From assembly GCF_907163085.1 (NCBI RefSeq), contig NZ_CAJQTX010000001.1:513001-577000 (forward strand): a DNA stretch of 64,000 bases, read 5' to 3'. Source of the DNA: Candidatus Accumulibacter sp. ACC003 (GTDB taxonomy: Bacteria > Pseudomonadota > Gammaproteobacteria > Burkholderiales > Rhodocyclaceae). The position numbers and the translations under genes are program-made. Below, one piece after another: positions 1 through 64,000 of this stretch (positions are counted from its first letter, which is position 1; each line of letters opens with the position of its first letter). The notes under the pieces were generated by a model. The model was given only the letters and a program-made list of their open reading frames with translations. It made no database searches and was not told the origin of the DNA.

Positions 1-1340
1 CCATTCTTGGCGCGCAATTTGCGCTGCCGAGTAGCGCCAGCCGTGAGCAGCGGGTGGTCAGTCTGTTTCGTCTCTGTCCGAGCTTGCACAAGCTGGGGCA
101 GGTGGTGGCGCATGACCGCCGCCTGTCGAGCGAGTTGCGCCAGCGTTTGCAGGAGCTCGAAACGCTGGCACCCAGCGATTCGCTGGCGACCGTCCTGCCG
201 CTGCTGCAACGTGAGGTGGGGCCGATCGCCGGTTTGCAGATTGGGCGGCAGGCGCTTGCCGAGGGCAGTGTCGCCGTCGTCGTGCCTTTCGCCTGGCAGC
301 CGGCGAAGAACACGCCGGCGCAGCGGGGCGTCTTCAAGGTTCTGCGGCCGGGTGTGCTGGAGCGGCTCGACGAAGACCTCGCCATCTGGCCGGCCCTCGG
401 GGCATTCCTGGAAGAACGCTGCGTTCACCATGGCCTGCCGGTGCTCGATTACCGCGATACGCTGGAAACGGTTGCCCGCCTGCTGGCCAACGAAGTCCGC
501 CTGGACCAGGAGCAGGCCCACCTGAGCGAGGCCGGCGACTTCTACGCCGGCTCGCCGGATGTCCTCGTGCCGCGTTTGTTTCCTTTTTCCACACCGTTTG
601 TCACGGCCATGGAAAGGGTCGATGGCTGCAAGGTGACCGAGCAGAATTTGCCGGCTGAGGAAATGCGTCAGCGTGCCGAGCGGATCATCAGGGCGGTGCT
701 GGCGCAGCCCTTCTGGGGCAGCCGCGAGGCGGGCGCGCTGTTTCATGCCGACCCGCACGCCGGCAACCTTCTGGCGACGCCGGATGGGCGGCTGGCGATC
801 ATCGACTGGGCGCTCACCGCGCGCCTGTCGAAGGCGCAGTGCGAGGCGGTCGTGCAACTGGGTCTGGGCGCGCTGACGCTTAACGATGCGCGCGTCTGCG
901 CGGCCATCGCTGCGCTCGGCCAGACGCTCGATGTCGTGCGCGTGCAAGTGGCCGTCACGGCGGCGCTGCAGCAGGTGCGCGGTGGTCGATTCCCCGGCTT
1001 CGGCTGGATGACCTCGCTGCTGGATGCACTGGGATCGACGTCGGCCGTGCGCTTTCCCGAAGATGTGGTGCTCTTTCGCAAGGCCTTGCTGAGTCTGTCG
1101 GGCGTCGTCGCCGACGTTTCCGAGCAGATGGCGGTCGATGGCATCCTCATTCGCCAGGGCGCTTCGCAGTTCGTCAAGGGGCTGTTGCGGCGCCCCTGGA
1201 ACTGGGCAGACTCGCGTGCGGTCGGCGCCCACGTCTCGAATGCCGACCTCGTCGGTCTCTGGGCCGAGCTACCGGCGACGACGCTGCGCTATTTGGGGGG
1301 AGGGCGCGGCGGCCGGCCTGGTGGCGAATTGGCGCTCTGA
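1..1340 (+). CDS. UbiB/AarF (ABC1) family atypical kinase, 5' end outside window
   Basis: The reading frame is open from the window edge, so the true start lies upstream. ABC1/UbiB proteins are atypical kinase-like ATPases, usually linked to ubiquinone biosynthesis or lipid handling. The visible part has the nucleotide-binding lysine stretch FKVLRPGV (about nt 331-354), the catalytic-loop signature HADPHAGN (about nt 745-768) and the metal-binding IIDWA motif (about nt 796-810). A helical C-terminal part follows. It ends 6 nt before the stop of a convergent ABC permease. Because ubi neighbours are absent, this may be a paralogue rather than UbiB itself. The family call is secure, the substrate is not. 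Confidence 0.85.
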   Translation, partial: ILGAQFALPSSASREQRVVSLFRLCPSLHKLGQVVAHDRRLSSELRQRLQELETLAPSDSLATVLPLLQREVGPIAGLQIGRQALAEGSVAVVVPFAWQPAKNTPAQRGVFKVLRPGVLERLDEDLAIWPALGAFLEERCVHHGLPVLDYRDTLETVARLLANEVRLDQEQAHLSEAGDFYAGSPDVLVPRLFPFSTPFVTAMERVDGCKVTEQNLPAEEMRQRAERIIRAVLAQPFWGSREAGALFHADPHAGNLLATPDGRLAIIDWALTARLSKAQCEAVVQLGLGALTLNDARVCAAIAALGQTLDVVRVQVAVTAALQQVRGGRFPGFGWMTSLLDALGSTSAVRFPEDVVLFRKALLSLSGVVADVSEQMAVDGILIRQGASQFVKGLLRRPWNWADSRAVGAHVSNADLVGLWAELPATTLRYLGGGRGGRPGGELAL

Positions 1341-1346
1341 GGTCGG

Positions 1347-2456
1347 CTAGTACATCCGGTTGCGAAAAAGCCAGGTGGCGGCGGCCAGTGCGACCGCGCC
1401 AATCGCCGCCATCGCCACAAACGGTTCGAGCAGCAGCTCGAAGGGCGTGCCTTCGAGGAAGACGCCGCGCAAGATCACCAGAAAATAGCGCATGGGGTTG
1501 AGCAGCGTCAGATGCTGGACCAGCGACGGCATGTTTTCAATCGGCGTCGCAAAACCCGAGAGGATGATCGCGGGTACGAGGAAGAAGAAGGCGCCGAGCA
1601 ATCCCTGTTGCTGGGTGACGGCGAGCGATGAAATCATCAGGCCCAGGCCGATAGCCGACAGCAGGAACAAGACGACGCCGGTATACAGCGTCAGCAGTTT
1701 GCCCAACAGCGGGACATGGAACCAGAAGACGGCGACCAGAATGATCGCCGTGGCTTCGCCCATGCCAATCACAAAACTCGGCAAGGCCTTGCCGAGCAGG
1801 ATTTCGCCCGGCCGCAGCGGCGTCACGAGCAGTTGGTCGAAGGTCCCCTGTTCGCGCTCGCGTGCCACCGACAGCGCCGTCACCAGCATGGTGACGAGCA
1901 GCGTCAGCAGGCCGACGATGCCGGGGACGAAAAACCAGCGGCTTTCCAGGTTGGGATTGAACCACGCGCGGGTCTCGATCACCGCCGCTGGCGGTCGGCC
2001 GCCGTGGCTGGCGATCCAGTCGCTGTTGAAGCCCTTGACGATCGCTTGCGCATAGTTGACCACCAGCTGCGCGGTGTTCGAATTGCGGCCGTCAACGATC
2101 ACCTGCAGCGGCGCCGAGCGCCCGCTCAGCAGGTCGGCGCTGAAGCGCGGCCCGATGCGGATGACCATCAGCGCCTGCTGGCTGTCGATCATCGGCGCGA
2201 TCTCGTGGTCCTGCCTCAGGCGCGCCACTTCCTCGAAACTGGGCGCGCCGTGAAAGGCGGCGACGAGCTCGCGCGAGACCGTGCCGCGGTCTTCGTTGAA
2301 GACGGCAAAGGGCACATGCTTGAGGTCGAAGGTCGCGGCGTAACCAAAGACCATCAGTTGAATCAGCGGCGGCACGAAGATCACCACGCGGCTGCGCTTG
2401 TCCTTGAGCAGGGTCAGGAACTCCTTGATCGCCAGGGCGAAAATGCGTCTCCACAT
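1347..2456 (-). CDS. ABC-2 type transporter permease (YhhJ/YbhR-like)
   Basis: This 369-residue inner-membrane permease has one N-terminal membrane helix (about residues 24-45), a large periplasmic domain (about 46-170) and a bundle of about five helices from residue 175 to the end. That is the standard ABC-2 export layout. The cytoplasmic motif AREREQGTFDQLLVTP, before the second helix group, is conserved in this family. It is the last gene of a four-gene minus-strand operon (adaptor, double ATPase, permease, permease), 5 nt after the preceding permease. Such HlyD/ABC-2 systems export drugs, dyes or hydrophobic compounds. The substrate cannot be read from the sequence. Confidence 0.9.
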   Translation of the reverse strand: MWRRIFALAIKEFLTLLKDKRSRVVIFVPPLIQLMVFGYAATFDLKHVPFAVFNEDRGTVSRELVAAFHGAPSFEEVARLRQDHEIAPMIDSQQALMVIRIGPRFSADLLSGRSAPLQVIVDGRNSNTAQLVVNYAQAIVKGFNSDWIASHGGRPPAAVIETRAWFNPNLESRWFFVPGIVGLLTLLVTMLVTALSVAREREQGTFDQLLVTPLRPGEILLGKALPSFVIGMGEATAIILVAVFWFHVPLLGKLLTLYTGVVLFLLSAIGLGLMISSLAVTQQQGLLGAFFFLVPAIILSGFATPIENMPSLVQHLTLLNPMRYFLVILRGVFLEGTPFELLLEPFVAMAAIGAVALAAATWLFRNRMY

Positions 2457-2461
2457 CGCCT

Positions 2462-3619
2462 CTACTCCAGCCGCTTGCGCGATTTACGGATCGTCAGACC
2501 GAGGAAGATGACGGCCAATACGCAGAGCCCCAAGACGTTCGGCAGAATCACGCTCCAGACATTGCCGGCGAGAAACACCGTCTGCAGGATCGCCACGTAG
2601 TAGCGGGCAGCAATGGCGTGCGTCAGCGTTTGCACGATGGCCGGCATGCTGCCGATATCAAAGATGAATCCGGACAGCAGGAAAGCCGGCAGGAAGGTGG
2701 TGATGATGGCAATCTGCCCGGCGACAAACTGGCTCCTGGCGATGGTCGAGATGAAAAGGCCCATACCCAGTGCGGTGAGCAGAAACAGCGCCGATGCGCC
2801 GAACAACAACCAGGGCGAGCCGCGCAGCGGCACATCGAAGAGCCACAGCGCCATGGCCACGGAAAGTGCCAGGCCGCCCAGTCCCAGGATGAAGTAGGGA
2901 ATCAGCTTGCCGAGAATCACTTCGTGCATGCTCACCGGCGTCACCATCAGCGCTTCCATGGTGCCGCGCTCCCATTCGCGCGCCATCACCATCGCCGTCA
3001 GCAAGGCGCCGATCAGCGTCATGATGATCGCGATCAGGCCCGGCACCAGGAAATTGCGGCTGCGCAACTCGCTGTTGAACCACACCCGCTGCTCGATGCG
3101 GACGGGCGTGGCCAGCGACTCGCCGCGTGCCAGCGCGAGGTGTTCCAGCCAGCGCCCCCAGACGCCCTCGACATAGCCTGAAATGATTCTGGCCGTATTG
3201 GCATCGACGCCATTGACGATCAATTGAATCGGCGCGCTGCCCGGTCCGCGCAGGCGCTGCGCGAAGTCCTGGCGCAACACCAGGACGGCATGGACCTTGC
3301 CGGCCATCATCGCGCTTTCGGCCGCCTGCGTGCTGGCGTACGAAGTGGGTACGAAATAACGCGATTGGTTGAACGCCGCGGTGAAGCTGGCGGTATCGGC
3401 ACTCGGCTGTTCGACGACCAGCGCCACCGGTATCGATTCCGAGTCCAGCGACACGCCATAGCCGAACAGCAGCAGCAACACCACGGGCATCAGAAAGGCA
3501 ATGGCGATGCTGCTCGGGTCGCGGAAAATCTGCAGGAACTCCTTGCGGATCAAACCGCGCAGGCGCATCGCCGATTTGCCGGCTGCTGCCGAGGGCTTCT
3601 GCTGCGAGCGCTCGTTCAC
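2462..3619 (-). CDS. ABC-2 type transporter permease (YbhS/YhhJ-like)
   Basis: This 385-residue permease is paralogous to the next gene in the operon: an N-terminal helix (about residues 40-58), a periplasmic domain, then five C-terminal helices. The conserved stretch REWERGTMEALMVTP precedes the helix bundle. The start overlaps the stop of the upstream ATPase gene by 4 nt (ATGA), which implies translational coupling. It probably forms a heterodimeric channel with the neighbouring permease. Substrate unknown. Confidence 0.9.
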   Translation of the reverse strand: MNERSQQKPSAAAGKSAMRLRGLIRKEFLQIFRDPSSIAIAFLMPVVLLLLFGYGVSLDSESIPVALVVEQPSADTASFTAAFNQSRYFVPTSYASTQAAESAMMAGKVHAVLVLRQDFAQRLRGPGSAPIQLIVNGVDANTARIISGYVEGVWGRWLEHLALARGESLATPVRIEQRVWFNSELRSRNFLVPGLIAIIMTLIGALLTAMVMAREWERGTMEALMVTPVSMHEVILGKLIPYFILGLGGLALSVAMALWLFDVPLRGSPWLLFGASALFLLTALGMGLFISTIARSQFVAGQIAIITTFLPAFLLSGFIFDIGSMPAIVQTLTHAIAARYYVAILQTVFLAGNVWSVILPNVLGLCVLAVIFLGLTIRKSRKRLE

Positions 3620-5484
3620 GAGGCGGGCTCCGTTTGACTCTCGGCGCGGCTGTGCGCTTCGATCAGGCCAATGAAGGCATCCTCCATCGACGGGTCGGGC
3701 AGGGCTTCGCTACGCGCCTGCCGCTTGATCGCGGTCGGCGTGCCGATGGTCAGGATCTCGCCCGCCACCATGATCGCCAGGCGGTCGCAGTATTCGGCTT
3801 CTTCCATGAAATGGGTGGTCACCATGATCGTCACGCCTTGCTCGGCAAGCGTGTTGATGCGCTGCCAGAACTCACGGCGCGCGAGCGGATCGACGCCCGA
3901 TGTCGGTTCATCGAGAAACAGGATATCGGGCTCGTGCATCAGGGCGCAGGCCAATGCCAGACGCTGTTTGTAGCCGAGCGAGAGGTCGCCACTGGCCGTC
4001 GCCGCCAGCGGCGCCAGGGCAAATTCGCGCATCGCCCAGCGCATGCGCTGTTCGGCCCGCTGCCGCGACAAGCCGTAGGCGCTGCTGAAAAAGCGCAGGT
4101 TCTCGGCGACGCTGAGGTGGCCATAGAGCGAAAACTTTTGCGACATGTAGCCGATGCGGGCGCGCGCCGCGGCCGGCGCGTGGCGAAGGTCGACGCCGGC
4201 CACGCGCAGGCTGCCGCCACTGGCCGGCAGCAGGCCGCAGAGCATGCGGAAGGTCGTGGTCTTGCCGGCGCCATTGGCGCCCAGCAAACCGAAGACCTCG
4301 CCCGCAGCGACGGCAAAGCTGACGTTCCGGACGGCGCGGAAGCTGCCGAAACTACGCTCGAGCTGATTCACTTCAATGATCGCCGCGGCATCTTGCGTAG
4401 GCGTCGAGGGCCGCGCATCCGGCGCGGCGGCTGGCGCAGGTGCGGCGCTATCCTGACTATCCGGACCATCAGGACTATCCAAGCCATCCGCATGCGGCTG
4501 GCCCTTGAGAAGCGCGATGAAGCTGTCCTCGTAGCGTGGCGGCACGGCGCTGATGCGGGCGTTCTCGATCCCCGGCAGCAGCGCGGCGAGCCTGGGGGGC
4601 GTCGCCACGGCCATCACCAGACGCACCTGCTCGCCCTGGATGACGGCGTCCACGACGCCGGGCGCCTGCGATAACTGCGCGTGCAGCGACCGCTTGGACA
4701 GCTTCTCGGCGCTGACCGAAAAGATCCTGCCCTGCAGGCGATCGCGGAGGATCTTCGGGTCGCCCTGATCGAGGAGCTGCCCGTCATGCAGCAGAAAAAT
4801 CTCGTCACAACGTTCCGCCTCATCGAGATACGCCGTACTCAGCAGCACGGTGGTCTGTTCGTTGCGCACCAGGCGATTGACGATCGCCCACAGCTCGCGT
4901 CGCGACAGCGGATCGACGCCGACGGTGGGCTCGTCGAGCAGCAGCAAGGCCGGCTGGCGCACCAGGCTGCACGCCAGCCCGAGCTTCTGCTTCATTCCCC
5001 CGGAGAGCTTTCCGGCCAGGCGCCGGGTAAACGGTTCAAGCCCCGCCATCTGCAGCAACTCGCCATAGCGGTCGCCGCGATCAGGCAGCGCAACGCCCTG
5101 CAGGTCGGCGTAGAGGTCGAGGTTCTCCTGCACCGTCAAGTCGTCATAGAGGCCAAAACGTTGCGGCATGTAGCCGATGCTGCCCTGCACCTGCAGCGAC
5201 TCGCTGCCGGCATCCTTGCCGAGCACCGTGACGCTGCCGCTATCGGCGAGCAACAAGCCGGCCGCCAGGCGCATCAGCGTCGTCTTGCCGGCGCTGTCCG
5301 GGCCGATGAGGCCGCTGACGCGGCCGTGGCGAACGCTAAAGCTGACCTTGTCGAGCGCCTGAACGACGCGCCCGTTGCTTGCCTGAAAGGCCTTGGAGAG
5401 CTGCTTGATCTCCAGCGCGACCGGCTCGCCGTGGTCCACCGGCGAGTCAGGCCTGGTCGACGGGGCCGCGCCACCTGGCGGCAT
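3616..5484 (-). CDS. Fused double ATP-binding protein of ABC-2 exporter
   Basis: Two complete ABC ATPase domains are fused in one 622-residue protein. Domain 1 has Walker A GPDSAGKTTL, signature LSGGMKQK and Walker B LLLLDEPTVGVDP. Domain 2 has Walker A GANGAGKTTTF, a variant signature LSLGYKQR and Walker B ILFLDEPTSGVDP. A proline/alanine/aspartate-rich linker separates them. I chose the ATG at 5484 because it overlaps the adaptor stop as TGATG. An in-frame ATG at 5499 would give a five-residue longer protein. The fused arrangement matches YbhF-type exporters, where the double ATPase works with two ABC-2 permeases and a HlyD adaptor. Confidence 0.9.
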   Translation of the reverse strand: MPPGGAAPSTRPDSPVDHGEPVALEIKQLSKAFQASNGRVVQALDKVSFSVRHGRVSGLIGPDSAGKTTLMRLAAGLLLADSGSVTVLGKDAGSESLQVQGSIGYMPQRFGLYDDLTVQENLDLYADLQGVALPDRGDRYGELLQMAGLEPFTRRLAGKLSGGMKQKLGLACSLVRQPALLLLDEPTVGVDPLSRRELWAIVNRLVRNEQTTVLLSTAYLDEAERCDEIFLLHDGQLLDQGDPKILRDRLQGRIFSVSAEKLSKRSLHAQLSQAPGVVDAVIQGEQVRLVMAVATPPRLAALLPGIENARISAVPPRYEDSFIALLKGQPHADGLDSPDGPDSQDSAAPAPAAAPDARPSTPTQDAAAIIEVNQLERSFGSFRAVRNVSFAVAAGEVFGLLGANGAGKTTTFRMLCGLLPASGGSLRVAGVDLRHAPAAARARIGYMSQKFSLYGHLSVAENLRFFSSAYGLSRQRAEQRMRWAMREFALAPLAATASGDLSLGYKQRLALACALMHEPDILFLDEPTSGVDPLARREFWQRINTLAEQGVTIMVTTHFMEEAEYCDRLAIMVAGEILTIGTPTAIKRQARSEALPDPSMEDAFIGLIEAHSRAESQTEPAS

Positions 5485-6518
5485 CACTGCTCCTGGCAAG
5501 GAGGCGCCGCGGCTGCGCCGGACTCGGCTTGATCGAGGGCAATGGACACCGTTGCCGGCATGCCGAGGCGCAGTTCATTCTGGGGATTGCAGACAAACAC
5601 CCGCACTTGATAGACCAGGTTCGAGCGCACCTCGCTGGTTTCCACCGATTTCGGCGTGAATTCGGCGCTCGGGGAGATGTATCCCAGCCACGCGCGATAG
5701 CGTTTGCCGGGATAGCTGTCGGTGCTGACCTCGGCGCGCATGCCGCTGTAAATCTTCCCCAGATCGTGTCCCGGCACATACGCGCGCACCCAGATCGGAT
5801 CGGTGAGCGCCAGGGTGTACAGCGAAAGCTGCGGCGAAGCCATGTCGCCCGGCTCGAGGATGCGGTCTTGAATGACGCCATCGGCAGGGGCATAAAGCGA
5901 CCCATCGGCGAGTTGTTTGCGGGCAATCGCCAGCGCCGCTTCGTTGGCCTTGAGCGTCGCCTGCGCGGCGGCGACATCCTCGACGCGCGCACCCAGTTCG
6001 AGCAGGTGACGCATCGCCTGCGCCGCCTCGTACCTGGCCTGGGCCGCGTCGGACGCGGCCTTGGCGTCGTCTGCCTGCTGGCGGGCGACGAATTGCCGGG
6101 CGACCAGATCGGCGAGTCGCCGATACCTTCGTTCGGCGTTTCGAGCGTCGATCCGGGCGGCCTCGGCGTCGGCCCGCGCCTTCTGTATTTCCTCCGGCCG
6201 GTTACCGCGCTGCAGGCGCGCGACGACTTGCTGCTGCGCCGCCAGCTGCGCTTCGAGCAGCGCAACATTCTGTTCCAGCCGGGTGCTGTCGAGCGTCGCC
6301 AGCAACTGCCCCTGGCGAACCGCGTCGCCCTCCCTGACGAGCATCCGATCGATCCGGTCGGCGCCGTTGAAAGCCAGCTGGATCTGGCGAATATCGACGT
6401 TTCCATAAAGCGCGAGGGCTGTCGTGGACGCCTGCTGGCGATGGCTGCGCTGCCAGTAGAAAGCGCCACCGCCGAGCACGGCGATGGCCAGCAATGCCAG
6501 GAGTATTGGGCGTTTCAT
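5484..6518 (-). CDS. HlyD/EmrA-family periplasmic adaptor (YbhG-like)
   Basis: Membrane-fusion adaptor of the exporter encoded downstream. The N-terminus MKRPILLALLAIAVLGG is an uncleaved anchor or signal helix. It is followed by the first lipoyl half, a long alanine/arginine-rich coiled-coil hairpin (about residues 85-190), the second lipoyl half (DGVIQDRILEPGD) and a beta-barrel. I start at the ATG at 6518 because the membrane helix begins right there; an alternative at 6581 adds 21 residues without signal character. First gene of the operon, coupled to the ATPase gene by TGATG. Confidence 0.87.
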   Translation of the reverse strand: MKRPILLALLAIAVLGGGAFYWQRSHRQQASTTALALYGNVDIRQIQLAFNGADRIDRMLVREGDAVRQGQLLATLDSTRLEQNVALLEAQLAAQQQVVARLQRGNRPEEIQKARADAEAARIDARNAERRYRRLADLVARQFVARQQADDAKAASDAAQARYEAAQAMRHLLELGARVEDVAAAQATLKANEAALAIARKQLADGSLYAPADGVIQDRILEPGDMASPQLSLYTLALTDPIWVRAYVPGHDLGKIYSGMRAEVSTDSYPGKRYRAWLGYISPSAEFTPKSVETSEVRSNLVYQVRVFVCNPQNELRLGMPATVSIALDQAESGAAAAPPCQEQ

Positions 6519-6639
6519 GCGGTCTCGATCATGGGAATTTGCAGTTGTCGCGCGGCAGATTGCTCCGTGATACACCGTCAAGCCCCATCACTGCAAGCAT
6601 GACCTTACTGCGAAAGGCGCGTACGCGACTCACGAGACT

Positions 6640-6665
6640 CCCTTCTCCCCTCTGCGGGAGAAGGG
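6640..6665. repeat. REP-like hairpin
   Basis: Perfect inverted repeat CCCTTCTCCC, 6-nt loop, GGGAGAAGGG, followed by a G-rich tail. This type of C/T-rich hairpin is common as an extragenic palindrome in proteobacteria. It lies upstream of the exporter operon and before the tandem-repeat block. Between 6519 and 6790 I see no gene. Confidence 0.6.
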
Positions 6666-6789
6666 CCGGGGTAGTGGGGGAGGCCATGACGCCCAGCCTG
6701 CGGTGTCGGCCAAAGGCACGGCAATCTCCGGGAATGGTGCGCCGACAAGTCCGACCTTTATCCCACCGACCCGCAGACCGCTCCGCCGG

Positions 6790-7365
6790 GGCGAGCGCTT
6801 GATCGGCATTCGTCAGCCCAATAGGCGTGGCGGCGAAGCTCTCTGCTCGATCGGCGTCACGGCGAACTGTCCCGGCACGACTCTGAACGTCACGCGGCAG
6901 CCAAAAAGCCTGGCCCGCAAGCCATTTTTCTGCGTTCGCCGGCCCGAGAAGCGCAGCGGCGAAGGTTTTTTCCCGAAGCGCGTCACAGCGAACTGCACCG
7001 GCAAGGCTCTGAACTCCGCGCGCAAGGCAAAAAGCCTTGCCCGCAAGCCTTTTAGCCTTGCGCGCAAAGCGCAGAGGCTTGCACCTCGAAGCTTTGATCC
7101 TTGCGCGCGAAGCTAAAAGCCTTGCGCGCAAAGCGCAAAGCCTTGCCCGCAAGGTCGCGAAGCTTGTACTTGGGCTTGTTTTTCATCTGGATCGAGCATC
7201 GACGCTTTGCGCGCAAGGCTTTTTGCTTTGCGGCCAAGGCTTTGATGCTTGCACAGCGAGGTTCAGAGGCTTGCGGCCAAGCCTTTGAGGCTTGCCGGCG
7301 AGGCTCGGAGCCTTGCGCCTGAAGCTGCTAGCCTTGCGCGCCGAGCGCGAAGCCTGGCGCGGCTC
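6790..7365. repeat. 21-bp tandem repeat array with 126-bp higher-order unit
   Basis: From about 7030 to 7170 the DNA consists of near-tandem units of 21 nt (one of 22) such as AGCCTTGCGCGCAAAGCGCAA. More diverged units continue to about 7365. The left part repeats at a longer period: GCGTCAC-rGCGAACTG occurs at 6854 and 6980, exactly 126 bp (6 x 21) apart, with similar flanks. Because 21 is a multiple of 3, several frames on both strands stay open and translate into heptad-like repeats (for example ARKAQSL). No ribosome-binding site or believable start supports a protein, so I call it a DNA repeat. Confidence 0.75.
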
Positions 7366-7491
7366 TTAGGGAGCGGCGACCGGGGTCGGTTTACGCTTGC
7401 GGCTGCTGCCACCGGCCATCGCTTCCTGCAAGGAATCGAGCCCGGCGCGGTTGCCGAAGACCTTGGCCAGCGCACAAGCCTCGAGCGCGGC

Positions 7492-7605
7492 GTTCAGGTC
7501 GATGTATTCCCAGCCCAGCGGCGACAGGTCGTGCAACAGCGCGTCATCGACGGCATGGCCGTTGCCGCGCGGCGCATGCGCTACCCGCTTTAGGTAGACC
7601 GTGTT
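7492..7605 (-). pseudogene. Remnant of Tn3-family transposase C-terminus
   Basis: About 38 codons on the minus strand read NTVYLKR...VDDALLHDLSPLGWEYIDL. This matches the well-known C-terminal stretch of Tn3 transposases (NTVYLERA...LLxHLSPLGWEHINL). The rest of the gene is absent and the frame runs on into unrelated sequence. It supports past Tn3-family activity here, together with the recombinase tail at 8169-8306. Confidence 0.6.
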
Positions 7606-7751
7606 CCTTCTTCTTGAAAAGACAGGTTTGCGACAAGCCTGCCCGGCCATTCCGCGCGGCCCGCGAAATCAATGCCTTGCGATTTGTCATCCTTGAAACG
7701 CTATTCTCGATCCCTTACCATTGCCATGAGTTTCGATAAGAAAGAATTCCC

Positions 7752-8042
7752 ATGCGACCGTCCGTTGTGCTCGACATGAAGCGAAGCGCGGTGCGCGAAG
7801 CGGTAAGCCGTTTCCGCACGGCGAATCCGCGCGTCTTCGGTTCGGTGCTGCATGGCACCGACCGGGACGGCAGCGACCTTGATCTGTTGGTCGATGCGCT
7901 GCCTGGTGCTACCTTGTTGGACTTGGGCGATTTGGAAGACGAATTGAAATCGCTGCTCGGCGTTCACGTTGACTTGCTAACCCCAGGCGACCTGCCGCCA
8001 AAGTTTCGCGCAAAGGTACTTGCCGAGGCGCAACCGGTATGA
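7752..8042 (+). CDS. MNT-type minimal nucleotidyltransferase (antitoxin of HEPN/MNT pair)
   Basis: This 96-residue protein has the nucleotidyltransferase signature VFGSVLHGTDRDGSDLDLLV (GS-x-x-x-G, then D-x-D). The third acidic site is probably within the VHVDLLT segment. In established HEPN/MNT toxin-antitoxin pairs, the MNT protein neutralises the HEPN RNase, in studied cases by adding AMP to it. Its stop overlaps the next start as ATGA, the usual pair arrangement. Here the partner is broken, so this may be an orphan antitoxin. An in-frame ATG eight residues downstream (MKRSAVREAV) is an alternative start. Confidence 0.8.
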   Translation: MRPSVVLDMKRSAVREAVSRFRTANPRVFGSVLHGTDRDGSDLDLLVDALPGATLLDLGDLEDELKSLLGVHVDLLTPGDLPPKFRAKVLAEAQPV

Positions 8043-8168
8043 ATGAGAACCGTCTTACCGATTACATCGATCACATACAGCAGGCTGCAGCGGATGCGCG
8101 CAGCTTCGTGGACGGGGTGGCCAAGGACGACTTCGTTACCGATCGATAAGCGCACCCAGCAGGCCGTT
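8039..8168 (+). pseudogene. HEPN toxin fragment (DUF86-like), frameshifted
   Basis: The frame from 8039 reads MNENRLTDYIDHIQQAA...DFVTDR and stops at 8147-8149 after 36 codons; HEPN toxins of this family are about 110 residues. In the +1 frame the family motif continues immediately as DKRTQQAV. The sequence CCGATCGATAAG at the junction looks like CCGATAAG with a 4-bp CGAT duplication, which would explain the shift. Homology ends near 8168, so the catalytic R-x4-6-H region is lost and the toxin should be inactive. Confidence 0.65.
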
Positions 8169-8306
8169 ACCAAGATGACCGATAGCAAGATCGAGTCAGC
8201 CAGGAAGCTTCTGGCCAGCGGCGTGCCAGCCAAGGACGTGGCCAATAACCTCGGCGTGTCCGTTCCTACGCTGTACCGCTGGGTGCCAGCCTCAACGCAG
8301 GCTTAG
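8169..8306 (+). pseudogene. Serine recombinase (resolvase) C-terminal HTH remnant
   Basis: The frame continuing from the HEPN scrap reads KIESARKLLASGVPAKD then VANNLGVSVPTLYRWVPAS. This is the helix-turn-helix tail of Hin/Tn3-type serine recombinases. The catalytic domain is missing. The direct fusion of a HEPN fragment to this tail marks a deletion or recombination junction near 8168. Confidence 0.6.
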
Positions 8307-8393
8307 CGTACGATTTTTCCGTTTTATGAGACGACGCCGCTCAGGCCGCCGAGTTTCTCTTGCCGGCCACTGATCGCGGCGGCGATCGGACTG

Positions 8394-8409
8394 TGTTCGA
8401 CAACGCACA
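8394..8409. promoter_or_regulatory. Candidate operator TGTTCG-N4-CGCACA
   Basis: One of 12 intergenic copies of a 16-bp near-palindrome in this window. Half sites here are TGTTCG and CGCACA, with spacer ACAA and the common downstream GAC. It lies 154 bp upstream of the secreted-protein gene at 8564. Confidence 0.45.
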
Positions 8410-8563
8410 GACGCCGACGCCCAAGAAGGTGATCATGCTTTCCCGGGACAGCACACGCCTGGAATTTTCAGGGCCGCGCCCCGACCCCGGGGAATGGCGG
8501 TCAAAGCGACTTCGGTCGTCGCCAGGTGGCGGCGGTCCTGGCTATTGAACGGAGGATCAGAGA

Positions 8564-9511
8564 ATGCGCAAGCAAGTCATCGTACTGTGCCTGGCCTTGG
8601 GCGCGTTGGCGCCGGCCAGTGCCCAGCTGAGCATCGCCATTGGGCTTCCCAATGTGAGCATCGGCATCAACCTGCCGGTCTATCCAGAGCTTGAGCGGAT
8701 TCCTGGCTACCCGGTTTATTACGCGCCGCAGGTGGACGCCAATTTCTTCTTCTACGACGGCCTGTACTGGGTTTTCCAGGGCAACAACTGGTACGCAAGC
8801 TCGTGGTACAAGGGGCCGTGGGATCAGGTCGGCCCCGAGCGCGTGCCGCTCTACATTCTGCGTGTGCCGGTACGCTATTACCGCCAACCGCCGGCCTACT
8901 TCCAGGGCTGGAAGGAGAACTCGCCGCCGCGTTGGGGCGATCACTGGGGCAAGGATTGGTCACAACAACGACGCGGCTGGGACCACTGGAATCGCCAGTC
9001 CGCTCCCGCCCCGGCGCCGCTACCGCACTATCAGCGGAATTATGCCGGAGACCACTATCCCGACCGGCAACGGCAACAGGAACTCCATCAGCAGAAGTAC
9101 CGTTATCAGCCGCGCGACCCGGTGGTGCGCCACGAGTATGAGAGCCAGCGCGGCCACCCTCCGGCTGCCGCCCGGCAGCGGGAAATGCAGGACGAGCAGC
9201 CGGGACAGCGCCCCGAGCCGCGGGCCAGGGAACACGCCAAGCCGCCGCAGTCGGAGCAGCGGCGGGCGCCCCCGACGCCGCAGGGGCAGCATTCCCAGGC
9301 GCAATACCGCGACGGCGAAAACCAAGATCGGGGCGCATCGCCCCAGTCCGCCCGCAGGTCAGGCCCGCCGGATGGCAAGCCGCCTTCGCAGCAAGCCAAT
9401 GAGCAGGGCCAGGGCTCGGGCCACGACAGAAAATCGCCGCCCAGGGACGAGAATAACGGGCGCGGGCAGGGTAATGATTCGGACAACCGTGGCCAGGGCC
9501 ACGGCAAGTGA
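8564..9511 (+). CDS. Secreted protein with aromatic-rich domain and Pro/Gln/Arg-rich tail, function unknown
   Basis: A 315-residue protein with a clear Sec signal peptide (MRKQVIVLCLALGALAPASA, cleavage before QLS). Residues 35-135 are very rich in Tyr, Trp and Phe (for example YYAPQ, YDGLYWVFQGNNWY). From about residue 140 the chain is low-complexity, rich in Pro, Gln, Arg, Gly and Asp, and probably disordered. A ribosome-binding site GGAGGA precedes the ATG. Similar short aromatic-rich periplasmic proteins are frequent in betaproteobacteria, but I know no assigned function. The candidate operator at 8394 may regulate it. Confidence 0.75.
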   Translation: MRKQVIVLCLALGALAPASAQLSIAIGLPNVSIGINLPVYPELERIPGYPVYYAPQVDANFFFYDGLYWVFQGNNWYASSWYKGPWDQVGPERVPLYILRVPVRYYRQPPAYFQGWKENSPPRWGDHWGKDWSQQRRGWDHWNRQSAPAPAPLPHYQRNYAGDHYPDRQRQQELHQQKYRYQPRDPVVRHEYESQRGHPPAAARQREMQDEQPGQRPEPRAREHAKPPQSEQRRAPPTPQGQHSQAQYRDGENQDRGASPQSARRSGPPDGKPPSQQANEQGQGSGHDRKSPPRDENNGRGQGNDSDNRGQGHGK

Positions 9512-9801
9512 GTGGCAGCCGCGGCGCATTGCTCTGCGCCCCGACTTGTCGCCGCCAGCTGCCGAGCCCGCCCGGCCGAGCGGATTTGCCCGCCCGCGGC
9601 GGCGTAGCAGGTGGTGGGGCAGCCGCTGGCCCCGGCAGGGGTAGCCGCCGCAGCGGGCTCGACTCGAAACGACCTGAACGCCATTCTTGCCGGATGCGTG
9701 TATAAACAGGCGAGGAGCGGCGCCAACCGTGCGTCATGCACGGCGCCAGACTGATGCACGCTTATCTAATTGAGGTTGGACATGCCCGGGGAAGTTTCAA
9801 A

Positions 9802-12800
9802 GTGAGCATCAGCAACAAGGACGCCGGCAGCGACGCAGGCCGTTTTCTCGTGAAAGCGACGCATAAAACGCTGGCCTGGTTTGTTGCCGCAGTCCTGCTG
9901 GTGGCGCTGGGGATTCTCTTATCGCTGTGGACCTTCAGGCAGATCGAAGAAGCGGCCGCTGTGCGCAAGCATTCCTTCGCGGTCATTTCGGATAGCGGCC
10001 GTTTTCTGTCGGCATTGATCGATGCCGAGACCAGTCAGCGCGGCTACTTGTTGACCGGTGACGAATCTTTTCTGGAACTGCATCGGCTCCAGCGCGATAG
10101 CGTCAGTGCCCGTCTGCAGGAGTTGCGGCAGCTGAGCCTGGTTGCTGCGGCCCAGAAACACCTCGATGCGCTCGCGCCATTGAGCGAAGCGAAACTGGCT
10201 GAAATGTTGCAGTCCATCGAACTGCGTCGCCAGCACGGGATGTCGGCCGCCATGACGCTGGTACGCAGCGGTCAGGGCAAGACCCTGATGGATTCGATCC
10301 GTAGCGAAATGCGCGACTTTACCGAAATGGAAGAAAAGCTGCTGGCGCAGCGCGAAGCAGAATTCCAGGTGGAAATGCGGCGCATGTTTTCACTCATTGT
10401 CGCCGCCAGTCTGCTGGCCCTGGTGTTTGCCATGGCCTTCGCCTGGTTGGTCTATCGCCAGACACAACAGCGCTTCAAGGATTTTCTGCATCTCGAAACA
10501 CGGCATTTGCTCGAGATTCAGGAGGCGACGAATCGTCAATTGCAACAGGCTAACGCTGCCCTGAGCGACCGTGAGGAAAAGCTCGCCGTGACGCTTGACT
10601 CGATCGGCGACGCGGTCATCGCCACCGATGCCGAAGGACGCGTGACGCTGCTCAACCCGGTCGCCGAGCAACTCACCGGGTGGATGCAGGCGCAGGCCGT
10701 CGGCCTGCCGGTGGGCGAGGTTTTCCATATCATCAGCCAGAAAACACGTGCACCCGTCACCCTCCCGGTCATCGAAACACTGGCGCAGGGCACCATCCAG
10801 GGCCTGGCCAATCACACGGTACTGATTGCGCGGGATGGTCGGGAGAGCGATATCGCCGACAGTTGCGCACCGATTCGCGACCGTAACGGTCAGGTGGTCG
10901 GTGCCGTGCTCGTGTTCCGCGATGTCAGCGATGACTATGCGTTGCAGCATGTCCTGGAGGTGCAACAGGTCGAACTGGAGATGCAGAACGAGGAACTGCG
11001 GCAGTCGCGGGAGGCACTGGAAACTTCGCGCTTGCGCTATTTCGACCTCTATGACCTGGCGCCGGTCGGCTATTGCACCCTGAGCGAAGAGGCGGCCAGT
11101 TCCGGGCTGATCCTGGAGGCCAACCTGACCGCCGCCAGCTTGCTGGGTGTGGCCCGCGGCAAGCTGGTCAAGCAAGCCTTCTCCCGTTTCATTTCCAGGG
11201 CCGGCGCGGATACCTTCCATCTGCTGCGCAAACAGCTCAGCGAGACCGGTGCGGCGGCGCCGTGCGAGTTGCAGATGCTCAGGAACGACGGCACGCCTTT
11301 CTGGGTGCGTCTGGAAGCCACGGCGGCACAGGACAATGGCGGCTCGGTCACGCGCATCGTGATCAGCGACATCGGCGCGCGCAAGCGGGTGGAAGAGGAG
11401 TTGTACAAGGCCGGCGCCCTGCAACGAGCGATTTTCAACAGTGCCAATTTCTCGAGTATCGCCACCGACGCCAGCGGCGTCATTCAGATCTTCAACGTCG
11501 GTGCGGAGCGCATGCTGGGCTTCGCCGCGATCGACGTCATGAACAAGATCACCCCGGCGGATATTTCTGACCCGCAGGAAGTCATCGAGCGCGCACAGAC
11601 CCTCAGCGCCGAGCTGGAAACGCCGATTGCACCGGGCTTCGAGGCCCTGGTGTTCAAGGCCTCGCGCGGCATCGAGGACATCTACGAGCTGACCTACATC
11701 CGCAAGGATGGCAGCCGCTTGCCGGCGCTGGTCTCGGTCACCGCCCTGCGCGATGCCCGAAACGCGATCATCGGCTACCTGCTGATCGGCACCGACAACA
11801 CCGCGCGCAAGCGCATCGAAACCGAGCGGGCACGGCTCGATCAGGCTCTGCAGGACCAGAACGTCGAGCTTGAGAAGGCCAAAATCGTCGCCGAAAAAGC
11901 CAACCTCGCGAAATCGGAGTTTCTGTCCAGCATGAGCCATGAGTTGCGTACACCGCTCGGTGCGATCCTTGGTTTTGCCCAACTCCTCGAATCCGGCACG
12001 CCCTTGCCGACGCCCGCGCAAAACAAAAGCATTGGCCAGATCCTCAAGGCCGGCTGGTATCTGCTCGAGCTGATCAATGAAATCCTCGATCTGGCGCAGA
12101 TCGAGTCCGGCAAGCTGTCGCTGTCGATGGAGCCGGTGGCGCTGAGCGAAGTCATGTTCGAATGCGAGGCGATGATCGAGCCGCAGGCGAAAAAGCGCGG
12201 TATCGATCTGACTTTCGAGCGCTTCGCAAGACCCTGTTTTGTCCAGGCCGACCGGACACGCGTCAAGCAGGTACTCATCAACCTGCTTTCCAACGCCATA
12301 AAGTACAACAAGGAAGATGGATCGGTCAGCGTCACGGCTAGCCGGATCGATCAGGATTTGCTTCGTATCAGTGTCCGGGACAGCGGCGCAGGTCTTTCTC
12401 CGCAACAGCTTACGCAACTTTTCAAGCCCTTCAACCGTCTCGGACAAGAGGAAAATGACACCGAAGGCACCGGTATCGGGCTGGTGGTGAGCAAGCGCCT
12501 GATTGAATGGATGGGAGGCAAAATCGGCGTTGCGAGCACGGTCGGCGAAGGCAGTGTGTTCTGGATCGAATTGCAGCTGATTCCTGAACCGCAGGTGCTC
12601 GCTGCCGCGGCCGAAACGCCGCTACCTGACCCTTTGCTCGCTGCCGACGCAGCAGCACTGCGCACGCTGCTCTACGTCGAGGACAACCCGGCCAATCTGA
12701 TGTTGATCGAGGACCTCATCGCGCGCCGGCCTGATATTCACCTGTTGAGCGCAGCCGACGGCTACCAGGGCATCAAGATTGCGCGCGACGCCCTGCCGGA

Positions 12801-13071
12801 TGTGATCCTGATGGACATCAACCTGCCGGGAATCAGCGGCCTGCAGGCGCTTAAAATATTGGCTCAAGACCCGGCAACAGCCCACATCCCGGTGATCGCG
12901 CTCAGTGCCAATGCCATGCAGCGCGATATCGACAAGGGACTCGAAGCCGGATTCTTCAGATATCTCACGAAACCGATCAAGGTAGCGGAATTCATGTCTG
13001 CGCTGGATGTGGCCCTGCAATTTGCCACCGCCGAGCGTCGCAACGCCGCCCACAAGGAAGCCGAATGTTGA
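9802..13071 (+). CDS. Hybrid sensor histidine kinase with CHASE3, PAS repeats and receiver
   Basis: Membrane-bound hybrid kinase. Order: first membrane helix, CHASE3-like periplasmic region (contains ETSQRGYLLTGDE), second helix, about three PAS domains, HisKA dimerisation box SSMSHELRTPLGAILGF with the phospho-accepting His, HATPase with N box LINLLSNAIKYN and G boxes DSGAGLS and GTGIGLVVS, then a receiver domain with phospho-acceptor Asp in LMDINLPG and Lys in TKPIK. I prefer the GTG at 9802, preceded by GGGGAAG, over the upstream in-frame ATG at 9736, which lacks a well-spaced site. It overlaps the REC-PAS gene by 7 nt, suggesting one signalling operon. The signal is unknown. Confidence 0.88.
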   Translation: MSISNKDAGSDAGRFLVKATHKTLAWFVAAVLLVALGILLSLWTFRQIEEAAAVRKHSFAVISDSGRFLSALIDAETSQRGYLLTGDESFLELHRLQRDSVSARLQELRQLSLVAAAQKHLDALAPLSEAKLAEMLQSIELRRQHGMSAAMTLVRSGQGKTLMDSIRSEMRDFTEMEEKLLAQREAEFQVEMRRMFSLIVAASLLALVFAMAFAWLVYRQTQQRFKDFLHLETRHLLEIQEATNRQLQQANAALSDREEKLAVTLDSIGDAVIATDAEGRVTLLNPVAEQLTGWMQAQAVGLPVGEVFHIISQKTRAPVTLPVIETLAQGTIQGLANHTVLIARDGRESDIADSCAPIRDRNGQVVGAVLVFRDVSDDYALQHVLEVQQVELEMQNEELRQSREALETSRLRYFDLYDLAPVGYCTLSEEAASSGLILEANLTAASLLGVARGKLVKQAFSRFISRAGADTFHLLRKQLSETGAAAPCELQMLRNDGTPFWVRLEATAAQDNGGSVTRIVISDIGARKRVEEELYKAGALQRAIFNSANFSSIATDASGVIQIFNVGAERMLGFAAIDVMNKITPADISDPQEVIERAQTLSAELETPIAPGFEALVFKASRGIEDIYELTYIRKDGSRLPALVSVTALRDARNAIIGYLLIGTDNTARKRIETERARLDQALQDQNVELEKAKIVAEKANLAKSEFLSSMSHELRTPLGAILGFAQLLESGTPLPTPAQNKSIGQILKAGWYLLELINEILDLAQIESGKLSLSMEPVALSEVMFECEAMIEPQAKKRGIDLTFERFARPCFVQADRTRVKQVLINLLSNAIKYNKEDGSVSVTASRIDQDLLRISVRDSGAGLSPQQLTQLFKPFNRLGQEENDTEGTGIGLVVSKRLIEWMGGKIGVASTVGEGSVFWIELQLIPEPQVLAAAAETPLPDPLLAADAAALRTLLYVEDNPANLMLIEDLIARRPDIHLLSAADGYQGIKIARDALPDVILMDINLPGISGLQALKILAQDPATAHIPVIALSANAMQRDIDKGLEAGFFRYLTKPIKVAEFMSALDVALQFATAERRNAAHKEAEC

Positions 13072-13898
13072 TCACCGGGTCCGAAATCCTTGGCGCCAGA
13101 ATCCTGATTGTTGACGATCAGGAAGCCAACGTCAGTCTGCTCGAGCTAATGCTGCTTGAGGCCGGCTACATCGCTGTCAGCTCGACCATGGAGCCGCGCG
13201 AGGTCTGCGCGCTGCATCGAAAAAACCGCTACGACCTGATCCTGCTCGACCTGCAGATGCCGGGAATGGATGGTTTCCAGGTGATGGAAGGCCTCAAGAC
13301 CAACACCGTGGACAGTTTTCTGCCGGTGCTGGTGATCACCGCCCAGCCGGGCCACAAGCTGCGCGCGCTGCAGGCCGGCGCCCGGGATTTCATCAGCAAG
13401 CCCTTCGATCTGCTGGAGGTCAAGACGCGCATCCGCAACCTGCTGGAGGTTCGGCTGCTGTACAGGAAGCTCGAAAATTACAACAAGGAGCTGGAAGAAA
13501 CCGTGCAGGAACGTACCGCCGAGCTGCGCGAAAGCGAAGCCCGCTATCGCAGCCTGACCGAACTGGCTTCCGACTGGTATTGGGAGCAGGACGAGAACAT
13601 GAACTTCACCAAGGTTTCCGGCCCGGTGCTGGAGATGCTTGGCATCCGCGTCGACCCGCTCAGCGGCGATGCCGATGGCGACGTCGGTAGGCAAGTGGCC
13701 GGCTGGAATGAGGCCGAGCGGGATTTGCTGCAGGCGACGATTGCCGCCCGGCAACCTTTCCTGGACTTTGTCTTCACCCGCGTCAATGCCGATGGCTCGC
13801 AGCAGAAGTTTCAGGTCAGCGGCGAGCCGATGTTCAATCAGTCGTGCCGATTCCTCGGTTACCGAGGAATTGGCGTCGAACTCACCGGCAAGTATTGA
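13065..13898 (+). CDS. Response regulator with REC and PAS domains
   Basis: This 277-residue protein has an N-terminal receiver (LIVDDQEAN acidic pocket, LLDLQMPGMDG phospho-Asp, SKPFD lysine), a coiled-coil linker (about 130-160) and a C-terminal PAS domain starting near RYRSLTELASDWYW. There is no HTH, GGDEF or kinase output, so it probably acts by protein contact or is a relay component for the upstream hybrid kinase, whose stop it overlaps by 7 nt. It ends one nucleotide before the Crp/Fnr start, so the three genes look co-transcribed. Confidence 0.85.
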   Translation: MLITGSEILGARILIVDDQEANVSLLELMLLEAGYIAVSSTMEPREVCALHRKNRYDLILLDLQMPGMDGFQVMEGLKTNTVDSFLPVLVITAQPGHKLRALQAGARDFISKPFDLLEVKTRIRNLLEVRLLYRKLENYNKELEETVQERTAELRESEARYRSLTELASDWYWEQDENMNFTKVSGPVLEMLGIRVDPLSGDADGDVGRQVAGWNEAERDLLQATIAARQPFLDFVFTRVNADGSQQKFQVSGEPMFNQSCRFLGYRGIGVELTGKY

Positions 13899-13899
13899 A

Positions 13900-14643
13900 A
13901 TGAACGAACGGGGCAGTTCAACGGCGCCTGGTCCGAATCAGAACCATCTTCTCGGCGCCTTGCCGACGGCTGAATTCGAGCCGCTGGCGGCGCAACTGGA
14001 ACTGGTTCCGATGCCTCTCGGGCAGATGCTTTACGAACCCGGCGGACAGTTGCAGCACGCCTATTTCCCGACCAACTGCATCGTCTCGCTGCATTACGTC
14101 ACCGAGTCTGGCGCGACGGCCGAAACCGCCGGCGTCGGTTGTGAAGGCATTGTCGGTGTGTCGCTGTTCATGGGCGGGAACACCACATCAAGCTCGGCCG
14201 TAGTGCAAACTGCAGGCTACGCCTACCGGCTGGAGAAACACAAACTGCTGCAGGAGTTCAATCGTGCCGGCCTCCTGCAGCGCCTGTTACTGCGTTACAC
14301 GCAGGCCTTGCTGACGCAGATGGCGCAGACGGCGGTGTGCAACCGGCGCCATACGCTTGAGCAGCAGCTGTGCCGCTGGCTACTGATGACGCTGGACCGC
14401 CTGCCGACCAACGAGTTGGTGATGACCCAGGAACTGGTCGCCAGCATGCTCGGCGTGCGCCGGGAAGGGGTTACCGATGCGGCCGGAAAGCTGCAGCGCG
14501 CGGGTTGTATCAGTTACCGGCGTGGCCACATTGCCGTTCTTGACCGATCCGCTCTCGAGACCCGCGTCTGCGAGTGCTACGCCGTGGTCAAGAAAGAAAT
14601 GAGCCGCCTGCTCTCCGATATTCAGTATCGCCAGGGCATATAG
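13900..14643 (+). CDS. Crp/Fnr-family transcriptional regulator
   Basis: This 247-residue protein has a cupin-like sensor domain (EPGGQLQHAYFPTNCIVSL; the usual cyclic-nucleotide arginine pocket is not evident) and a C-terminal winged helix ([18 protein letters not shown]). The start at 13900 follows the REC-PAS stop by one nucleotide, so it is likely the transcriptional output of that cluster. It belongs to the same divergent subgroup as the regulator at 19795-20496. Both are candidates for binding the TGTTCG-N4-CGAACA palindrome found through the window. That link is inference only. Confidence 0.85.
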   Translation: MNERGSSTAPGPNQNHLLGALPTAEFEPLAAQLELVPMPLGQMLYEPGGQLQHAYFPTNCIVSLHYVTESGATAETAGVGCEGIVGVSLFMGGNTTSSSAVVQTAGYAYRLEKHKLLQEFNRAGLLQRLLLRYTQALLTQMAQTAVCNRRHTLEQQLCRWLLMTLDRLPTNELVMTQELVASMLGVRREGVTDAAGKLQRAGCISYRRGHIAVLDRSALETRVCECYAVVKKEMSRLLSDIQYRQGI

Positions 14644-14795
14644 TCTGCATGAACTTCCGCCGCCGCACGGTTCTCTATGGCGCGCCTGATTCTGAGATGT
14701 TGACAGCGCTTGCGAGGTCGCTGCGGCGGTAGCGGACGCTGGCCCACGTCGCTGTCACGCCGTTTCGCGTGCGGCGCCAGAGGCGACTGCAGTTC

Positions 14796-14811
14796 TGTTC
14801 GCTGGCGAACA
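14796..14811. promoter_or_regulatory. Candidate operator, perfect half sites TGTTCG-CTGG-CGAACA
   Basis: The only copy with fully matching half sites: TGTTCG and CGAACA around the spacer CTGG. It lies 34 bp upstream of the mlaE-like start, close enough to overlap a promoter or leader. Confidence 0.55.
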
Positions 14812-14845
14812 AACGACGCGCCGACATTGATCTCTTCTCGGGCGC

Positions 14846-15709
14846 ATGGATGCCCTGACGATCACGCCCGCTGCAATCACTCAAGCGACCGCCCGGGAAC
14901 TTGCGCTGTCGGGGTCGTGGACGGCGCTCGGGGTCGCGGCCATCGAGCAGGAACTCAAGGCGCTGGCGGCCGCGGCCACGCTGCGCATCGACGCCGCCGG
15001 AATCGACGCGCTCGATACGGTGGGCGCCTGGCTGCTGCGAAAATACCTGCGGCGTGGCGAAGGAGCGGGCAGCGAGCTGCGCGGTCTGCGTCCGGAGTTT
15101 ACGCGCCTGCTCGACGCCGTCGCACAGCAGGTCGCCTACCAGGGCGCCGACCAGCTGCGCCAATACGGCGCCAACATCTACGTCGCCGATCTCGTCGGGC
15201 TGTCGATGTTGCGCGAGTTCGCGCCGCTGATTACCGCCATCATCATCGCCGGCCGCTCGGGTTCAGCCTACGCCGCGCAGATCGGCACGATGTCGGTGAC
15301 CGAGGAAATCGACGCCATGCGCACGCTCGGCATCGCCCCGCTCGAACTGCTGGTGCTGCCGAAAATCATCGCGCTGCTGATCGTGTTGCCGCTGCTGACC
15401 CTGTTTGCCGACCTGCTCGGCGTCTTCGGCGGCATGATCATGGCGCGCTCGCAACTGGGCGTCGGCTTCGGCGAGTTTCTCGATCGCTTTGTCACGGCGG
15501 TCAGCGTCAGCGCCTACCTGACGGGCATCGGCAAGGCGCCGGTGTTCGCCGCCATCATCGCCATCATTGGCTGCTTCCAGGGTTTCCGCACCCATGGCGG
15601 CGCCGACAGCGTCGGTCGCCAGACGACGCGCAGCGTCGTTCAGTCAATTTTTCTGGTGATCGTTGCCGACGCCCTGTTCTCGGTCGCCTTCAGTGCGCTG
15701 GACCTCTGA
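14846..15709 (+). CDS. MlaE-like ABC permease with N-terminal STAS domain, internally deleted
   Basis: Retrograde phospholipid-type ABC permease. Residues 1-95 form a STAS-like (MlaB-like) domain. From VAYQGADQLRQYGANIYVAD the chain is a typical MlaE core, ending at residue 287. Homologues of this STAS-MlaE type are about 370 residues. The segment that should carry the linker and the first membrane helices, up to the stretch normally preceding VIAYQG, is missing. The join (LLDAVAQQ then VAYQGADQ) is in frame. Without those helices the permease is unlikely to be functional. First gene of mlaE-mlaF-mlaD-lipoprotein; a perfect palindrome lies just upstream. Confidence 0.75.
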   Translation: MDALTITPAAITQATARELALSGSWTALGVAAIEQELKALAAAATLRIDAAGIDALDTVGAWLLRKYLRRGEGAGSELRGLRPEFTRLLDAVAQQVAYQGADQLRQYGANIYVADLVGLSMLREFAPLITAIIIAGRSGSAYAAQIGTMSVTEEIDAMRTLGIAPLELLVLPKIIALLIVLPLLTLFADLLGVFGGMIMARSQLGVGFGEFLDRFVTAVSVSAYLTGIGKAPVFAAIIAIIGCFQGFRTHGGADSVGRQTTRSVVQSIFLVIVADALFSVAFSALDL

Positions 15710-15710
15710 G

Positions 15711-16547
15711 ATGGGCGCCGCGGCCGAGCCTCTGGTGATCGAGATCAGCAAGCTGTCGACCAGTTTCGGCGAAAAGGTGGTGCATCGCGATATTGACCTT
15801 GAAGTCCGGCGCGCCGAGATCTTCGCGGTGATCGGCGGCAGCGGCTCTGGCAAATCGACCCTGCTGCGCGAGATGATCCTGCTGCAGCGTCCCAACACGG
15901 GGTCGATCCGCATCCTTGGCGTCAGCCTCGAGGCGATTGACGAGCGGTAGGCCCTGGCGCTGCGCCAGCGCTGGGGAGTGATGTTCCAGCACGGCGGCCT
16001 GTTCGGCTCGCTGACGGTCAGCGAAAATGTCGGCCTGCCGCTGCGCGAATACACCCGGCTTGACGATCGCCTGATCGATCAGATCGTCGCCTGCAAGCTG
16101 GCGCTGACCGGCCTGGCCCCCGAGGTCGGCGCGCAGTACCCGTCCGAGCTCTCCGGCGGCATGATGAAGCGGGCGTCGCTGGCGCTCGATCCGCAACTGC
16201 TGTTCCTCGACGAGCCAACGGCCGGCCTCGACCCGCAGAGTGCCGGCGAGGTCGACCAGTTGGTGCTCAGCCTGCGCGCGCTCTTTGGCCTGACCATCGT
16301 CATGATCACCCACGATCTTGACCTGCTGTGGCAGGTGGCCGACCGCGTCGCCGTCCTCGCCGACGGCGAGATAGCCGGAATCGGTTCGATGCCGGAACTC
16401 GCGCAACTCGACAAGCCGGCGATCCGCGCCTTCTTCGACGGTCCGCGCGGCCGGGCGGCGCAGGGCAAGCCAGCAGGAGCGGGCAGCGCAATGCCGCCGC
16501 CGGCCGACTCGAAACCTGACGGGAGACCATCATCGAAAACAAAGTGA
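15711..16547 (+). pseudogene. MlaF-like ABC ATPase interrupted by in-frame TAG
   Basis: The same frame encodes both halves of an Mla-type ATPase: Walker A GGSGSGKST (before the stop), then Q loop MFQHGGLF, signature LSGGMMKR, Walker B LLFLDEPTAGLDP and the switch His in MITHDLD. A TAG codon at 15948-15950 splits it after residue 79. The segment after the signature reads KRASLALDP where homologues have KRAxLARALALDP. That suggests a further 12-nt in-frame loss between short repeats of CTGGCGC. The start at 15711 is immediately after the mlaE stop. Read-through, a sequencing error or true decay cannot be separated here. Confidence 0.75.
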
Positions 16548-17488
16548 ATTACACGCTCGTCGGCGCCTTCGTCCTGATCCTTGGCGGCGCGCTGCTTGCC
16601 GCCGCCCTGTGGCTCGCCTCGGGTGGCGCCTGGCAGAAAAAATACGACCTCTACCTGACCGTCGAGGAAGAGTCGGTGGCCGGTCTCAACCTCAATGCAC
16701 CGGTCAAATACAGCGGCGTCGATGTCGGCAAGGTCAGCGAAATCCAGCTCGATCCGGCTGATCCGCAACGGGTGATCCTGCTCTTTGCCATCGAGCGCGG
16801 CACGCCGATCAAGCAGGATACGGTCGCCGTTCTGAAAACCCAGGGACTGACCGGCATCACCTATGTCGAACTTTCCGGCGGCGCACGCGACGCAGCGCCG
16901 CTGACGGTGACCGACGGCAACCGCTATCCACTGATCCGCAGCAAGCCGTCGATCAGCGCGCGTCTGGAAAACGTCCTGACGCGGGTACTGAGCAAGCTCG
17001 ACAGCACCTCGGGCAGCATCAACGCCCTGCTCAGCGCCGAAAATCAGGCGGCGTTCAAGAGCGCGCTGGCCGACATTGCCATCGTCGCGCACACCATCGC
17101 CGCGCGCCAGGAAACGATTGACGCGGGAATCGCCAATGCCGGACGCACACTCGAAAACAGCTCACGCGCGTCGGCAAAACTCGGGCCGGCCATCGAAGGC
17201 GTCGATCGCAGTGCCTCGGCCATCGAAAAAATGGCCAAGGAAGTCACCCGCACCAGTGCCAGCGCCGGCAAGACGGTCAATTCGATCGGCGCCGACGTCC
17301 AGCGCTTCAGCGCCGAAACCTTGCCCGAACTCGAGCGCCTGCTCGGCGAACTCAGCGCCCTGTCGACCTCGCTGCGCAGCCTGACCGAGCAGACCGAACG
17401 TAATCCGGCCAGCCTGCTGTTCGGGCGCCGGCCAGTGGCCGAAGGTCCGGGCGAATCATCAAGCCGCGCAGAAAAAGGAAAGCCATGA
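16544..17488 (+). CDS. MlaD-like MCE domain protein
   Basis: Periplasmic lipid-binding MCE protein of the Mla-like system. It has an N-terminal membrane helix (VGAFVLILGGALLAAALWL), an MCE domain (about residues 35-115, with NAPVKYSGVDVGKVSEIQL) and a long helical tail (about 125-290). Homologues start MENKVNYTLVG; here the codon for that Met is ATC at 16532, with a well-placed GGGAGA 5 nt before it. The GTG annotated at 16544 lies too far from that site. So either a non-canonical ATC start is used or the start was lost. It overlaps mlaF by 4 nt and the lipoprotein gene by 4 nt. Confidence 0.8.
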   Translation: MNYTLVGAFVLILGGALLAAALWLASGGAWQKKYDLYLTVEEESVAGLNLNAPVKYSGVDVGKVSEIQLDPADPQRVILLFAIERGTPIKQDTVAVLKTQGLTGITYVELSGGARDAAPLTVTDGNRYPLIRSKPSISARLENVLTRVLSKLDSTSGSINALLSAENQAAFKSALADIAIVAHTIAARQETIDAGIANAGRTLENSSRASAKLGPAIEGVDRSASAIEKMAKEVTRTSASAGKTVNSIGADVQRFSAETLPELERLLGELSALSTSLRSLTEQTERNPASLLFGRRPVAEGPGESSSRAEKGKP

Positions 17489-18150
17489 GAAACCCAACTA
17501 TCCTCCGGCTGCTTGCTGCCGCGCTGGTGCTCACCCTGACCAGCGCCTGCAGCGCGCTGCGGCCAACGGCCAGCGAGCAGCCGGCCTTCTATTCGCTCGA
17601 CAACGCCCGCCTCGACGCACCGGGTGCGCCGGCGGAAATGCCGAAAGCAGCGCCTGCCGCGGCGACGCTGATCGTCAATCCACCGCAGGCCGCGTCGGGT
17701 TTCAAAAGCCAGCGCATCGTCTATGTGCGCACGGCGCATCAGCTTGAGTACTATGCGCACAGCGAATGGATAGACCCGCCGGCGCACATGATCGCCCCGC
17801 TGATCGTCGCCGCGCTCGAGTCGCGCGGACGCTTCCGTGCCGTCATCCTGACGCCGAGCGTCGCCGCCGGCGAGCTGCGACTCGACACCGAGATCATTCG
17901 CCTGCAGCGTGAATTGGCCAGCGCGCCAAGTCGCGTGCGACTGACGCTGCGCGCCTACCTGGTCGACAACGCGACGCGCCAGGTACTGAGCTGGCGTGAA
18001 TTCGACGAGAGCGTCGCGGTCGCCAGCGAAGATCCCCACGGCGCCGTCGTCGCGGCCAATCGTGCAACGCCGGTGGTGCTCGGAAAACTGGCCGACTTTT
18101 GCGCCGATGCGGCCACGCAATGGCAGCCGGCGGCCGATCAGCAACGCTAG
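17485..18150 (+). CDS. ABC-type transport auxiliary lipoprotein (PqiC/MlaA-partner type)
   Basis: This 221-residue outer-membrane-type lipoprotein has the signal LLAAALVLTLTSAC with lipidation Cys at about residue 22. The body matches the ABC-transport auxiliary lipoprotein family found next to MCE systems (YVRTAHQLEYYAHSEWIDPP is the characteristic stretch). It should receive or hand over lipid at the outer membrane for the MlaEFD-like machine. It overlaps mlaD by 4 nt and is the last gene of the operon. It is intact, unlike its three upstream partners. Confidence 0.82.
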   Translation: MRNPTILRLLAAALVLTLTSACSALRPTASEQPAFYSLDNARLDAPGAPAEMPKAAPAAATLIVNPPQAASGFKSQRIVYVRTAHQLEYYAHSEWIDPPAHMIAPLIVAALESRGRFRAVILTPSVAAGELRLDTEIIRLQRELASAPSRVRLTLRAYLVDNATRQVLSWREFDESVAVASEDPHGAVVAANRATPVVLGKLADFCADAATQWQPAADQQR

Positions 18151-18401
18151 CGTCGGCACGCCGCGCCCCGGGGCTGCTCAACCCATCCGTCGGGCAGCGC
18201 GTGCCCGGGCTGCGGCAGGCCGTTGGCCGCTTGCTTTTCTGGGGCGACGCGTGCCGCTACGCAGGCATGGCTACTAAAGTGCTCTCCTGAAATCGAGCCA
18301 GCACTGCCTGTCCACCATCGTCCTGCGCGCTGACAAAAAAAGGAAACTCTGGGTCTTGCGGAAGCTACGTAAAACGGCGCATTGACTCGCCGCCGTCCAG
18401 C

Positions 18402-18428
18402 GTATGAGAATATTTACAACTTCCATAC
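18402..18428. promoter_or_regulatory. NikR-like operator upstream of nickel permease
   Basis: GTATGA, 15 nt, CCATAC. The established NikR operator is GTATGA-N16-TCATAC, and the inner AT-rich part (GAATATTTACAA) also resembles the E. coli site. There is one half-site mismatch and one missing spacer base. It ends 10 bp before the permease start, a position fit for repression. Confidence 0.5.
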
Positions 18429-18438
18429 GGGATGCGCC

Positions 18439-19263
18439 ATGCCTGCGTTACCGACCGACTGGCTTTCACTGCTGGCTCTGACCCTTGTCCTCGGCATGAA
18501 ACACGGATTCGACGCCGATCATCTGGCGACCATCGATGGTTTGACCCGTTTCAACATCCACGCCCGTCCGCGTCTGGCCCGCTATTGCGGCACCCTGTTC
18601 TCGCTCGGGCACGGCGCCGTCGTTCTGCTCATCGCCCTCGGGGTTTCGGCCCTCACCGGTCACTGGCAGGTGCCCGAGTGCTTCGATACGCTCGGGGCAC
18701 TGATTTCGATTGTTTTTCTGGCGGCGCTCGGCGGCCTGAATCTCGCGGCCGTGTTGCGCGCCGCACCGAACGAGATCGTCCGGCCGATTGGCCTCAAGGG
18801 GCGGGTTCTCGGCAGGCTGCGCCACGTTTCCCACCCGCTGTTGGTCGCGCTGGTTGGCGCGCTGTTCGCCCTTTCATTCGACACCATGTCGCAAGCCGCC
18901 TTCTTCGCGCTAACGGCAACGCAGTTCGGCGGTTGGCAGCAAGCGTTGATGCTCGCCCTCCTGTTCATGCTCGGCATGCTGCTGACCGACGGCATCAACG
19001 GCTTGTGGATCGCCCGCTTGATCGCCCGGGCTGATCAGACTGCCGTGATCGCTTCACGCGTTATCGGCCTCGTCGTTGCCAGCCTCAGCCTGTTGGTCAG
19101 TGCGTTCGGCGTCATGAAACTGAGCATGCCCGGGATCGACGTTTGGAGCACAGGCAAGGAACTGAGTTTCGGGGTCGCCATGGTGTGCTTGGTCGCTGTC
19201 AGTTTCCTGCTGGCCATCCGGCTTGCACGCAGGCACGTGGCGGTGGCCGCCAGGCGCTATTAG
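18439..19263 (+). CDS. NiCoT-family nickel/cobalt permease (HoxN/NixA type)
   Basis: This 274-residue inner-membrane permease carries the NiCoT signature HGFDADH (H-x4-DH) in helix 2 and LGHGAVV plus SFDTMSQAA in later helices. All are typical of high-affinity Ni2+/Co2+ uptake proteins. The start at 18439 was chosen because the membrane segments begin directly after it and homologues begin similarly; an upstream in-frame start at 18382 has no support. A NikR-like site precedes it and a protein with a histidine-rich tail is encoded convergently. Nickel is therefore the likelier substrate, supplying perhaps hydrogenase or urease. Confidence 0.88.
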   Translation: MPALPTDWLSLLALTLVLGMKHGFDADHLATIDGLTRFNIHARPRLARYCGTLFSLGHGAVVLLIALGVSALTGHWQVPECFDTLGALISIVFLAALGGLNLAAVLRAAPNEIVRPIGLKGRVLGRLRHVSHPLLVALVGALFALSFDTMSQAAFFALTATQFGGWQQALMLALLFMLGMLLTDGINGLWIARLIARADQTAVIASRVIGLVVASLSLLVSAFGVMKLSMPGIDVWSTGKELSFGVAMVCLVAVSFLLAIRLARRHVAVAARRY

Positions 19264-19362
19264 CGGCCGTGAAGTCGCGCTTTGCGCCTGCGCCGCAGTG
19301 GCCCGGAAGTTCAGGCCGACGCCAGTGAGCAGTGCCTGAGAACGCTTCCGAACGACCGCCGT

Positions 19363-19641
19363 TTAGTGTCCGTGCGAGTGCTTGTTGTGGGGCTTGGCGG
19401 GCACCGGCTCGGGCAGCTCGGGCGGGTGGCGAATCACCGCCACGACTTCATCGGGCTCGTACCAGAACTCGCCGTGCGGACCACTGAGAGCGCCGGTAAT
19501 CAGCAAGATCAGGCCATCCACGACATTGATCTGGGTGATCGTTTCCCAAGTATCGGTTGGGTGTTTGCTGGTGCCGAGACCGTTGTAGATCAAATCGCCG
19601 AGTTGGACTTCGGCCGCGCCAATCTTGATTCTGGTTGTCAT
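19363..19641 (-). CDS. Small protein with histidine-rich C-terminus, function unknown
   Basis: This 92-residue protein starts MTTRIKIGAAEVQLGDLI, preceded by GGAGAGGG. The tail ends HNKHSHGH, a likely metal-binding cluster. There is no signal peptide. The core contains WETITQINVVDGLILLITG and HGEFWYEPDEVVAVIRHP, which I do not recognise. It is convergent with the nickel permease. The shared metal theme is suggestive only. Confidence 0.7.
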   Translation of the reverse strand: MTTRIKIGAAEVQLGDLIYNGLGTSKHPTDTWETITQINVVDGLILLITGALSGPHGEFWYEPDEVVAVIRHPPELPEPVPAKPHNKHSHGH

Positions 19642-19794
19642 ACCCTCTCCCTTTTGAACCGCCGGCCGCCGATGTGCCGACCTTGGCCGATCATGCGCCT
19701 TTCCTGAGCTCCGCGCCACGTCCGGCCTGGTCCACCTGAGCTCACGCCTGGCTGTCTCGGCGCATCTTGGCAGAGGAGGGCGGCCCGCTCACTG

Positions 19795-20496
19795 CTAGCC
19801 CATTCCGCGCGCGTAAGTGGCGTTGTCGGCCTCGTAGCAGCCGCAGGAAGCGGCTTCGAGGCCGCCGCGGTCGAGAATCGTGATATTCCCACGGCTGTAG
19901 CGGATCAGTTTGCGATTTTGCAGCGAAGTGGCGGCCCTGGTTACCCCGACTCGACGCACCCCCAGCATCGACGCCAGGAATTCGTGTGTGCCGTGAAAGG
20001 CGTCCGAGTGCGCCCGGTCCTGCGTCATCAAGAGGCAACGCGCGAGGCGCTCTTCGACGACATGAAAGCGGGTGCAGGCGCTTGATTGCGCCAGTTGCCC
20101 CATGACCACGTGCAGGTAGCGCTTGAGCAAGCCTTGCAGCGCCGGACAGAGTCCGAGTTCACGAAGAAACGACGCCGTGTCCATTCGCAGTGCGAGGCCG
20201 TCGCCCTGGACCAGCGCGCTGAGCGGCGAAACATCGACCCCGAGGACCAGCGAGATCCCGAGCATACCTTCGTCACCGACCAGACCGACCTCCAGGCTGG
20301 CACAACCGTCGATCGGCGTGAGCAGGGAAATGTAGCTGGTGGTGGGAAAGAAGACGTGGCGAATGCGCTCGCCGGGTTCGGCCAGAACCTCGGCAAAGCT
20401 CAGTTCGACCAGCTCACCGGCGGCCAGTAGACGCCGCCGGCCTTTTTGCGGCAGAGCGTCGATCAGACGATTGACAGCAGGGGAAGACTTGGTCAT
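19795..20496 (-). CDS. Crp/Fnr-family transcriptional regulator
   Basis: This 233-residue regulator has an N-terminal cupin sensor ([18 protein letters not shown]) and a C-terminal winged helix ([18 protein letters not shown]). It is the same subgroup as the protein at 13900-14643. An ATG start at 20496, with AGGGA 10 nt upstream, is preferred; an in-frame GTG at 20502 is possible. The sensor lacks Fnr-type N-terminal cysteines. A perfect hairpin lies about 73 bp upstream. Target genes are unknown, but see the 12-copy palindrome. Confidence 0.85.
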
Positions 20497-20568
20497 TGGC
20501 ACGTCGTCCCTCGCGATGCAAAAAGGAAAGCGTTAGCTGTAAAGACGGTGCTGCAATCTCGGTGTCGG

Positions 20569-20601
20569 ATGCGGGCGACGAGTGCACAGCGTCGCCCGCA
20601 T
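20569..20601. promoter_or_regulatory. Perfect 12-bp inverted repeat upstream of Crp/Fnr gene
   Basis: ATGCGGGCGACG, 9-nt loop AGTGCACAG, CGTCGCCCGCAT. There is no T-tract, so it is not a standard terminator. Its position upstream of the minus-strand regulator gene fits an operator, attenuator or extragenic palindrome. Confidence 0.55.
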
Positions 20602-20802
20602 AAATACGTCATGGCGCAAAGTGTGGAATGAAACTTGACGGCGGTCTGGGCGGTGGCGCACACAAGGGCGCTGAACGTCGGGCGTGCGACGCCAGCGGCG
20701 CGGTTCTTCGCCCATCCGTCAGCAGCGATCCGACGACGTCGCCGATGCTCCGGGATTGAGGGTTCGAGCTGTCTTGACTACACACCTCCCCGGTAGTCGC
20801 TA

Positions 20803-20818
20803 TGTGCAGCAGCGCACA
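20803..20818. promoter_or_regulatory. Candidate operator TGTGCA-GCAG-CGCACA
   Basis: Copy of the window-wide palindrome, followed by GACC as in other copies. It lies 115 bp upstream of the small gene at 20934. Confidence 0.45.
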
Positions 20819-20933
20819 GACCAGCCCGGGGGCTCGGCGCAGTCTCTGGCCACTCGTGGTGAGAAACGGGGAATCGACCGCAGCCGTTCCACCACCGCCT
20901 GATGGCAATTGCCAACCAATCACTGGAACCCGC

Positions 20934-21224
20934 ATGGAAAACCGTCAATTCACGATCGAAGTGGCTCTGGAGTTTCACCGGCGCACGGCGGCGATCATCG
21001 CTGCCGTCCAGGCCGGAATGTGGAACAACGGCGTGCACGACCTCCTCGGCTATGCCACCGACTTCGCCGTCGGTGAGGCGCGCGGACGGCAGACGCTGGT
21101 GCTGAAAAGCCGCAGCCGTTCGAGCTATATGCGTCTGCAATGGGAGTCCATCCTCGGCGACGGCGCCGCTGATCGGCAACTGGTAGACGACGCCATTCAG
21201 AGCGCGATCAACGAACTCGCCTGA
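20934..21224 (+). CDS. Small hypothetical protein
   Basis: This 96-residue cytoplasmic protein starts MENRQFTIEVALEFHRRTAA. It has mixed helix/strand character, no signal and no membrane segment. The upstream part of the open frame looks non-coding, so the ATG at 20934 is used. I do not recognise the family. A copy of the candidate operator lies upstream, which groups it with the small stress/envelope genes. Confidence 0.55.
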   Translation: MENRQFTIEVALEFHRRTAAIIAAVQAGMWNNGVHDLLGYATDFAVGEARGRQTLVLKSRSRSSYMRLQWESILGDGAADRQLVDDAIQSAINELA

Positions 21225-21346
21225 GCGGTCTGGCATCGCCGAAGCGCCATACAGAAAAGGTTCTGAATTCGCTGGCTGATTGCTGGCCCTGGATCGTGCC
21301 CCTCGCTGTGCGCCGTTGCGCAAGCCCGCACCCTCCGGTACGCCTA

Positions 21347-21362
21347 TGTTCGCTGGCAGACA
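21347..21362. promoter_or_regulatory. Candidate operator TGTTCG-CTGG-CAGACA
   Basis: Copy of the palindrome, 188 bp upstream of the lipoprotein gene at 21551. The same site and context recur at 45317 before the paralogous gene. Confidence 0.5.
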
Positions 21363-21550
21363 GACCGCCAGAGCGGTTCTGCGTAGCCTGCAGAGGTCCG
21401 GGACGGACGACGGCGCCGTGGCGATGCGCAAGGCTTGCAAAGAGCGTGCGCATGGCGAAACGAACCAACTGTTTGCTCCGCCTGTCGCAAGCCGTGATGG
21501 ACCAGGCAAGACGTGCCATAAACAGCATTTTTTTACCAAGAGGTAAGTCG

Positions 21551-21772
21551 ATGAAAATGATTCGGAGAGTTGGGTTCAGCGCACTCGCCGCCGCTGTCCT
21601 GTTCGGCCTGGGTGCCTGTGCGGAGATGGCGGAGCAGGACAAGAGTAGCAGCATCGACGCCGGCGCCGACGCGCTCGGAGTAGCCACTCTTCCGGACGGC
21701 AGCACCGTCGGAGCCGTCGGCGGCGCCCCTGTCGGCGGCGTCATCGGCCACGACGTCGGCAAGAAGAAGTGA
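21551..21772 (+). CDS. Small lipoprotein with degenerate glycine zipper (OsmB-like)
   Basis: This 73-residue protein has lipobox LFGLGAC. It is a paralogue of the protein at 45562-45777; signal sequences are almost the same (FSALAAAVLFGLG). In the other copy the glycine zipper IGAGAGAVGG is intact. Here several glycines are replaced (IDAGADALGV), leaving only the C-terminal VGGVIGHD portion. It is probably an outer-membrane stress lipoprotein that is diverging or decaying. It forms a pair with the lipoprotein gene at 21891. Confidence 0.75.
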   Translation: MKMIRRVGFSALAAAVLFGLGACAEMAEQDKSSSIDAGADALGVATLPDGSTVGAVGGAPVGGVIGHDVGKKK

Positions 21773-21890
21773 TGCGCGCCTGGCCTCCGGCAGGCGCCTG
21801 GCGCCGGCTCCTGACGCTGATCCGGCAGCCAACGCGACCCTCGTGCTCACTCCCACAGCCGGACAATCGAATGACCAGGAGGTAGCAGAA

Positions 21891-22091
21891 ATGAAACACC
21901 GTCGATCAATCAGCACCGCTTTGCTCGTGAGCGCATTGCTCCTGGCATTATCGGCTTGCCAGAAGCACGAAGGCGAAGGCCCGGCAGAGCACGCAGGAAA
22001 GGCCATCGACAAGGTCGTCGAGAAGGCTGGGCAGCAGGTCGAAAAAGCGGGTGAAGCCATCCAGGAAACGGCCAAGGGCGACAAGCAATAG
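21891..22091 (+). CDS. Small lipoprotein, entericidin-like size
   Basis: This 66-residue protein has signal LLVSALLLALSAC and a short charged amphipathic helix (AIDKVVEKAGQQVEKAGEAI). It is the paralogue of 45908-46102, which has the same repeated EKAGQQVEKAG motif. The start is at 21891 after AGGAGGT. Likely an outer-membrane lipoprotein of envelope stress. Function not established. Confidence 0.75.
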   Translation: MKHRRSISTALLVSALLLALSACQKHEGEGPAEHAGKAIDKVVEKAGQQVEKAGEAIQETAKGDKQ

Positions 22092-22235
22092 GATGTTGCA
22101 AGCACACGCGAGCTGGCGTCGCGCCACCGAAGGTATCGCAAGCTCCCTTTCCTGGCCTGGCGTGGGCGCTGGGCGGCCGATATTCACCAGCGCCCGTTGC
22201 CCAGCAAACGACCCCGAGCCCTCGCGGTACAGGCC

Positions 22236-24629
22236 ATGAACAATTCCCCGACCGCGGTGCTTCTCGTCGACGATCCCGCCGAAGCTAAAATTGTCCTGGC
22301 CGTGCTCGTCGCTACGGGCGACAAGGAAAACGCGCACCCGGCCTTGCCGGGCGGCGTCGATGAGCCTGTCGCCCCCCGCCGCCTGCCAGCCCTGTGCGAG
22401 GCCATCGAGCGCGAGGCCAGCCTGGGCGCGCTGCGCAACAGCGAGGCGCGTTTCCGCGCCATTAGCGATGCCTCACCGCTGGGCATCTTCGTCGCCGACG
22501 CACAGGGTCGTTGCGTCTATAGCAATGCCGCGTATCACACCATAGCCGGGCGAAGCTTCGAGCAGACGCTGGGAACGAACTGGAGTTGGGCTATCCATCC
22601 GCAGGATCGCCCGCGCGCTCTTGCCGCGTGGCACGCGGCGGCACACGCCCGGGAGCCATTCCAGTCGGAAGTCCGCTTTCTGCGGGAAGACGGCAGCGTC
22701 GTATGGACGCGCCTGAACGCGACTGCCCTGAGTGACCGGGGGACAATGCAAGCGCACGTGCAGACGGTTGAAGACATCAGTGTGCGCAAGTCGATGGAGC
22801 TCGTGCTGCACGCGGCGGAAGAAGCCTTGTTCGAGGAAAAGGAGTGGGTCCAGGTGACGCTCAACTCGATTGGCGACGCGGTGCTGACCACTGACCTTCT
22901 CGGCAAGGTCAGCTATCTCAATCGCGTCGCCGAGGCCTTGACCGGCTGGTCTCGCGACGACGCCCTGGGCCGACCACTTTCCGAGGTGTTCCGGATCATC
23001 GACGGCACGACGCGCCAGGCCGCTGCGAATCCCGCCCAACGCGCCATCGCCGAGGATTGCAGCGTCGGATTGATCGCCGATTGTCTGCTGCTGCGCCGTG
23101 ACGGAGCCGAGTGCGCCATCGAGGATTCCACCGCGCCCATCCACAACCGCTATGGCCAGGTCGTCGGCGCGGTGATCGTCTTCCACGACGTCAGCGAATC
23201 GCGGGCGATGACGCGCAAGATGGCCCACCTGGCCCAGCACGACATTCTCACCGGCCTGGCAAACCGGTCGCTGCTGACAGAACGGCTGGCGCACGCCATC
23301 GCTCTGGCGCGGCGGCACGGCAAGCAAGTCGCGCTGCTGTTCCTGGACGTGGATCATTTCAAAGACATCAACGATTCCCTGGGGCATCTGGTAGGCGACC
23401 AATTGCTGCAGTCGCTTGCCGGCCGTTTGCTGGCTTGTGTGCGCGCCACCGACACGGTATGCCGCCACGGCGGTGACGAGTTCGTGATCGTGCTGGCGGA
23501 CATCGAGCAAGCCCAGGATGCAGCCCATGTTGCCGAGAAGGTGCACGCCGCCGCGGCCGTGCCACAGTTCATTGGTGGGCAGCAACTTCATGTCAGCCTG
23601 AGCATCGGCATCAGCGTCTATCCGGATGATGGCAGCGACGCGGAGACCATGATCGCCAACGCGGACACCGCGATGTATCACGCCAAGGAATGCGGCCGTA
23701 ACACCTACCGGTTTTTCACGGCCGACATGAACACCAGCGCGCTGCGCCGGCTGTTCGTCGAGAGCAGCCTGCGCCGCGCCCTCAAGCAGAACGAGTTCGT
23801 CCTCCATTACCAGCCACAGATCGATCTGGCTTCAGGCACCATGACCGGTGCCGAGGCCCTGATCCGCTGGCGGGATCCCGATCGTGGACTGCTCTACCCG
23901 GGCGAGTTCGTAGCGATTGCAGAAGAGTGCGGCCTGATCGTCCCGATTGGCCGCTGGGTGCTGCGCGAAGCCTGCAGGCAGGTCCAGGAGTGGCGGGACG
24001 CGGGCCTGCACGCGGTACCGGTGGCGGTCAATATTTCGGCCGTCGAGTTCAGACACGGGGATTTTCTTGAAAGCGTTGCCCTGAGCCTGAAGGAGAGCGG
24101 TTTGGCCGCGCGCTATCTCGAGCTGGAACTGACGGAAAGCGTTCTCATGCACAACAGCGAGTCGTCGGCAGCGGTGTTTGACGCTCTCAAGACCATGGGA
24201 GTGACGCTGGCCATCGACGACTTTGGTACTGGTTACTCGAGTCTGAGGGATCTGAAGCGTTTTGCGATTGGAACCCTGAAGATCGACCAATCCCTGGTGC
24301 GCGAGATCGCCAGCGATGCCGATGACGCAAGCGTCGTCAGCGCGGTGATCGGCATGGCGAGAAATCTCAAGCAGCGGGTCATCGCCGAGGGCATCGAAAC
24401 GCCAGAGCAGCTCGCCTTCCTGCAGACGCAGCGCTGCGACGAGGGGCAAGGCTTTCAGTTCAGTCGGCCGCTGTGCGCCGAGGACTTCGCGCGCTTGCTG
24501 CTTGCGGGAAATGACTTGCAACCCTGGTGTCGGCCGGCCGGCTGGATTCGCGGCTGCGTATTCCACAGCAAACCGGCAACGCATTCGACGCGGACCTGGA
24601 AGGTGGGCCCACGGAAACCCGAACACTGA
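22236..24629 (+). CDS. PAS-PAS-GGDEF-EAL cyclic-di-GMP turnover protein
   Basis: This 797-residue protein begins with a short receiver-like stub (AVLLVDDPAEAKIVLAVLVA) that is too short to be a functional REC. It then has two PAS domains (about 75-190 and 210-325), a GGDEF domain with intact active site HGGDEFV, and an EAL domain (EALIRW, NISAVEF, ELELTES, DDFGTGYSSL, EGIE). Both cyclase and phosphodiesterase motifs are complete. The start at 22236 is supported by a closely similar start region duplicated at about 35093. The last 50 residues after the EAL domain look unconserved, so the 3' end may have been altered. Confidence 0.85.
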   Translation: MNNSPTAVLLVDDPAEAKIVLAVLVATGDKENAHPALPGGVDEPVAPRRLPALCEAIEREASLGALRNSEARFRAISDASPLGIFVADAQGRCVYSNAAYHTIAGRSFEQTLGTNWSWAIHPQDRPRALAAWHAAAHAREPFQSEVRFLREDGSVVWTRLNATALSDRGTMQAHVQTVEDISVRKSMELVLHAAEEALFEEKEWVQVTLNSIGDAVLTTDLLGKVSYLNRVAEALTGWSRDDALGRPLSEVFRIIDGTTRQAAANPAQRAIAEDCSVGLIADCLLLRRDGAECAIEDSTAPIHNRYGQVVGAVIVFHDVSESRAMTRKMAHLAQHDILTGLANRSLLTERLAHAIALARRHGKQVALLFLDVDHFKDINDSLGHLVGDQLLQSLAGRLLACVRATDTVCRHGGDEFVIVLADIEQAQDAAHVAEKVHAAAAVPQFIGGQQLHVSLSIGISVYPDDGSDAETMIANADTAMYHAKECGRNTYRFFTADMNTSALRRLFVESSLRRALKQNEFVLHYQPQIDLASGTMTGAEALIRWRDPDRGLLYPGEFVAIAEECGLIVPIGRWVLREACRQVQEWRDAGLHAVPVAVNISAVEFRHGDFLESVALSLKESGLAARYLELELTESVLMHNSESSAAVFDALKTMGVTLAIDDFGTGYSSLRDLKRFAIGTLKIDQSLVREIASDADDASVVSAVIGMARNLKQRVIAEGIETPEQLAFLQTQRCDEGQGFQFSRPLCAEDFARLLLAGNDLQPWCRPAGWIRGCVFHSKPATHSTRTWKVGPRKPEH

Positions 24630-24700
24630 CGGCAGGCATTCTTGTCGTCACCAGCGGGCAGTCGATCGGATTGCGCCAGGCCGGCCCGCGTAAGCGCCAA

Positions 24701-24716
24701 TGTTTGCTAGCGCACA
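24701..24716. promoter_or_regulatory. Candidate operator TGTTTG-CTAG-CGCACA
   Basis: Copy of the palindrome, 133 bp upstream of the csbD-like gene. Followed by GAAC. Confidence 0.5.
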
Positions 24717-24849
24717 GAACTTGACCCCCCCTTGATCGTAGTCTCTCGACATCGACACGGGGTATCGCTTGTTTGATGACCGCGAGTCGCTGGACGAACC
24801 GCAGCTGGTTCGACGATCAGAGATATAAACCATTACACAGGAGTTCACG

Positions 24850-25053
24850 ATGAACGAAGATCAAGTCAAGGGCGCAGCAAAGGACCTGGGCGGCAAAATT
24901 CAGCAAGAGGTCGGCAAACTGGTAGGCAGCACGGAGCAGCAGACCAAGGGATTGAAGAATCAGGCTGAAGGCCAGGTGCAGGAACATCTCGGCGACCTGA
25001 AAGAGGACGTCAAAGACGCCAGGGACGCAGTCAAGGATGCCTTGAAGCCGTAG
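24850..25053 (+). CDS. CsbD-family stress protein
   Basis: A 67-residue hydrophilic protein, MNEDQVKGAAKDLGGKIQQE, then KLVGSTEQQTKGL. It matches the CsbD family, a general-stress small protein of unknown mechanism. ACACAGGAG precedes the ATG. It is monocistronic, with a candidate operator upstream and a strong terminator 31 nt after the stop. Confidence 0.9.
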   Translation: MNEDQVKGAAKDLGGKIQQEVGKLVGSTEQQTKGLKNQAEGQVQEHLGDLKEDVKDARDAVKDALKP

Positions 25054-25083
25054 GCCCAATGGGCATAGCTGCCCATCGTTTTC

Positions 25084-25114
25084 ACGAAGCAAGCGCCATT
25101 GGCGCTTGCTTCGT
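25084..25114 (+). terminator. Intrinsic terminator after csbD-like gene
   Basis: Perfect 14-bp stem ACGAAGCAAGCGCC / GGCGCTTGCTTCGT with loop ATT, followed by TT. Well placed for termination of the csbD-like transcript. Confidence 0.8.
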
Positions 25115-25324
25115 TTCCGCTGCTCATGCCCTGGTCTGGTGAGTTCTTGCGGTCAATCCCGAGCGCCGGAGCGACTTCTACGTCGTCAGCAGCGAGCATG
25201 CTGGTAAGCGAATTTCCGCCGCCTGCTGGTCGATCTGCAGCGATCGCTGACATGTCATGGCCGTTAGCCGCCGACGAGCAAGCAGGCGATCGTGTCGCGC
25301 CCAGCCAGCAGGTCGGTGGACTCT

Positions 25325-25683
25325 CTAATGAATATCCGCATCGGCTGGACGACGTCAATCGGGACGCGCAACAGATCGCCCTCCAGGATCTGCCGGAGGA
25401 GACGCTGGCCTTCCTGCTCGGCAGCCGCCACTGCGAAACCGATCGACTGTCCACCGAGGCATGGCGGCTGTTCGAGCACACGCCGCTCGGCTGGGCACGC
25501 GTGCAGGCGATCTGCGATTTTGTTCATCAGCGGATCCGCTTCGGCTACCAGTTCGCATGCCCGACCAAGACCGCCTGGGAGACCGACAACGAGCGCGACG
25601 CCGCCGACGTCGCGCTGCTCACGACCTTCGGACCGAGCGTCCTGAAGAGCTTTTTCGTCCGCTGCGACGAAGTGGCGACGGCC
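25325..25683 (+). pseudogene. Transglutaminase-like protein lacking its catalytic core
   Basis: The frame carries family stretches QQIALQDLPEETLAFLLGSRHC, HTPLGWARVQAICDFVHQRI and, further on, RDAADVALLTTFGPSVLKSF. In intact homologues about 80 residues lie between KTAWE and RDAADVAL and include the catalytic Cys-His-Asp. Here the two are joined directly in frame, so the enzyme core is gone. The N-terminal domain is also missing and the C-terminus runs past the expected end. It lies just upstream of the antiporter gene. Confidence 0.65.
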
Positions 25684-25910
25684 TGGTGCAGGGGAGCCGC
25701 AGCCATGCCTGGCATCATTGACCTGCGCCGGCCAGGTCGTCAGCCGCCAGGAGGTCGCCAAGCCGCGGCAGCTGGCCTGGACGGTCGACGCCTGGCAGAG
25801 CGGCGCCATCGTTGCCGGCAGCGCGACGGCGAGCGCAATCGTCAGGCGCCCGCCGGCAAGATCGGGGACGCGCTGGGCGGCATCCGAGACCTTCAAAGAG
25901 CCAAGCGGCG

Positions 25911-27200
25911 ATGACCGGAGCACTGTGGTTCCTGCTGGTCGGCGGCCTGTTGCTCGTCATGGGTCTGACCCCGTCGTTCATCAAGCGCCTACCGGTGACC
26001 TCGGCGATCATCTACCTGGCGATCGGTCTGCTCGTCGGGCCGACGCTACTCAACGCCTTTCACTTCAACCCGCTCAAGGAATCGGCCCTGCTGGAAGTGC
26101 TGACCGAAGTGGCGGTGCTGATTTCGCTGTTTGCCGCCGGCGTCAAGATGCCTGCGCCGATGCGGCTCGATCGCTGGCGAACACCGCTGCTGCTGGCATC
26201 GGCGTCGATGGTCCTGACGGTCGCCATGGTGGCCGCGTTTGCCCACTACGCGCTCGGACTGTCCCTCGGCGCTGCGGTGCTTCTCGGTGCCATCGTCGCG
26301 CCAACCGATCCGGTCCTCGCCACCGACGTCCAGATTCGTCATCCCGGCGACCGCGACCGCCTGCGCTTCGATCTCACCTGCGAAGCCGGCATGAATGATG
26401 GCAGCGCCTTCCCGTTCGTGATGCTCGGCCTCGGTTTGCTCGGCTTGCACGACCTCGGCGATTTCGGTCTGCGCTGGGCGCTGGTCGATGTGTTGTGGGC
26501 GACCGTCGCCGGGATCGCGATCGGCCTGGTCCTCGGTTCTGCTCTCGGGCGGCTCGGCTGGACCCTGCGCAGCCGACGTTTTGACCACCAGTTGATGGAC
26601 GATTTTCTCGGCCTGGGACTAATCGGCGTCGTTTATGGGCTCAGCGAACTGGTCAACGCATGGGGCTTTCTGGCGGTGTTCTTCGCCGCCGTCGCGCTTC
26701 GCCAGACCGAAGTAAAGCTGATCAACGCGCGCGCCGCCAACCTGGAAAAAGGGCTTGCCGGGAACGATCCGGTCGCTACGCCAGGTGGCGGCGATCCGGT
26801 GCCGACCGTCAGCGAAGGCTCGCTGATCTTCAAGGAGCATCTCGAGCGGATCTCGGAACTGCTGCTGATCCTGCTCGTCGGCGGCTCGCTGTTCCTCGAT
26901 TCGTGGAGTTGGCGTGCGGTGAGCCTCGCCCTGTTCCTGTTTCTCGTCGCCCGCCCGCTCAGCGTGGCGCTCGCGCTGCTCGGCTCGCGCACGCCAGCGC
27001 GCCTGCGCGGCATGGTCGGCTGGTTCGGCGTGCGTGGCATCGGCTCGCTCTACTATCTGATGTACGCCATTGAACACGGCCTCCCGGAAAACGTCGCGCT
27101 GGAGCTCATCCACATGACGCTGATCGTCGTCACGATGTCGATCCTCGTGCACGGCGCCAGCGTCAAGCCCCTGATGAACCGCTTCTGGCGATCTGGCTGA
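25911..27200 (+). CDS. CPA1-family Na+/H+ antiporter (NhaP-like)
   Basis: This 429-residue membrane protein has about 12 helices. Ion-binding signatures are APTDPVLATDVQ and EAGMNDGSAFP, the latter being the paired-Asp region of CPA1/NhaP exchangers. A charged cytoplasmic loop occurs near residues 275-310. The ATG at 25911 starts directly at the first helix. It exchanges sodium or potassium for protons. It may couple functionally to the Na+-type N-ATPase encoded 20 kb away, but that is inference. Confidence 0.85.
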   Translation: MTGALWFLLVGGLLLVMGLTPSFIKRLPVTSAIIYLAIGLLVGPTLLNAFHFNPLKESALLEVLTEVAVLISLFAAGVKMPAPMRLDRWRTPLLLASASMVLTVAMVAAFAHYALGLSLGAAVLLGAIVAPTDPVLATDVQIRHPGDRDRLRFDLTCEAGMNDGSAFPFVMLGLGLLGLHDLGDFGLRWALVDVLWATVAGIAIGLVLGSALGRLGWTLRSRRFDHQLMDDFLGLGLIGVVYGLSELVNAWGFLAVFFAAVALRQTEVKLINARAANLEKGLAGNDPVATPGGGDPVPTVSEGSLIFKEHLERISELLLILLVGGSLFLDSWSWRAVSLALFLFLVARPLSVALALLGSRTPARLRGMVGWFGVRGIGSLYYLMYAIEHGLPENVALELIHMTLIVVTMSILVHGASVKPLMNRFWRSG

Positions 27201-27320
27201 TGCGCCCCGCGCCGGAGACCTGGGTACCTCGCGGAAGGCTATGTGCCGCCGGCCAGGCTGGCTGATCGATGCGCTTGCTGCCGAGCGCCCGCGCAAGAAG
27301 GAATGAAAGGTTCGGCGCTA

Positions 27321-27336
27321 CGTACGCCAGCGAACA
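27321..27336. promoter_or_regulatory. Candidate operator CGTACG-CCAG-CGAACA
   Basis: Copy of the palindrome with a weaker left half. It lies 127 bp upstream of the phasin start. Confidence 0.4.
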
Positions 27337-27463
27337 GTGTTTGTGGAGTTTTTCGCGCAAGCTGCTCTTGGAGTTCGCAGTTGGTGCTTACCTGAATCGC
27401 TGTTTTAGCGCGGCATTCCTGTACCGCTCAATTCCTGTTTTCAATCCCAAAAGGAGTAACACC

Positions 27464-27952
27464 ATGCTATCTGCCAGCCCAGACCTGATCGGCGCCGTCG
27501 AGATCAACACCAAGGCCTTCATGACGTTGTCGAAACTTGCTTTTTCCAACCTTGAACGTTTATCTACCCTGAACCTGAATGCGACTCGTGCTGCATTGGC
27601 GGGCGGTAGCGCCGCCGTCAGCTCCCTGGGCCAGGCCAAAGGCCAGCAGGAGCAGCCGAAGCTGCTGGCCGGAGCGGCTGGAGCAGCGAAAACCAACGCC
27701 GCTGATTACCTCAAGGGCGTACAGGAAATTGCCGCCGAAACGCAGAAAGAGGTGAGCAGCCTCATCACGTCCTACTTCGCGCCGCATGGCGATGGCTCAA
27801 ACCCCAGCGCGGGGTGGCTCAAAGGCTTCGAGCAGTTCAAGGGCTTTGCGCAGCAGATTACCGACATGACGGCCGCCAACGCCAAAGTGGCCGGTGACGT
27901 CAGCGCCCGAATCGCAAGCTCGGCGGCCTCTCTGGCAAAGAAAGACGCCTGA
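27464..27952 (+). CDS. Phasin family protein
   Basis: A 162-residue, almost entirely helical protein. It has a phasin-like N-terminus (AVEINTKAFMTLSKLAFSNL, then ERLSTLNLNATRAAL) and an alanine/lysine-rich tail ending SLAKKDA. Phasins coat polyhydroxyalkanoate granules. AAGGAG precedes the ATG, and a terminator follows the stop, so it is monocistronic. The presence fits a PHA-cycling betaproteobacterium. Confidence 0.88.
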   Translation: MLSASPDLIGAVEINTKAFMTLSKLAFSNLERLSTLNLNATRAALAGGSAAVSSLGQAKGQQEQPKLLAGAAGAAKTNAADYLKGVQEIAAETQKEVSSLITSYFAPHGDGSNPSAGWLKGFEQFKGFAQQITDMTAANAKVAGDVSARIASSAASLAKKDA

Positions 27953-27979
27953 GCAGGCAAACCACGGTGCTGATGAACG

Positions 27980-28004
27980 AGCCCCGCAAGCCGGGGCTTT
28001 TTCT
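27980..28004 (+). terminator. Intrinsic terminator after phasin gene
   Basis: Stem AGCCCCG / CGGGGCT with a short loop CAAGC, then TTTTTC. Located 28 nt after the phasin stop. Confidence 0.8.
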
Positions 28005-28061
28005 TGGCTAATGCCGTTCCTTGAGCGCGTACTTCCAGGAAGCTCATGCCGAAACGTGTCG

Positions 28062-28077
28062 GGTGCGCTGGCGCACA
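28062..28077. promoter_or_regulatory. Candidate operator GGTGCG-CTGG-CGCACA
   Basis: Copy of the palindrome followed by GACC, 115 bp upstream of the small gene at 28193. Confidence 0.45.
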
Positions 28078-28192
28078 GACCTTGTTCGATTGCCAGCCTA
28101 CGCTGCAAGAAGCCTGCTTTCCAGCGACCTCACAACGAGCCGAAGACAAGGCGTTTGAGTCCGCTTGATGACGGCACACCACGGAGACTGAA

Positions 28193-28462
28193 ATGAGGCA
28201 AATGTACCCCAAGATCCTGCCATGGGTCGCCAGCAAGGCCGGCGGTCGCGACGACAAGGCCGAGGTCCTGTGGATCGAGGCCCTGCGCGATGCCAGTGAC
28301 AGCGCCGCGCCCGAATCGTCTGAATACTGGGAGATCGCCGTTAATCACCTGCGCGAATCCCTGCCGTGTCGGGCGTGCGCCGGGAACGTGTCAATGACTT
28401 TGCGACAGCAGAGCACATTGACCTGCCGCGAAAGAACACCCTCGTCGTGCACCACCGCCTGA
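28193..28462 (+). CDS. Small hypothetical protein
   Basis: An 89-residue protein. The first 55 residues (MRQMYPKILPWVASKAGGRD, then AEVLWIEALRDA and SSEYWEIAVNHL) look like a folded helical unit. The last 30 residues, rich in Cys, Thr and Arg, look like frame-slipped sequence. A full-length ancestral protein may have been truncated. There is no signal peptide. A candidate operator lies upstream. From 28463 to 28803 I see no convincing gene. Confidence 0.5.
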   Translation: MRQMYPKILPWVASKAGGRDDKAEVLWIEALRDASDSAAPESSEYWEIAVNHLRESLPCRACAGNVSMTLRQQSTLTCRERTPSSCTTA

Positions 28463-28803
28463 CACCATTCGCAGCTGCCCCCTGATTGGCAGATTTCACA
28501 GTTCGCTTCCGGTGGTGTCCAGAGCGGGTCAGTTGGCAGTCCATTGTGGTGCGATGAACGCCATCCTCGGCAGCCTGGTAGTTGCCCTCGACCAAGCCGG
28601 GCTCGACGGCAATCGGGTTCCGGGGACGAGCGGCGTTGTCTCGAATTGGCCTGGCGAGTATGCTTCGCCCGAGCAAATCGCGGCCGGTGTCAAGACACTG
28701 GCGCTGCCAGTTGCCAATCCGGCAGCCGGCAGTGGCGGCTGAACCGGGACAAGGCCGACGAGCAAGTAGGCGCAATGTACGAGCAATCAGGGAACGGCAC
28801 TTT

Positions 28804-30132
28804 ATGACCGGCAGTGAAATCTGGTATCACCTCTATCCGCTCGGCTTTCTCGGCGCGGACGATCGGAATCCTGCCCCTGGTACAGTCGGCGGCCCGATTT
28901 CCCATCGACTGGCGGACCTGGTGGCGTGGCTAGACCACCTCGTGGAACTCGGCGTGACGGGACTGCTGTTGGGCCCGGTCTTCGAATCGGCATCGCACGG
29001 CTACGATGTCGTCGATCCATTTCGCATCGACCGCCGACTGGGCAGCGAAATGGACCTGGTGCGCCTCATCGATGAGTGCCACCAACGGGCTCTTCGAGTG
29101 GGGCTCGATGTCGTTTTCAACCACGTCGGACGCGGCCATGCTTTCTTTGTTGACGTATTGGAGCACGGTCGTGAATCTGCCCGGTCGGATTGGTTTCACA
29201 TCAATTTCGATCGCCAGGGACACGACGGATTCAGCTACGCCAACTTCGAGGGGCACGGTCAGCTGGTGAAGCTCAACCACGCCAATGGCCAGGTCCTCGA
29301 CTGGGCCGTGGACGTCGCCCGTTATTGGCTGGAACGTGGCGTCGACGCGCTACGATTGGACGCGGCTTACGCGATCCCGGCGGCTTTCCTGGCGACCTTT
29401 GCGAATCGCGTGCGGGCGCTGCGGCCGGATCTGCTGCTGCTCGGCGAAGTGATCCATGGCGACTACGTAGCTATCGCCAAAGCCTCACGGCTGACGTCTG
29501 TGACGCAATACGAACTTTGGAAAGCCATCTGGAGTTCTCTCAACGAGCGCAACTTCTACGAATTGGCACATGCGCTGGAGCGTCACATCGATTTCTGCCC
29601 GCATTTCGTGCCGTGGAATTTCGTCGGCAACCACGACACGACGCGAATTGCCACAAAACTGATCGACCGGCGCCATCTGGCGCATGCGCTGGCGATCTTG
29701 TTCACCATACCGGGCATCCCGGCCGTCTACGCCGGCGACGAGCAGGGAGCAGAAGGTCGCAAGTACGATCGGGAGGGCGGCGACGCGGAGATTCGCAAGC
29801 CCTTAGCGTTTCTCCCCGGCGAATTGGCCGGCGACAGTCTGCTCATCTGGCAAATGCATCGTGAATTGATCGCCGTCCGTCGTGCTCGACCCTGGCTCGT
29901 CGATGGCGCGCTCAAGGTCAGGCAGCTGGCCAACCGCTCGATGACGTTCGAGGTTCGCTCACAGCAGCACCTGCTGCTCACGGTGTTGAACACGGATGAT
30001 GTAAGCGTTGCGTGCACCATTCCGCCCGGGTTGGTCGCGGTCGCCGGGAACGCCCTGGCCAAGCCGGAGGCGACCGAGTTGCCAGCGCACGGATGGGGAA
30101 TCTGGTCGTCGGCTGGCCCGTCTGTCGACTGA
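28804..30132 (+). CDS. Alpha-amylase (GH13) family glycosidase
   Basis: A 442-residue cytoplasmic enzyme (no signal). GH13 conserved regions are present: DVVFNHVG, the nucleophile Asp in ALRLDAAYA, the acid/base Glu in LLGEVIHG and the transition-state Asp in VGNHDTTRI. A C-terminal beta domain ends the chain. The ATG at 28804 begins directly with the barrel (SEIWYHLYPLGF). It could act on glycogen, maltodextrin or trehalose. Catalytic residues are complete, but substrate cannot be decided. Glycogen metabolism would suit the inferred lifestyle. Confidence 0.88.
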   Translation: MTGSEIWYHLYPLGFLGADDRNPAPGTVGGPISHRLADLVAWLDHLVELGVTGLLLGPVFESASHGYDVVDPFRIDRRLGSEMDLVRLIDECHQRALRVGLDVVFNHVGRGHAFFVDVLEHGRESARSDWFHINFDRQGHDGFSYANFEGHGQLVKLNHANGQVLDWAVDVARYWLERGVDALRLDAAYAIPAAFLATFANRVRALRPDLLLLGEVIHGDYVAIAKASRLTSVTQYELWKAIWSSLNERNFYELAHALERHIDFCPHFVPWNFVGNHDTTRIATKLIDRRHLAHALAILFTIPGIPAVYAGDEQGAEGRKYDREGGDAEIRKPLAFLPGELAGDSLLIWQMHRELIAVRRARPWLVDGALKVRQLANRSMTFEVRSQQHLLLTVLNTDDVSVACTIPPGLVAVAGNALAKPEATELPAHGWGIWSSAGPSVD

Positions 30133-30476
30133 TCGACACAGTGACCGTCGTGGGAAGCTTGTCGGCGCTGGCGACGATGCTGCGCCCATGTCGTCTTGGC
30201 GAGCGCAGTGCACTGCATTCGAAGTTGGACTTGGCGCTGGCCACCGCATCTGGCGCACACGGACGTGTCGACCCGGAGTTCGATGCTGTCTCGGCGGCAT
30301 TCGCGGCAATCAGAGAGCAGCACCTTGCTGCTCCGCCAAACGCCAATCAGAAGACATTGGACCTGGAGTACTGACTACGTGGCTGGCTGCTGAAGGTGGC
30401 GCGCGAAACCCTTGCCGCAAGTTGCCGCGCGCGCTGCCTTGAGACGAGTTTTCGCTCGTCGCTCCTGCGCTGCAGC
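30133..30476. other. Intergenic, no convincing gene
   Basis: An open frame of about 75 codons near 30141-30374 has no clear start signal and no family I recognise. A small hairpin GACGAG-TTTTCG-CTCGTC at about 30440-30457 lies just past the stop of the minus-strand coiled-coil gene. Confidence 0.4.
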
Positions 30477-30761
30477 TTAGAGCTGCGACTTGAAGTACTT
30501 GAAGGAATGGACGAAGGCGTCGCGAACCTTTTCCATTTCCGCAACCATGGCGTCCCACGAGCCTTCGCCGGCAACCCGCAGTTCTTCGAGCTTGCCGAGA
30601 GCCTGATCCGACTGCTGGCGCAGTTTGCCCATTTCCTCCGCGTATTTCGCGCGCGCATCGGCCTTTGCTTCTTTCGCCTTGGCTTCCAACGCGCTCATCT
30701 TGGTATTCAGCTCATCGAGTTGAAGTTTCATCGTCTCGATGTAATCGTCTCGTTTTGACAT
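30477..30761 (-). CDS. Coiled-coil protein, function unknown
   Basis: A 94-residue protein: MSKRDDYIETMKLQLDELNT, a coiled coil of about 45 residues rich in Lys, Ala and Glu, then MVAEMEKVRDAFVHSFKYFK. AAGGAAG precedes the ATG. Proteins of this type are common, uncharacterised single genes in betaproteobacteria. The terminal FVHSFKYFKSQ segment is distinctive. A candidate operator lies 134 bp upstream on the same side. Confidence 0.75.
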   Translation of the reverse strand: MSKRDDYIETMKLQLDELNTKMSALEAKAKEAKADARAKYAEEMGKLRQQSDQALGKLEELRVAGEGSWDAMVAEMEKVRDAFVHSFKYFKSQL

Positions 30762-30894
30762 GGCAATGCTTCCTTGTGGTTGAAAAACTTGAAAGGGTTC
30801 GGCTTGAAGGCGCTCAGGCAGGCTTTCGATAGACTTGATGCGCGCCTTCTCGAGCAGCACCGTAGTCAGCATAATGGGAAAGGAACGAGGGCTC

Positions 30895-30910
30895 TGTGCG
30901 CTGGCGTACA
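30895..30910. promoter_or_regulatory. Candidate operator TGTGCG-CTGG-CGTACA
   Basis: Copy of the palindrome, 133 bp upstream of the minus-strand coiled-coil gene start at 30761. Confidence 0.5.
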
Positions 30911-31188
30911 GATCGGAGCGAAGCTTTCTCGGGCTTAACTGCAAGTGCACGCTCGGTTGTGCGTGCGATCTGCCGCCGTGCCGAGAGTGCCGAGTGGCTT
31001 CCCCGTGCGGCGCCGGACTTTGGCGCCCCCCACGCTTCTTGCTCCGGCAATCGCCGCGTCGCCTGGCCGGATGTTACGTCCGGCCCTAATCCAGACTCCT
31101 CGGCCCAAGCTTTTCGAGGTTGAAACGATGGCCGAGTCCCATGCTGCAACCGGAAGAGTGATCCCGGCGGCAACGTGGGATGAAGGCC

Positions 31189-31389
31189 CTACCGAGGCGG
31201 CAGCAGCGGCAACCGCCAAGGCTCTTCGGGGTCGTACAGATTCATCTGCCGCTGGTGGTAGCGGCGTAGCTGTACGGCATAGCGGCTTTCGCAAGCGACG
31301 GCGAGTTGGTGAAGGAAGTGGCTGAGCGCGGCCACGCTTTCATCGGAGAGGCCGTCGGGGAATAGCGGCTCGGCAGAGCGGCGCTTCAT
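31189..31389 (-). CDS. 66-residue transposon accessory protein, copy 1
   Basis: Starts MKRRSAEPLFPDGLSDESVA, with the ATG overlapping the ATPase stop as ATGA. It is helical and basic, ending LYDPEEPWRLPLLPPR. The gene is kept in both copies of the transposon at the same place (last gene, near the left end). The two versions differ only in the final residues. Coupled translation and conservation suggest a role in transposition or target choice. No family recognised. Confidence 0.65.
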   Translation of the reverse strand: MKRRSAEPLFPDGLSDESVAALSHFLHQLAVACESRYAVQLRRYHQRQMNLYDPEEPWRLPLLPPR

Positions 31390-32180
31390 CGCAATTCCTC
31401 GATCGCCAACTGCAACAGATCGTCCGGCAAATGATTCAGGCCACGCGGCACCGCCAGGCGCATCGCCGTGCGCAGAATTCGCCCGGCGTGCCGCGGCAAG
31501 CCCTTGCTCGCCTGGCGCACGATCTCCAGGCCCGAATCGCTGAGCAGCGTACTGGTACAACCGGCACTCTTCAAACTGTGCTGGATCAGCTGCGCGAAGC
31601 GCTCGCGTTCGAGCACCGGCTTGAGCTGCACGCGCACCTGAATTCGCCCCGCCAGCGCCGCGTACGGTGCCCGCTCCAGCGTTTGCGCCAGTGTCGGATG
31701 GCCGATCAACCAGACCGCCATCACATCGCGCGTATCGAAGGCGAAGTTGAGGAAGGCCGGCAAATCCCGAAAGAACTCCGGCGGCAGATTCTGCGCCTCA
31801 TCGATGATCCACACCGGCATCAGCTGACGGCTATCGACCAACTGCAGAATCCGCTCCTTCAGATCGCGCCACAGCTGCGCCCGCCGATACCCCGGCTCGA
31901 CGCCCAGCGCCCGTGCCAGACCGCGGTAGATATCCAGCCGACCAAAGTCCGTCTCCGCCTGATAGATCACCTGATAACGATGCGGATTCAGGCCACGGGT
32001 CAATTGGCGCAAGGCCGCCGTCTTGCCCACCCCCGGTTCGCCGGTGATCAGCCCGACCCCGGGCGAGTGCAACAACCAGGCAAAGCGCTCGGCCAACTGT
32101 CCCAGCGTACCGTCATCCCACAGCTCGGCCGCTTGCTTGCCCAGCGGCGGATGCCGCAAACCAAAGTGTTGAAGGTCCAC
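31386..32180 (-). CDS. AAA+ ATPase of transposon (TniB/TnsC/ExeA-like), copy 1
   Basis: A 264-residue ATPase with Walker A GEPGVGKTAA, Walker B VWIIDEAQNL and a sensor region IGHPTLAQTL. GTG start at 32180 after AAGGAG, 1 nt past the transposase stop. In Mu/Tn7-type elements such ATPases bind target DNA, activate the transposase and give target immunity. The protein is identical to copy 2 (36569-37363). Confidence 0.87.
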   Translation of the reverse strand: MDLQHFGLRHPPLGKQAAELWDDGTLGQLAERFAWLLHSPGVGLITGEPGVGKTAALRQLTRGLNPHRYQVIYQAETDFGRLDIYRGLARALGVEPGYRRAQLWRDLKERILQLVDSRQLMPVWIIDEAQNLPPEFFRDLPAFLNFAFDTRDVMAVWLIGHPTLAQTLERAPYAALAGRIQVRVQLKPVLERERFAQLIQHSLKSAGCTSTLLSDSGLEIVRQASKGLPRHAGRILRTAMRLAVPRGLNHLPDDLLQLAIEELR

Positions 32181-32181
32181 C

Positions 32182-33510
32182 TCACTCTCCTTCGGGGTCG
32201 TAGTACTGCTGATAGATCTGCTCGATCAGATTCGGGCCGCTCGTCCCTTTCTGGGGCGGGCTAGCGTCCGCTGGGTCAGGCTGGCGTCGTTGGCGCGTGG
32301 CATTGGCCAGCGCATCGAGTGGCGTCGCCGCACCGATCGATTCCCCTTTCTCGTCCTCGACGCCGATCACCGTCTCGGTATGCGGATCGACCACCAGGGG
32401 CACCGTTTTGCCCGACAGTTCAAAGGGCACCTCGAAGCGTTGTCCCTGATACGATACCGTGCCATCCTTCCTGACCAGTCGCGTGACGCGATGCTGGAAC
32501 AGGGCATCGAGGCTTGCCGCCAACGGCCCCAACGGACGAATCCTGGACAGGTCCTGCTGGTAACGCGCCAACGGCGTCATGCCGGCGAGACCGGCGTGCG
32601 GGCTGCGGTGATAGACCTGTTCAAGCCAGGCCCACAGGCGAGCATTGAGATCGTCCAGGCTGGCGATATGGCGCTCATCGAGTTCGCTGAGAAACTGATC
32701 GCGGCAGCGGCGGTGCCAGCGCTCCAACTTCCCTTTACCCTCGGGCGCGTACGGCCGACAGTGAATCAGATGGATGCCGAGCCGGGCGCAGATCCCTTGC
32801 AGCGTCTCGGCGCGGTAGGCGGCGCCGTTATCGACCACCAGCTTGAGCGGAATGCCGCGTTTGAGCACCGCCTGCTTGAGCACGCCCTCGATGTCCAGGG
32901 CGGTTTCTCCGGGGCAGAAGGCGCTGTGCGTGAGTAGCCGGGAGGCGTCGTCGAAGAGCGACACGAGATAGCTCTTGGCGAGTTTGCCGTCGATCGGCAC
33001 GCGTGGGCCGTGCATCACGTCGCCATACCAGATCGCCCCCGCTGTCGCGGCGACGAAGCTGCGTTTCTCCTCGGGCAGACTGGCCGAGCCGCTGATCCGT
33101 GACAGGCCGTGCTGCTGCAGCAGACGGTGAATGGTCGACCGGGCCAGGCGGCCTCGGGCAACGGTGCCGGTGGCTTCGAGCAATTGTCGAATCTGGCACA
33201 GCGAGCGCCGCGGGTTGTCGCGCTTGGCGGCGAGAATGGCCGCCTGGGTGGCGGCCGGGAGCTTCGATTGCCCGCGGTCGGCGCGCGCCTTGGGCGTCAG
33301 GCCATCAAGCTGGTGGAGGCGCCAGGCGTAGTACCACGCCTGAATCGTCTTCTCGCTCAGATAGCGCCGACGGCTGCCGGGGATGGCGTACTCGCGGCTG
33401 GCCAGCTCCCGGAGGAGCTGTTGCAGTTCGCCACGTTCCAGCCGCTCGCGGCTGATCAGGGGACCGAGAACGGACAGGCGAAACAGGGCTTTCGGATCAA
33501 TCGGGTTCAT
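32182..33510 (-). CDS. DDE transposase (rve plus Mu-type C-terminal barrel), copy 1
   Basis: A 442-residue transposase. Order: N-terminal HTH domains (about 1-130), rve catalytic core and a small beta-barrel like Mu transposase C-domain (VTRLVRKDGTVSYQG). The catalytic triad is Asp in YGDVMHG, Asp in VVDNGAAYR and Glu in GKGKLERW, with 35 residues between the last two (D35E). The start at 33510 is chosen because AGGAG lies 6 nt upstream; an open frame continues to 33576. This copy looks intact. Confidence 0.9.
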   Translation of the reverse strand: MNPIDPKALFRLSVLGPLISRERLERGELQQLLRELASREYAIPGSRRRYLSEKTIQAWYYAWRLHQLDGLTPKARADRGQSKLPAATQAAILAAKRDNPRRSLCQIRQLLEATGTVARGRLARSTIHRLLQQHGLSRISGSASLPEEKRSFVAATAGAIWYGDVMHGPRVPIDGKLAKSYLVSLFDDASRLLTHSAFCPGETALDIEGVLKQAVLKRGIPLKLVVDNGAAYRAETLQGICARLGIHLIHCRPYAPEGKGKLERWHRRCRDQFLSELDERHIASLDDLNARLWAWLEQVYHRSPHAGLAGMTPLARYQQDLSRIRPLGPLAASLDALFQHRVTRLVRKDGTVSYQGQRFEVPFELSGKTVPLVVDPHTETVIGVEDEKGESIGAATPLDALANATRQRRQPDPADASPPQKGTSGPNLIEQIYQQYYDPEGE

Positions 33511-33639
33511 AACCACTCCTGGTGATAAATCGGAGCGGTGATCAAACCAGAACGGCCGTTCTAATGACAGGAGCAAACTGTGTGGGGTCCCCGCCCGGGC
33601 GGGGACCTCACCGTCTGCCGCTCGTTCGGAATCAGTTCA

Positions 33640-34173
33640 TCACGGGACGCTGATCTCCCGATCAAGCCAGGTCATGGCCTGTGCCAGGCCGATCGATTCG
33701 AACACCCGGCGCCAGAAAGCGCTGCCGTCGACCGTCCGCCCGAGGTCGGCAAAGCGAGCACGCAGGTGAAACTCGAACAGCAGGCGGCGCTCCTGGAGCC
33801 AGGCCCACCAGCGACCGGCGGTGCGCCGCTCGGGCGCCGCGCCGGGTGCGCCGGGGCGATCGGGCGCACCGCTCAGCCGCTGTGCCAGGACCGCTTGCTG
33901 CACTGACCAGTCATACCAGCGGCGCGGCGCGATGCACGCCGGCAGACGCGAACACGTGCGCCGACATCCAGAGCAACAGTAGCGGCAGATCGGCACCGGA
34001 TTGAGTGAATCCTGCCCGGCTCGCCGGTCGGCCTTGCGCTCGTAGTGCCCGTGCTGCCAGAGAATCTTCAGGCCGCAATGCGGGCAGCACGGCGGTCGAT
34101 ACGCTTCGGGGGTTTGCTTGATGGCCTCAAGATGCTGCTCGATCGTCTCGATGCCGGCTACAATTCGCTGCAT
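33640..34173 (-). CDS. Zinc-finger protein of transposon (DUF6431-like), copy 1
   Basis: A 177-residue protein. Cys-rich motifs are CCPHCG (about residues 29-34) and RYCCSGCRR, with further Cys near CSRLPAC. The C-terminal half is helical and basic. It is the first gene of the transposon operon. Zinc-ribbon proteins with this CC-x2-CRR pattern accompany this type of transposase (I recall the family as DUF6431). TniQ/TnsD target selectors also use zinc fingers, so a targeting role is a fair guess but unproven. One residue differs from copy 2. Confidence 0.75.
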   Translation of the reverse strand: MQRIVAGIETIEQHLEAIKQTPEAYRPPCCPHCGLKILWQHGHYERKADRRAGQDSLNPVPICRYCCSGCRRTCSRLPACIAPRRWYDWSVQQAVLAQRLSGAPDRPGAPGAAPERRTAGRWWAWLQERRLLFEFHLRARFADLGRTVDGSAFWRRVFESIGLAQAMTWLDREISVP

Positions 34174-34431
34174 GGGCTGGGCGCTTTGCGGTGTGGTTTG
34201 TCTTGATAACTTCCCACGATAGCAGAGTTGTCCCGGCCCTTCTTTCGTTCACTTCGTCCCAACATCCTTCAGGCAGGCCGCCTTCTTTCGCTCTGACCGT
34301 TCTCGGGATGAAGCGCGCCGTCAGACCCGGGAGAGCGGCGGACGTAACACCGGACGAAACGCCTTTCCCTTTGACCTTGTGGTCGGAGCTACCCTGGCGC
34401 CCGGGCATTCATCGGAGTGAGGACGGCGCTA

Positions 34432-34447
34432 TGCGCGCTAGCGTACA
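34432..34447. promoter_or_regulatory. Candidate operator TGCGCG-CTAG-CGTACA
   Basis: Copy of the palindrome with a weaker left half, 219 bp upstream of the collagen-like lipoprotein gene. The 34355-34666 stretch holds no other feature I can support. Confidence 0.4.
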
Positions 34448-34585
34448 GAGCCGACGGCAAAGCACAGTTACTCTGCATGCAAACGGTGGGGCGCAGAATT
34501 GGCGTACTCCTTGCAGCGGTACCCGCAAGGCGGCGACTGATCCGCTGCCGTAGCGGCGATGGCCTGATTTGCCGACGCTGATTGA

Positions 34586-34999
<414 letters not shown>

Positions 35000-35007
35000 G
35001 GGCGCCC

Positions 35008-35041
35008 GGGGCGAGCCATGAACGCGAGTTCACGGCTCGCC
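35008..35041 (+). terminator. Hairpin after collagen-like gene
   Basis: GGCGAGCC-ATGAAC, loop GCGA, GTTCAC-GGCTCGCC: a 14-bp stem with one mismatch starting 9 nt after the stop. No T-tract follows, so termination is likely but not certain. Confidence 0.55.
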
Positions 35042-35092
35042 GCAGCGGTGGAATGGCGACAGACCTGCGATGAAGTCATCCGGCCCGTTGGG

Positions 35093-35250
35093 GCCCAGGC
35101 CATGAACCATTTTCCTGCCGCCGTACTTCTCGTCGATGCTCGACTGCTCCTGGTCGCGCCGTATGCCTCGGACCCTCGCCGCGGTGAGCGACTTGAACGT
35201 GCCCCCTGGGTGACCGGGGACGACGCCAGTTGGGCAAGCCAAGCTATCTG
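35093..35250 (+). pseudogene. Duplicated 5' fragment of the GGDEF-EAL gene
   Basis: The stretch CAGGCCATGAACcATTT and the following codons for AVLLVDA closely match the start region of the gene at 22236 (QAMNNSPTAVLLVDD). After about 15 codons the similarity fades. There is no PAS or GGDEF sequence here. It appears to be a leftover of a partial duplication. Confidence 0.45.
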
Positions 35251-35285
35251 AATCTGTTCCTCGGCCCATGAATCGGAGTTTCAAA

Positions 35286-35708
35286 ATGGAAAATAGATTT
35301 CTCGTGCACGGCCTGGTGATTACGGCGATGACCTTTGGGTCGTTCGTGAGCGATGCCAGAGCGGATGATGGACCCATCGTCCAGCAAGCGGCTGGTTTGC
35401 CCTATGTCTCGGGCGGGGTAGGCGAAGAATCGCTGCAGCGACTCAGGGACCGCGTCAGCGAGTTCAACCTGAAGCTGGTTTTCGCCATGAAGTCGGGAGC
35501 CTACCTGAGCGCCGTGCGGGTTAGCATCGCTGACGCGAAGGGCAAGACGATCCTGGAGGCTATCTCCGATGGACCGTGGTTCCTGGCAAAATTACCAGTG
35601 GGCAAATATCGGGTAATCGCGAGCTACGCTGGCAAGGCGCTCGAGCAGTCGGTTGCCGTCGACGCGACGGCGCTCAAGACGGTCGATTTCCGCTGGGACC
35701 ATGAATAA
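35286..35708 (+). CDS. Periplasmic protein with carboxypeptidase-regulatory-like fold, function unknown
   Basis: A 140-residue protein with signal peptide MENRFLVHGLVITAMTFGSF, cleaved near ARA-DDG. The body from about residue 60 reads as a small beta-sandwich (YLSAVRVSIADAKGKTILEA, LPVGKYRVIASYAGKALEQS), as in carboxypeptidase-regulatory-like domains. The ATG at 35286 is chosen for CGGAG 8 nt upstream. Role unknown. Confidence 0.7.
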   Translation: MENRFLVHGLVITAMTFGSFVSDARADDGPIVQQAAGLPYVSGGVGEESLQRLRDRVSEFNLKLVFAMKSGAYLSAVRVSIADAKGKTILEAISDGPWFLAKLPVGKYRVIASYAGKALEQSVAVDATALKTVDFRWDHE

Positions 35709-35835
35709 CACGGAGCAAGGCCGGTCGCTGCGAGCGGCGGCGCCTCGGACAATGACCGTCAGTGGTGATCGATTTCCGCATCCCCCAATAGTTCGCGGCC
35801 GGTAGACGGAAAACTCAAAATGCATACTCGGATCG

Positions 35836-36254
35836 TCACTTGGCGCGAATGCTGGAGGGGCGCCCATCTGTCTTGGCGTCCTGTGCCGCGACGCCGGATT
35901 TCACACTGCCGTCAGGCATCGGGACCGCGATTGGGGCGACCTCCACCTTGGCCACGCCTTCGTCTTGCGTGATGCCGATCTTCTGCGCCGTGGACGGCGA
36001 GAGATCCACTATCCGCCCATTCACGTGCGGCCCACGGTCTTGAATGGTGACGACCGCGCTCTGCCCGGTGTCGATGTTGGTGACCTTGGCGGTGGTGCCG
36101 AGCGGTAGCGTCTTGCTCGCCGCGTTGCTACCGTGCGGCTTCATTGCGGTGCCGTCCGCCATTTTTTTGCCGGCAAATTTTTTCGCATAGAACGAAGCCT
36201 TACCAACTCGCTTATGGCCCGACCGGTCAAGCTTGGGCTTGGCCAGCGACTTGG
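35836..36254 (-). pseudogene. rlpA-like gene, 3' part (split by transposon copy 2)
   Basis: The minus strand encodes a double-psi beta-barrel region typical of RlpA septal-ring lytic transglycosylases: VGKASFYAKKFAGKKMADGT, LPLGTTAKVTNIDTG, VTIQDRGPHVNGRIVDLSPS. The frame is cut at 36254 by the transposon end. Removing the element and one CTTGG copy joins it in frame (SSRHAK-SLAKPKLD) to the signal-peptide part at 43400-43537. So the gene was intact before insertion. Confidence 0.85.
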
Positions 36255-36371
36255 TGTTACGTCCGGCCCTAATCCAGACTCCTCGGCCCAAGCTTTTCGA
36301 GGTTGAAACGATGGCCGAGTCCCATGCTGCAACCGGAAGAGTGATCCCGGCGGCAGCGTGGGATGAAGGCC

Positions 36372-36572
36372 CTACCGAGGCGGCAGCGGTGGCGTCCGCC
36401 AAGGGGCTTCGGGATCGTACAGATTCATCTGCCGCTGGTGGTAGCGGCGAAGTTGCACGGCATAGCGGCTTTCGCAAGCGACGGCGAGTTGGTGAAGGAA
36501 GTGGCTGAGCGCGGCCACGCTTTCATCGGAGAGGCCGTCGGGGAATAGCGGCTCGGCAGAGCGGCGCTTCAT
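36372..36572 (-). CDS. 66-residue transposon accessory protein, copy 2
   Basis: Same as the copy 1 protein up to LYDPE; the end reads APWRTPPLPPR instead of EPWRLPLLPPR. The ATG overlaps the ATPase stop (ATGA). Confidence 0.62.
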   Translation of the reverse strand: MKRRSAEPLFPDGLSDESVAALSHFLHQLAVACESRYAVQLRRYHQRQMNLYDPEAPWRTPPLPPR

Positions 36573-37363
36573 CGCAATTCCTCGATCGCCAACTGCAACA
36601 GATCGTCCGGCAAATGATTCAGGCCACGCGGCACCGCCAGGCGCATCGCCGTGCGCAGAATTCGCCCGGCGTGCCGCGGCAAGCCCTTGCTCGCCTGGCG
36701 CACGATCTCCAGGCCCGAATCGCTGAGCAGCGTACTGGTACAACCGGCACTCTTCAAACTGTGCTGGATCAGCTGCGCGAAGCGCTCGCGTTCGAGCACC
36801 GGCTTGAGCTGCACGCGCACCTGAATTCGCCCCGCCAGCGCCGCGTACGGCGCCCGCTCCAGCGTTTGCGCCAGTGTCGGATGGCCGATCAACCAGACCG
36901 CCATCACATCGCGTGTATCGAAGGCGAAGTTGAGGAAGGCCGGCAAATCCCGAAAGAACTCCGGCGGCAGATTCTGCGCCTCATCGATGATCCACACCGG
37001 CATCAGCTGACGGCTATCGACCAACTGCAGAATCCGCTCCTTCAGATCGCGCCACAGCTGCGCCCGCCGATACCCCGGCTCGACGCCCAGCGCCCGTGCC
37101 AGACCGCGATAGATATCCAGCCGACCAAAGTCCGTCTCCGCCTGATAGATCACCTGATAACGATGCGGATTCAGGCCACGGGTCAATTGGCGCAAGGCCG
37201 CCGTCTTGCCCACCCCCGGTTCGCCGGTGATCAGCCCGACCCCCGGCGAGTGCAACAACCACGCAAAGCGCTCGGCCAACTGTCCCAGCGTACCGTCATC
37301 CCACAGCTCGGCCGCTTGCTTGCCCAGCGGCGGATGCCGCAAACCAAAGTGTTGAAGGTCCAC
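36569..37363 (-). CDS. AAA+ ATPase of transposon, copy 2
   Basis: 264 residues, identical in sequence to copy 1 at 31386-32180, with silent nucleotide changes only. Walker A GEPGVGKTAA, Walker B VWIIDEAQNL. GTG start. It now lies downstream of a broken transposase gene. Confidence 0.87.
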   Translation of the reverse strand: MDLQHFGLRHPPLGKQAAELWDDGTLGQLAERFAWLLHSPGVGLITGEPGVGKTAALRQLTRGLNPHRYQVIYQAETDFGRLDIYRGLARALGVEPGYRRAQLWRDLKERILQLVDSRQLMPVWIIDEAQNLPPEFFRDLPAFLNFAFDTRDVMAVWLIGHPTLAQTLERAPYAALAGRIQVRVQLKPVLERERFAQLIQHSLKSAGCTSTLLSDSGLEIVRQASKGLPRHAGRILRTAMRLAVPRGLNHLPDDLLQLAIEELR

Positions 37364-37364
37364 C

Positions 37365-38063
37365 TCACTCTCCTTCGGGGTCGTAGTACTGCTGATAGAT
37401 CTGCTCGATCAGATTCGGGCCGCTCGTCCCTTTCTGGGGCGGGCTAGCGTCCGCTGGGTCAGGCTGGCGTCGTTGGCGCGTGGCATTGGCCAGCGCATCG
37501 AGTGGCGTCGCCGCACCGATCGATTCCCCTTTCTCGTCCTCGACGCCGATCACCGTCTCGGTATGCGGATCGACCACCAGAGACACCGTTTTGCCCGACA
37601 GTTCAAAGGGCACCTCGAAGCGTTGTCCCTGATACGATACCGTGCCATCCTTCCTGACCAGTCGCGTGACGCGATGCTGGAACAGGGCATCGAGGCTTGC
37701 CGCCAACGGCCCCAACGGACGAATCCTGGACAGGTCCTGCTGGTAACGCGCCAACGGCGTCATGCCGGCGAGACCGGCGTGCGGGCTGCGGTGATAGACC
37801 TGTTCAAGCCAGGCCCACAGGCGAGCATTGAGATCGTCCAGGCTGGCGATATGGCGCTCATCGAGTTCGCTGAGAAACTGATCGCGGCAGCGGCGGTGCC
37901 AGCGCTCCAACTTCCCTTTGCCCTCGGGCGCGTACGGCCGACAGTGAATCAGATGGATGCCGAGCCGGGCGCAGATCCCTTGCAGCGTCTCGGCGCGGTA
38001 GGCGGCGCCGTTATCGACCACCAGCTTGAGCGGAATGCCGCGTTTGAGCACCGCCTGCTTGAG
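37365..38063 (-). pseudogene. DDE transposase copy 2, 3' part
   Basis: Carries the second Asp (VVDNGAAYR), the Glu (GKGKLERW) and the C-terminal barrel, but is cut at 38063 by the nested element. One residue differs from copy 1 (KTVSLVV against KTVPLVV). The 5' part with the first Asp is at 41925-42560. Confidence 0.9.
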
Positions 38064-38234
38064 TGAGTGTGATCACCCGATTTGATGTTCAGATGTTCAC
38101 CTACGGCGATGGTTGGTAGGGGTGATGGTAGGCGACCCTGGGGCTCCGCCCCAGACCCCGCGCTCGTCGCGAGGCAGCCGCCGGGGATGAACAAGTACTT
38201 CCCCGGCAACTGCTCGCAAGCATCGGGACCCTCC

Positions 38235-38311
38235 AAGGCGTCAAGAGGCTTTCGCGGCATAAACGGGCCGATGAAGCCGGCCCATTTATTCCACGGTCCT
38301 CTTGACGCCTT
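38235..38311. repeat. Inverted repeat in nested element left arm
   Basis: AAGGCGTCAAGAGG at 38235-38248 and its exact complement CCTCTTGACGCCTT at 38298-38311, around a 49-nt loop that holds smaller GGCC pairings. It sits between the element end and its last gene. It may be a terminator-like structure or an insulator. No gene is seen from 38064 to 38412. Confidence 0.6.
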
Positions 38312-38412
38312 TCCTGGTCAAAGAGCCTCCCCTTCTGTCGGCTCGTTCGTCGAAAGGGCCAAGACGACGCCTCCCGAGGGGACTTTCCGTCCGTCGTTCC
38401 TGTCGCCTCTGG

Positions 38413-38679
38413 TCATTCCGTGACGGTCATGAATCCGTACCGCTGACCGAAAGCCAACCATGCCCGTCGGGCTGAAGAACGAGCCGGGTCGGATACCTCC
38501 ACTCGCCCCAGGAGGTCGAGCAGCGCTCGAAGTGGCGCGTCGGTCTCATTGCCGATGGCGTCAATGACCGTTCTTCGGTCGCGCATCCGCTGGGCACGCT
38601 TGCGCTCTCGGTCTGTCATCGCTCGCTCGCCCTGGGGTGGGCGGCCTCTTTTCGTGACGGTCACCAAGGGCTCGGTCAT
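38413..38679 (-). CDS. Small accessory protein of nested transposon
   Basis: An 88-residue protein with a strongly basic N-terminal half (MTDRERKRAQRMRDRRTVID) and a helical C-terminal half ending AWLAFGQRYGFMTVTE. It is the last gene of the nested element, the same place held by the 66-residue gene in the host element. Possibly DNA-binding. No family recognised. Confidence 0.6.
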   Translation of the reverse strand: MTEPLVTVTKRGRPPQGERAMTDRERKRAQRMRDRRTVIDAIGNETDAPLRALLDLLGRVEVSDPARSSARRAWLAFGQRYGFMTVTE

Positions 38680-38836
38680 CTTGTCCTCCTGTTTTTGTGC
38701 CCGTCACGAGAAGAACGGAACGTTCTGCGGTAGCTCCTCCCAAGGTCCGCAGGCGTCGTACCGTCCGAGGCAGCTGTCAAGGGTCGTTGGGCGTGATCGC
38801 ACAACAGCGCGAGCCCGTCGCCTGGCGGGAGGGTCG

Positions 38837-39682
38837 TCACCGGCCGGCCGCCACGCGACGCTGCGCAGGGGTCTCGGGTGACGCGAAGACCTCGAGGTAA
38901 AGTTTCTCGTCGAGTTGCGGCAACTCACGCTGCGCCGCGGCGGCGAGCAGTTCGGCCGCGAGGGTGGTCAGGATGCGGTAGTTACCGGCGGCGTGATCGC
39001 ACAGCGTATGACAGAGCGCGGGGGTCATCAGGCTGGCGTTCCCGGCGCGGCTCAGCAGATGGGTCAGGCAGGCGAGTAACTCGTCACGCGACGCATACTC
39101 GGTGGCGAGGCGGGTACGGATGCGGGAGCCGAGCGGGATCAACTCCTCACGACGCAGCTTCTCGATGAGACGCGCATCGCCGGCCAGCACCACACACAGG
39201 AGCGGCTGCGAATCGAAGCGCGCACTGGCGAGCAGGCGCAACTCGCAAAGAACGGCCGGACTCATCTCCTGCGCCTCATCGACCAGCAACACCACCCGGC
39301 GACGGGTCGTTTCCAGATGCGCGAACCAGACTTCGCGCAGCGCCTTGAAGCCACCCCAGCGGTTATGCGGGCGCAAGGGCACGGTGAAGATGTCGCCCAT
39401 TTCGCGATAGAAATCGGCCAGGTTGCTCTGCGGATGGTTGATCGCGCCGACGGTGACGTCCGACTGACTTCCCAGACGGTCGGCCAGGAGGCGCAAGACC
39501 ACGCTTTTGCCGGTGCCTGGATCGCCGTGGATCATCGCGAAGCCCCCTTCGCGCAGCTGAGCGTGTTCGATTCGCCAGCAGAAGTTCTCGATCCGGGGCG
39601 GAACAAAGAGGGCCTCGATCGGCAATTCAGGGGAGAAGGGATTCCACTTCAGCCCGTAGAGGGCGAGGAGCCGATGGTTCAT
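38837..39682 (-). CDS. AAA+ ATPase of nested transposon (ExeA/TnsC-like)
   Basis: A 281-residue protein: MNHRLLALYGLKWNPFSPEL, typical of ExeA-like ATPases, with Walker A GDPGTGKSVV and Walker B VVLLVDEAQEM. Its start overlaps the transposase stop by 4 nt. It is clearly different from the host element ATPase, yet has the same place in the operon. Confidence 0.87.
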   Translation of the reverse strand: MNHRLLALYGLKWNPFSPELPIEALFVPPRIENFCWRIEHAQLREGGFAMIHGDPGTGKSVVLRLLADRLGSQSDVTVGAINHPQSNLADFYREMGDIFTVPLRPHNRWGGFKALREVWFAHLETTRRRVVLLVDEAQEMSPAVLCELRLLASARFDSQPLLCVVLAGDARLIEKLRREELIPLGSRIRTRLATEYASRDELLACLTHLLSRAGNASLMTPALCHTLCDHAAGNYRILTTLAAELLAAAAQRELPQLDEKLYLEVFASPETPAQRRVAAGR

Positions 39683-41154
39683 GCCGGCTCCTTGTCGGCG
39701 GACGGCAAATACGCAGGCGGCAAGCCCGTCGCAGCGTAGTCAGCGAGCAGCTGGCGCAGCAGCGGCGCGATCCCGGTAGACGGCGGCGCCAGAGCCTCTG
39801 TCGTGACGGGCGCGAGGCGCCGACGCTGACCATCGGCGTTGGCCGACTTGTCGAGCACCTTGACCGGGCAAAGCACGACGCCGGTGCTCGGATCCACGAG
39901 ATCGACGTGCCTGAGGTCCCAGCGGGCGTAGCGTAGATGAACCACCGGCAGGTGCCGATAACTGGCGGGGATCTCGAAGCGTATGCCAGCCAGACTGACC
40001 GTGCCATCGGCACGCCGCTGGCGGCGCGCGACCTCAATCCGGAAGGCGGCCTGCAGCGTGCCAGTATCCGGGCAGTCACGGCGAACACTGGGCCCAGCGA
40101 GATAGCGCGCCAAGGGGGTCGCATCGATCTCGGAATGGAGCGTACGGTGGTACTCTTGTTCGACCCAGGCTTGGCTGGCCTGATTGAGCAGGTCCAGCGT
40201 CAGCAATTTCTCGCCTTCGAGCATCGCCATCAGGCGCCCTTCGATGCGCCCCCAAAACGATTCCTGTTTGGCATTTTGATAGGGCGAATACGGCAAGGTG
40301 GTCTGATGCACGACACCCAGACGGGCGAGGCCGCCGACGGTCTCTTCGGCGAGCATGGCGGCGCCGTTGTCGGTCATCAGGGCTCGTGGCAATCCGCGCT
40401 TCATGAAGGCCTGCGACAAGCCGTGCACGAGACTCTCGGCGGTCTCGTCGAGATACCACTGCAGATGGCAGACCAGCCGGGAGCGATCGTCGATGACGCC
40501 AAACAGCAGCGGCTTGACCCACAGGCCGGTTCGGGTCAGAACCTTGCGTGAGGCGTGATGGAAGTCGAGATGCCAGAGTGCGCCGACATAGTCGACTTCG
40601 TAGCTCCTGACTTCCAGCCGGTCGAGCCGATCCCGGGCCAACAGCGCCCCGGCGGTTGCCCGTTTGGCGGACGCCTGGCGGAACATTCCCCGGGCCTTGA
40701 GATAGCGACGGATCGTCGGATACGACGCCAGGGAAGAGTCGCTCCCGGCCAGGGCGACACGGAGGTTGTCGAAGTGCAGTTGCACCGTCCAGCCCGGATG
40801 CTCGTGGTACTGGGCGGTCAGAATCTGGATGGCCACGGGCGTGATGCTCTTGAACCGACCGACGTTGCTGCGCAGGCGATTCCTGAGAACCGCGACCGGA
40901 TCGGCGGCCGCGCGGGCCGCGTAGTACCAGCGCTCAATTGTCGAGGCGCCAAAGCACACCTCCTGTCCCGATACCGGATGCCGCCAGGACTTGGTCGACA
41001 GGGCGCGCAGCGCCGGGGATAACTCGCCGGCGGCGGGCGGAGCCGCCAGCAAGGGGCCGATGATCGCAAAGCGCAGGCGCGCCCAGCGATCGCGTTTGAG
41101 GGGATCGATGTGAGAGGTCAAAAGGGTCTTCCAGAAGGTCGGTGCCGGCGGCAC
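39679..41154 (-). CDS. DDE transposase of nested transposon
   Basis: A 491-residue rve-type transposase. The triad is Asp in LWHLDFHHA, Asp in LMTDNGAAM and Glu in NAKQESFWG, again with 35 residues between the last two. Downstream, LARYLAGPSV and the barrel GTVSLAGIRFEIPASYRHLP match the C-terminal part of such transposases. Start taken as GTG at 41154; the exact start is uncertain. Frame intact, so the element may be active. Confidence 0.88.
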   Translation of the reverse strand: MPPAPTFWKTLLTSHIDPLKRDRWARLRFAIIGPLLAAPPAAGELSPALRALSTKSWRHPVSGQEVCFGASTIERWYYAARAAADPVAVLRNRLRSNVGRFKSITPVAIQILTAQYHEHPGWTVQLHFDNLRVALAGSDSSLASYPTIRRYLKARGMFRQASAKRATAGALLARDRLDRLEVRSYEVDYVGALWHLDFHHASRKVLTRTGLWVKPLLFGVIDDRSRLVCHLQWYLDETAESLVHGLSQAFMKRGLPRALMTDNGAAMLAEETVGGLARLGVVHQTTLPYSPYQNAKQESFWGRIEGRLMAMLEGEKLLTLDLLNQASQAWVEQEYHRTLHSEIDATPLARYLAGPSVRRDCPDTGTLQAAFRIEVARRQRRADGTVSLAGIRFEIPASYRHLPVVHLRYARWDLRHVDLVDPSTGVVLCPVKVLDKSANADGQRRRLAPVTTEALAPPSTGIAPLLRQLLADYAATGLPPAYLPSADKEPA

Positions 41155-41218
41155 CAGGACGGGAAGTGAAGGCTACAAGCCCTTGAGGAACGGGCCTATC
41201 GACATCTTCTGCGGGTCA

Positions 41219-41839
41219 TCAGCACCCCCCACGCAACGTGCTCGGCCGGACCGTGATCGGCGCCAGAAAGAGGAGGAAATGCCCCATGGCTTCTGTGGCG
41301 TCGCCGACAAAACGTTCCAGCAAACGGCTCGGGAAGTCGTCAGTTACCGGCGGCATGAAGCGCGCACAACACGCTTGCCATAGCGCGGTCAGCGGAAACT
41401 GTTCTTTCCACCACTGACGCCAACGCGCCAGGGTAAGCAACGGAATCGCCAGGGTCATGGAGAGCCGCGCCGCCGCTGGGTTCTGCCCGGCATGCCGGGC
41501 AGAACCCAGCACTACCAGCAGCGCCAGATAGACGCGCCGGCCCAGGAAACGTACGGACATCGACGTCGTCCGACGACGACAAGCGTTGCAGCAGAAGCTG
41601 AACCGCCGAGCAAAGTCGGCACGCGCTTCCGGCGGGCACCCACGGGGCTTTCGCGGATAGTCAGCGCGGTGCAGAACGCCGCCGCACGCACATCCTGCCG
41701 CTCGCGCCTCGTCCGCCAGCTCCGTGTCAACGCGCAGCAACCATCGAAAAAATTGGGGATTTTGCAGGAGGGCATGGCACACTGGAATGGTCTCTTGGCG
41801 TCGAAACCAGAGACTCCCCCAACGGGTGCCTTTGTTCAA
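41219..41839 (-). CDS. Zinc-finger protein of nested transposon
   Basis: A 206-residue protein with Cys pairs in GCACGG and FCCNACRRRTTSMSVRFLGRR. The FCC-x2-CRR core recalls RYCC-x2-CRR in the host element protein, though overall similarity is low. The C-terminal half is helical and hydrophobic (FLGRRVYLALLVVLG). First gene of the nested element. The listed TTG start is uncertain. Likely accessory to transposition or target choice. Confidence 0.6.
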   Translation of the reverse strand: MNKGTRWGSLWFRRQETIPVCHALLQNPQFFRWLLRVDTELADEARAAGCACGGVLHRADYPRKPRGCPPEARADFARRFSFCCNACRRRTTSMSVRFLGRRVYLALLVVLGSARHAGQNPAAARLSMTLAIPLLTLARWRQWWKEQFPLTALWQACCARFMPPVTDDFPSRLLERFVGDATEAMGHFLLFLAPITVRPSTLRGGC

Positions 41840-41924
41840 GTCCCCTGAGGGGGGTCACCCCCTCAACATCACTCTGCTTGACCCGTCAGGCAGCAAATTC
41901 CATCACGATTGGTGACCGTGCTCA

Positions 41925-42560
41925 CTTGAGCACGCCCTCGATGTCCAGGGCGGTTTCTCCGGGGCAGAAGGCGCTGTGCGTGAGTAGCCGGGAGGCGTCG
42001 TCGAAGAGCGACACGAGATAGCTCTTGGCGAGTTTGCCGTCGATCGGCACGCGTGGGCCGTGCATCACGTCGCCATACCAGATCGCCCCCGCTGTCGCGG
42101 CGACGAAGCTGCGTTTCTCCTCGGGCAGACTGGCCGAGCCGCTGATCCGTGACAGGCCGTGCTGCTGCAGCAGACGGTGAATGGTCGACCGGGCCAGGCG
42201 GCCTCGGGCAACGGTGCCGGTGGCTTCGAGCAATTGTCGAATCTGGCACAGCGAGCGCCGCGGGTTGTCGCGCTTGGCGGCGAGAATGGCCGCCTGGGTG
42301 GCGGCCGGGAGCTTCGATTGCCCGCGGTCGGCGCGCGCCTTGGGCGTCAGGCCATCAAGCTGGTGGAGGCGCCAGGCGTAGTACCACGCCTGAATCGTCT
42401 TCTCGCTCAGATAGCGCCGACGGCTGCCGGGGATGGCGTACTCGCGGCTGGCCAGCTCCCGGAGGAGCTGTTGCAGTTCGCCACGTTCCAGCCGCTCGCG
42501 GCTGATCAGGGGACCGAGAACGGACAGGCGAAACAGGGCTTTCGGATCAATCGGGTTCAT
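41925..42560 (-). pseudogene. DDE transposase copy 2, 5' part
   Basis: N-terminal HTH region and first catalytic Asp (YGDVMHG) of the copy 2 transposase, cut by the nested element at 41925. Start ATG at 42560 with AGGAG upstream, as in copy 1. The sequence continues at 37365-38063. Confidence 0.9.
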
Positions 42561-42689
42561 AACCACTCCTGGTGATAAATCGGAGCGGTGATCAAACCAG
42601 AACGGCCGTTCTAATGACAGGAGCAAACTGTGTGGGGTCCCCGCCCGGGCGGGGACCTCACCGTCTGCCGCTCGTTCGGAATCAGTTCA

Positions 42690-43223
42690 TCACGGGACGC
42701 TGATCTCCCGATCAAGCCAGGTCATGGCCTGTGCCAGGCCGATCGATTCGAACACCCGGCGCCAGAAAGCGCTGCCGTCGACCGTCCGCCCGAGGTCGGC
42801 AAAGCGAGCACGCAGGTGAAACTCGAACAGCAGGCGGCGCTCCTGGAGCCAGGCCCACCAGCGACCGGCGGTGCGCCGCTCGGGCGCCGCGCCGGGTGCG
42901 CCGGGGCGATCGGGCGCACCGCTCAGCCGCTGTGCCAGGACCGCTTGCTGCACTGACCAGTCATACCAGCGGCGCGGCGCGATGCACGCCGGCAGACGCG
43001 AACACGTGCGCCGACATCCAGCGCAACAGTAGCGGCAGATCGGCACCGGATTGAGTGAATCCTGCCCGGCTCGCCGGTCGGCCTTGCGCTCGTAGTGCCC
43101 GTGCTGCCAGAGAATCTTCAGGCCGCAATGCGGGCAGCACGGCGGGCGATACGCTTCGGGGGTTTGCTTGATGGCCTCAAGATGCTGCTCGATCGTCTCG
43201 ATGCCGGCTACAATTCGCTGCAT
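42690..43223 (-). CDS. Zinc-finger protein of transposon (DUF6431-like), copy 2
   Basis: 177 residues, same as copy 1 except RYCCAGC for RYCCSGC. The frame is intact and lies upstream of the split transposase gene. Confidence 0.75.
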   Translation of the reverse strand: MQRIVAGIETIEQHLEAIKQTPEAYRPPCCPHCGLKILWQHGHYERKADRRAGQDSLNPVPICRYCCAGCRRTCSRLPACIAPRRWYDWSVQQAVLAQRLSGAPDRPGAPGAAPERRTAGRWWAWLQERRLLFEFHLRARFADLGRTVDGSAFWRRVFESIGLAQAMTWLDREISVP

Positions 43224-43399
43224 GGGCTGGGCGCTTTGCTGTGTGGTTTGTCTTGATAACTTCCCACGATAGCAGAGTTGTCCCGGCCCTTCTTTCGTTC
43301 ACTTCGTCCCAACATCCTTCAGGCAGGCCGCCTTCTTTCGCTCTGACCGTTCTCGGGATGAAGCGCGCCGTCAGACCCGGGAGAGCGGCGGACGTAACA

Positions 43400-43537
43400 C
43401 TTGGCATGCCGTGACGAAACCGTTTCCTGCGGTGCCGTACTGCCGACGGCATGTGCATGGGGTGTGAACACCATCGCGCCGACGCTACAGATCATCACAA
43501 ACATGGACAGTCGATTGAATCTGGAGATCTTCCGCAC
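43400..43537 (-). pseudogene. rlpA-like gene, 5' part
   Basis: GTG start at 43537 after GGAGAA. It encodes VRKISRFNRLSMFVMICSVG and a signal-peptide region ending AHAV-GSTAPQ, then SSRHAK at the transposon junction. Joined with 35836-36254 it gives an intact RlpA-like protein. From 43538 to 43800 I see no gene. Confidence 0.75.
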
Positions 43538-43801
43538 GATGTCAATTCTCCATGAGGGGCGATGGCGCTTGGGCGCGTCGGACTCGTAGCCGATTGGTGT
43601 CACACGCTCACACTCCCGTCAATCGTCTCGTCGGCAAAGGCGATGTGGTAAGCGCGCGAAGGCATACGACATCCCCAAGAACGCTTTGTCTGCCGCGATA
43701 CGCCAACGGTGCGACCAGGCGCCATCTCGTCGGTAGTCAGGCGCGCCGGAAATGAGGTAGTTGAGCGGCAGGTTCGGGATACCCTGCCGCCATCAACGAG
43801 G

Positions 43802-43831
43802 CGGCCCCCTGAAACAGCGTTCAGGGGGCCG
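43802..43831. terminator. Strong hairpin after BON-domain gene
   Basis: CGGCCCCCTGAA, loop ACAGCG, TTCAGGGGGCCG: a perfect 12-bp stem, followed on the + strand by TTTT. It lies 8 bp beyond the stop of the minus-strand BON gene. The T-run favours + strand termination, so it may serve both sides. Confidence 0.65.
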
Positions 43832-43838
43832 TTTTGAC

Positions 43839-44534
43839 TTACTGTTGGCCCTTGACGATCATGTCGTTCTTGACGGACGTCACGCCCTTGACACCCCTGG
43901 CGACCTGGACGGCCTTGTCGATATCGGCGCGGGATCCGACGAAGCCGGTCAGCTGTACCGTGCCTTTGTAGGTTTCGACGTTGATTTCTGCCGAGCTCAG
44001 CGAAGACTCGCCCAATACCGCTGCCTTCACCTTGGTCGTGATAAGGGTGTCGTCGACATATGCACCGGCGGATTCATGGGACGCCGGTGCAGCAGCTTTC
44101 TCATCGGCCGCTGCCGTGGTAGGCTGCATCGGCTTCTTGGCGTCAGCCTTGGCTTTGGCCTCTGCGGCGGTTGCTTCCTGCACGCAGATCTTCTTGTCGT
44201 TAGCAGCCTTGTCATCGCACTTTTCCTTGGCCACGGCGTAATCCGCCTCTGCCTTGGCGATACCCACCGCTTGGCTGCTCTTATCGCCCGGTTTGTAGCG
44301 GGCCTCGAGTTCGGCCTTGGCAACTTTTTCCTTGCCTTTGGCCTCGACCACGCAGATGTCCTTTGCGTTGCCAGTCATAGATCCACAGGATGCCTTGGCC
44401 GATTTGTATTCGGCCGCGATCTTGCTCTTGTCGGCTTTGTATTCGTCCTTTGATATGCCCGATGCAGCCATCGCGCCGGCACTGAAAGCAAGGGTAATCG
44501 TTGCTGCTATGGCGGTCATTTTGATTCTGTTCAT
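43839..44534 (-). CDS. BON-domain periplasmic protein with helical N-terminal region
   Basis: A 231-residue protein with signal peptide (TLAFSAGAMA-ASG). A long Lys/Ala/Glu-rich helical region with four spaced cysteines (ASCGSMTGNAKDICVVEA and EKCDDKAANDKKICVQEA, a duplicated motif) follows. A C-terminal BON domain (TTKVKAAVLGE then VETYKGTVQLTGFV and VKGVTSVKND) ends the chain. BON domains occur in OsmY-type stress proteins that bind envelope lipids. AGGAAC precedes the ATG at 44534. Confidence 0.85.
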   Translation of the reverse strand: MNRIKMTAIAATITLAFSAGAMAASGISKDEYKADKSKIAAEYKSAKASCGSMTGNAKDICVVEAKGKEKVAKAELEARYKPGDKSSQAVGIAKAEADYAVAKEKCDDKAANDKKICVQEATAAEAKAKADAKKPMQPTTAAADEKAAAPASHESAGAYVDDTLITTKVKAAVLGESSLSSAEINVETYKGTVQLTGFVGSRADIDKAVQVARGVKGVTSVKNDMIVKGQQ

Positions 44535-44714
44535 GGTCGTTCCTTCATAAGTAAAGTTGTCAAGTGAGGCGCCGGTGGAAACTCCTGCCACCATGCGTCA
44601 CATCGGGTAATGCCTTTTGCTCGAGAATCCTGACGAATTCGGCGATTGGCTCCGCCGACTGATTGTTGGCGAGAGGGACAGCTTCTTCGTGGTGCCCAGC
44701 AGATGTCCGGGCCG

Positions 44715-44861
44715 CTACGCCCTGCGCCGACCTATCACACCAACGAGGAACATCACGACTGCGATCACCAGCAGAATGTGAACGAAACCACCCAAGGTGT
44801 AGGAACTAACCAGCCCCAACATCCAAAGGACCAGCAGAACAACAGCAATCGTGTACAGCAT
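44715..44861 (-). CDS. lmo0937-family small membrane protein
   Basis: A 48-residue protein: MLYTIAVVLLVLWMLGLVSS, YTLGGFVHILLVIAVVMFLV, GVIGRRRA. It has two membrane helices and a basic tail, matching the lmo0937 family found near stress genes in many bacteria. AAAGGAG precedes the ATG. It lies downstream of two candidate operator copies at 44991 and 45055. Confidence 0.88.
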   Translation of the reverse strand: MLYTIAVVLLVLWMLGLVSSYTLGGFVHILLVIAVVMFLVGVIGRRRA

Positions 44862-44990
44862 GGCAATTTCTCCTTTCGAGCGTCACGTCGGGCCTGGCTT
44901 TTCAACCGGCCAGGAATTGCAGGGGGCCTGCCTGAATCCGCCGGCTGTCTCTCTGCTGATGAGATTAGATACCTCGAGTCACAACGACTC

Positions 44991-45006
44991 CGTTCGATAG
45001 CGAACA
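44991..45006. promoter_or_regulatory. Candidate operator CGTTCG-ATAG-CGAACA
   Basis: Near-perfect copy of the palindrome, 129 bp upstream of the lmo0937-type gene. A second copy follows at 45055. Confidence 0.5.
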
Positions 45007-45054
45007 TACCGGCTGAAGTCGGAACAATTCTCGGTCGTCGGGAAACGCCGGGTC

Positions 45055-45070
45055 AGTGCGCCGCCGCACA
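45055..45070. promoter_or_regulatory. Candidate operator AGTGCG-CCGC-CGCACA
   Basis: Second nearby copy, 64 bp from the one at 44991, in the space between the divergent lmo0937-type and lipoprotein genes. From 45071 to 45561 I see no gene apart from the site at 45317. Confidence 0.4.
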
Positions 45071-45316
45071 TACCAGGACCGAAGCCGCTTTTTGATTTCT
45101 TCCGTTTGGTCCTGGCGCAAGGGAACAAAAACTGAAGCCGAAGACCGTGCAAACCCGCAAGCAATTTCCCGCCGCCAACGACCTGCTTGGCGCAATGCCC
45201 AGAAAGGCGTATCTGCGCATGCAGACAAGTCCTTGGTGGAGCACATTCCTGCGGCGTTGTCGGGCGACGCCCGACAGCCGTGCGGGATGGAAAAAACCGC
45301 CAGTCTGCGGCGCCTA

Positions 45317-45332
45317 TGTTCGCTGGGAGACA
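45317..45332. promoter_or_regulatory. Candidate operator TGTTCG-CTGG-GAGACA
   Basis: Copy of the palindrome, 229 bp upstream of the lipoprotein gene at 45562. It is homologous in context (CCTATGTTCGCTGG) to the site at 21347. Confidence 0.5.
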
Positions 45333-45561
45333 GACTGCAGACTCGGGTCTGCGTAATCTCGGGCAAGTGATTCACGCCCGAGCATCTGCTGCCTCGGCAT
45401 CGCGGCAATGGCCAGCGGCTGAAAGCAGCGCGGTCCTGGCGAGGAGAACCAAGAGATCATGACCTGGATCTGGCGAAGACGACGTGCTTGGGCAAGTCGC
45501 GAGCGCTGGTCTACCAGGCATGACTTCCCCGAAAAACCATGTTCGAGAATGAGGTAAGGCC

Positions 45562-45777
45562 ATGAAAACGATTCAGAAAGTTACGTTCAGCGCACTCGCC
45601 GCAGCCGTCTTGTTCGGCCTCGGTGGGTGTTCCGGCATGTCGCAGCAGGGCAAGAATACCGCCATCGGCGCCGGCGCCGGTGCCGTCGGAGGAGCCATTC
45701 TTACGGGCGGTAGCGCCGTCGGCACGGTCGGTGGCGCGGCTATTGGCGGCGTGATCGGTCACGAAGTCAGCAAGTGA
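45562..45777 (+). CDS. Glycine-zipper lipoprotein (OsmB-like)
   Basis: A 71-residue protein with lipobox LFGLGGC, then an intact glycine zipper (IGAGAGAVGGAILTGGSAVG and VGGAAIGGVIGHEV), as in OsmB and related outer-membrane stress lipoproteins. Paralogue of 21551-21772, where the zipper is degraded. ATG after GAGGTAAGG. Pairs with the lipoprotein gene at 45908. Confidence 0.85.
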   Translation: MKTIQKVTFSALAAAVLFGLGGCSGMSQQGKNTAIGAGAGAVGGAILTGGSAVGTVGGAAIGGVIGHEVSK

Positions 45778-45907
45778 TGCGAAGAGCGATGCGCCTGGCC
45801 TTCCCGGCAGCTGCCTCGCGCCCGCTCCTTGCCCTGATCCTGCCGTCGACGCGACCGTCATGGTCACTGCCGCTGCGGGGCCAACAAACTACCAGGAGAA
45901 ATCAGAG

Positions 45908-46102
45908 ATGAAACACGTTGGATCAATCAGCGCAGCCTTGCTCATGAGCGCGCTGCTCATCGCACTACCCGGCTGCCAGAAGCAGGAAGGCCCGGCAGAG
46001 AAAGCGGGCAAGGAAATCGACAAGACGCTAGAGAAAGCTGGACAGCAGGTCGAGAAGGCCGGTGATGCCATCCAGGACGCTGCCAAGGGCGACAAGAAAT
46101 AG
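45908..46102 (+). CDS. Small lipoprotein, entericidin-like size
   Basis: A 64-residue protein with signal LLMSALLIALPGC and an amphipathic charged helix EKAGQQVEKAGDAIQDAAKG. Paralogue of 21891-22091. Start at 45908 after AGGAG. The two-gene unit with its upstream palindrome is duplicated in this window. Confidence 0.75.
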   Translation: MKHVGSISAALLMSALLIALPGCQKQEGPAEKAGKEIDKTLEKAGQQVEKAGDAIQDAAKGDKK

Positions 46103-46289
46103 GATGTCGCAACCGCGCGCGACCGCTTGTCGTGTCAGCGAACGGTTCGCAAGGTCCCTGATCTGGCTTAGCGTGAGCGCTGGACGGCCGGGGCACCAGC
46201 GCCCGTTCCCCAGCAAGCGCCAAAGCAACATGGTTCGTTGCTACGAATAAGCCAAGGCGCGTACCATGCTATTGCCAGTCTACGGGTGA

Positions 46290-48151
<1,862 letters not shown>

Positions 48152-48159
<8 letters not shown>

Positions 48160-48490
48160 CGAAGCCCCCGGCAAGGCATCGAAAAGCGCTTCAGCCTTCA
48201 CCGATAAGGTAGCCGCCAAAGCGACGCGCAAGCTCAAGGCGCGGCGCAACGCCGCGCCGGGGGTCTGGTTCGGGCTGGGCATGATGGGCCTGGTCGGCTG
48301 GTCGGTGGCCGTACCGACCTTGCTCGGCGCGGCACTCGGACTGTGGGTGGACAAACACCACCCGGGTCAGCATTCCTGGACGCTGGCCTTGTTGATGGCG
48401 GGGCTCGCGATTGGCTGCCTGAACGCCTGGCACTGGGTAGACAAGGAAGACAAGGCGATGCGCGAGGAAGCGGAAGATGACGATGAATGA
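48152..48490 (+). CDS. atpQ: N-ATPase AtpQ (AtpI-like membrane protein)
   Basis: A 112-residue protein with a basic N-terminus and two membrane helices (PGVWFGLGMMGLVGWSVAVP and WTLALLMAGLAIGCLNAWHW). Resembles AtpI, an assembly factor for the c-ring. It ends with an acidic tail. Overlaps atpC and atpR. Confidence 0.85.
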
Positions 48491-48797
48491 GATCCTCGCA
48501 TTGGCGCTGGCGGGCATGGCCGGTTTTGCACTCGGCGCGGTTTTCTTCGGCGGCCTGTGGTGGACGGTACAAAGAGCCGTTTCATCGCGACGACCGGCGC
48601 TGCTCTTCCTGGGCAGCGTGCTATTGCGTATGAGCATCGCGCTGGCGGGGTTTTATGCCGTCGGCCACGCCGATTGGCGGCGCTTGCTGGCGTGTCTGGT
48701 CGGCTTTGTCGTCGTGCGTTTGATCGCGGTGCGCTTGACTCGGCCGCCGGTCGAACGAGAAAACCAGCGCGCACAGGGGATCAGCCATGCGTCTTAG
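48477..48797 (+). CDS. atpR: N-ATPase AtpR membrane protein
   Basis: A 106-residue protein with three predicted helices (LALALAGMAGFALGAVFFGG, PALLFLGSVLLRMSIALAGF, LLACLVGFVVVRLIAVRL). AtpR is specific to N-ATPase operons and is thought to help assembly of the membrane part. Overlaps atpQ and atpB. Confidence 0.85.
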   Translation: MTMNEILALALAGMAGFALGAVFFGGLWWTVQRAVSSRRPALLFLGSVLLRMSIALAGFYAVGHADWRRLLACLVGFVVVRLIAVRLTRPPVERENQRAQGISHAS

Positions 48798-49482
48798 TCC
48801 CGACGAAATCATTTTCTGGCAGCACGGATTTCTCAAGCTCAATGGCACGATCGTGTTCACCTGGGGGCTGATGCTGCTGCTGACGGTCGGCTCGCTGTTG
48901 ATCACGCGCAAGCTTTCCAGCGGGCTGAAACGCTCGCGCTGGCAGAACTTTCTTGAAATCGTCGTCACCGGCATCGCAGGACAGATTGAAGATGTCGGCC
49001 TGTCGCAGGCGCGGAAATTTCTCCCCTTCCTCGGCACCTTGTTCCTGTTTGTCGCCAGCGCTGCGCTATGCACCGTCATTCCCGGCTACGAGCCACCGAC
49101 GGCTTCGCTGTCGACCACGGCGGCGCTGGCGCTGTGCGTGTTGGTGGCGGTACCGCTGTTCGGCATCAAAGACCAGGGCCTGGGCGGCTACCTCAAGTCC
49201 TACATCGAGCCAACGGTGATCATGCTGCCGTTCAACATCATCAGTGAAATTTCGCGCACCCTGGCACTGGCGGTGCGCCTGTTCGGCAACATGATGAGCG
49301 GCTCGATGATCATTGCCATCCTGCTGACCATCACGCCATTCGTTTTCCCGGTCTTGATGACCCTGCTCGGCCTGCTTACCGGCATGGTGCAGGCCTACAT
49401 TTTCAGCATCCTGGCCGCCGTCTACATCGCGGCCGCGATGCACGTTCGCAAGCCAGGAATCGCTGCGCAAGCCGCGCCTTGA
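48787..49482 (+). CDS. atpB: N-ATPase a subunit
   Basis: A 231-residue membrane subunit forming the ion half-channels. The essential stator Arg lies in LALAVRLFGNMMSG. The helices LLITRKLSSG and FVFPVLMTLLGLLTGMVQAY are typical. Overlaps atpR by 11 nt. Confidence 0.92.
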   Translation: MRLSPDEIIFWQHGFLKLNGTIVFTWGLMLLLTVGSLLITRKLSSGLKRSRWQNFLEIVVTGIAGQIEDVGLSQARKFLPFLGTLFLFVASAALCTVIPGYEPPTASLSTTAALALCVLVAVPLFGIKDQGLGGYLKSYIEPTVIMLPFNIISEISRTLALAVRLFGNMMSGSMIIAILLTITPFVFPVLMTLLGLLTGMVQAYIFSILAAVYIAAAMHVRKPGIAAQAAP

Positions 49483-49516
49483 AGCACGCATTACCAAAGA
49501 GAGCAAAGGAAGACCC

Positions 49517-49798
49517 ATGGACAGCATGACCATCATTGCAGTGGCATCGATCATCACCGCCGGCATCACCATCGCCATCGGGGTCATCGGCCCTTCGCTT
49601 GGCGAGGGCCGGGCGGTTGCCACCGCGCTCAGCTCGCTGGCGCAGCAGCCCGACGCCTCCGCCACCATCACCCGAACGCTGTTTGTCGGTCTGGCGATGA
49701 TCGAATCCACGGCCATCTATTGCTTCGTGGTCTCGATGATCCTCATTTTCGCCAACCCGTTCTGGAATTACGTCATCGCCCAGAACGCGGGAAAGTAA
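49517..49798 (+). CDS. atpE: N-ATPase c subunit with Na+-binding signature
   Basis: A 93-residue two-helix rotor subunit. Helix 1 has GPSLGEGRAV with Pro26 and Glu30. Helix 2 has MIESTAIY with the ion-binding Glu63, Ser64, Thr65 and Tyr68. The E-S-T...Y pattern is the established Na+ ligand set of Na+-type c subunits, and an extra Glu in helix 1 is typical of N-ATPases. Na+ rather than H+ transport is therefore the better prediction. Confidence 0.92.
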   Translation: MDSMTIIAVASIITAGITIAIGVIGPSLGEGRAVATALSSLAQQPDASATITRTLFVGLAMIESTAIYCFVVSMILIFANPFWNYVIAQNAGK

Positions 49799-49801
49799 GC
49801 C

Positions 49802-50635
49802 ATGTTGATCGACTGGTTCACCGTCGGCGCGCAAGCGCTCAACTTCCTCGTCCTGGTGTGGTTGATGAAGCGCTTTCTTTATCAGCCGATTCTGCACGCC
49901 ATTGATGGCCGCGAGAAGCGGATCGCCGCAAAACTCGCCGACGCCGCGGCGAAAGAAAGCGAGGCAAAAAGTGAGCGCGACAAGTTCGTGCAAAAGAACG
50001 ACGAGTTCGACCAGCAGCGCGCCGCCTTGTTGACCAAGGCGAGCGAAGAGGCGCAGACAGAACGCCAGCGGCTGTTCGATGAGGCGCGCCAGGCGGCCGA
50101 TGCATTGAGCGCCAAGCGGCAGGAAACCCTGCTCGGCGACGCGCGCAAGCTGAGCAAGACGATCAGTCGCAAAACCCGGGAAGAAGTGTTTGCCATCGCG
50201 CGAAAAGTGCTTACCGATCTTGCCGGCGCAAGTCTGGACGAACGTATCGGCGACATCTTCATCGACCGTCTGCGAGCGCTCTCCGACGAGGCCAAGGTGG
50301 TTTTCGCCAAGGCGCTCAAGACGGCCTCCGGGCAGGCTTTGTTGCGCAGCGCTTTTGAGCTGCCCGAGGGTCAGCAGACGATGATCCAAAAAGTGATCAA
50401 TGAGACTTTCTCGGCGGCTATCCAAGTCCGCTTCGAAACCGCACCGGATCTGGTGAGCGGCGTCGAACTCAACGCCGGCGGGCAAAAAATAGCCTGGAGT
50501 ATTGCCGATTACCTCAGCGCGCTGGAACAGAGCGTGGGCGAACTGCTGCAAGAAAATGACCAGCCCGAAGTCAAACCCGAGAGCAAAGCCAAATCCGCAC
50601 CGGAGCCATCGAAGTCCACGGCGAGGCCGCAATGA
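49802..50635 (+). CDS. atpF: N-ATPase b subunit (extended)
   Basis: A 277-residue stator subunit: one N-terminal helix ([20 protein letters not shown]), then a long charged coiled coil. It is much longer than the usual b subunit of about 160 residues. N-ATPase operons lack the delta gene, and the longer b is thought to take over its contact with the head. Ends 4 nt into atpA. Confidence 0.9.
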
Positions 50636-52209
50636 ATTCGGCAGCCGAGACCTTGCAGAGCGTATTTGACCGGACCTTGGTCGACATTGGCAAGGCGCGG
50701 GAAGCCTTTGCAGCGCAGCTGAGCCCGCGCGAAAGCGGCACCATCACCAGTGTTTCCACCGGCGTCGCGCACGTCTCTGGCCTACCCGGCGTCGGCTTCG
50801 AGGAATTGCTGAAGTTTCCACGCGGTATTTTCGGCATTGCCTTCAACGTCGATGAGGACGACATTGGGGTCGTTCTGCTCGGCGACTATGCGAAGCTGCA
50901 AGCAGGCGATGCGGTCGAACGTACGGGCCGGATAATGGATGTTGCGGTCGGTGACACACTGCTCGGCCGCGTCATCAATCCGCTTGGTCAGCCGCTCGAC
51001 GGCAAGGGCGCGCTAGCCGAGACCGGACGCCTGCCGATCGAACGCTCTGCGGCGGCGATCATGGATCGCGCGCCCGTTACCGTACCGCTGCAGACCGGGC
51101 TCAAGGTGGTCGATGCGCTGATTCCGATCGGCCAGGGCCAACGCGAACTGATCCTCGGCGACCGCCGCACCGGCAAGACCGCAATCGCCCTCGACACCAT
51201 CCTCAACCAGCGCGGCCGCGACATCCTGTGCGTCTATTGCGCCATCGGCCAGCGCGCTTCCGCCGTCGCCAAGCTGGTTGCCAACCTGCACGAACAGGGC
51301 GCGATGGACTACACCGTTGTCGTCGTCACCGAGGGCAACGACCCACCCGGTCTGGCCTATATCGCACCCTACGCGGCGACCAGCATCGCCGAGCATTTCA
51401 TGGAAGCGGGACGCGACGTGCTGATCGTCTATGACGACCTCACCCATCATGCGCGTGCGTATCGCGAGCTCTCGCTCCTGCTGCGCCGCCCGCCCGGCCG
51501 TGAGGCTTTTCCCGGTGACATTTTTTATATCCATTCGCGCTTGCTGGAACGGGCGACGCATCTCTCCCAGGAACGCGGCGGTGGCTCGCTCACGGCGCTG
51601 CCGATCATCGAGACCGAAGCGCAAAATATTTCCGCCTATATTCCGACCAATCTCATTTCGATTACCGACGGGCAGATTTATCTCTCGCCGTCACTGTTCG
51701 AGCTGGGCGTCCTGCCCGCAGTCGATGTGGCGAAATCCGTATCACGCGTCGGCGGCAAGGCGCAACGCGCCATTTACCGCGCTGTGGCGGGCGACCTCAA
51801 GCTTGCCTATGCGCAGTTCGAGGAGCTCGAAACCTTTTCCCGCTTCGGCGCCCGCCTCGACGAGGAGACGCGCAAGACTGTCGAGCACGGCAAGCGCATC
51901 CGCTCCTGTCTTCAGCAGCCGGAATTCGCCCCCGTGCCCGTGTCCGCGCAGATCGCCGTCCTGCTGGCGCTGATTGAAAAACTGTTCGACACCGTGCCCC
52001 TGGAAGACATGAAGGATGCCGAACGCGCCGTTCAGGAGGCGGCGGCGAGGATTCCGGCCGCGGTCTCGGCGCGCTTCGACAGCGCCGACAAGCTAAGCGA
52101 TGAAGATCGCCAGGCCATCATCGACATCGCCCGCCAAGCGCTTGCCCCCTTCCAGCCGACGCCAGAATCACAGCTGGAATCCGAAGCCAAGCCCGCAAAC
52201 GGGAAATAG
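50632..52209 (+). CDS. atpA: N-ATPase alpha subunit
   Basis: A 525-residue non-catalytic head subunit: Walker [14 protein letters not shown], the region [12 protein letters not shown] and the alpha signature [17 protein letters not shown]. The 4-nt overlap with atpF shows coupling. The C-terminus has a charged extension. Confidence 0.93.
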
Positions 52210-52261
52210 CGACTCTCCAAGCGGTAATGCAGCAAGCATCATCACCAGAGGAAAAAAAGCC

Positions 52262-52627
52262 ATGCACATACAAATCAATGCCGCCCACAACATCGACGGT
52301 CACGAGGCCTTGTCCGTCTGGGCCAGCGACGCCGTAAAGAGCGGGCTGGACAGACAAAGTGAGCACATCACGCGGGTGGAGGTGCACCTCACCGACGAAA
52401 ACGGCGGCAAGAGCGGAGCCAACGACAAACGCTGCACGATGGAGGCCCGCCTTGGCGGCTGTGCACCGATTGCAGTGACGCAGCACGCGTCGACCCTGCG
52501 CGAGGCGACTGCCGGTGCCCTGGAGAAATTGACCAGGGCGATCGACAGCACGCTCGACAAGCGGCGCAATCAAAAGCGGCATCCGGCCGATTTGTCACTG
52601 CCCGGATCGCCACCCCCGGAGGAGTAA
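52262..52627 (+). CDS. HPF/RaiA-like ribosome-associated protein inside the ATPase operon
   Basis: A 121-residue protein: MHIQINAAHNIDGHEALSVW, HITRVEVHLTDENG, then TMEARLGGCAPIAVTQHAST and ALEKLTRAIDSTLDKRR. The beta-alpha-beta pattern and the HITRVEVHLTDENG strand are typical of hibernation-promoting factor/RaiA proteins, which inactivate ribosomes under stress. Its stop overlaps the atpG start (TAATG), so it is translated with the operon. The placement between atpA and atpG is unusual. It may tie energy state to translation, which is inference. Confidence 0.82.
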   Translation: MHIQINAAHNIDGHEALSVWASDAVKSGLDRQSEHITRVEVHLTDENGGKSGANDKRCTMEARLGGCAPIAVTQHASTLREATAGALEKLTRAIDSTLDKRRNQKRHPADLSLPGSPPPEE

Positions 52628-53526
52628 TGAGCGATACCACGGCGAGCCTGCGCCGTAAGATCGACAGCGCCGGCGAACTCCAGTCGGTCGTGCGCACCAT
52701 GAAGGCCCTGGCCGCGTCCAGCATCGGCCAGTATGAGCAATCGGTGCGTGCTCTGGGCGATTATCACCGGACAGTGGAACTGGGCCTGAGCATCTGCTTC
52801 CGAAAAAGTGCTCTGGCCGCGGCCGTACCGGCACGCAAAGGTCACGCCGATACGGCCACCGTGGGTGCTATCGTTTTCGGTTCCGATCAGGGACTGGTCG
52901 GGCGCTTCAATGACGTGGTGGCCGATTTCGCGGTAACAAAGCTGGCTGCACTGCCCGGCAAGCTGCAGGTCTGGGCAGTTGGCGAGCGCGTGTACGGGCG
53001 CCTGTTCGACGCCGGACTATCGCCAGTAGGCCGTTTTACGGTGCCGACTTCGATTGCCGGCATTGCTCCACTTGCAGGGCAGATACTGGTCGACAGCGAG
53101 GCGCACCGCGACGCGGATGACGGAGGCGAACTTCACCTGTTCTACAACCGCCCGACCGCCGGTGCGGCATTCGAACCCGTCACTCAGCGCCTGCTGCCGC
53201 TGGACGACAGCTGGCGGCGCGATCTGGCCGAACTGCCGTGGCCGACCAGCAATCTGCCCGAGGTACTCGGAGACCACGGCGACAACACGGCGACCCTGCG
53301 CGCGCTGATCCGCGAATATCTCTTCGTCTCGCTGTTCCGGGCCTGCGCCGAATCCCTGGCCAGCGAAAACGCCAGCCGACTGGCGGCGATGCAGCGCGCC
53401 GACAAGAATATCGACGAATTGCTGGAAACGTACAACGGCAGCTTCCACCGCCTGCGTCAAAGCAGTATCGACGAAGAATTGTTCGATGTGACCTCCGGAT
53501 TTGAAGCCTTATCGACAGAAAAGTAG
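52627..53526 (+). CDS. atpG: N-ATPase gamma subunit
   Basis: A 299-residue central shaft: helical N-terminus [20 protein letters not shown], Rossmann-like middle ([18 protein letters not shown]), C-terminal helix ([20 protein letters not shown]). It follows the HPF-like gene and is the last ATPase gene. Sequence is diverged from housekeeping gamma, as usual for N-ATPases. Confidence 0.88.
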
Positions 53527-53560
53527 CTTCAGGGCGGACCTTGAAGGAGCAGAGAAAGCC

Positions 53561-54454
53561 ATGAATACCGAAATCGATTCCAGTGATTTCCGCGTGCCGG
53601 AAGGAAAACCGGTCAATCTCAAAAAATGGCCGACGCTCGTAGAGCCCGTGTACAAGTCGAAGAAGAAGTACGCCAAGCGACTCCAGGAACACGAGCAGGA
53701 GCTAAACACCCTGCAACGTGTTCATTTCGCCTCCAACCGCTATGCGGTGCTGCTGATTTTCCAGGCGATGGACGCCGCCGGCAAGGACGGCGCCATCCGC
53801 CACGTGATGTCCGGCGTCAATCCGCAGGGATGTCAGGTGTTCAGCTTCAAGCACCCGAGCGCGATCGAGCTGGATCATGACTTTCTCTGGCGCACCACGC
53901 GATCCCTGCCCGAACGCGGGCGGATCGGCATCTTCAATCGTTCCTACTACGAGGAAGTGTTGATCGTTCGCGTGCATCCGGAGATTCTGCTGAGTCAACG
54001 GCTGCCGGAAGGAATCATTGAGGAGAAGGCGACCTGGCAGGATCGCTATCGCTCAATCGTGGACCTGGAGAGCCATCTTTATCGAAACGGCACCCGGGTC
54101 ATCAAGTTCTTTCTTCACCTGTCGAAGGAAGAGCAGCGCAAGCGCTTTCTCGCACGTATCGATGATCCGGACAAGAACTGGAAATTCAGCGTCGCCGACC
54201 TCGAAGAAAGAAAATACTGGGATCAGTACATGCAGGCTTACGAGGCATGCCTTGGCGCGACAAGCACGGAACAGGCGCCCTGGTACGTGGTTCCCGCCGA
54301 CGACAAGAAGAACGCCCGGCTGATCGTTTCCCGAATTGTTCTGGATACCTTCAGGGCGCTCAAAATGGATTATCCAGAAACCGACGCGGCACGAAGGAAA
54401 GAGCTGTTGTCGATTCGCGAACAGTTGATCAAGGAAAGCCCGGGCGGCAAATGA
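53561..54454 (+). CDS. ppk2: Polyphosphate kinase 2, class I type
   Basis: A 297-residue PPK2 that transfers phosphate between polyphosphate and nucleotides. Walker A MDAAGKDG, Walker B/lid region [20 protein letters not shown], and [26 protein letters not shown] is followed by the ATG at 53561. It lies 34 nt after atpG and is probably co-transcribed, placing polyphosphate turnover next to an ion-driven ATPase. Class I members usually make nucleoside triphosphate from diphosphate. Confidence 0.92.
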
Positions 54455-54487
54455 TCCAGGCCAAGTCGGCATTCTTGAAGTAATCGT

Positions 54488-54949
54488 TCACTCCCCTGTA
54501 CGGCAGCCGGGATAGCGGGGAGCGGTAAGCCTTTGCGAGCGGCAGCAGGGGCTCCGCGAGCGGACGCAGGATGACTTTCCAGTCGTAGAGGAATTCGTGC
54601 ACGACCCGGCGCAGGCCCGGATGTTCAGCCGTCTGTTACGCCTCGCACAGGTGTCGGAATCGTTTGACCTCGGCGGCGTAGCGCTGCGGTAGCGCTGTTG
54701 CGGCGGCGGCTCTAGCCGCGCCGCGTCGATGGCCGCCATCAGCGCTGGCAGGATACCTTCCATCTCGTTTCCAAGCCGGGATACCCGGCCATCACTCGAT
54801 TCGGCCAGCCCTCGTAACTTGCGCATCAGGTGCGGCCAGCAGCGCAGGCGGTTTTCCCAGCCCCGGTAGGTCACGTGAGCATCGCTGATGAGAATGCCGG
54901 CGTAGCCGTCGTTCTCCACGGCTGGCTCGCGCCACTTCTCCCACGGCGC
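54488..54949 (-). pseudogene. IS66-family transposase relic, catalytic part
   Basis: The minus strand reads AVENDGYAGILISDAHVTYR then GWENRLRCWPHLMRKLRGLAES, the second-Asp region of an IS66 transposase (xxSDxxxxY...CWxHxxR). Further on, the frame is scrambled, with R/S-rich out-of-frame sequence. The 5' part lies beyond the inserted element at 57682-57790. Confidence 0.7.
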
Positions 54950-55069
54950 CTTTATACGTAAGTATTCGGTGAACCCGTAGCCCCCGCTTTTTTGGTCGGC
55001 GTGGTTCAGTCAGCGATTGGCGGGTAGACCGGAAATCTGGACTGGACACAGCAGCGGAAATCCGGCACC

Positions 55070-56770
55070 ATGCGGCGCATGGACACGGGTGCGGACATCA
55101 TTGGCGGAGGATCGGCGGCAAGTCACCGCCAAGTGGCGCCGTTCGCCGAGGTGTTGGTGACGTTGACCAAGGAGCAGGAAATCAAGCTCCGCTGGGAGGC
55201 CAGCTTCTGGCGGAGCCAACATCGACAAGCGCTGGTTCGGTTGGCGCAATCGGAGGCCGCTCATCGGGTGGAAATGGCGCAAGCGGCGGCGCGCGAGGCG
55301 GCCTTGCGCAGCGAACTGGAGCAGGCCAAGGGCAAGATCCGCGATCTGCAAAAACGCCTGTTTGGTCGCAAGTCAGAACGCTCTTCGGGAGCCGAGAAGA
55401 ACCCGGCGGCGGACCAAAAATCGTCGCGAGCTCGAGGTCAGCAACCGGGAGCAGCGGGTCACGGGCGGAACCCGGAAAGTCACTTGCCGACGCAGATCGA
55501 GGTCATCGACATCGACTGCCCGCATTGCCCGGACTGTGGTCTGGGCTACGTCGACTTTCCCGGCACGGAAGACAGTGAAGTCCTCGAGATCGAGGTCAAG
55601 GCCTACCGCCGGAAGATCTGCCGGCGGCGCTACCGGCGGACCTGTCAGTGTTCGGGCGCGCGGGGTATTCTGACCGCGCCACCGCCGGCACGATTGATCC
55701 CGCGTGGAAAGTACGGCGTGTCGATCTGGGTGCACCTGCTGCTGTCGAAGTTCTTGTACGGCCAGCCGACGCATCGGCTTCTGCGAGACTTGTCCGACCA
55801 CGGACTGACGCTCTCGGCAGGAACGGTGGCCGGCGGACTGCGTGCCTTGGCACCGCTGTTCGAGCCGCTTGAAGAAGCACTGCTTGGCCAACTACGCAGC
55901 GAGAAACAGTGGCACGCAGACGAGACCCGCTGGCGGGTCTTTGCCGAGACCGAAGGGAAGGTCGGACATCGCTGGTATTTCTGGGTGTTCCACGGCCCAT
56001 CGGTCATCCACTTCGTGCTCGACCCGAGCCGCTCGGCGGCGGTGCCGATCCGGGAGCTCTCCGGTAGCGCCGGAGGAGTCATCATCTGTGATCGCTATTC
56101 GGCCTACAAGAAGCTCGCGCGAGTTCTTGACCACTTCATTCTGGCTTTCTGCTGGGCACATCAGCGGCGTGATTTCCTGGAACTGGCCAACGCCCATCCG
56201 GAGCTCGCGGACTGGGCACTGGCCTGGGTCGAGCAGATCGCTCAGCTCTACCACTTGAATGGACGGCGCCTGGAAGTCCGTAGCGACCCAGTACAGTGGG
56301 CCGAACGCGACCGCGCCTTGCGGCAGGCGATCACGCAAATGGCCAGTCAACGGGAAAGCGAACTGGCGAACCCGGCGCTCAAAATGCCGGCGAGCAAGGT
56401 GCTGCGAAGCATGCGCAAACATTGGTCCGGCCTGACCGTCTTTGTCGACCGCCCCGAGGTGGCGATGGACAATAATGCCGCCGAGCGCGCACAGCGCACG
56501 CCGGTGGTCGCACGCAAGAACTTCTATGGGTCGGGCAGTCTCTGGTCCGGCGCACTCGCCGCGACGATGTTCAGCTTGCTGCTGACGCTGCGCTTGTGGG
56601 GAATCAACCCGCGCACCTGGCTGACGGCGTATCTGGAGGCCTGCGCCGCCAACGGCAACCTGCCGCCGACGGACTTGAGTGCCTTTCTGCCCTGGGCGAT
56701 GGCGACCGATCGACTGGCTCAGATGCGTGGCATCCCGGTCGATCAGAGCCGTCCCATCGATAGCTCGTGA
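55070..56770 (+). CDS. IS66-family transposase (TnpC)
   Basis: A 566-residue protein: coiled-coil leader (about 60-105), zinc-finger CPHCPDCG, and the DDE domain with Asp in WHADETRW, Asp in IICDRYSAY and Glu in MDNNAAERAQR. The last is the conserved IS66 C-terminal motif. The frame is open; the true start may be a little further downstream. The stop overlaps the next gene's GTG start. Confidence 0.9.
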   Translation: MRRMDTGADIIGGGSAASHRQVAPFAEVLVTLTKEQEIKLRWEASFWRSQHRQALVRLAQSEAAHRVEMAQAAAREAALRSELEQAKGKIRDLQKRLFGRKSERSSGAEKNPAADQKSSRARGQQPGAAGHGRNPESHLPTQIEVIDIDCPHCPDCGLGYVDFPGTEDSEVLEIEVKAYRRKICRRRYRRTCQCSGARGILTAPPPARLIPRGKYGVSIWVHLLLSKFLYGQPTHRLLRDLSDHGLTLSAGTVAGGLRALAPLFEPLEEALLGQLRSEKQWHADETRWRVFAETEGKVGHRWYFWVFHGPSVIHFVLDPSRSAAVPIRELSGSAGGVIICDRYSAYKKLARVLDHFILAFCWAHQRRDFLELANAHPELADWALAWVEQIAQLYHLNGRRLEVRSDPVQWAERDRALRQAITQMASQRESELANPALKMPASKVLRSMRKHWSGLTVFVDRPEVAMDNNAAERAQRTPVVARKNFYGSGSLWSGALAATMFSLLLTLRLWGINPRTWLTAYLEACAANGNLPPTDLSAFLPWAMATDRLAQMRGIPVDQSRPIDSS

Positions 56771-57624
56771 AGCCTTATTGCGGGCGTCACTTTACCGACG
56801 ACGAACTGCAGGCCCTCTGCCGCCTGATCGAAGCCCATCCTGGCAGCAGCCGCGCGCAACTGTCGCGCCAGGTGTGTGAGCTCTTCGACTGGCGTAAGCC
56901 CAATGGCGAGCTGAAGGATATGACCTGCCGGGTGGCCATGCTGCGTATGCAGGCCGACGGCCTGCTCACCCTGCCGGCGGCACGACGGGCCGCTCCTCGC
57001 CAACCCGAGTATCTGCCTACTCACGCCACCGATCCACAACCGTTGCTCACCCAGCCGGTGCATGAACTGCCGCCGCTGCGTCTGCATCAGGTCGTCGGTT
57101 CGGCGAACTCGCGTCTGTGGAACGAGTACATCGCCCGCTACCACTATCTCGGCCACACGCCCATGGCGGGCAGTCAGAGCCGCTACTTCGTCTTCGCCGG
57201 CGAGACCCTGGTCGCCTTGCTCAGCTTCGGCGCCAGCGCCTGGAAACTCGCCGCGCGCGAGCAATTCATCGGTTGGCACGATGAGCAGCGACAAAGGAAC
57301 CTGCAACTGGTGGTGAACAATGCCCGCTTTCTGATCCTGCCCTGGATCCAGTGCAAGGGCCTGGCCTCCAAGATCCTCTCGCTTATGCAGCGGCAATTGC
57401 CCAAGGACTGGCTGGCGCGCTACGGCTACCGCCCCGTACTACTCGAAACCTTCGTCGAGACGCCCCGCCATCGCGGCACCTGCTACCAGGCCGCCAACTG
57501 GATCAAGGTCGGCCAAACCGCCGGCCGAGGCAAGAAGTGCCCCACCCGCAAGTCGATCCTCCCGATCAAGGATATCTGGCTCTATCCCCTTCACAGAGCC
57601 TTCCGATCAGTCCTCTGCCGCTAA
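56767..57624 (+). CDS. DUF4338 (DruA-like) protein carried by IS66 element
   Basis: A 285-residue protein. The N-terminal helical part (DDELQALCRLIEAHPGSSRA) includes a winged-helix-like region, and the C-terminal domain contains WNEYIARYHYLGHTPMAGSQ, ARFLILPWIQCKGLASKIL and a basic end. It matches the DUF4338 family. DruA of the Druantia phage-defence system carries this domain, and many DUF4338 genes sit next to transposases. GTG start overlapping the transposase stop by 4 nt. Whether it aids transposition or is cargo is unknown. Confidence 0.8.
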   Translation: MKPYCGRHFTDDELQALCRLIEAHPGSSRAQLSRQVCELFDWRKPNGELKDMTCRVAMLRMQADGLLTLPAARRAAPRQPEYLPTHATDPQPLLTQPVHELPPLRLHQVVGSANSRLWNEYIARYHYLGHTPMAGSQSRYFVFAGETLVALLSFGASAWKLAAREQFIGWHDEQRQRNLQLVVNNARFLILPWIQCKGLASKILSLMQRQLPKDWLARYGYRPVLLETFVETPRHRGTCYQAANWIKVGQTAGRGKKCPTRKSILPIKDIWLYPLHRAFRSVLCR

Positions 57625-57681
57625 CCCGCCTCGGCAATGGCGCTGGCGCGCTACGGGTTGGCCGAATACTTACCTTTATAC

Positions 57682-57790
57682 TCGGTGGCCGCCAGCTGTT
57701 GCCCGGGTTTTGCTTCAGCCGATCCTGCAACTCGTTGACGTCGTGCAGCAGTCGCTTCGACACTTTCAGCAACAGCTCCGCCGGCAGCGC
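57682..57790 (-). pseudogene. IS66-family transposase relic, N-terminal part
   Basis: The minus strand reads LPAELLLKVSKRLLHDVNEL then QDRLKQNPGNSWRPPS, the typical coiled-coil and NSxRPPS motif of IS66 transposases. The frame runs into the younger element at the CTTTATAC duplication. Confidence 0.7.
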
Positions 57791-57792
57791 CT

Positions 57793-57903
57793 TCAGTCAC
57801 TCGCAGCAGCTACCGGCGCGGCGACGCACGCCGGTAGCCGCGAACAGGAGCGCCGACACGCGCAGCAACAGTAGCGGCCGATCGGTACCGGCTTGGGTGC
57901 GGC
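57793..57903 (-). pseudogene. Relic of transposon zinc-finger gene (DUF6431-like)
   Basis: The minus strand reads KPVPIGRYCCCACRRSCSRL then PACVA and stops. This closely matches NPVPICRYCCSGCRRTCSRLPAC of the zinc-finger proteins at 33640 and 42690. Only about 25 codons are homologous. It shows an older, more diverged insertion of the same transposon kind beside the SNF2 gene. Confidence 0.65.
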
Positions 57904-57934
57904 CGGAGCGGCTCGCCAGCTTCGCAGCACCGGC

Positions 57935-59100
57935 TCATTGCCCGCGGATCAGCGCGACCAGATCGTCGGTCGAGGGCAGCGCGCTGGCTTCGCCTTCGGC
58001 GAGGATGCTGTCGGCAAGCGCGCGTTTTTCGTGGTGCAGGTCGACGATTCGTTCCTCGACGGTGCCCTTGGTGACCAGGCGGTAAACGGTCACCGGCCGC
58101 AGTTGCCCAATGCGGTGTGCGCGACCCATCGCCTGGTCTTCGGCAGCCGGGTTCCACCACGGGTCGGTGATCACCACGTAGTCGGCGGCGGTGAGGTTGA
58201 GGCCAAAGCCGCCGGCTTTCAGGCTGATCAGGAAGAGGTCGCCCTCACCGGCCTGGAAAGCGGCGACGCGGCGTGTGCGCTCGGCCGCCGGCGTGGCGCC
58301 ATCGAGGTATTGATAGGCGATGCCGGCCTGATCCAGTGGTTCGCGCAGGATTTTGAGAAAGTCGACGAACTGGCTGAAAACAAGTGCTTTATGGCCGTTT
58401 TCGACGAGCTCGGAAGCGAGTTCGGCGAAGGCCTGAACCTTGGCGCCGGCGATCCCGAATTCGGGGCTGCTGAGGCGTGGGTCGCAGGCGGCGCGGCGCA
58501 GTCGCGTCAGCAGCGCCAGGATGTTGAAGCGCGCCTGCGCTTGCGGCGTGCTGTCGATTTCGCTGTCGATCTCGTTCGTCGCCTCGCGGCGCAGCGCTTC
58601 GTAGTGCGCGGCTTCGGCGGCCTCGGGAGTGACCGTCAGGATCAGCTCGGTGCGCGGCGGCAGTTCCTGCAGCACTTCGGACTTGGTGCGGCGCAGGACG
58701 AAGGGGCCGACCAGGCGCTTGAGGACGTGTTGCGCTTCGCGGTCGCGGTTACGTTCGATCGGCCCGGCGAAGCGTTCGTTGAAGCGGTGCAGGCTGCCGA
58801 GCAGGCCGGGGTTGGCGAAGCGCATGATCGACCAGAGGTCGGCCAGGCGGTTTTCCACCGGCGTGCCGGTCAGCGCCAGACGGAAATCGGCGTCGAGGCC
58901 GAACACCGCTTGCGAGCGTTTGGCGGCGGCGTTCTTGATCGCCTGCGCCTCGTCGGCGATCAGCGTGTGCCAGCGACGCCCGGCAAAGCGTTCCTGCGCC
59001 AGTTGCAGCAGGGTGTAGGAAACGATCAGGAGATCCTGCGGGCCGGCTTTGCTGACCAATTCCTCGCGCTCGCTGTCGCTGGCGTCGGCGCGGGGCGGTA
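57935..59100 (-). pseudogene. SNF2-family helicase, C-terminal part
   Basis: Contains SNF2 motifs II-VI: LIADEAQAIKN, LALTGTPVENRL, VLKRLVGPFVLRRTKSEVL, ALVFSQFVDFL, LISLKAGGFGLNLTAADYV and GRAHRIGQ. Walker A (motif I) and the N-terminal ATPase start are missing: homology begins near 59100 and upstream is unrelated. An internal TTG at 59059 could start a fragment, but it would lack ATP binding. The N-terminal region of the same protein is at 60800-62606. Confidence 0.85.
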
Positions 59101-60799
59101 GACTGGCTACGGGCGTCTCTTTTCAGCTCGCTTGTTTTCGCTCGTGAACGCGCGCCGCGCGACTCTTGATCCTCTCGCCGTGTGCCCATTTTCGTTGGCT
59201 ATGCTGTGTGCGCCGCGTTTCGCATCCGAGCACTGCCTCCGAGACTCCTTGCCACAGGTCTTTTTTCCTCGAGGCCCCATGTATGCCCGCCATCTCATGC
59301 CGTGCCATTTCCGTGCAGTGGCCCTAGGCTACAATGCCCTTGACCCTCGCCGTCCTTCCTCGACCTTCACTGTCCGCATCCGCTGGCCCTGGTGCAGCAC
59401 TCCCCTCGTGTCAACGCCTTTCGGCTTTCGCTGGCCTGGCTGGGCCCTTACCGGCGCATGGCGGTCTCCGTGATTCTGTCCACTGAGGTCCCTGAACGCT
59501 CCTTCGCTGCTTGATTGGTGCCCCTTGTCGCCTTTGCCTCCGCTCCCTTGTCGTTTTCCTAGCTGCACCGTCCCGCCGCAGGTCAGCTCTTTCTCAATCT
59601 CTTCTGTTTCTCGCGCACCAGCGCTTGCGTATCAGCGTCCGGCGTGCACTACCGACGCCCGCTGTGTGCCCATCTGGCCGATGTGAACACCGCCTCCTTT
59701 TCTTCCTCACTGTGCGCTTGCTCTGCGGTGTCGGCGTGAGTACGTGTGTTTAGTTAGTTTTCTGCAGGATTACGTCCCCCTTCCTACTACTCTTCGATAT
59801 GAGTCGCTCTGCGCCTCCCGCCGTCCCGTAACCATTCTCCGTTCGCGGCTGACCTCTGCTCGCTCGATGGTCTCCTTCTTCCCCTCGCCTGTCGTTCGAT
59901 TCCGCGTTCCAGAACCCCGCCGTCTCTCTCTTAGTCCGCCGTTTGCGCGATTCCACTCCATTTGTACGGTGCCGGCTCGACCTTCGGGGGGGGTGGGGGC
60001 CGGGAGACCCAGGCGCGTCTCCTGGCCTTCTAGTCCTTCGACCGTTTTTGTGCCGTGCTTCTCTCGTCCCGCCCGTCGTGCACACTTGTTCGATGGTACT
60101 CAGCGGTTCGCGGTGCCGTCGATGCACGCGTGCGTTCGAGAGGGCGGCCGCTCGCCTTGTTTGACGTATCCCCCTTCCCGCTGTTGTGCGCTCTTCTCCC
60201 CCCCTCTCTTCTTCCTGTGTGTGTAGCGTGTTTCTCGGGCTCTGCCGTGATCACCGCGCCAGTTCTAGGCGGCACTTGCGGCCGCTGTGCGTGCCGCTGG
60301 CTGCCCGTGGTACCCGCGCTCGTGTCGCGAGCGGTCCGCGACGACCCAGCGCAGCGTCAGTTCGTCGCCGGAGCGGCGACGGGTTCTCCGGCTGTCTCTC
60401 TGCCTCTGCTTCCCGCGACCGTCCCGCTCCTGCGTCAAACTCTAACGGCCTGCGCATTACCCTGGCCTCTGCCATGTGGTTCATGGTGTCTACCCCCCTC
60501 TGAATCCTGCGGCGGAGTACTTCGCGCGGTCAGCGCCTTGCCATGCTGTGTATCTCGTTGGTTCTCGTTCGCCGTCCTGTGCTCTCCAGGTGCTGTGTGC
60601 TCTTCCGGTCTCTGTGCTGTACTCCATGTCTGATAAATAGCTTGACTCCTCTTGATCTTACCGTTGTATCTGCTTTGTTTCATGCTGCGCGGTCTGTCTT
60701 GTCCGGTGAAGCGTGCAACCCGTAGGTCCGCACTGCCGTTGCGGGCCTGTTTCCGGCGACGAGCGTCGTCGCGCGTTTGCGAATCGTGCGTATTGGTGG
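59101..60799. other. Anomalous pyrimidine-rich block replacing the middle of the SNF2 gene
   Basis: About 1.7 kb rich in C and T on the + strand, with runs such as CGGGGGGGGTGGGGGCC near 59987 and CCCCCCCTCTC near 60215. No open frame gives a protein I recognise; translations are rich in Arg/Lys/Thr on one strand and Ser/Pro/Leu/Cys on the other. There is no terminal repeat or target duplication. The true gene would need about 1.1 kb here. Either a foreign insertion with deletion or a badly resolved assembly stretch. Confidence 0.6.
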
Positions 60800-62606
60800 G
60801 TGGGCGGGGCCGCAGCGGCGGCTCGACGCGCATTACGAAGCGTTCGCCCTGACGCACCAGGTCGAGTTCTGGCGCCGCTTCGGTCAACTCGACGAACTGC
60901 TCGGGAGAGTTCGCCAGGACGATGCACGGGTGGCCGACCAGCGCGACGATGGCCGCCGCCAGGTCGATGGTGTAGCGGTTGCGGTAACCCGGCTCGGCGC
61001 GCAGCGCGCGCGCGACCTTGGCGTCGCACGTCGCCAGTTGCTGGTTGCCGGCGAGTTTCACCAGGCTCAGCGCGCGTGCTCGGCCCCAGGCGCGCTGGCC
61101 GCGCTTCTGTTCGAGCGGCCTGATGCCAAGCAGATCGCCGCGGCTGCCGATCTCGAGCTCCCACAGCACGCGCGATGACTCGCCACCCTTGGCGGCGGCT
61201 GGCTGATCGCCGCCGAGCGCTTGCAGGGCGGCGAGGACCTCCCGCCACTTGTCGCCGGAACCCGCGACGAAAAAGCCCGCCGGCGGGTCGCGGCCGTCGA
61301 GTACCGCCTCGCAGCCGTCGAGCAGCTTCTGCAGCGCTGGCAGCCGACACATCTGTAGCCGCTGGCGGACAAAGTCGATCGTTTCTCGCCACTCGGAGAG
61401 CGGCACGCGCGGGTCGGCGTCGGCGATCATCTCGCGGCCCAGCCAGGCCGATAGCACGATCGCCCACAGCGATTCGAGCGCCCAGCTGTAGCGTGGCTCG
61501 GCCTCGGGCTGGAAAGCGGCGCGGACGATGGCTGCCTTGCCGAGGCGTACGTCGATGGCGTGCACCCAACGTCCCCAGCGGTCGTAGGGGCTGGGGTCAC
61601 GCTTACCGGCTTCGCCGACGCAGAAGCGGCGCGCCAGTTCGAGGTGCTTGGGCGTCGATTGGGCGAGCAGCGACAGCGGATAGAGCCAGATGACACTGAG
61701 CGGCAGCAGGTTCTTGGCGGCGCCGGTTTCGCTTTTTCGCTGCTTGAAAGCAGCTTCGAACGCCGCCTGCCCGGCCGCCCACTGGCCATCAACGACCAGC
61801 GCCGCGGCGTAGACGCCGGCGTCGAGTCCCTCGTTGCTCTCGGGCAGCGCGGCGTGCAGCAGATCGGCATCGCCGCGCTGCATGGCCAGGTCGCCGAGCG
61901 CCAGGCGCAGGTCGTCGGACAAGCGATCGGGGTCTTGTCGTAGCTGTTCGCACGCCCAGTCGGCGATCGGCAGGTAGTCGGGTATCCAGTAGCGGCACAG
62001 CGTGGCGACCGCTTGATCAGCGAGCTGCGAACGCCAGACCGGCTCGATATGCTCGAAAGTAGGCCCGTCAAAGGGTAGCAAAATCCCCTTGATGACGATC
62101 GTCGACCATTCAATCGATCGACTCAGGACGTTCTTGACGTGTGCCAGTTCCTCGCCGGGCGCTCCCGAATGGAAGCGTGCGCGAACGTAGGCGATGGCCG
62201 TCGGGAGGTTGGCGGTAGGCCAGTAGTGCGTCGATCTGGATGGGTCGAAATGGTCCAGATCGACGATCAGTTGGGCCAGCGTGTTGCCCGGGTGGGTGTC
62301 GAGCAGTTGCCGGTACAGCGGCGCGCGCAGTGCGTCCACCAGCTGAAAGGTGGTGGCGCGCGCGTTCTCGTCGACGAGCAGGTCGCTGTCGCGCAGTTGT
62401 TGGTTGGCGGCCTTGACGTCGCTGGCGGTGAAGGCCTTGCCGGCGCTGTTCTGCAGGCCGCTCAAGGCGAGCAGGCGGTACACGTCGGTGTTGCTGCGAA
62501 AAGTCCACAGCAGCGCGCACGCCAGTGCGACCTTGTGCGTGTTTGGCGGCAGGCCGAGTCGGTCGAGTTGCTCGATGGCGCTGCGGTTCAAGCTGGGTTT
62601 ATTCAT
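60800..62606 (-). pseudogene. SNF2-family helicase, N-terminal part
   Basis: Start ATG at 62606 (MNKPSLNRSAIEQLDRLGLP). About 600 residues of a helical repeat-rich region, as found N-terminal to the ATPase core in large bacterial SNF2 proteins, reach to ERFVMRVEPPLRP near 60800. The open frame then runs about 120 codons further into the anomalous block as Lys/Arg/Thr-rich sequence. Collinear with the C-terminal part at 57935-59100, so this was one gene of about 1350 codons. Confidence 0.75.
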
Positions 62607-62715
62607 TTCTGGGCGTGTGTCGCGAAGTGTCCTTGCTGATCGCAAGAGTTGTTGGCAGGGATCGTTGGCCACGGCGACTGGTGGGGGTGCCAGGCGGGCA
62701 AAGCGGGCGCGAGAC

Positions 62716-63759
62716 TCACCGGCGGGTCAACAGCATGGCGTCGCCGTAGCTGAAGAAGCGGTAACGGCCGGCGATCGCGTGTCGATAGGCGGCGCGGATG
62801 CTGTCGACTCCGGCGAAGGCCGAGACGAGCATCAGCAGCGTCGACTTCGGTAGGTGAAAGTTGGTGAGCAGCCGGTCGACGACCTGAAAACGGTAGCCCG
62901 GGGTGATGAAGATGTCGGTCTCGGCGGCGCCGGCGGCCAGTGCGCCGTGCTGCGCGGCGGCTTCGAGCGCGCGCAGGCTGGTGGTGCCGACGGCGATGAC
63001 TTTGCCGCCGCGGGCGCGCGTGGCGGCGATGGCGGCGACCGTAGCCGGCGGGATGGCGAAGCGTTCGGCGTGCATGCGGTGGTCGGCGACGTGGTGCACG
63101 CGCACCGGCTGGAAAGTGCCGGCACCGACGTGCAGCGTCAGCCACGCCGCTTCGACGCCGTGTTGCGCGAGCTGCGCAAACAGCGCGTCGTCGAAATGCA
63201 GGCCGGCGGTCGGCGCGGCAACGGCGCCGGGGTGGCGGGCAAAGACCGTCTGGTAGCGTGCTTCATCGTCGGCATTTGCCGGGTGGGTGATGTACGGCGG
63301 CAGCGGCAAGCGGCCATGGGCCTCAATCAAGGACCAGAGGTCACCTGCGCCCGGCTGTTGGCGATCGAGTTCGAGCTCGAAGAATTCGTCGTGCTCACCG
63401 CAGCGGGCGCCGACGACCAGGCTGATCGCGTCTTCGAGGACAATCCGGCTGCCGGGTTTGGGCGACTTGCTGGCGCGGATCTGCGCCTGCGCATGCCGGG
63501 CGTCGACGATGCGCTCGATGAAGACTTCGATCTGGCCGCCGCTTTCCTTGCGGCCGAAAAGCCGCGCCCGGATGACGCGCGTGTCGTTGAAGATTAGCAG
63601 GTCGCCGGCGTCGAGCAGCCCGGGCAGGGCGCCGAAACGGCGATCGTGGAGCGCGTCGTGGTCCACCTGCAGCAGCCGGCTGGCGGTCCGTTCGCCACTC
63701 GGGTGCTGGGCAATCAGTTCGTCGGGAAGGTCGAAGTCGAAGTCGTCGAGGGTCAGCAT
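62716..63759 (-). CDS. queA: S-adenosylmethionine:tRNA ribosyltransferase-isomerase
   Basis: A 347-residue cytoplasmic enzyme that makes epoxyqueuosine in tRNA. Full-length Que[71 protein letters not shown] and [18 protein letters not shown]. All family blocks are present. Divergent from the tRNA-Leu gene downstream on the + strand. Confidence 0.95.
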
Positions 63760-63924
63760 GCAGTGGTTTGCCAGCGAATGGTTGTCGAGCGGCGGCGGCC
63801 GGCACCGCCGATGTTAACCGGAATCAGTTCAATCGGCCGGTTTATGGCCGCTTTTGTAGCTTGTCGGCGCTCGGAGAATCAGCGATAATCCGCAGCTCTT
63901 CTGGCTCGGCAACTTCGAGCCAAA

Positions 63925-64000
63925 GCCGAGATGGCGGAATCGGTAGACGCAGCGGACTCAAAATCCGCCGATGGTGACATCGTGGGGGTTCGATTCCCCC
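63925..64000 (+). tRNA. tRNA-Leu (anticodon CAA), 3' end outside window
   Basis: Starts GCCGAGATGGCGGAATCGG, a typical leucine tRNA 5' end. Anticodon arm GCGGA-CTCAAAA-TCCGC with anticodon CAA. A long variable arm (GATGGTGACATC) follows, then the T arm GGGGG-TTCGATT-CCCCC at the window edge. The last acceptor-strand bases and 3' end are cut off. Confidence 0.95.

Follow-up and report, generated by a model that had tools for sequence, protein, structure and literature searches.

The locus studied here raises the question of which transposons a four-gene element with TGT...ACA ends belongs to, and how it could work with so few parts. Two copies lie in the 64,000-nucleotide stretch of the Candidatus Accumulibacter sp. 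ACC003 genome that was analysed (the window), as detailed in Table 1. Both copies have the ends TGTTACGTCCG, with four exact matches in the window (31072, 34349, 36255 and 43399) and, allowing up to one mismatch, five matches against 0.55 expected in shuffles. The exact 5-bp duplications, CCGGA for copy A and CTTGG for copy B, are read directly from the letters, and copy B measures 3278 bp, as copy A, once the 3861-bp insert and its 6-bp duplication are removed. Coordinates and letters therefore agree with the first-pass annotation regarding length, ends and perfect duplications. Copy A has open reading frames for all four genes, which fill the element, with no TnsA, TniQ/TnsD, TnsE, Cas or resolvase among them, so that its description as a self-contained four-gene system without TnsA, TniQ or resolvase is true of this copy. 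The count of two copies is right for the window but not for the genome, whose 12 zinc-finger genes of the window type and 11 small genes indicate about a dozen. A look for subterminal arrays of transposase sites gave a single direct repeat (12/14) in the zinc-finger end, besides a few cross matches of 11-12/14; these may be chance similarities.

Table 1. Positions in the window of the two element copies, their genes and the element nested in copy B.
Feature	Position	Strand	Details
Element copy A	31072-34349	-	3278 bp; flanks CCGGA, 31067-31071 and 34350-34354
A, small protein	31189-31389	-	66 aa; start overlaps ATPase stop by 4 bp
A, AAA+ ATPase	31386-32180	-	264 aa; AAA_22; TnsC/Orc-like model
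A, DDE transposase	32182-33510	-	442 aa; HTH, rve, weak Mu C-terminal barrel
A, zinc-ribbon + HTH protein	33640-34173	-	177 aa; DUF6431
Element copy B	36255-43399	-	7145 bp; flanks CTTGG, 36250-36254 and 43400-43404; transposase split by nested insert
B, small protein gene	36372-36572	-	
B, ATPase gene	36569-37363	-	
B, transposase, 3' part	37365-38063	-	ends at insert
B, transposase, 5' part	41925-42560	-	from second repeat of the insert's duplication
B, zinc-finger gene	42690-43223	-	
Nested Tn6049-type element	38064-41924	-	3861 bp; ends TGAGTGTGATCACC / TGAGCACGGTCACC; 6-bp duplication CTTGAG, 38058-38063 and 41925-41930
Nested ORF at small-gene position	38413-38679	-	88 aa
Nested AAA+ ATPase	38837-39682	-	281 aa
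Nested DDE transposase	39679-41154	-	491 aa; 63% identical to Tn6049 transposase
Nested zinc-finger protein	41219-41839	-	206 aa

The insert carried by copy B is a diverged relative whose zinc-finger, transposase and ATPase genes are of the same types. Its zinc-finger protein has no Pfam match, and its 88-aa ORF does not convincingly resemble the small-protein family.

A search across genomes found the zinc-finger/DDE/AAA+/small gene set kept in relatives: the zinc-finger gene is retained in 70 of 72 relative loci with room for it, the ATPase gene is present in 72 of 75, and 61 of 69 have a small ORF with a 4-bp overlap to the ATPase gene. BLAST recovers the small gene in just 39 of 73 loci with room, because this gene diverges fast. 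Ten relatives for which both ends and a duplication were located span 3278-3564 bp, and three copies in the host genome are longer (5196, 5700 and 9911 bp). In the duplication survey, fetched loci were entered only if a repeat was found (27/81), and the own-genome set of 10 copies was unfiltered, with mismatched flanks in two of them. Regarding viral contigs, two relatives were found among 31 candidates. A replication-orientation bias of the insertions received overall no support from three skew counts: local GC skew was positive for 12 of the 28 copies whose flanks were long enough (p 0.57); with 20-kb flanks in the own genome, 7 of 12 copies, several of which share flanks, were co-directional (p 0.77); and in genome G427, where the small gene stands beside an IstB gene, 7 of 8 copies ran against the fork (p 0.07), as counted by hand from strands and sampled skew.

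The zinc-finger protein had been seen as a possible target selector, a role consistent with its conservation (70/72 loci) and with its DNA-binding type of domains. However, the 25 compiled insertion sites with 5-bp duplications share no fixed target; they display a weak symmetric CCWGG preference, the strongest position being a G in 18/25 at position 4 (L151, with weak ends, and L143 and L149, which repeat the flank of L137, were left out of the count). As insertions have no common site and this weak preference only, the protein is unlikely to select sites, and the selector role can be given little credence. A TniQ-like selector was likewise rejected: the window protein has DUF6431 and HTH with no further Pfam match at E ≤ 1, the Pfam families listed for 46 zinc-finger proteins (25 of 36, E ≤ 1; unlisted families match at most one member) do not include TniQ, and a Foldseek search of the whole model against PDB returned no match at E ≤ 0.001. 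In the literature, nothing was found on DUF6431 beyond an annotation table in Ruminococcus gnavus.

The transposase is a D35E enzyme with a Mu-type barrel, as had been annotated: D164, D227 and E263 are invariant in seven relatives, 35 residues separate D227 from E263, and five of seven members match PF09299 (E ≤ 0.01; lowest 1.4e-5), the window protein's own match falling below the Pfam cut-off. Its pairing with a TnsC-like ATPase is also supported, since the ATPase matches AAA_22 in Pfam and its model has a predicted TnsC/Orc-like fold of the TnsC type, which Orc/Cdc6 proteins match as well as TnsC does. No IstB_IS21 (PF01695) or TniB Pfam match was obtained at E ≤ 0.1, and the 50 model matches listed contain no IstB chain, which does not exclude IstB. 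For the phylogeny, 49 rows were reduced to 43 by dropping L130 (wrong ORF), L103, L118, two IS3 rows with frame shifts and, of a nearly identical pair of IS21 rows, one; the Pandoraea transposase was extracted but kept outside the tree. In the tree, the transposase falls in a supported clade of its own, which lies outside the Mu/Tn7/Tn402/Tn552 clade (98/93), outside the IS481 rows and not with the IS21 pair. As to the deeper placement of this clade, the AU tests do not reject a sister position to the Mu/Tn7/Tn402/Tn552 group (p 0.536), a joint clade with IS481 and IS3 (9.2 log units worse, p 0.0835) or one with Tn6049 (p 0.285), whose transposase falls in a separate clade in the tree; the last two tests concern a 16-row group of the window clade, two Acidobacteria rows and G027.

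These results bear on two other possible origins. An element reduced from a Tn7-like or Tn5053-like ancestor by loss of TnsA, TniQ or resolvase would agree with the TnsC-like ATPase fold and the unrejected sister position, but the transposase lies outside the supported clade, contrary to the Tn7-like membership first suggested; TniQ is missing from the zinc-finger families listed; and the 10 relatives of 3278-3564 bp have no room for lost genes, an argument that does not cover the three longer own-genome copies. Moreover, the gene set persists stably in many lineages, so that recent loss is unlikely, and this origin is quite improbable. Hardly more probable is an aberrant IS481 family insertion sequence with acquired accessory genes. 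IS481 is the top NCBIfam match of the transposase, the Tn6049 transposase is annotated as IS481 and the ends begin with TGT; however, the match of 189.4 bits falls short of the curated 224-bit cut-off, the tree shows no nesting in IS481, and a Mu-type C-terminal domain and an ATPase are present, while known IS481 elements encode one protein. No paper was found in the literature treating the phylogeny of Tn7-like, IstB, TniB or TnsC proteins together with IS481.

Purifying selection acts on the small protein, whose gene is translationally coupled to the ATPase via the 4-bp overlap. A C-terminal -PF is found in 25 of 54 distinct sequences, mostly acidic and resembling the tip of the host SSB, and from this resemblance a role as replisome adaptor is proposed, although the window protein and its window-type relatives are without the tip. 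More broadly, it is possible, if on balance doubtful, that the protein represents a third component common to AAA+-dependent DDE transposons (window, Tn6049 and some IS21 types), a coupled helical adaptor whose C-terminus would mimic the acidic SSB tip (in the window lineage, a beta-clamp motif), recruiting replication-restart or clamp-bound host proteins to the strand-transfer complex. The -PF tip and the QxxL[FY] motif may instead bind the element's own ATPase or transposase rather than SSB partners or the clamp, with a chance somewhat short of even; ATPase-binding tails are known in the Mu and Tn7 transposases, and both the coupling to the ATPase and the tipless window-type proteins fit such binding. 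On the other hand, the family also occurs downstream of IS21-type IstB genes, a different ATPase type, in three genomes, and two of these three families end in PF. Like tips beside both ATPase types argue for a common host partner. No paper was found in the literature on the SSB tip in transposition or on a third ORF of IS21.

The analysis establishes the gene set, the ends and their duplications, the loose choice of target, the conservation and the homology to Tn6049. The element is quite probably a four-gene transposon, autonomous and of the Tn6049 kind, for which we infer the biochemical roles of the proteins and a replicative pathway as follows. The DDE transposase would bind the TGT...ACA ends, nick at 3' and carry out a staggered strand transfer, mostly of 5 bp, while the TnsC/MuB-like AAA+ ATPase would assemble on target DNA and activate the transposase in the absence of any site-specific selector. 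The zinc-ribbon/HTH protein may be a detached DNA-binding subunit, probably binding the ends or regulating the operon, and the small protein would serve as a translationally coupled accessory factor, probably connecting the complex with replication proteins of the host. Since both TnsA and resolvase are lacking, the element probably transposes replicatively, the host resolving the products; copy-out/paste-in, or cut-and-paste with host nucleases, may be used instead. Such a small AAA+-dependent system without a selector would represent a simple ground state for Tn7/CAST-type machinery, and its unstudied small protein could explain how the strand-transfer product is handed over to host replication.

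Compared with known systems, the element resembles IS481 in its nearest curated transposase model and TGT ends, but it scores below the cut-off, is not nested there in the tree and has extra genes. It shares two-component logic with IS21 (IstA-IstB), as well as the small-protein family beside IstB-type genes in three genomes; it differs by an AAA_22 rather than IstB_IS21 ATPase (E ≤ 0.1), an extra zinc-finger gene and a transposase apart from the IS21 pair. Tn552, Tn402 and Tn5053 also combine a DDE transposase with an ATPase, and TGT ends with a 5-bp repeat are given for Tn402 in PMC4739549; however, copy A lacks resolvase and TniQ, its transposase is outside their clade and its ATPase has no TniB Pfam match (E ≤ 0.1). 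The core of Tn7, CAST and Mu (TnsB-TnsC, MuA-MuB) likewise pairs a DDE enzyme having a Mu-type C-terminal domain with a TnsC/MuB-like AAA+ ATPase, but copy A is devoid of TnsA, TniQ/TnsD, TnsE and Cas, and the window transposase stands outside their supported clade.

The closest likeness in gene content is to Tn6049 of Cupriavidus metallidurans CH34, also present in Pseudomonas aeruginosa pHS87a, where zinc-finger, DDE, AAA and small genes follow the same order and strand, and where all four window proteins have homologues (zinc-finger protein, profile E 1.2e-7; small protein, profile E 1.5e-10). A Paraburkholderia small protein of the Tn6049 type is 53% identical over 55 residues to one of the outer clade. 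Tn6049 is 3516 bp long against 3278 bp, with ends TGTGCATAAGC/TGTGCGTGAGC and a 4-bp duplication in place of TGTTACGTCCG and mostly 5 bp; the nested zinc-finger protein of its type lacks a Pfam match, and the Tn6049 transposase falls in a separate clade of the tree. Thus, a named element does carry this gene set, yet its transposase is 30% identical to that of the window over 444 aligned columns, and the module "could not be categorized" according to PMC6210171, public annotation labelling the transposase IS481. The poorly described branch suggested at first is supported, but the kind is known, and the present analysis brings the uncategorised Tn6049 together with a widespread clade that has had no name, as a single group of four-gene elements.

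Two copies of the element lie in the window, and the first-pass annotation was right in describing a two-copy, four-gene transposon with exact 5-bp duplications: all four ends are TGTTACGTCCG, and copy B, minus its insert and one repeat, has the same 3278 bp as copy A. In the host genome (5.39 Mb, 13 contigs), 27 transposase matches at E ≤ 0.001, counting fragments and distant kin, 12 zinc-finger genes of this type and 11 small genes were found, indicating an amplified family rather than two copies. Copy B interrupts the 5' end of an ORF whose motif resembles that of RlpA-type double-psi barrel proteins, and between the copies lies a short ORF that is lipoprotein-like and contains collagen-like G-x-T repeats. 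In genome G000, a minisatellite with a period of about 263 bp, whose units hold TGTTACGTCCGCCGC and some 20 bases resembling the zinc-finger end of the element, is possibly amplified end-derived sequence, and two single ends, TGTTACGTCCGGCCC (locus L067) and TGTTACGTCCGCCGC (L068), depart from the element sequence shortly after, being either solo ends or other elements.

Features of the window (bare positions) and of other loci (genome:contig:position; L, locus label)
Feature	Position	Size	Remarks
Element copy A	31072-34349	3278 bp	duplication CCGGA (exact)
Element copy B	36255-43399		duplication CTTGG (exact)
Insert in copy B	38064-41924		own 6-bp duplication CTTGAG
Element zinc-finger protein		177 aa	minus strand
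Element DDE transposase		442 aa	minus strand
Element AAA+ ATPase		264 aa	minus strand
Element small protein		66 aa	minus strand
Lipoprotein-like ORF	34616-34999
Interrupted ORF	35836-36477
Copy pair	31072-43399		spaced 2-3 kb
Copy pair	G000:C1:697820-708960		spaced 2-3 kb
Minisatellite (L066)	G000:C1:300681-302200
Single end (L067)	G000:C4:611524
Single end (L068)	G000:C4:160944
Tn6049 genes (L074, C. campinensis)		71 aa (fourth gene)	zinc-finger (annotated 'transposase'), DDE ('IS481'), AAA, fourth gene

Among ten own-genome copies, two lack a duplication; the other eight have one, which is 5 bp long in seven and 7 bp long in one. Together with relatives, which were selected for having a repeat, these make 34 copies, in which the duplication is of 5 bp in 25, 6 bp in five, 7 bp in one and 8 bp in one, and absent in two; a plasmid relative (L070) has a 4-bp duplication. 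The 5-bp duplications weakly favour a symmetric CCWGG (positions 2 to 5: C 15/25, T 12/25, G 18/25, G 13/25); only the G at position 4, at 0.71 bits, exceeds the 95% threshold of 0.45 bits for the 25 columns. Neither a fixed common sequence nor an attachment site was seen among these 25 sites, which does not support the earlier proposal of the zinc-finger protein as target selector. The two closely spaced copy pairs do not suggest strong target immunity. The working unit would most likely be the DDE transposase paired with a TnsC/MuB-like ATPase, with loose target choice.

In the transposase tree (43 rows, 274 columns; long branches for MuA, TnsB, IS30 and others), the window transposase falls within a 13-row clade of its own (support 99/98), outside the clade of Mu, Tn7, Tn402, Tn552 and four like rows (98/93), so that the filing of the element as Tn7-like is not upheld. 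The two IS21 rows form a third clade (100/100), the IS481 and IS3 rows are placed elsewhere, apart from the 13-row clade, and Tn6049 pairs with the nested element (100/100). Topology tests were applied to a 16-row group (93/87) comprising the 13-row clade, two Acidobacteria rows and the row of genome G027; as one clade with this group, Mu/Tn7 gave an AU p of 0.536, Tn6049 0.285, IS21 0.142 and IS481 plus IS3 0.0835.

A contig scan covering 84,980 species produced 334 candidate stretches; of the 273 that were confirmed, the best 80, plus one viral contig, make up the 81 loci of the relative set. Their taxonomy labels are mostly Pseudomonadota, with a few Chloroflexi, Verrucomicrobia, Flavobacterium and Acidobacteria, and some of the non-Pseudomonadota relatives sit on 3-6 kb contigs and may be misbinned. 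Counting loci with room, the zinc-finger gene is present in 70/72, the ATPase gene in 72/75 and the small gene, as detected by BLAST, in 39/73. An ATPase frame with at least one ORF after it could be identified in 69 loci; in 61 of these, an ORF 60 or more codons long starts precisely 4 bp ahead of the ATPase stop. Two Acidobacteria loci (L154, L155) carry zinc-finger gene, transposase and ATPase, but the place of the small gene is taken by another ORF, about 340 codons long, with an apparent resemblance to RepA-type ATPases.

The small protein is the open prize of the element. Its gene is real: dN/dS is 0.13-0.32 against five relatives, and dN exceeds dS in the shifted frame in all three relatives tried. 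The core approximates LSDExxxxLxxFLxxLxxxxExxYxxQxRRY. Genome G427 (L255-L262) holds eight ORF copies with this core, identical over the stretch compared, seven of the eight oriented against the inferred fork by hand count; in L255, the single copy read, the ORF adjoins an IstB-type gene.

Among 54 distinct small proteins, 25 end in PF (0.24 expected from shuffles, largest 3), 28 end in F (2.6, largest 8) and 17 carry Qxx[LIM][FY] (2.7, largest 9), QL[SD]LF in four of these, the shuffle tests being inflated by related sequences. After clustering at 50% identity with the last eight residues removed, F ends predominate in 11 of 19 clusters and the clamp-like motif in 6 of 19; at 40% identity there are only four clusters, F ends being found in three. 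Acidic residues among the seven before the last average 2.36 in F-enders versus 0.5 in others. The best-scoring SSB of the host ends in DDDIPF; PMC10018359 puts the number of partners recruited by the SSB acidic tip at 17 or more, and QLxLF is described as the clamp motif in many transposases in PMC4549789. An alignment search across 229 genomes detected the family in five others, adjoining Tn6049-type genes in two and IstB-type ATPases in three, with a PF end in four of five distinct proteins, a count only partly independent, as the search model includes some tail columns. In view of these tips and neighbours, a shared host partner is an attractive idea. Speaking against this idea are the ends of the window protein and its nearest kin (PPR, PPP or PHR), their QMNLY, which differs from the consensus clamp motif, and the residue before PF, other than I or L in most tips; likewise, no orientation bias was seen among the copies, and the 88-aa ORF of the nested element showed no fit to the family.

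The first-pass view of a poorly described branch was borne out: the element belongs to an uncategorised kind, the sole name found for which is Tn6049. The transposase of the L074 element is 100% identical to that of CH34 pMOL30, and the ends and 4-bp repeat of this element agree with the Tn6049 description printed in PMC4739549. Tn6049 is given as 3.5 kb, in 12 copies, with a 'gspA' ATPase in PMC2864759, and as a module that 'could not be categorized' in PMC6210171. Tn6049 and the window element have homologous transposases, zinc fingers and small proteins, as well as ATPases, whose homology was traced via Tn6049-type relatives; since the transposase of the nested insert is moreover 63% identical to that of Tn6049, two branches of a single kind are present in the window, one nested within the other.
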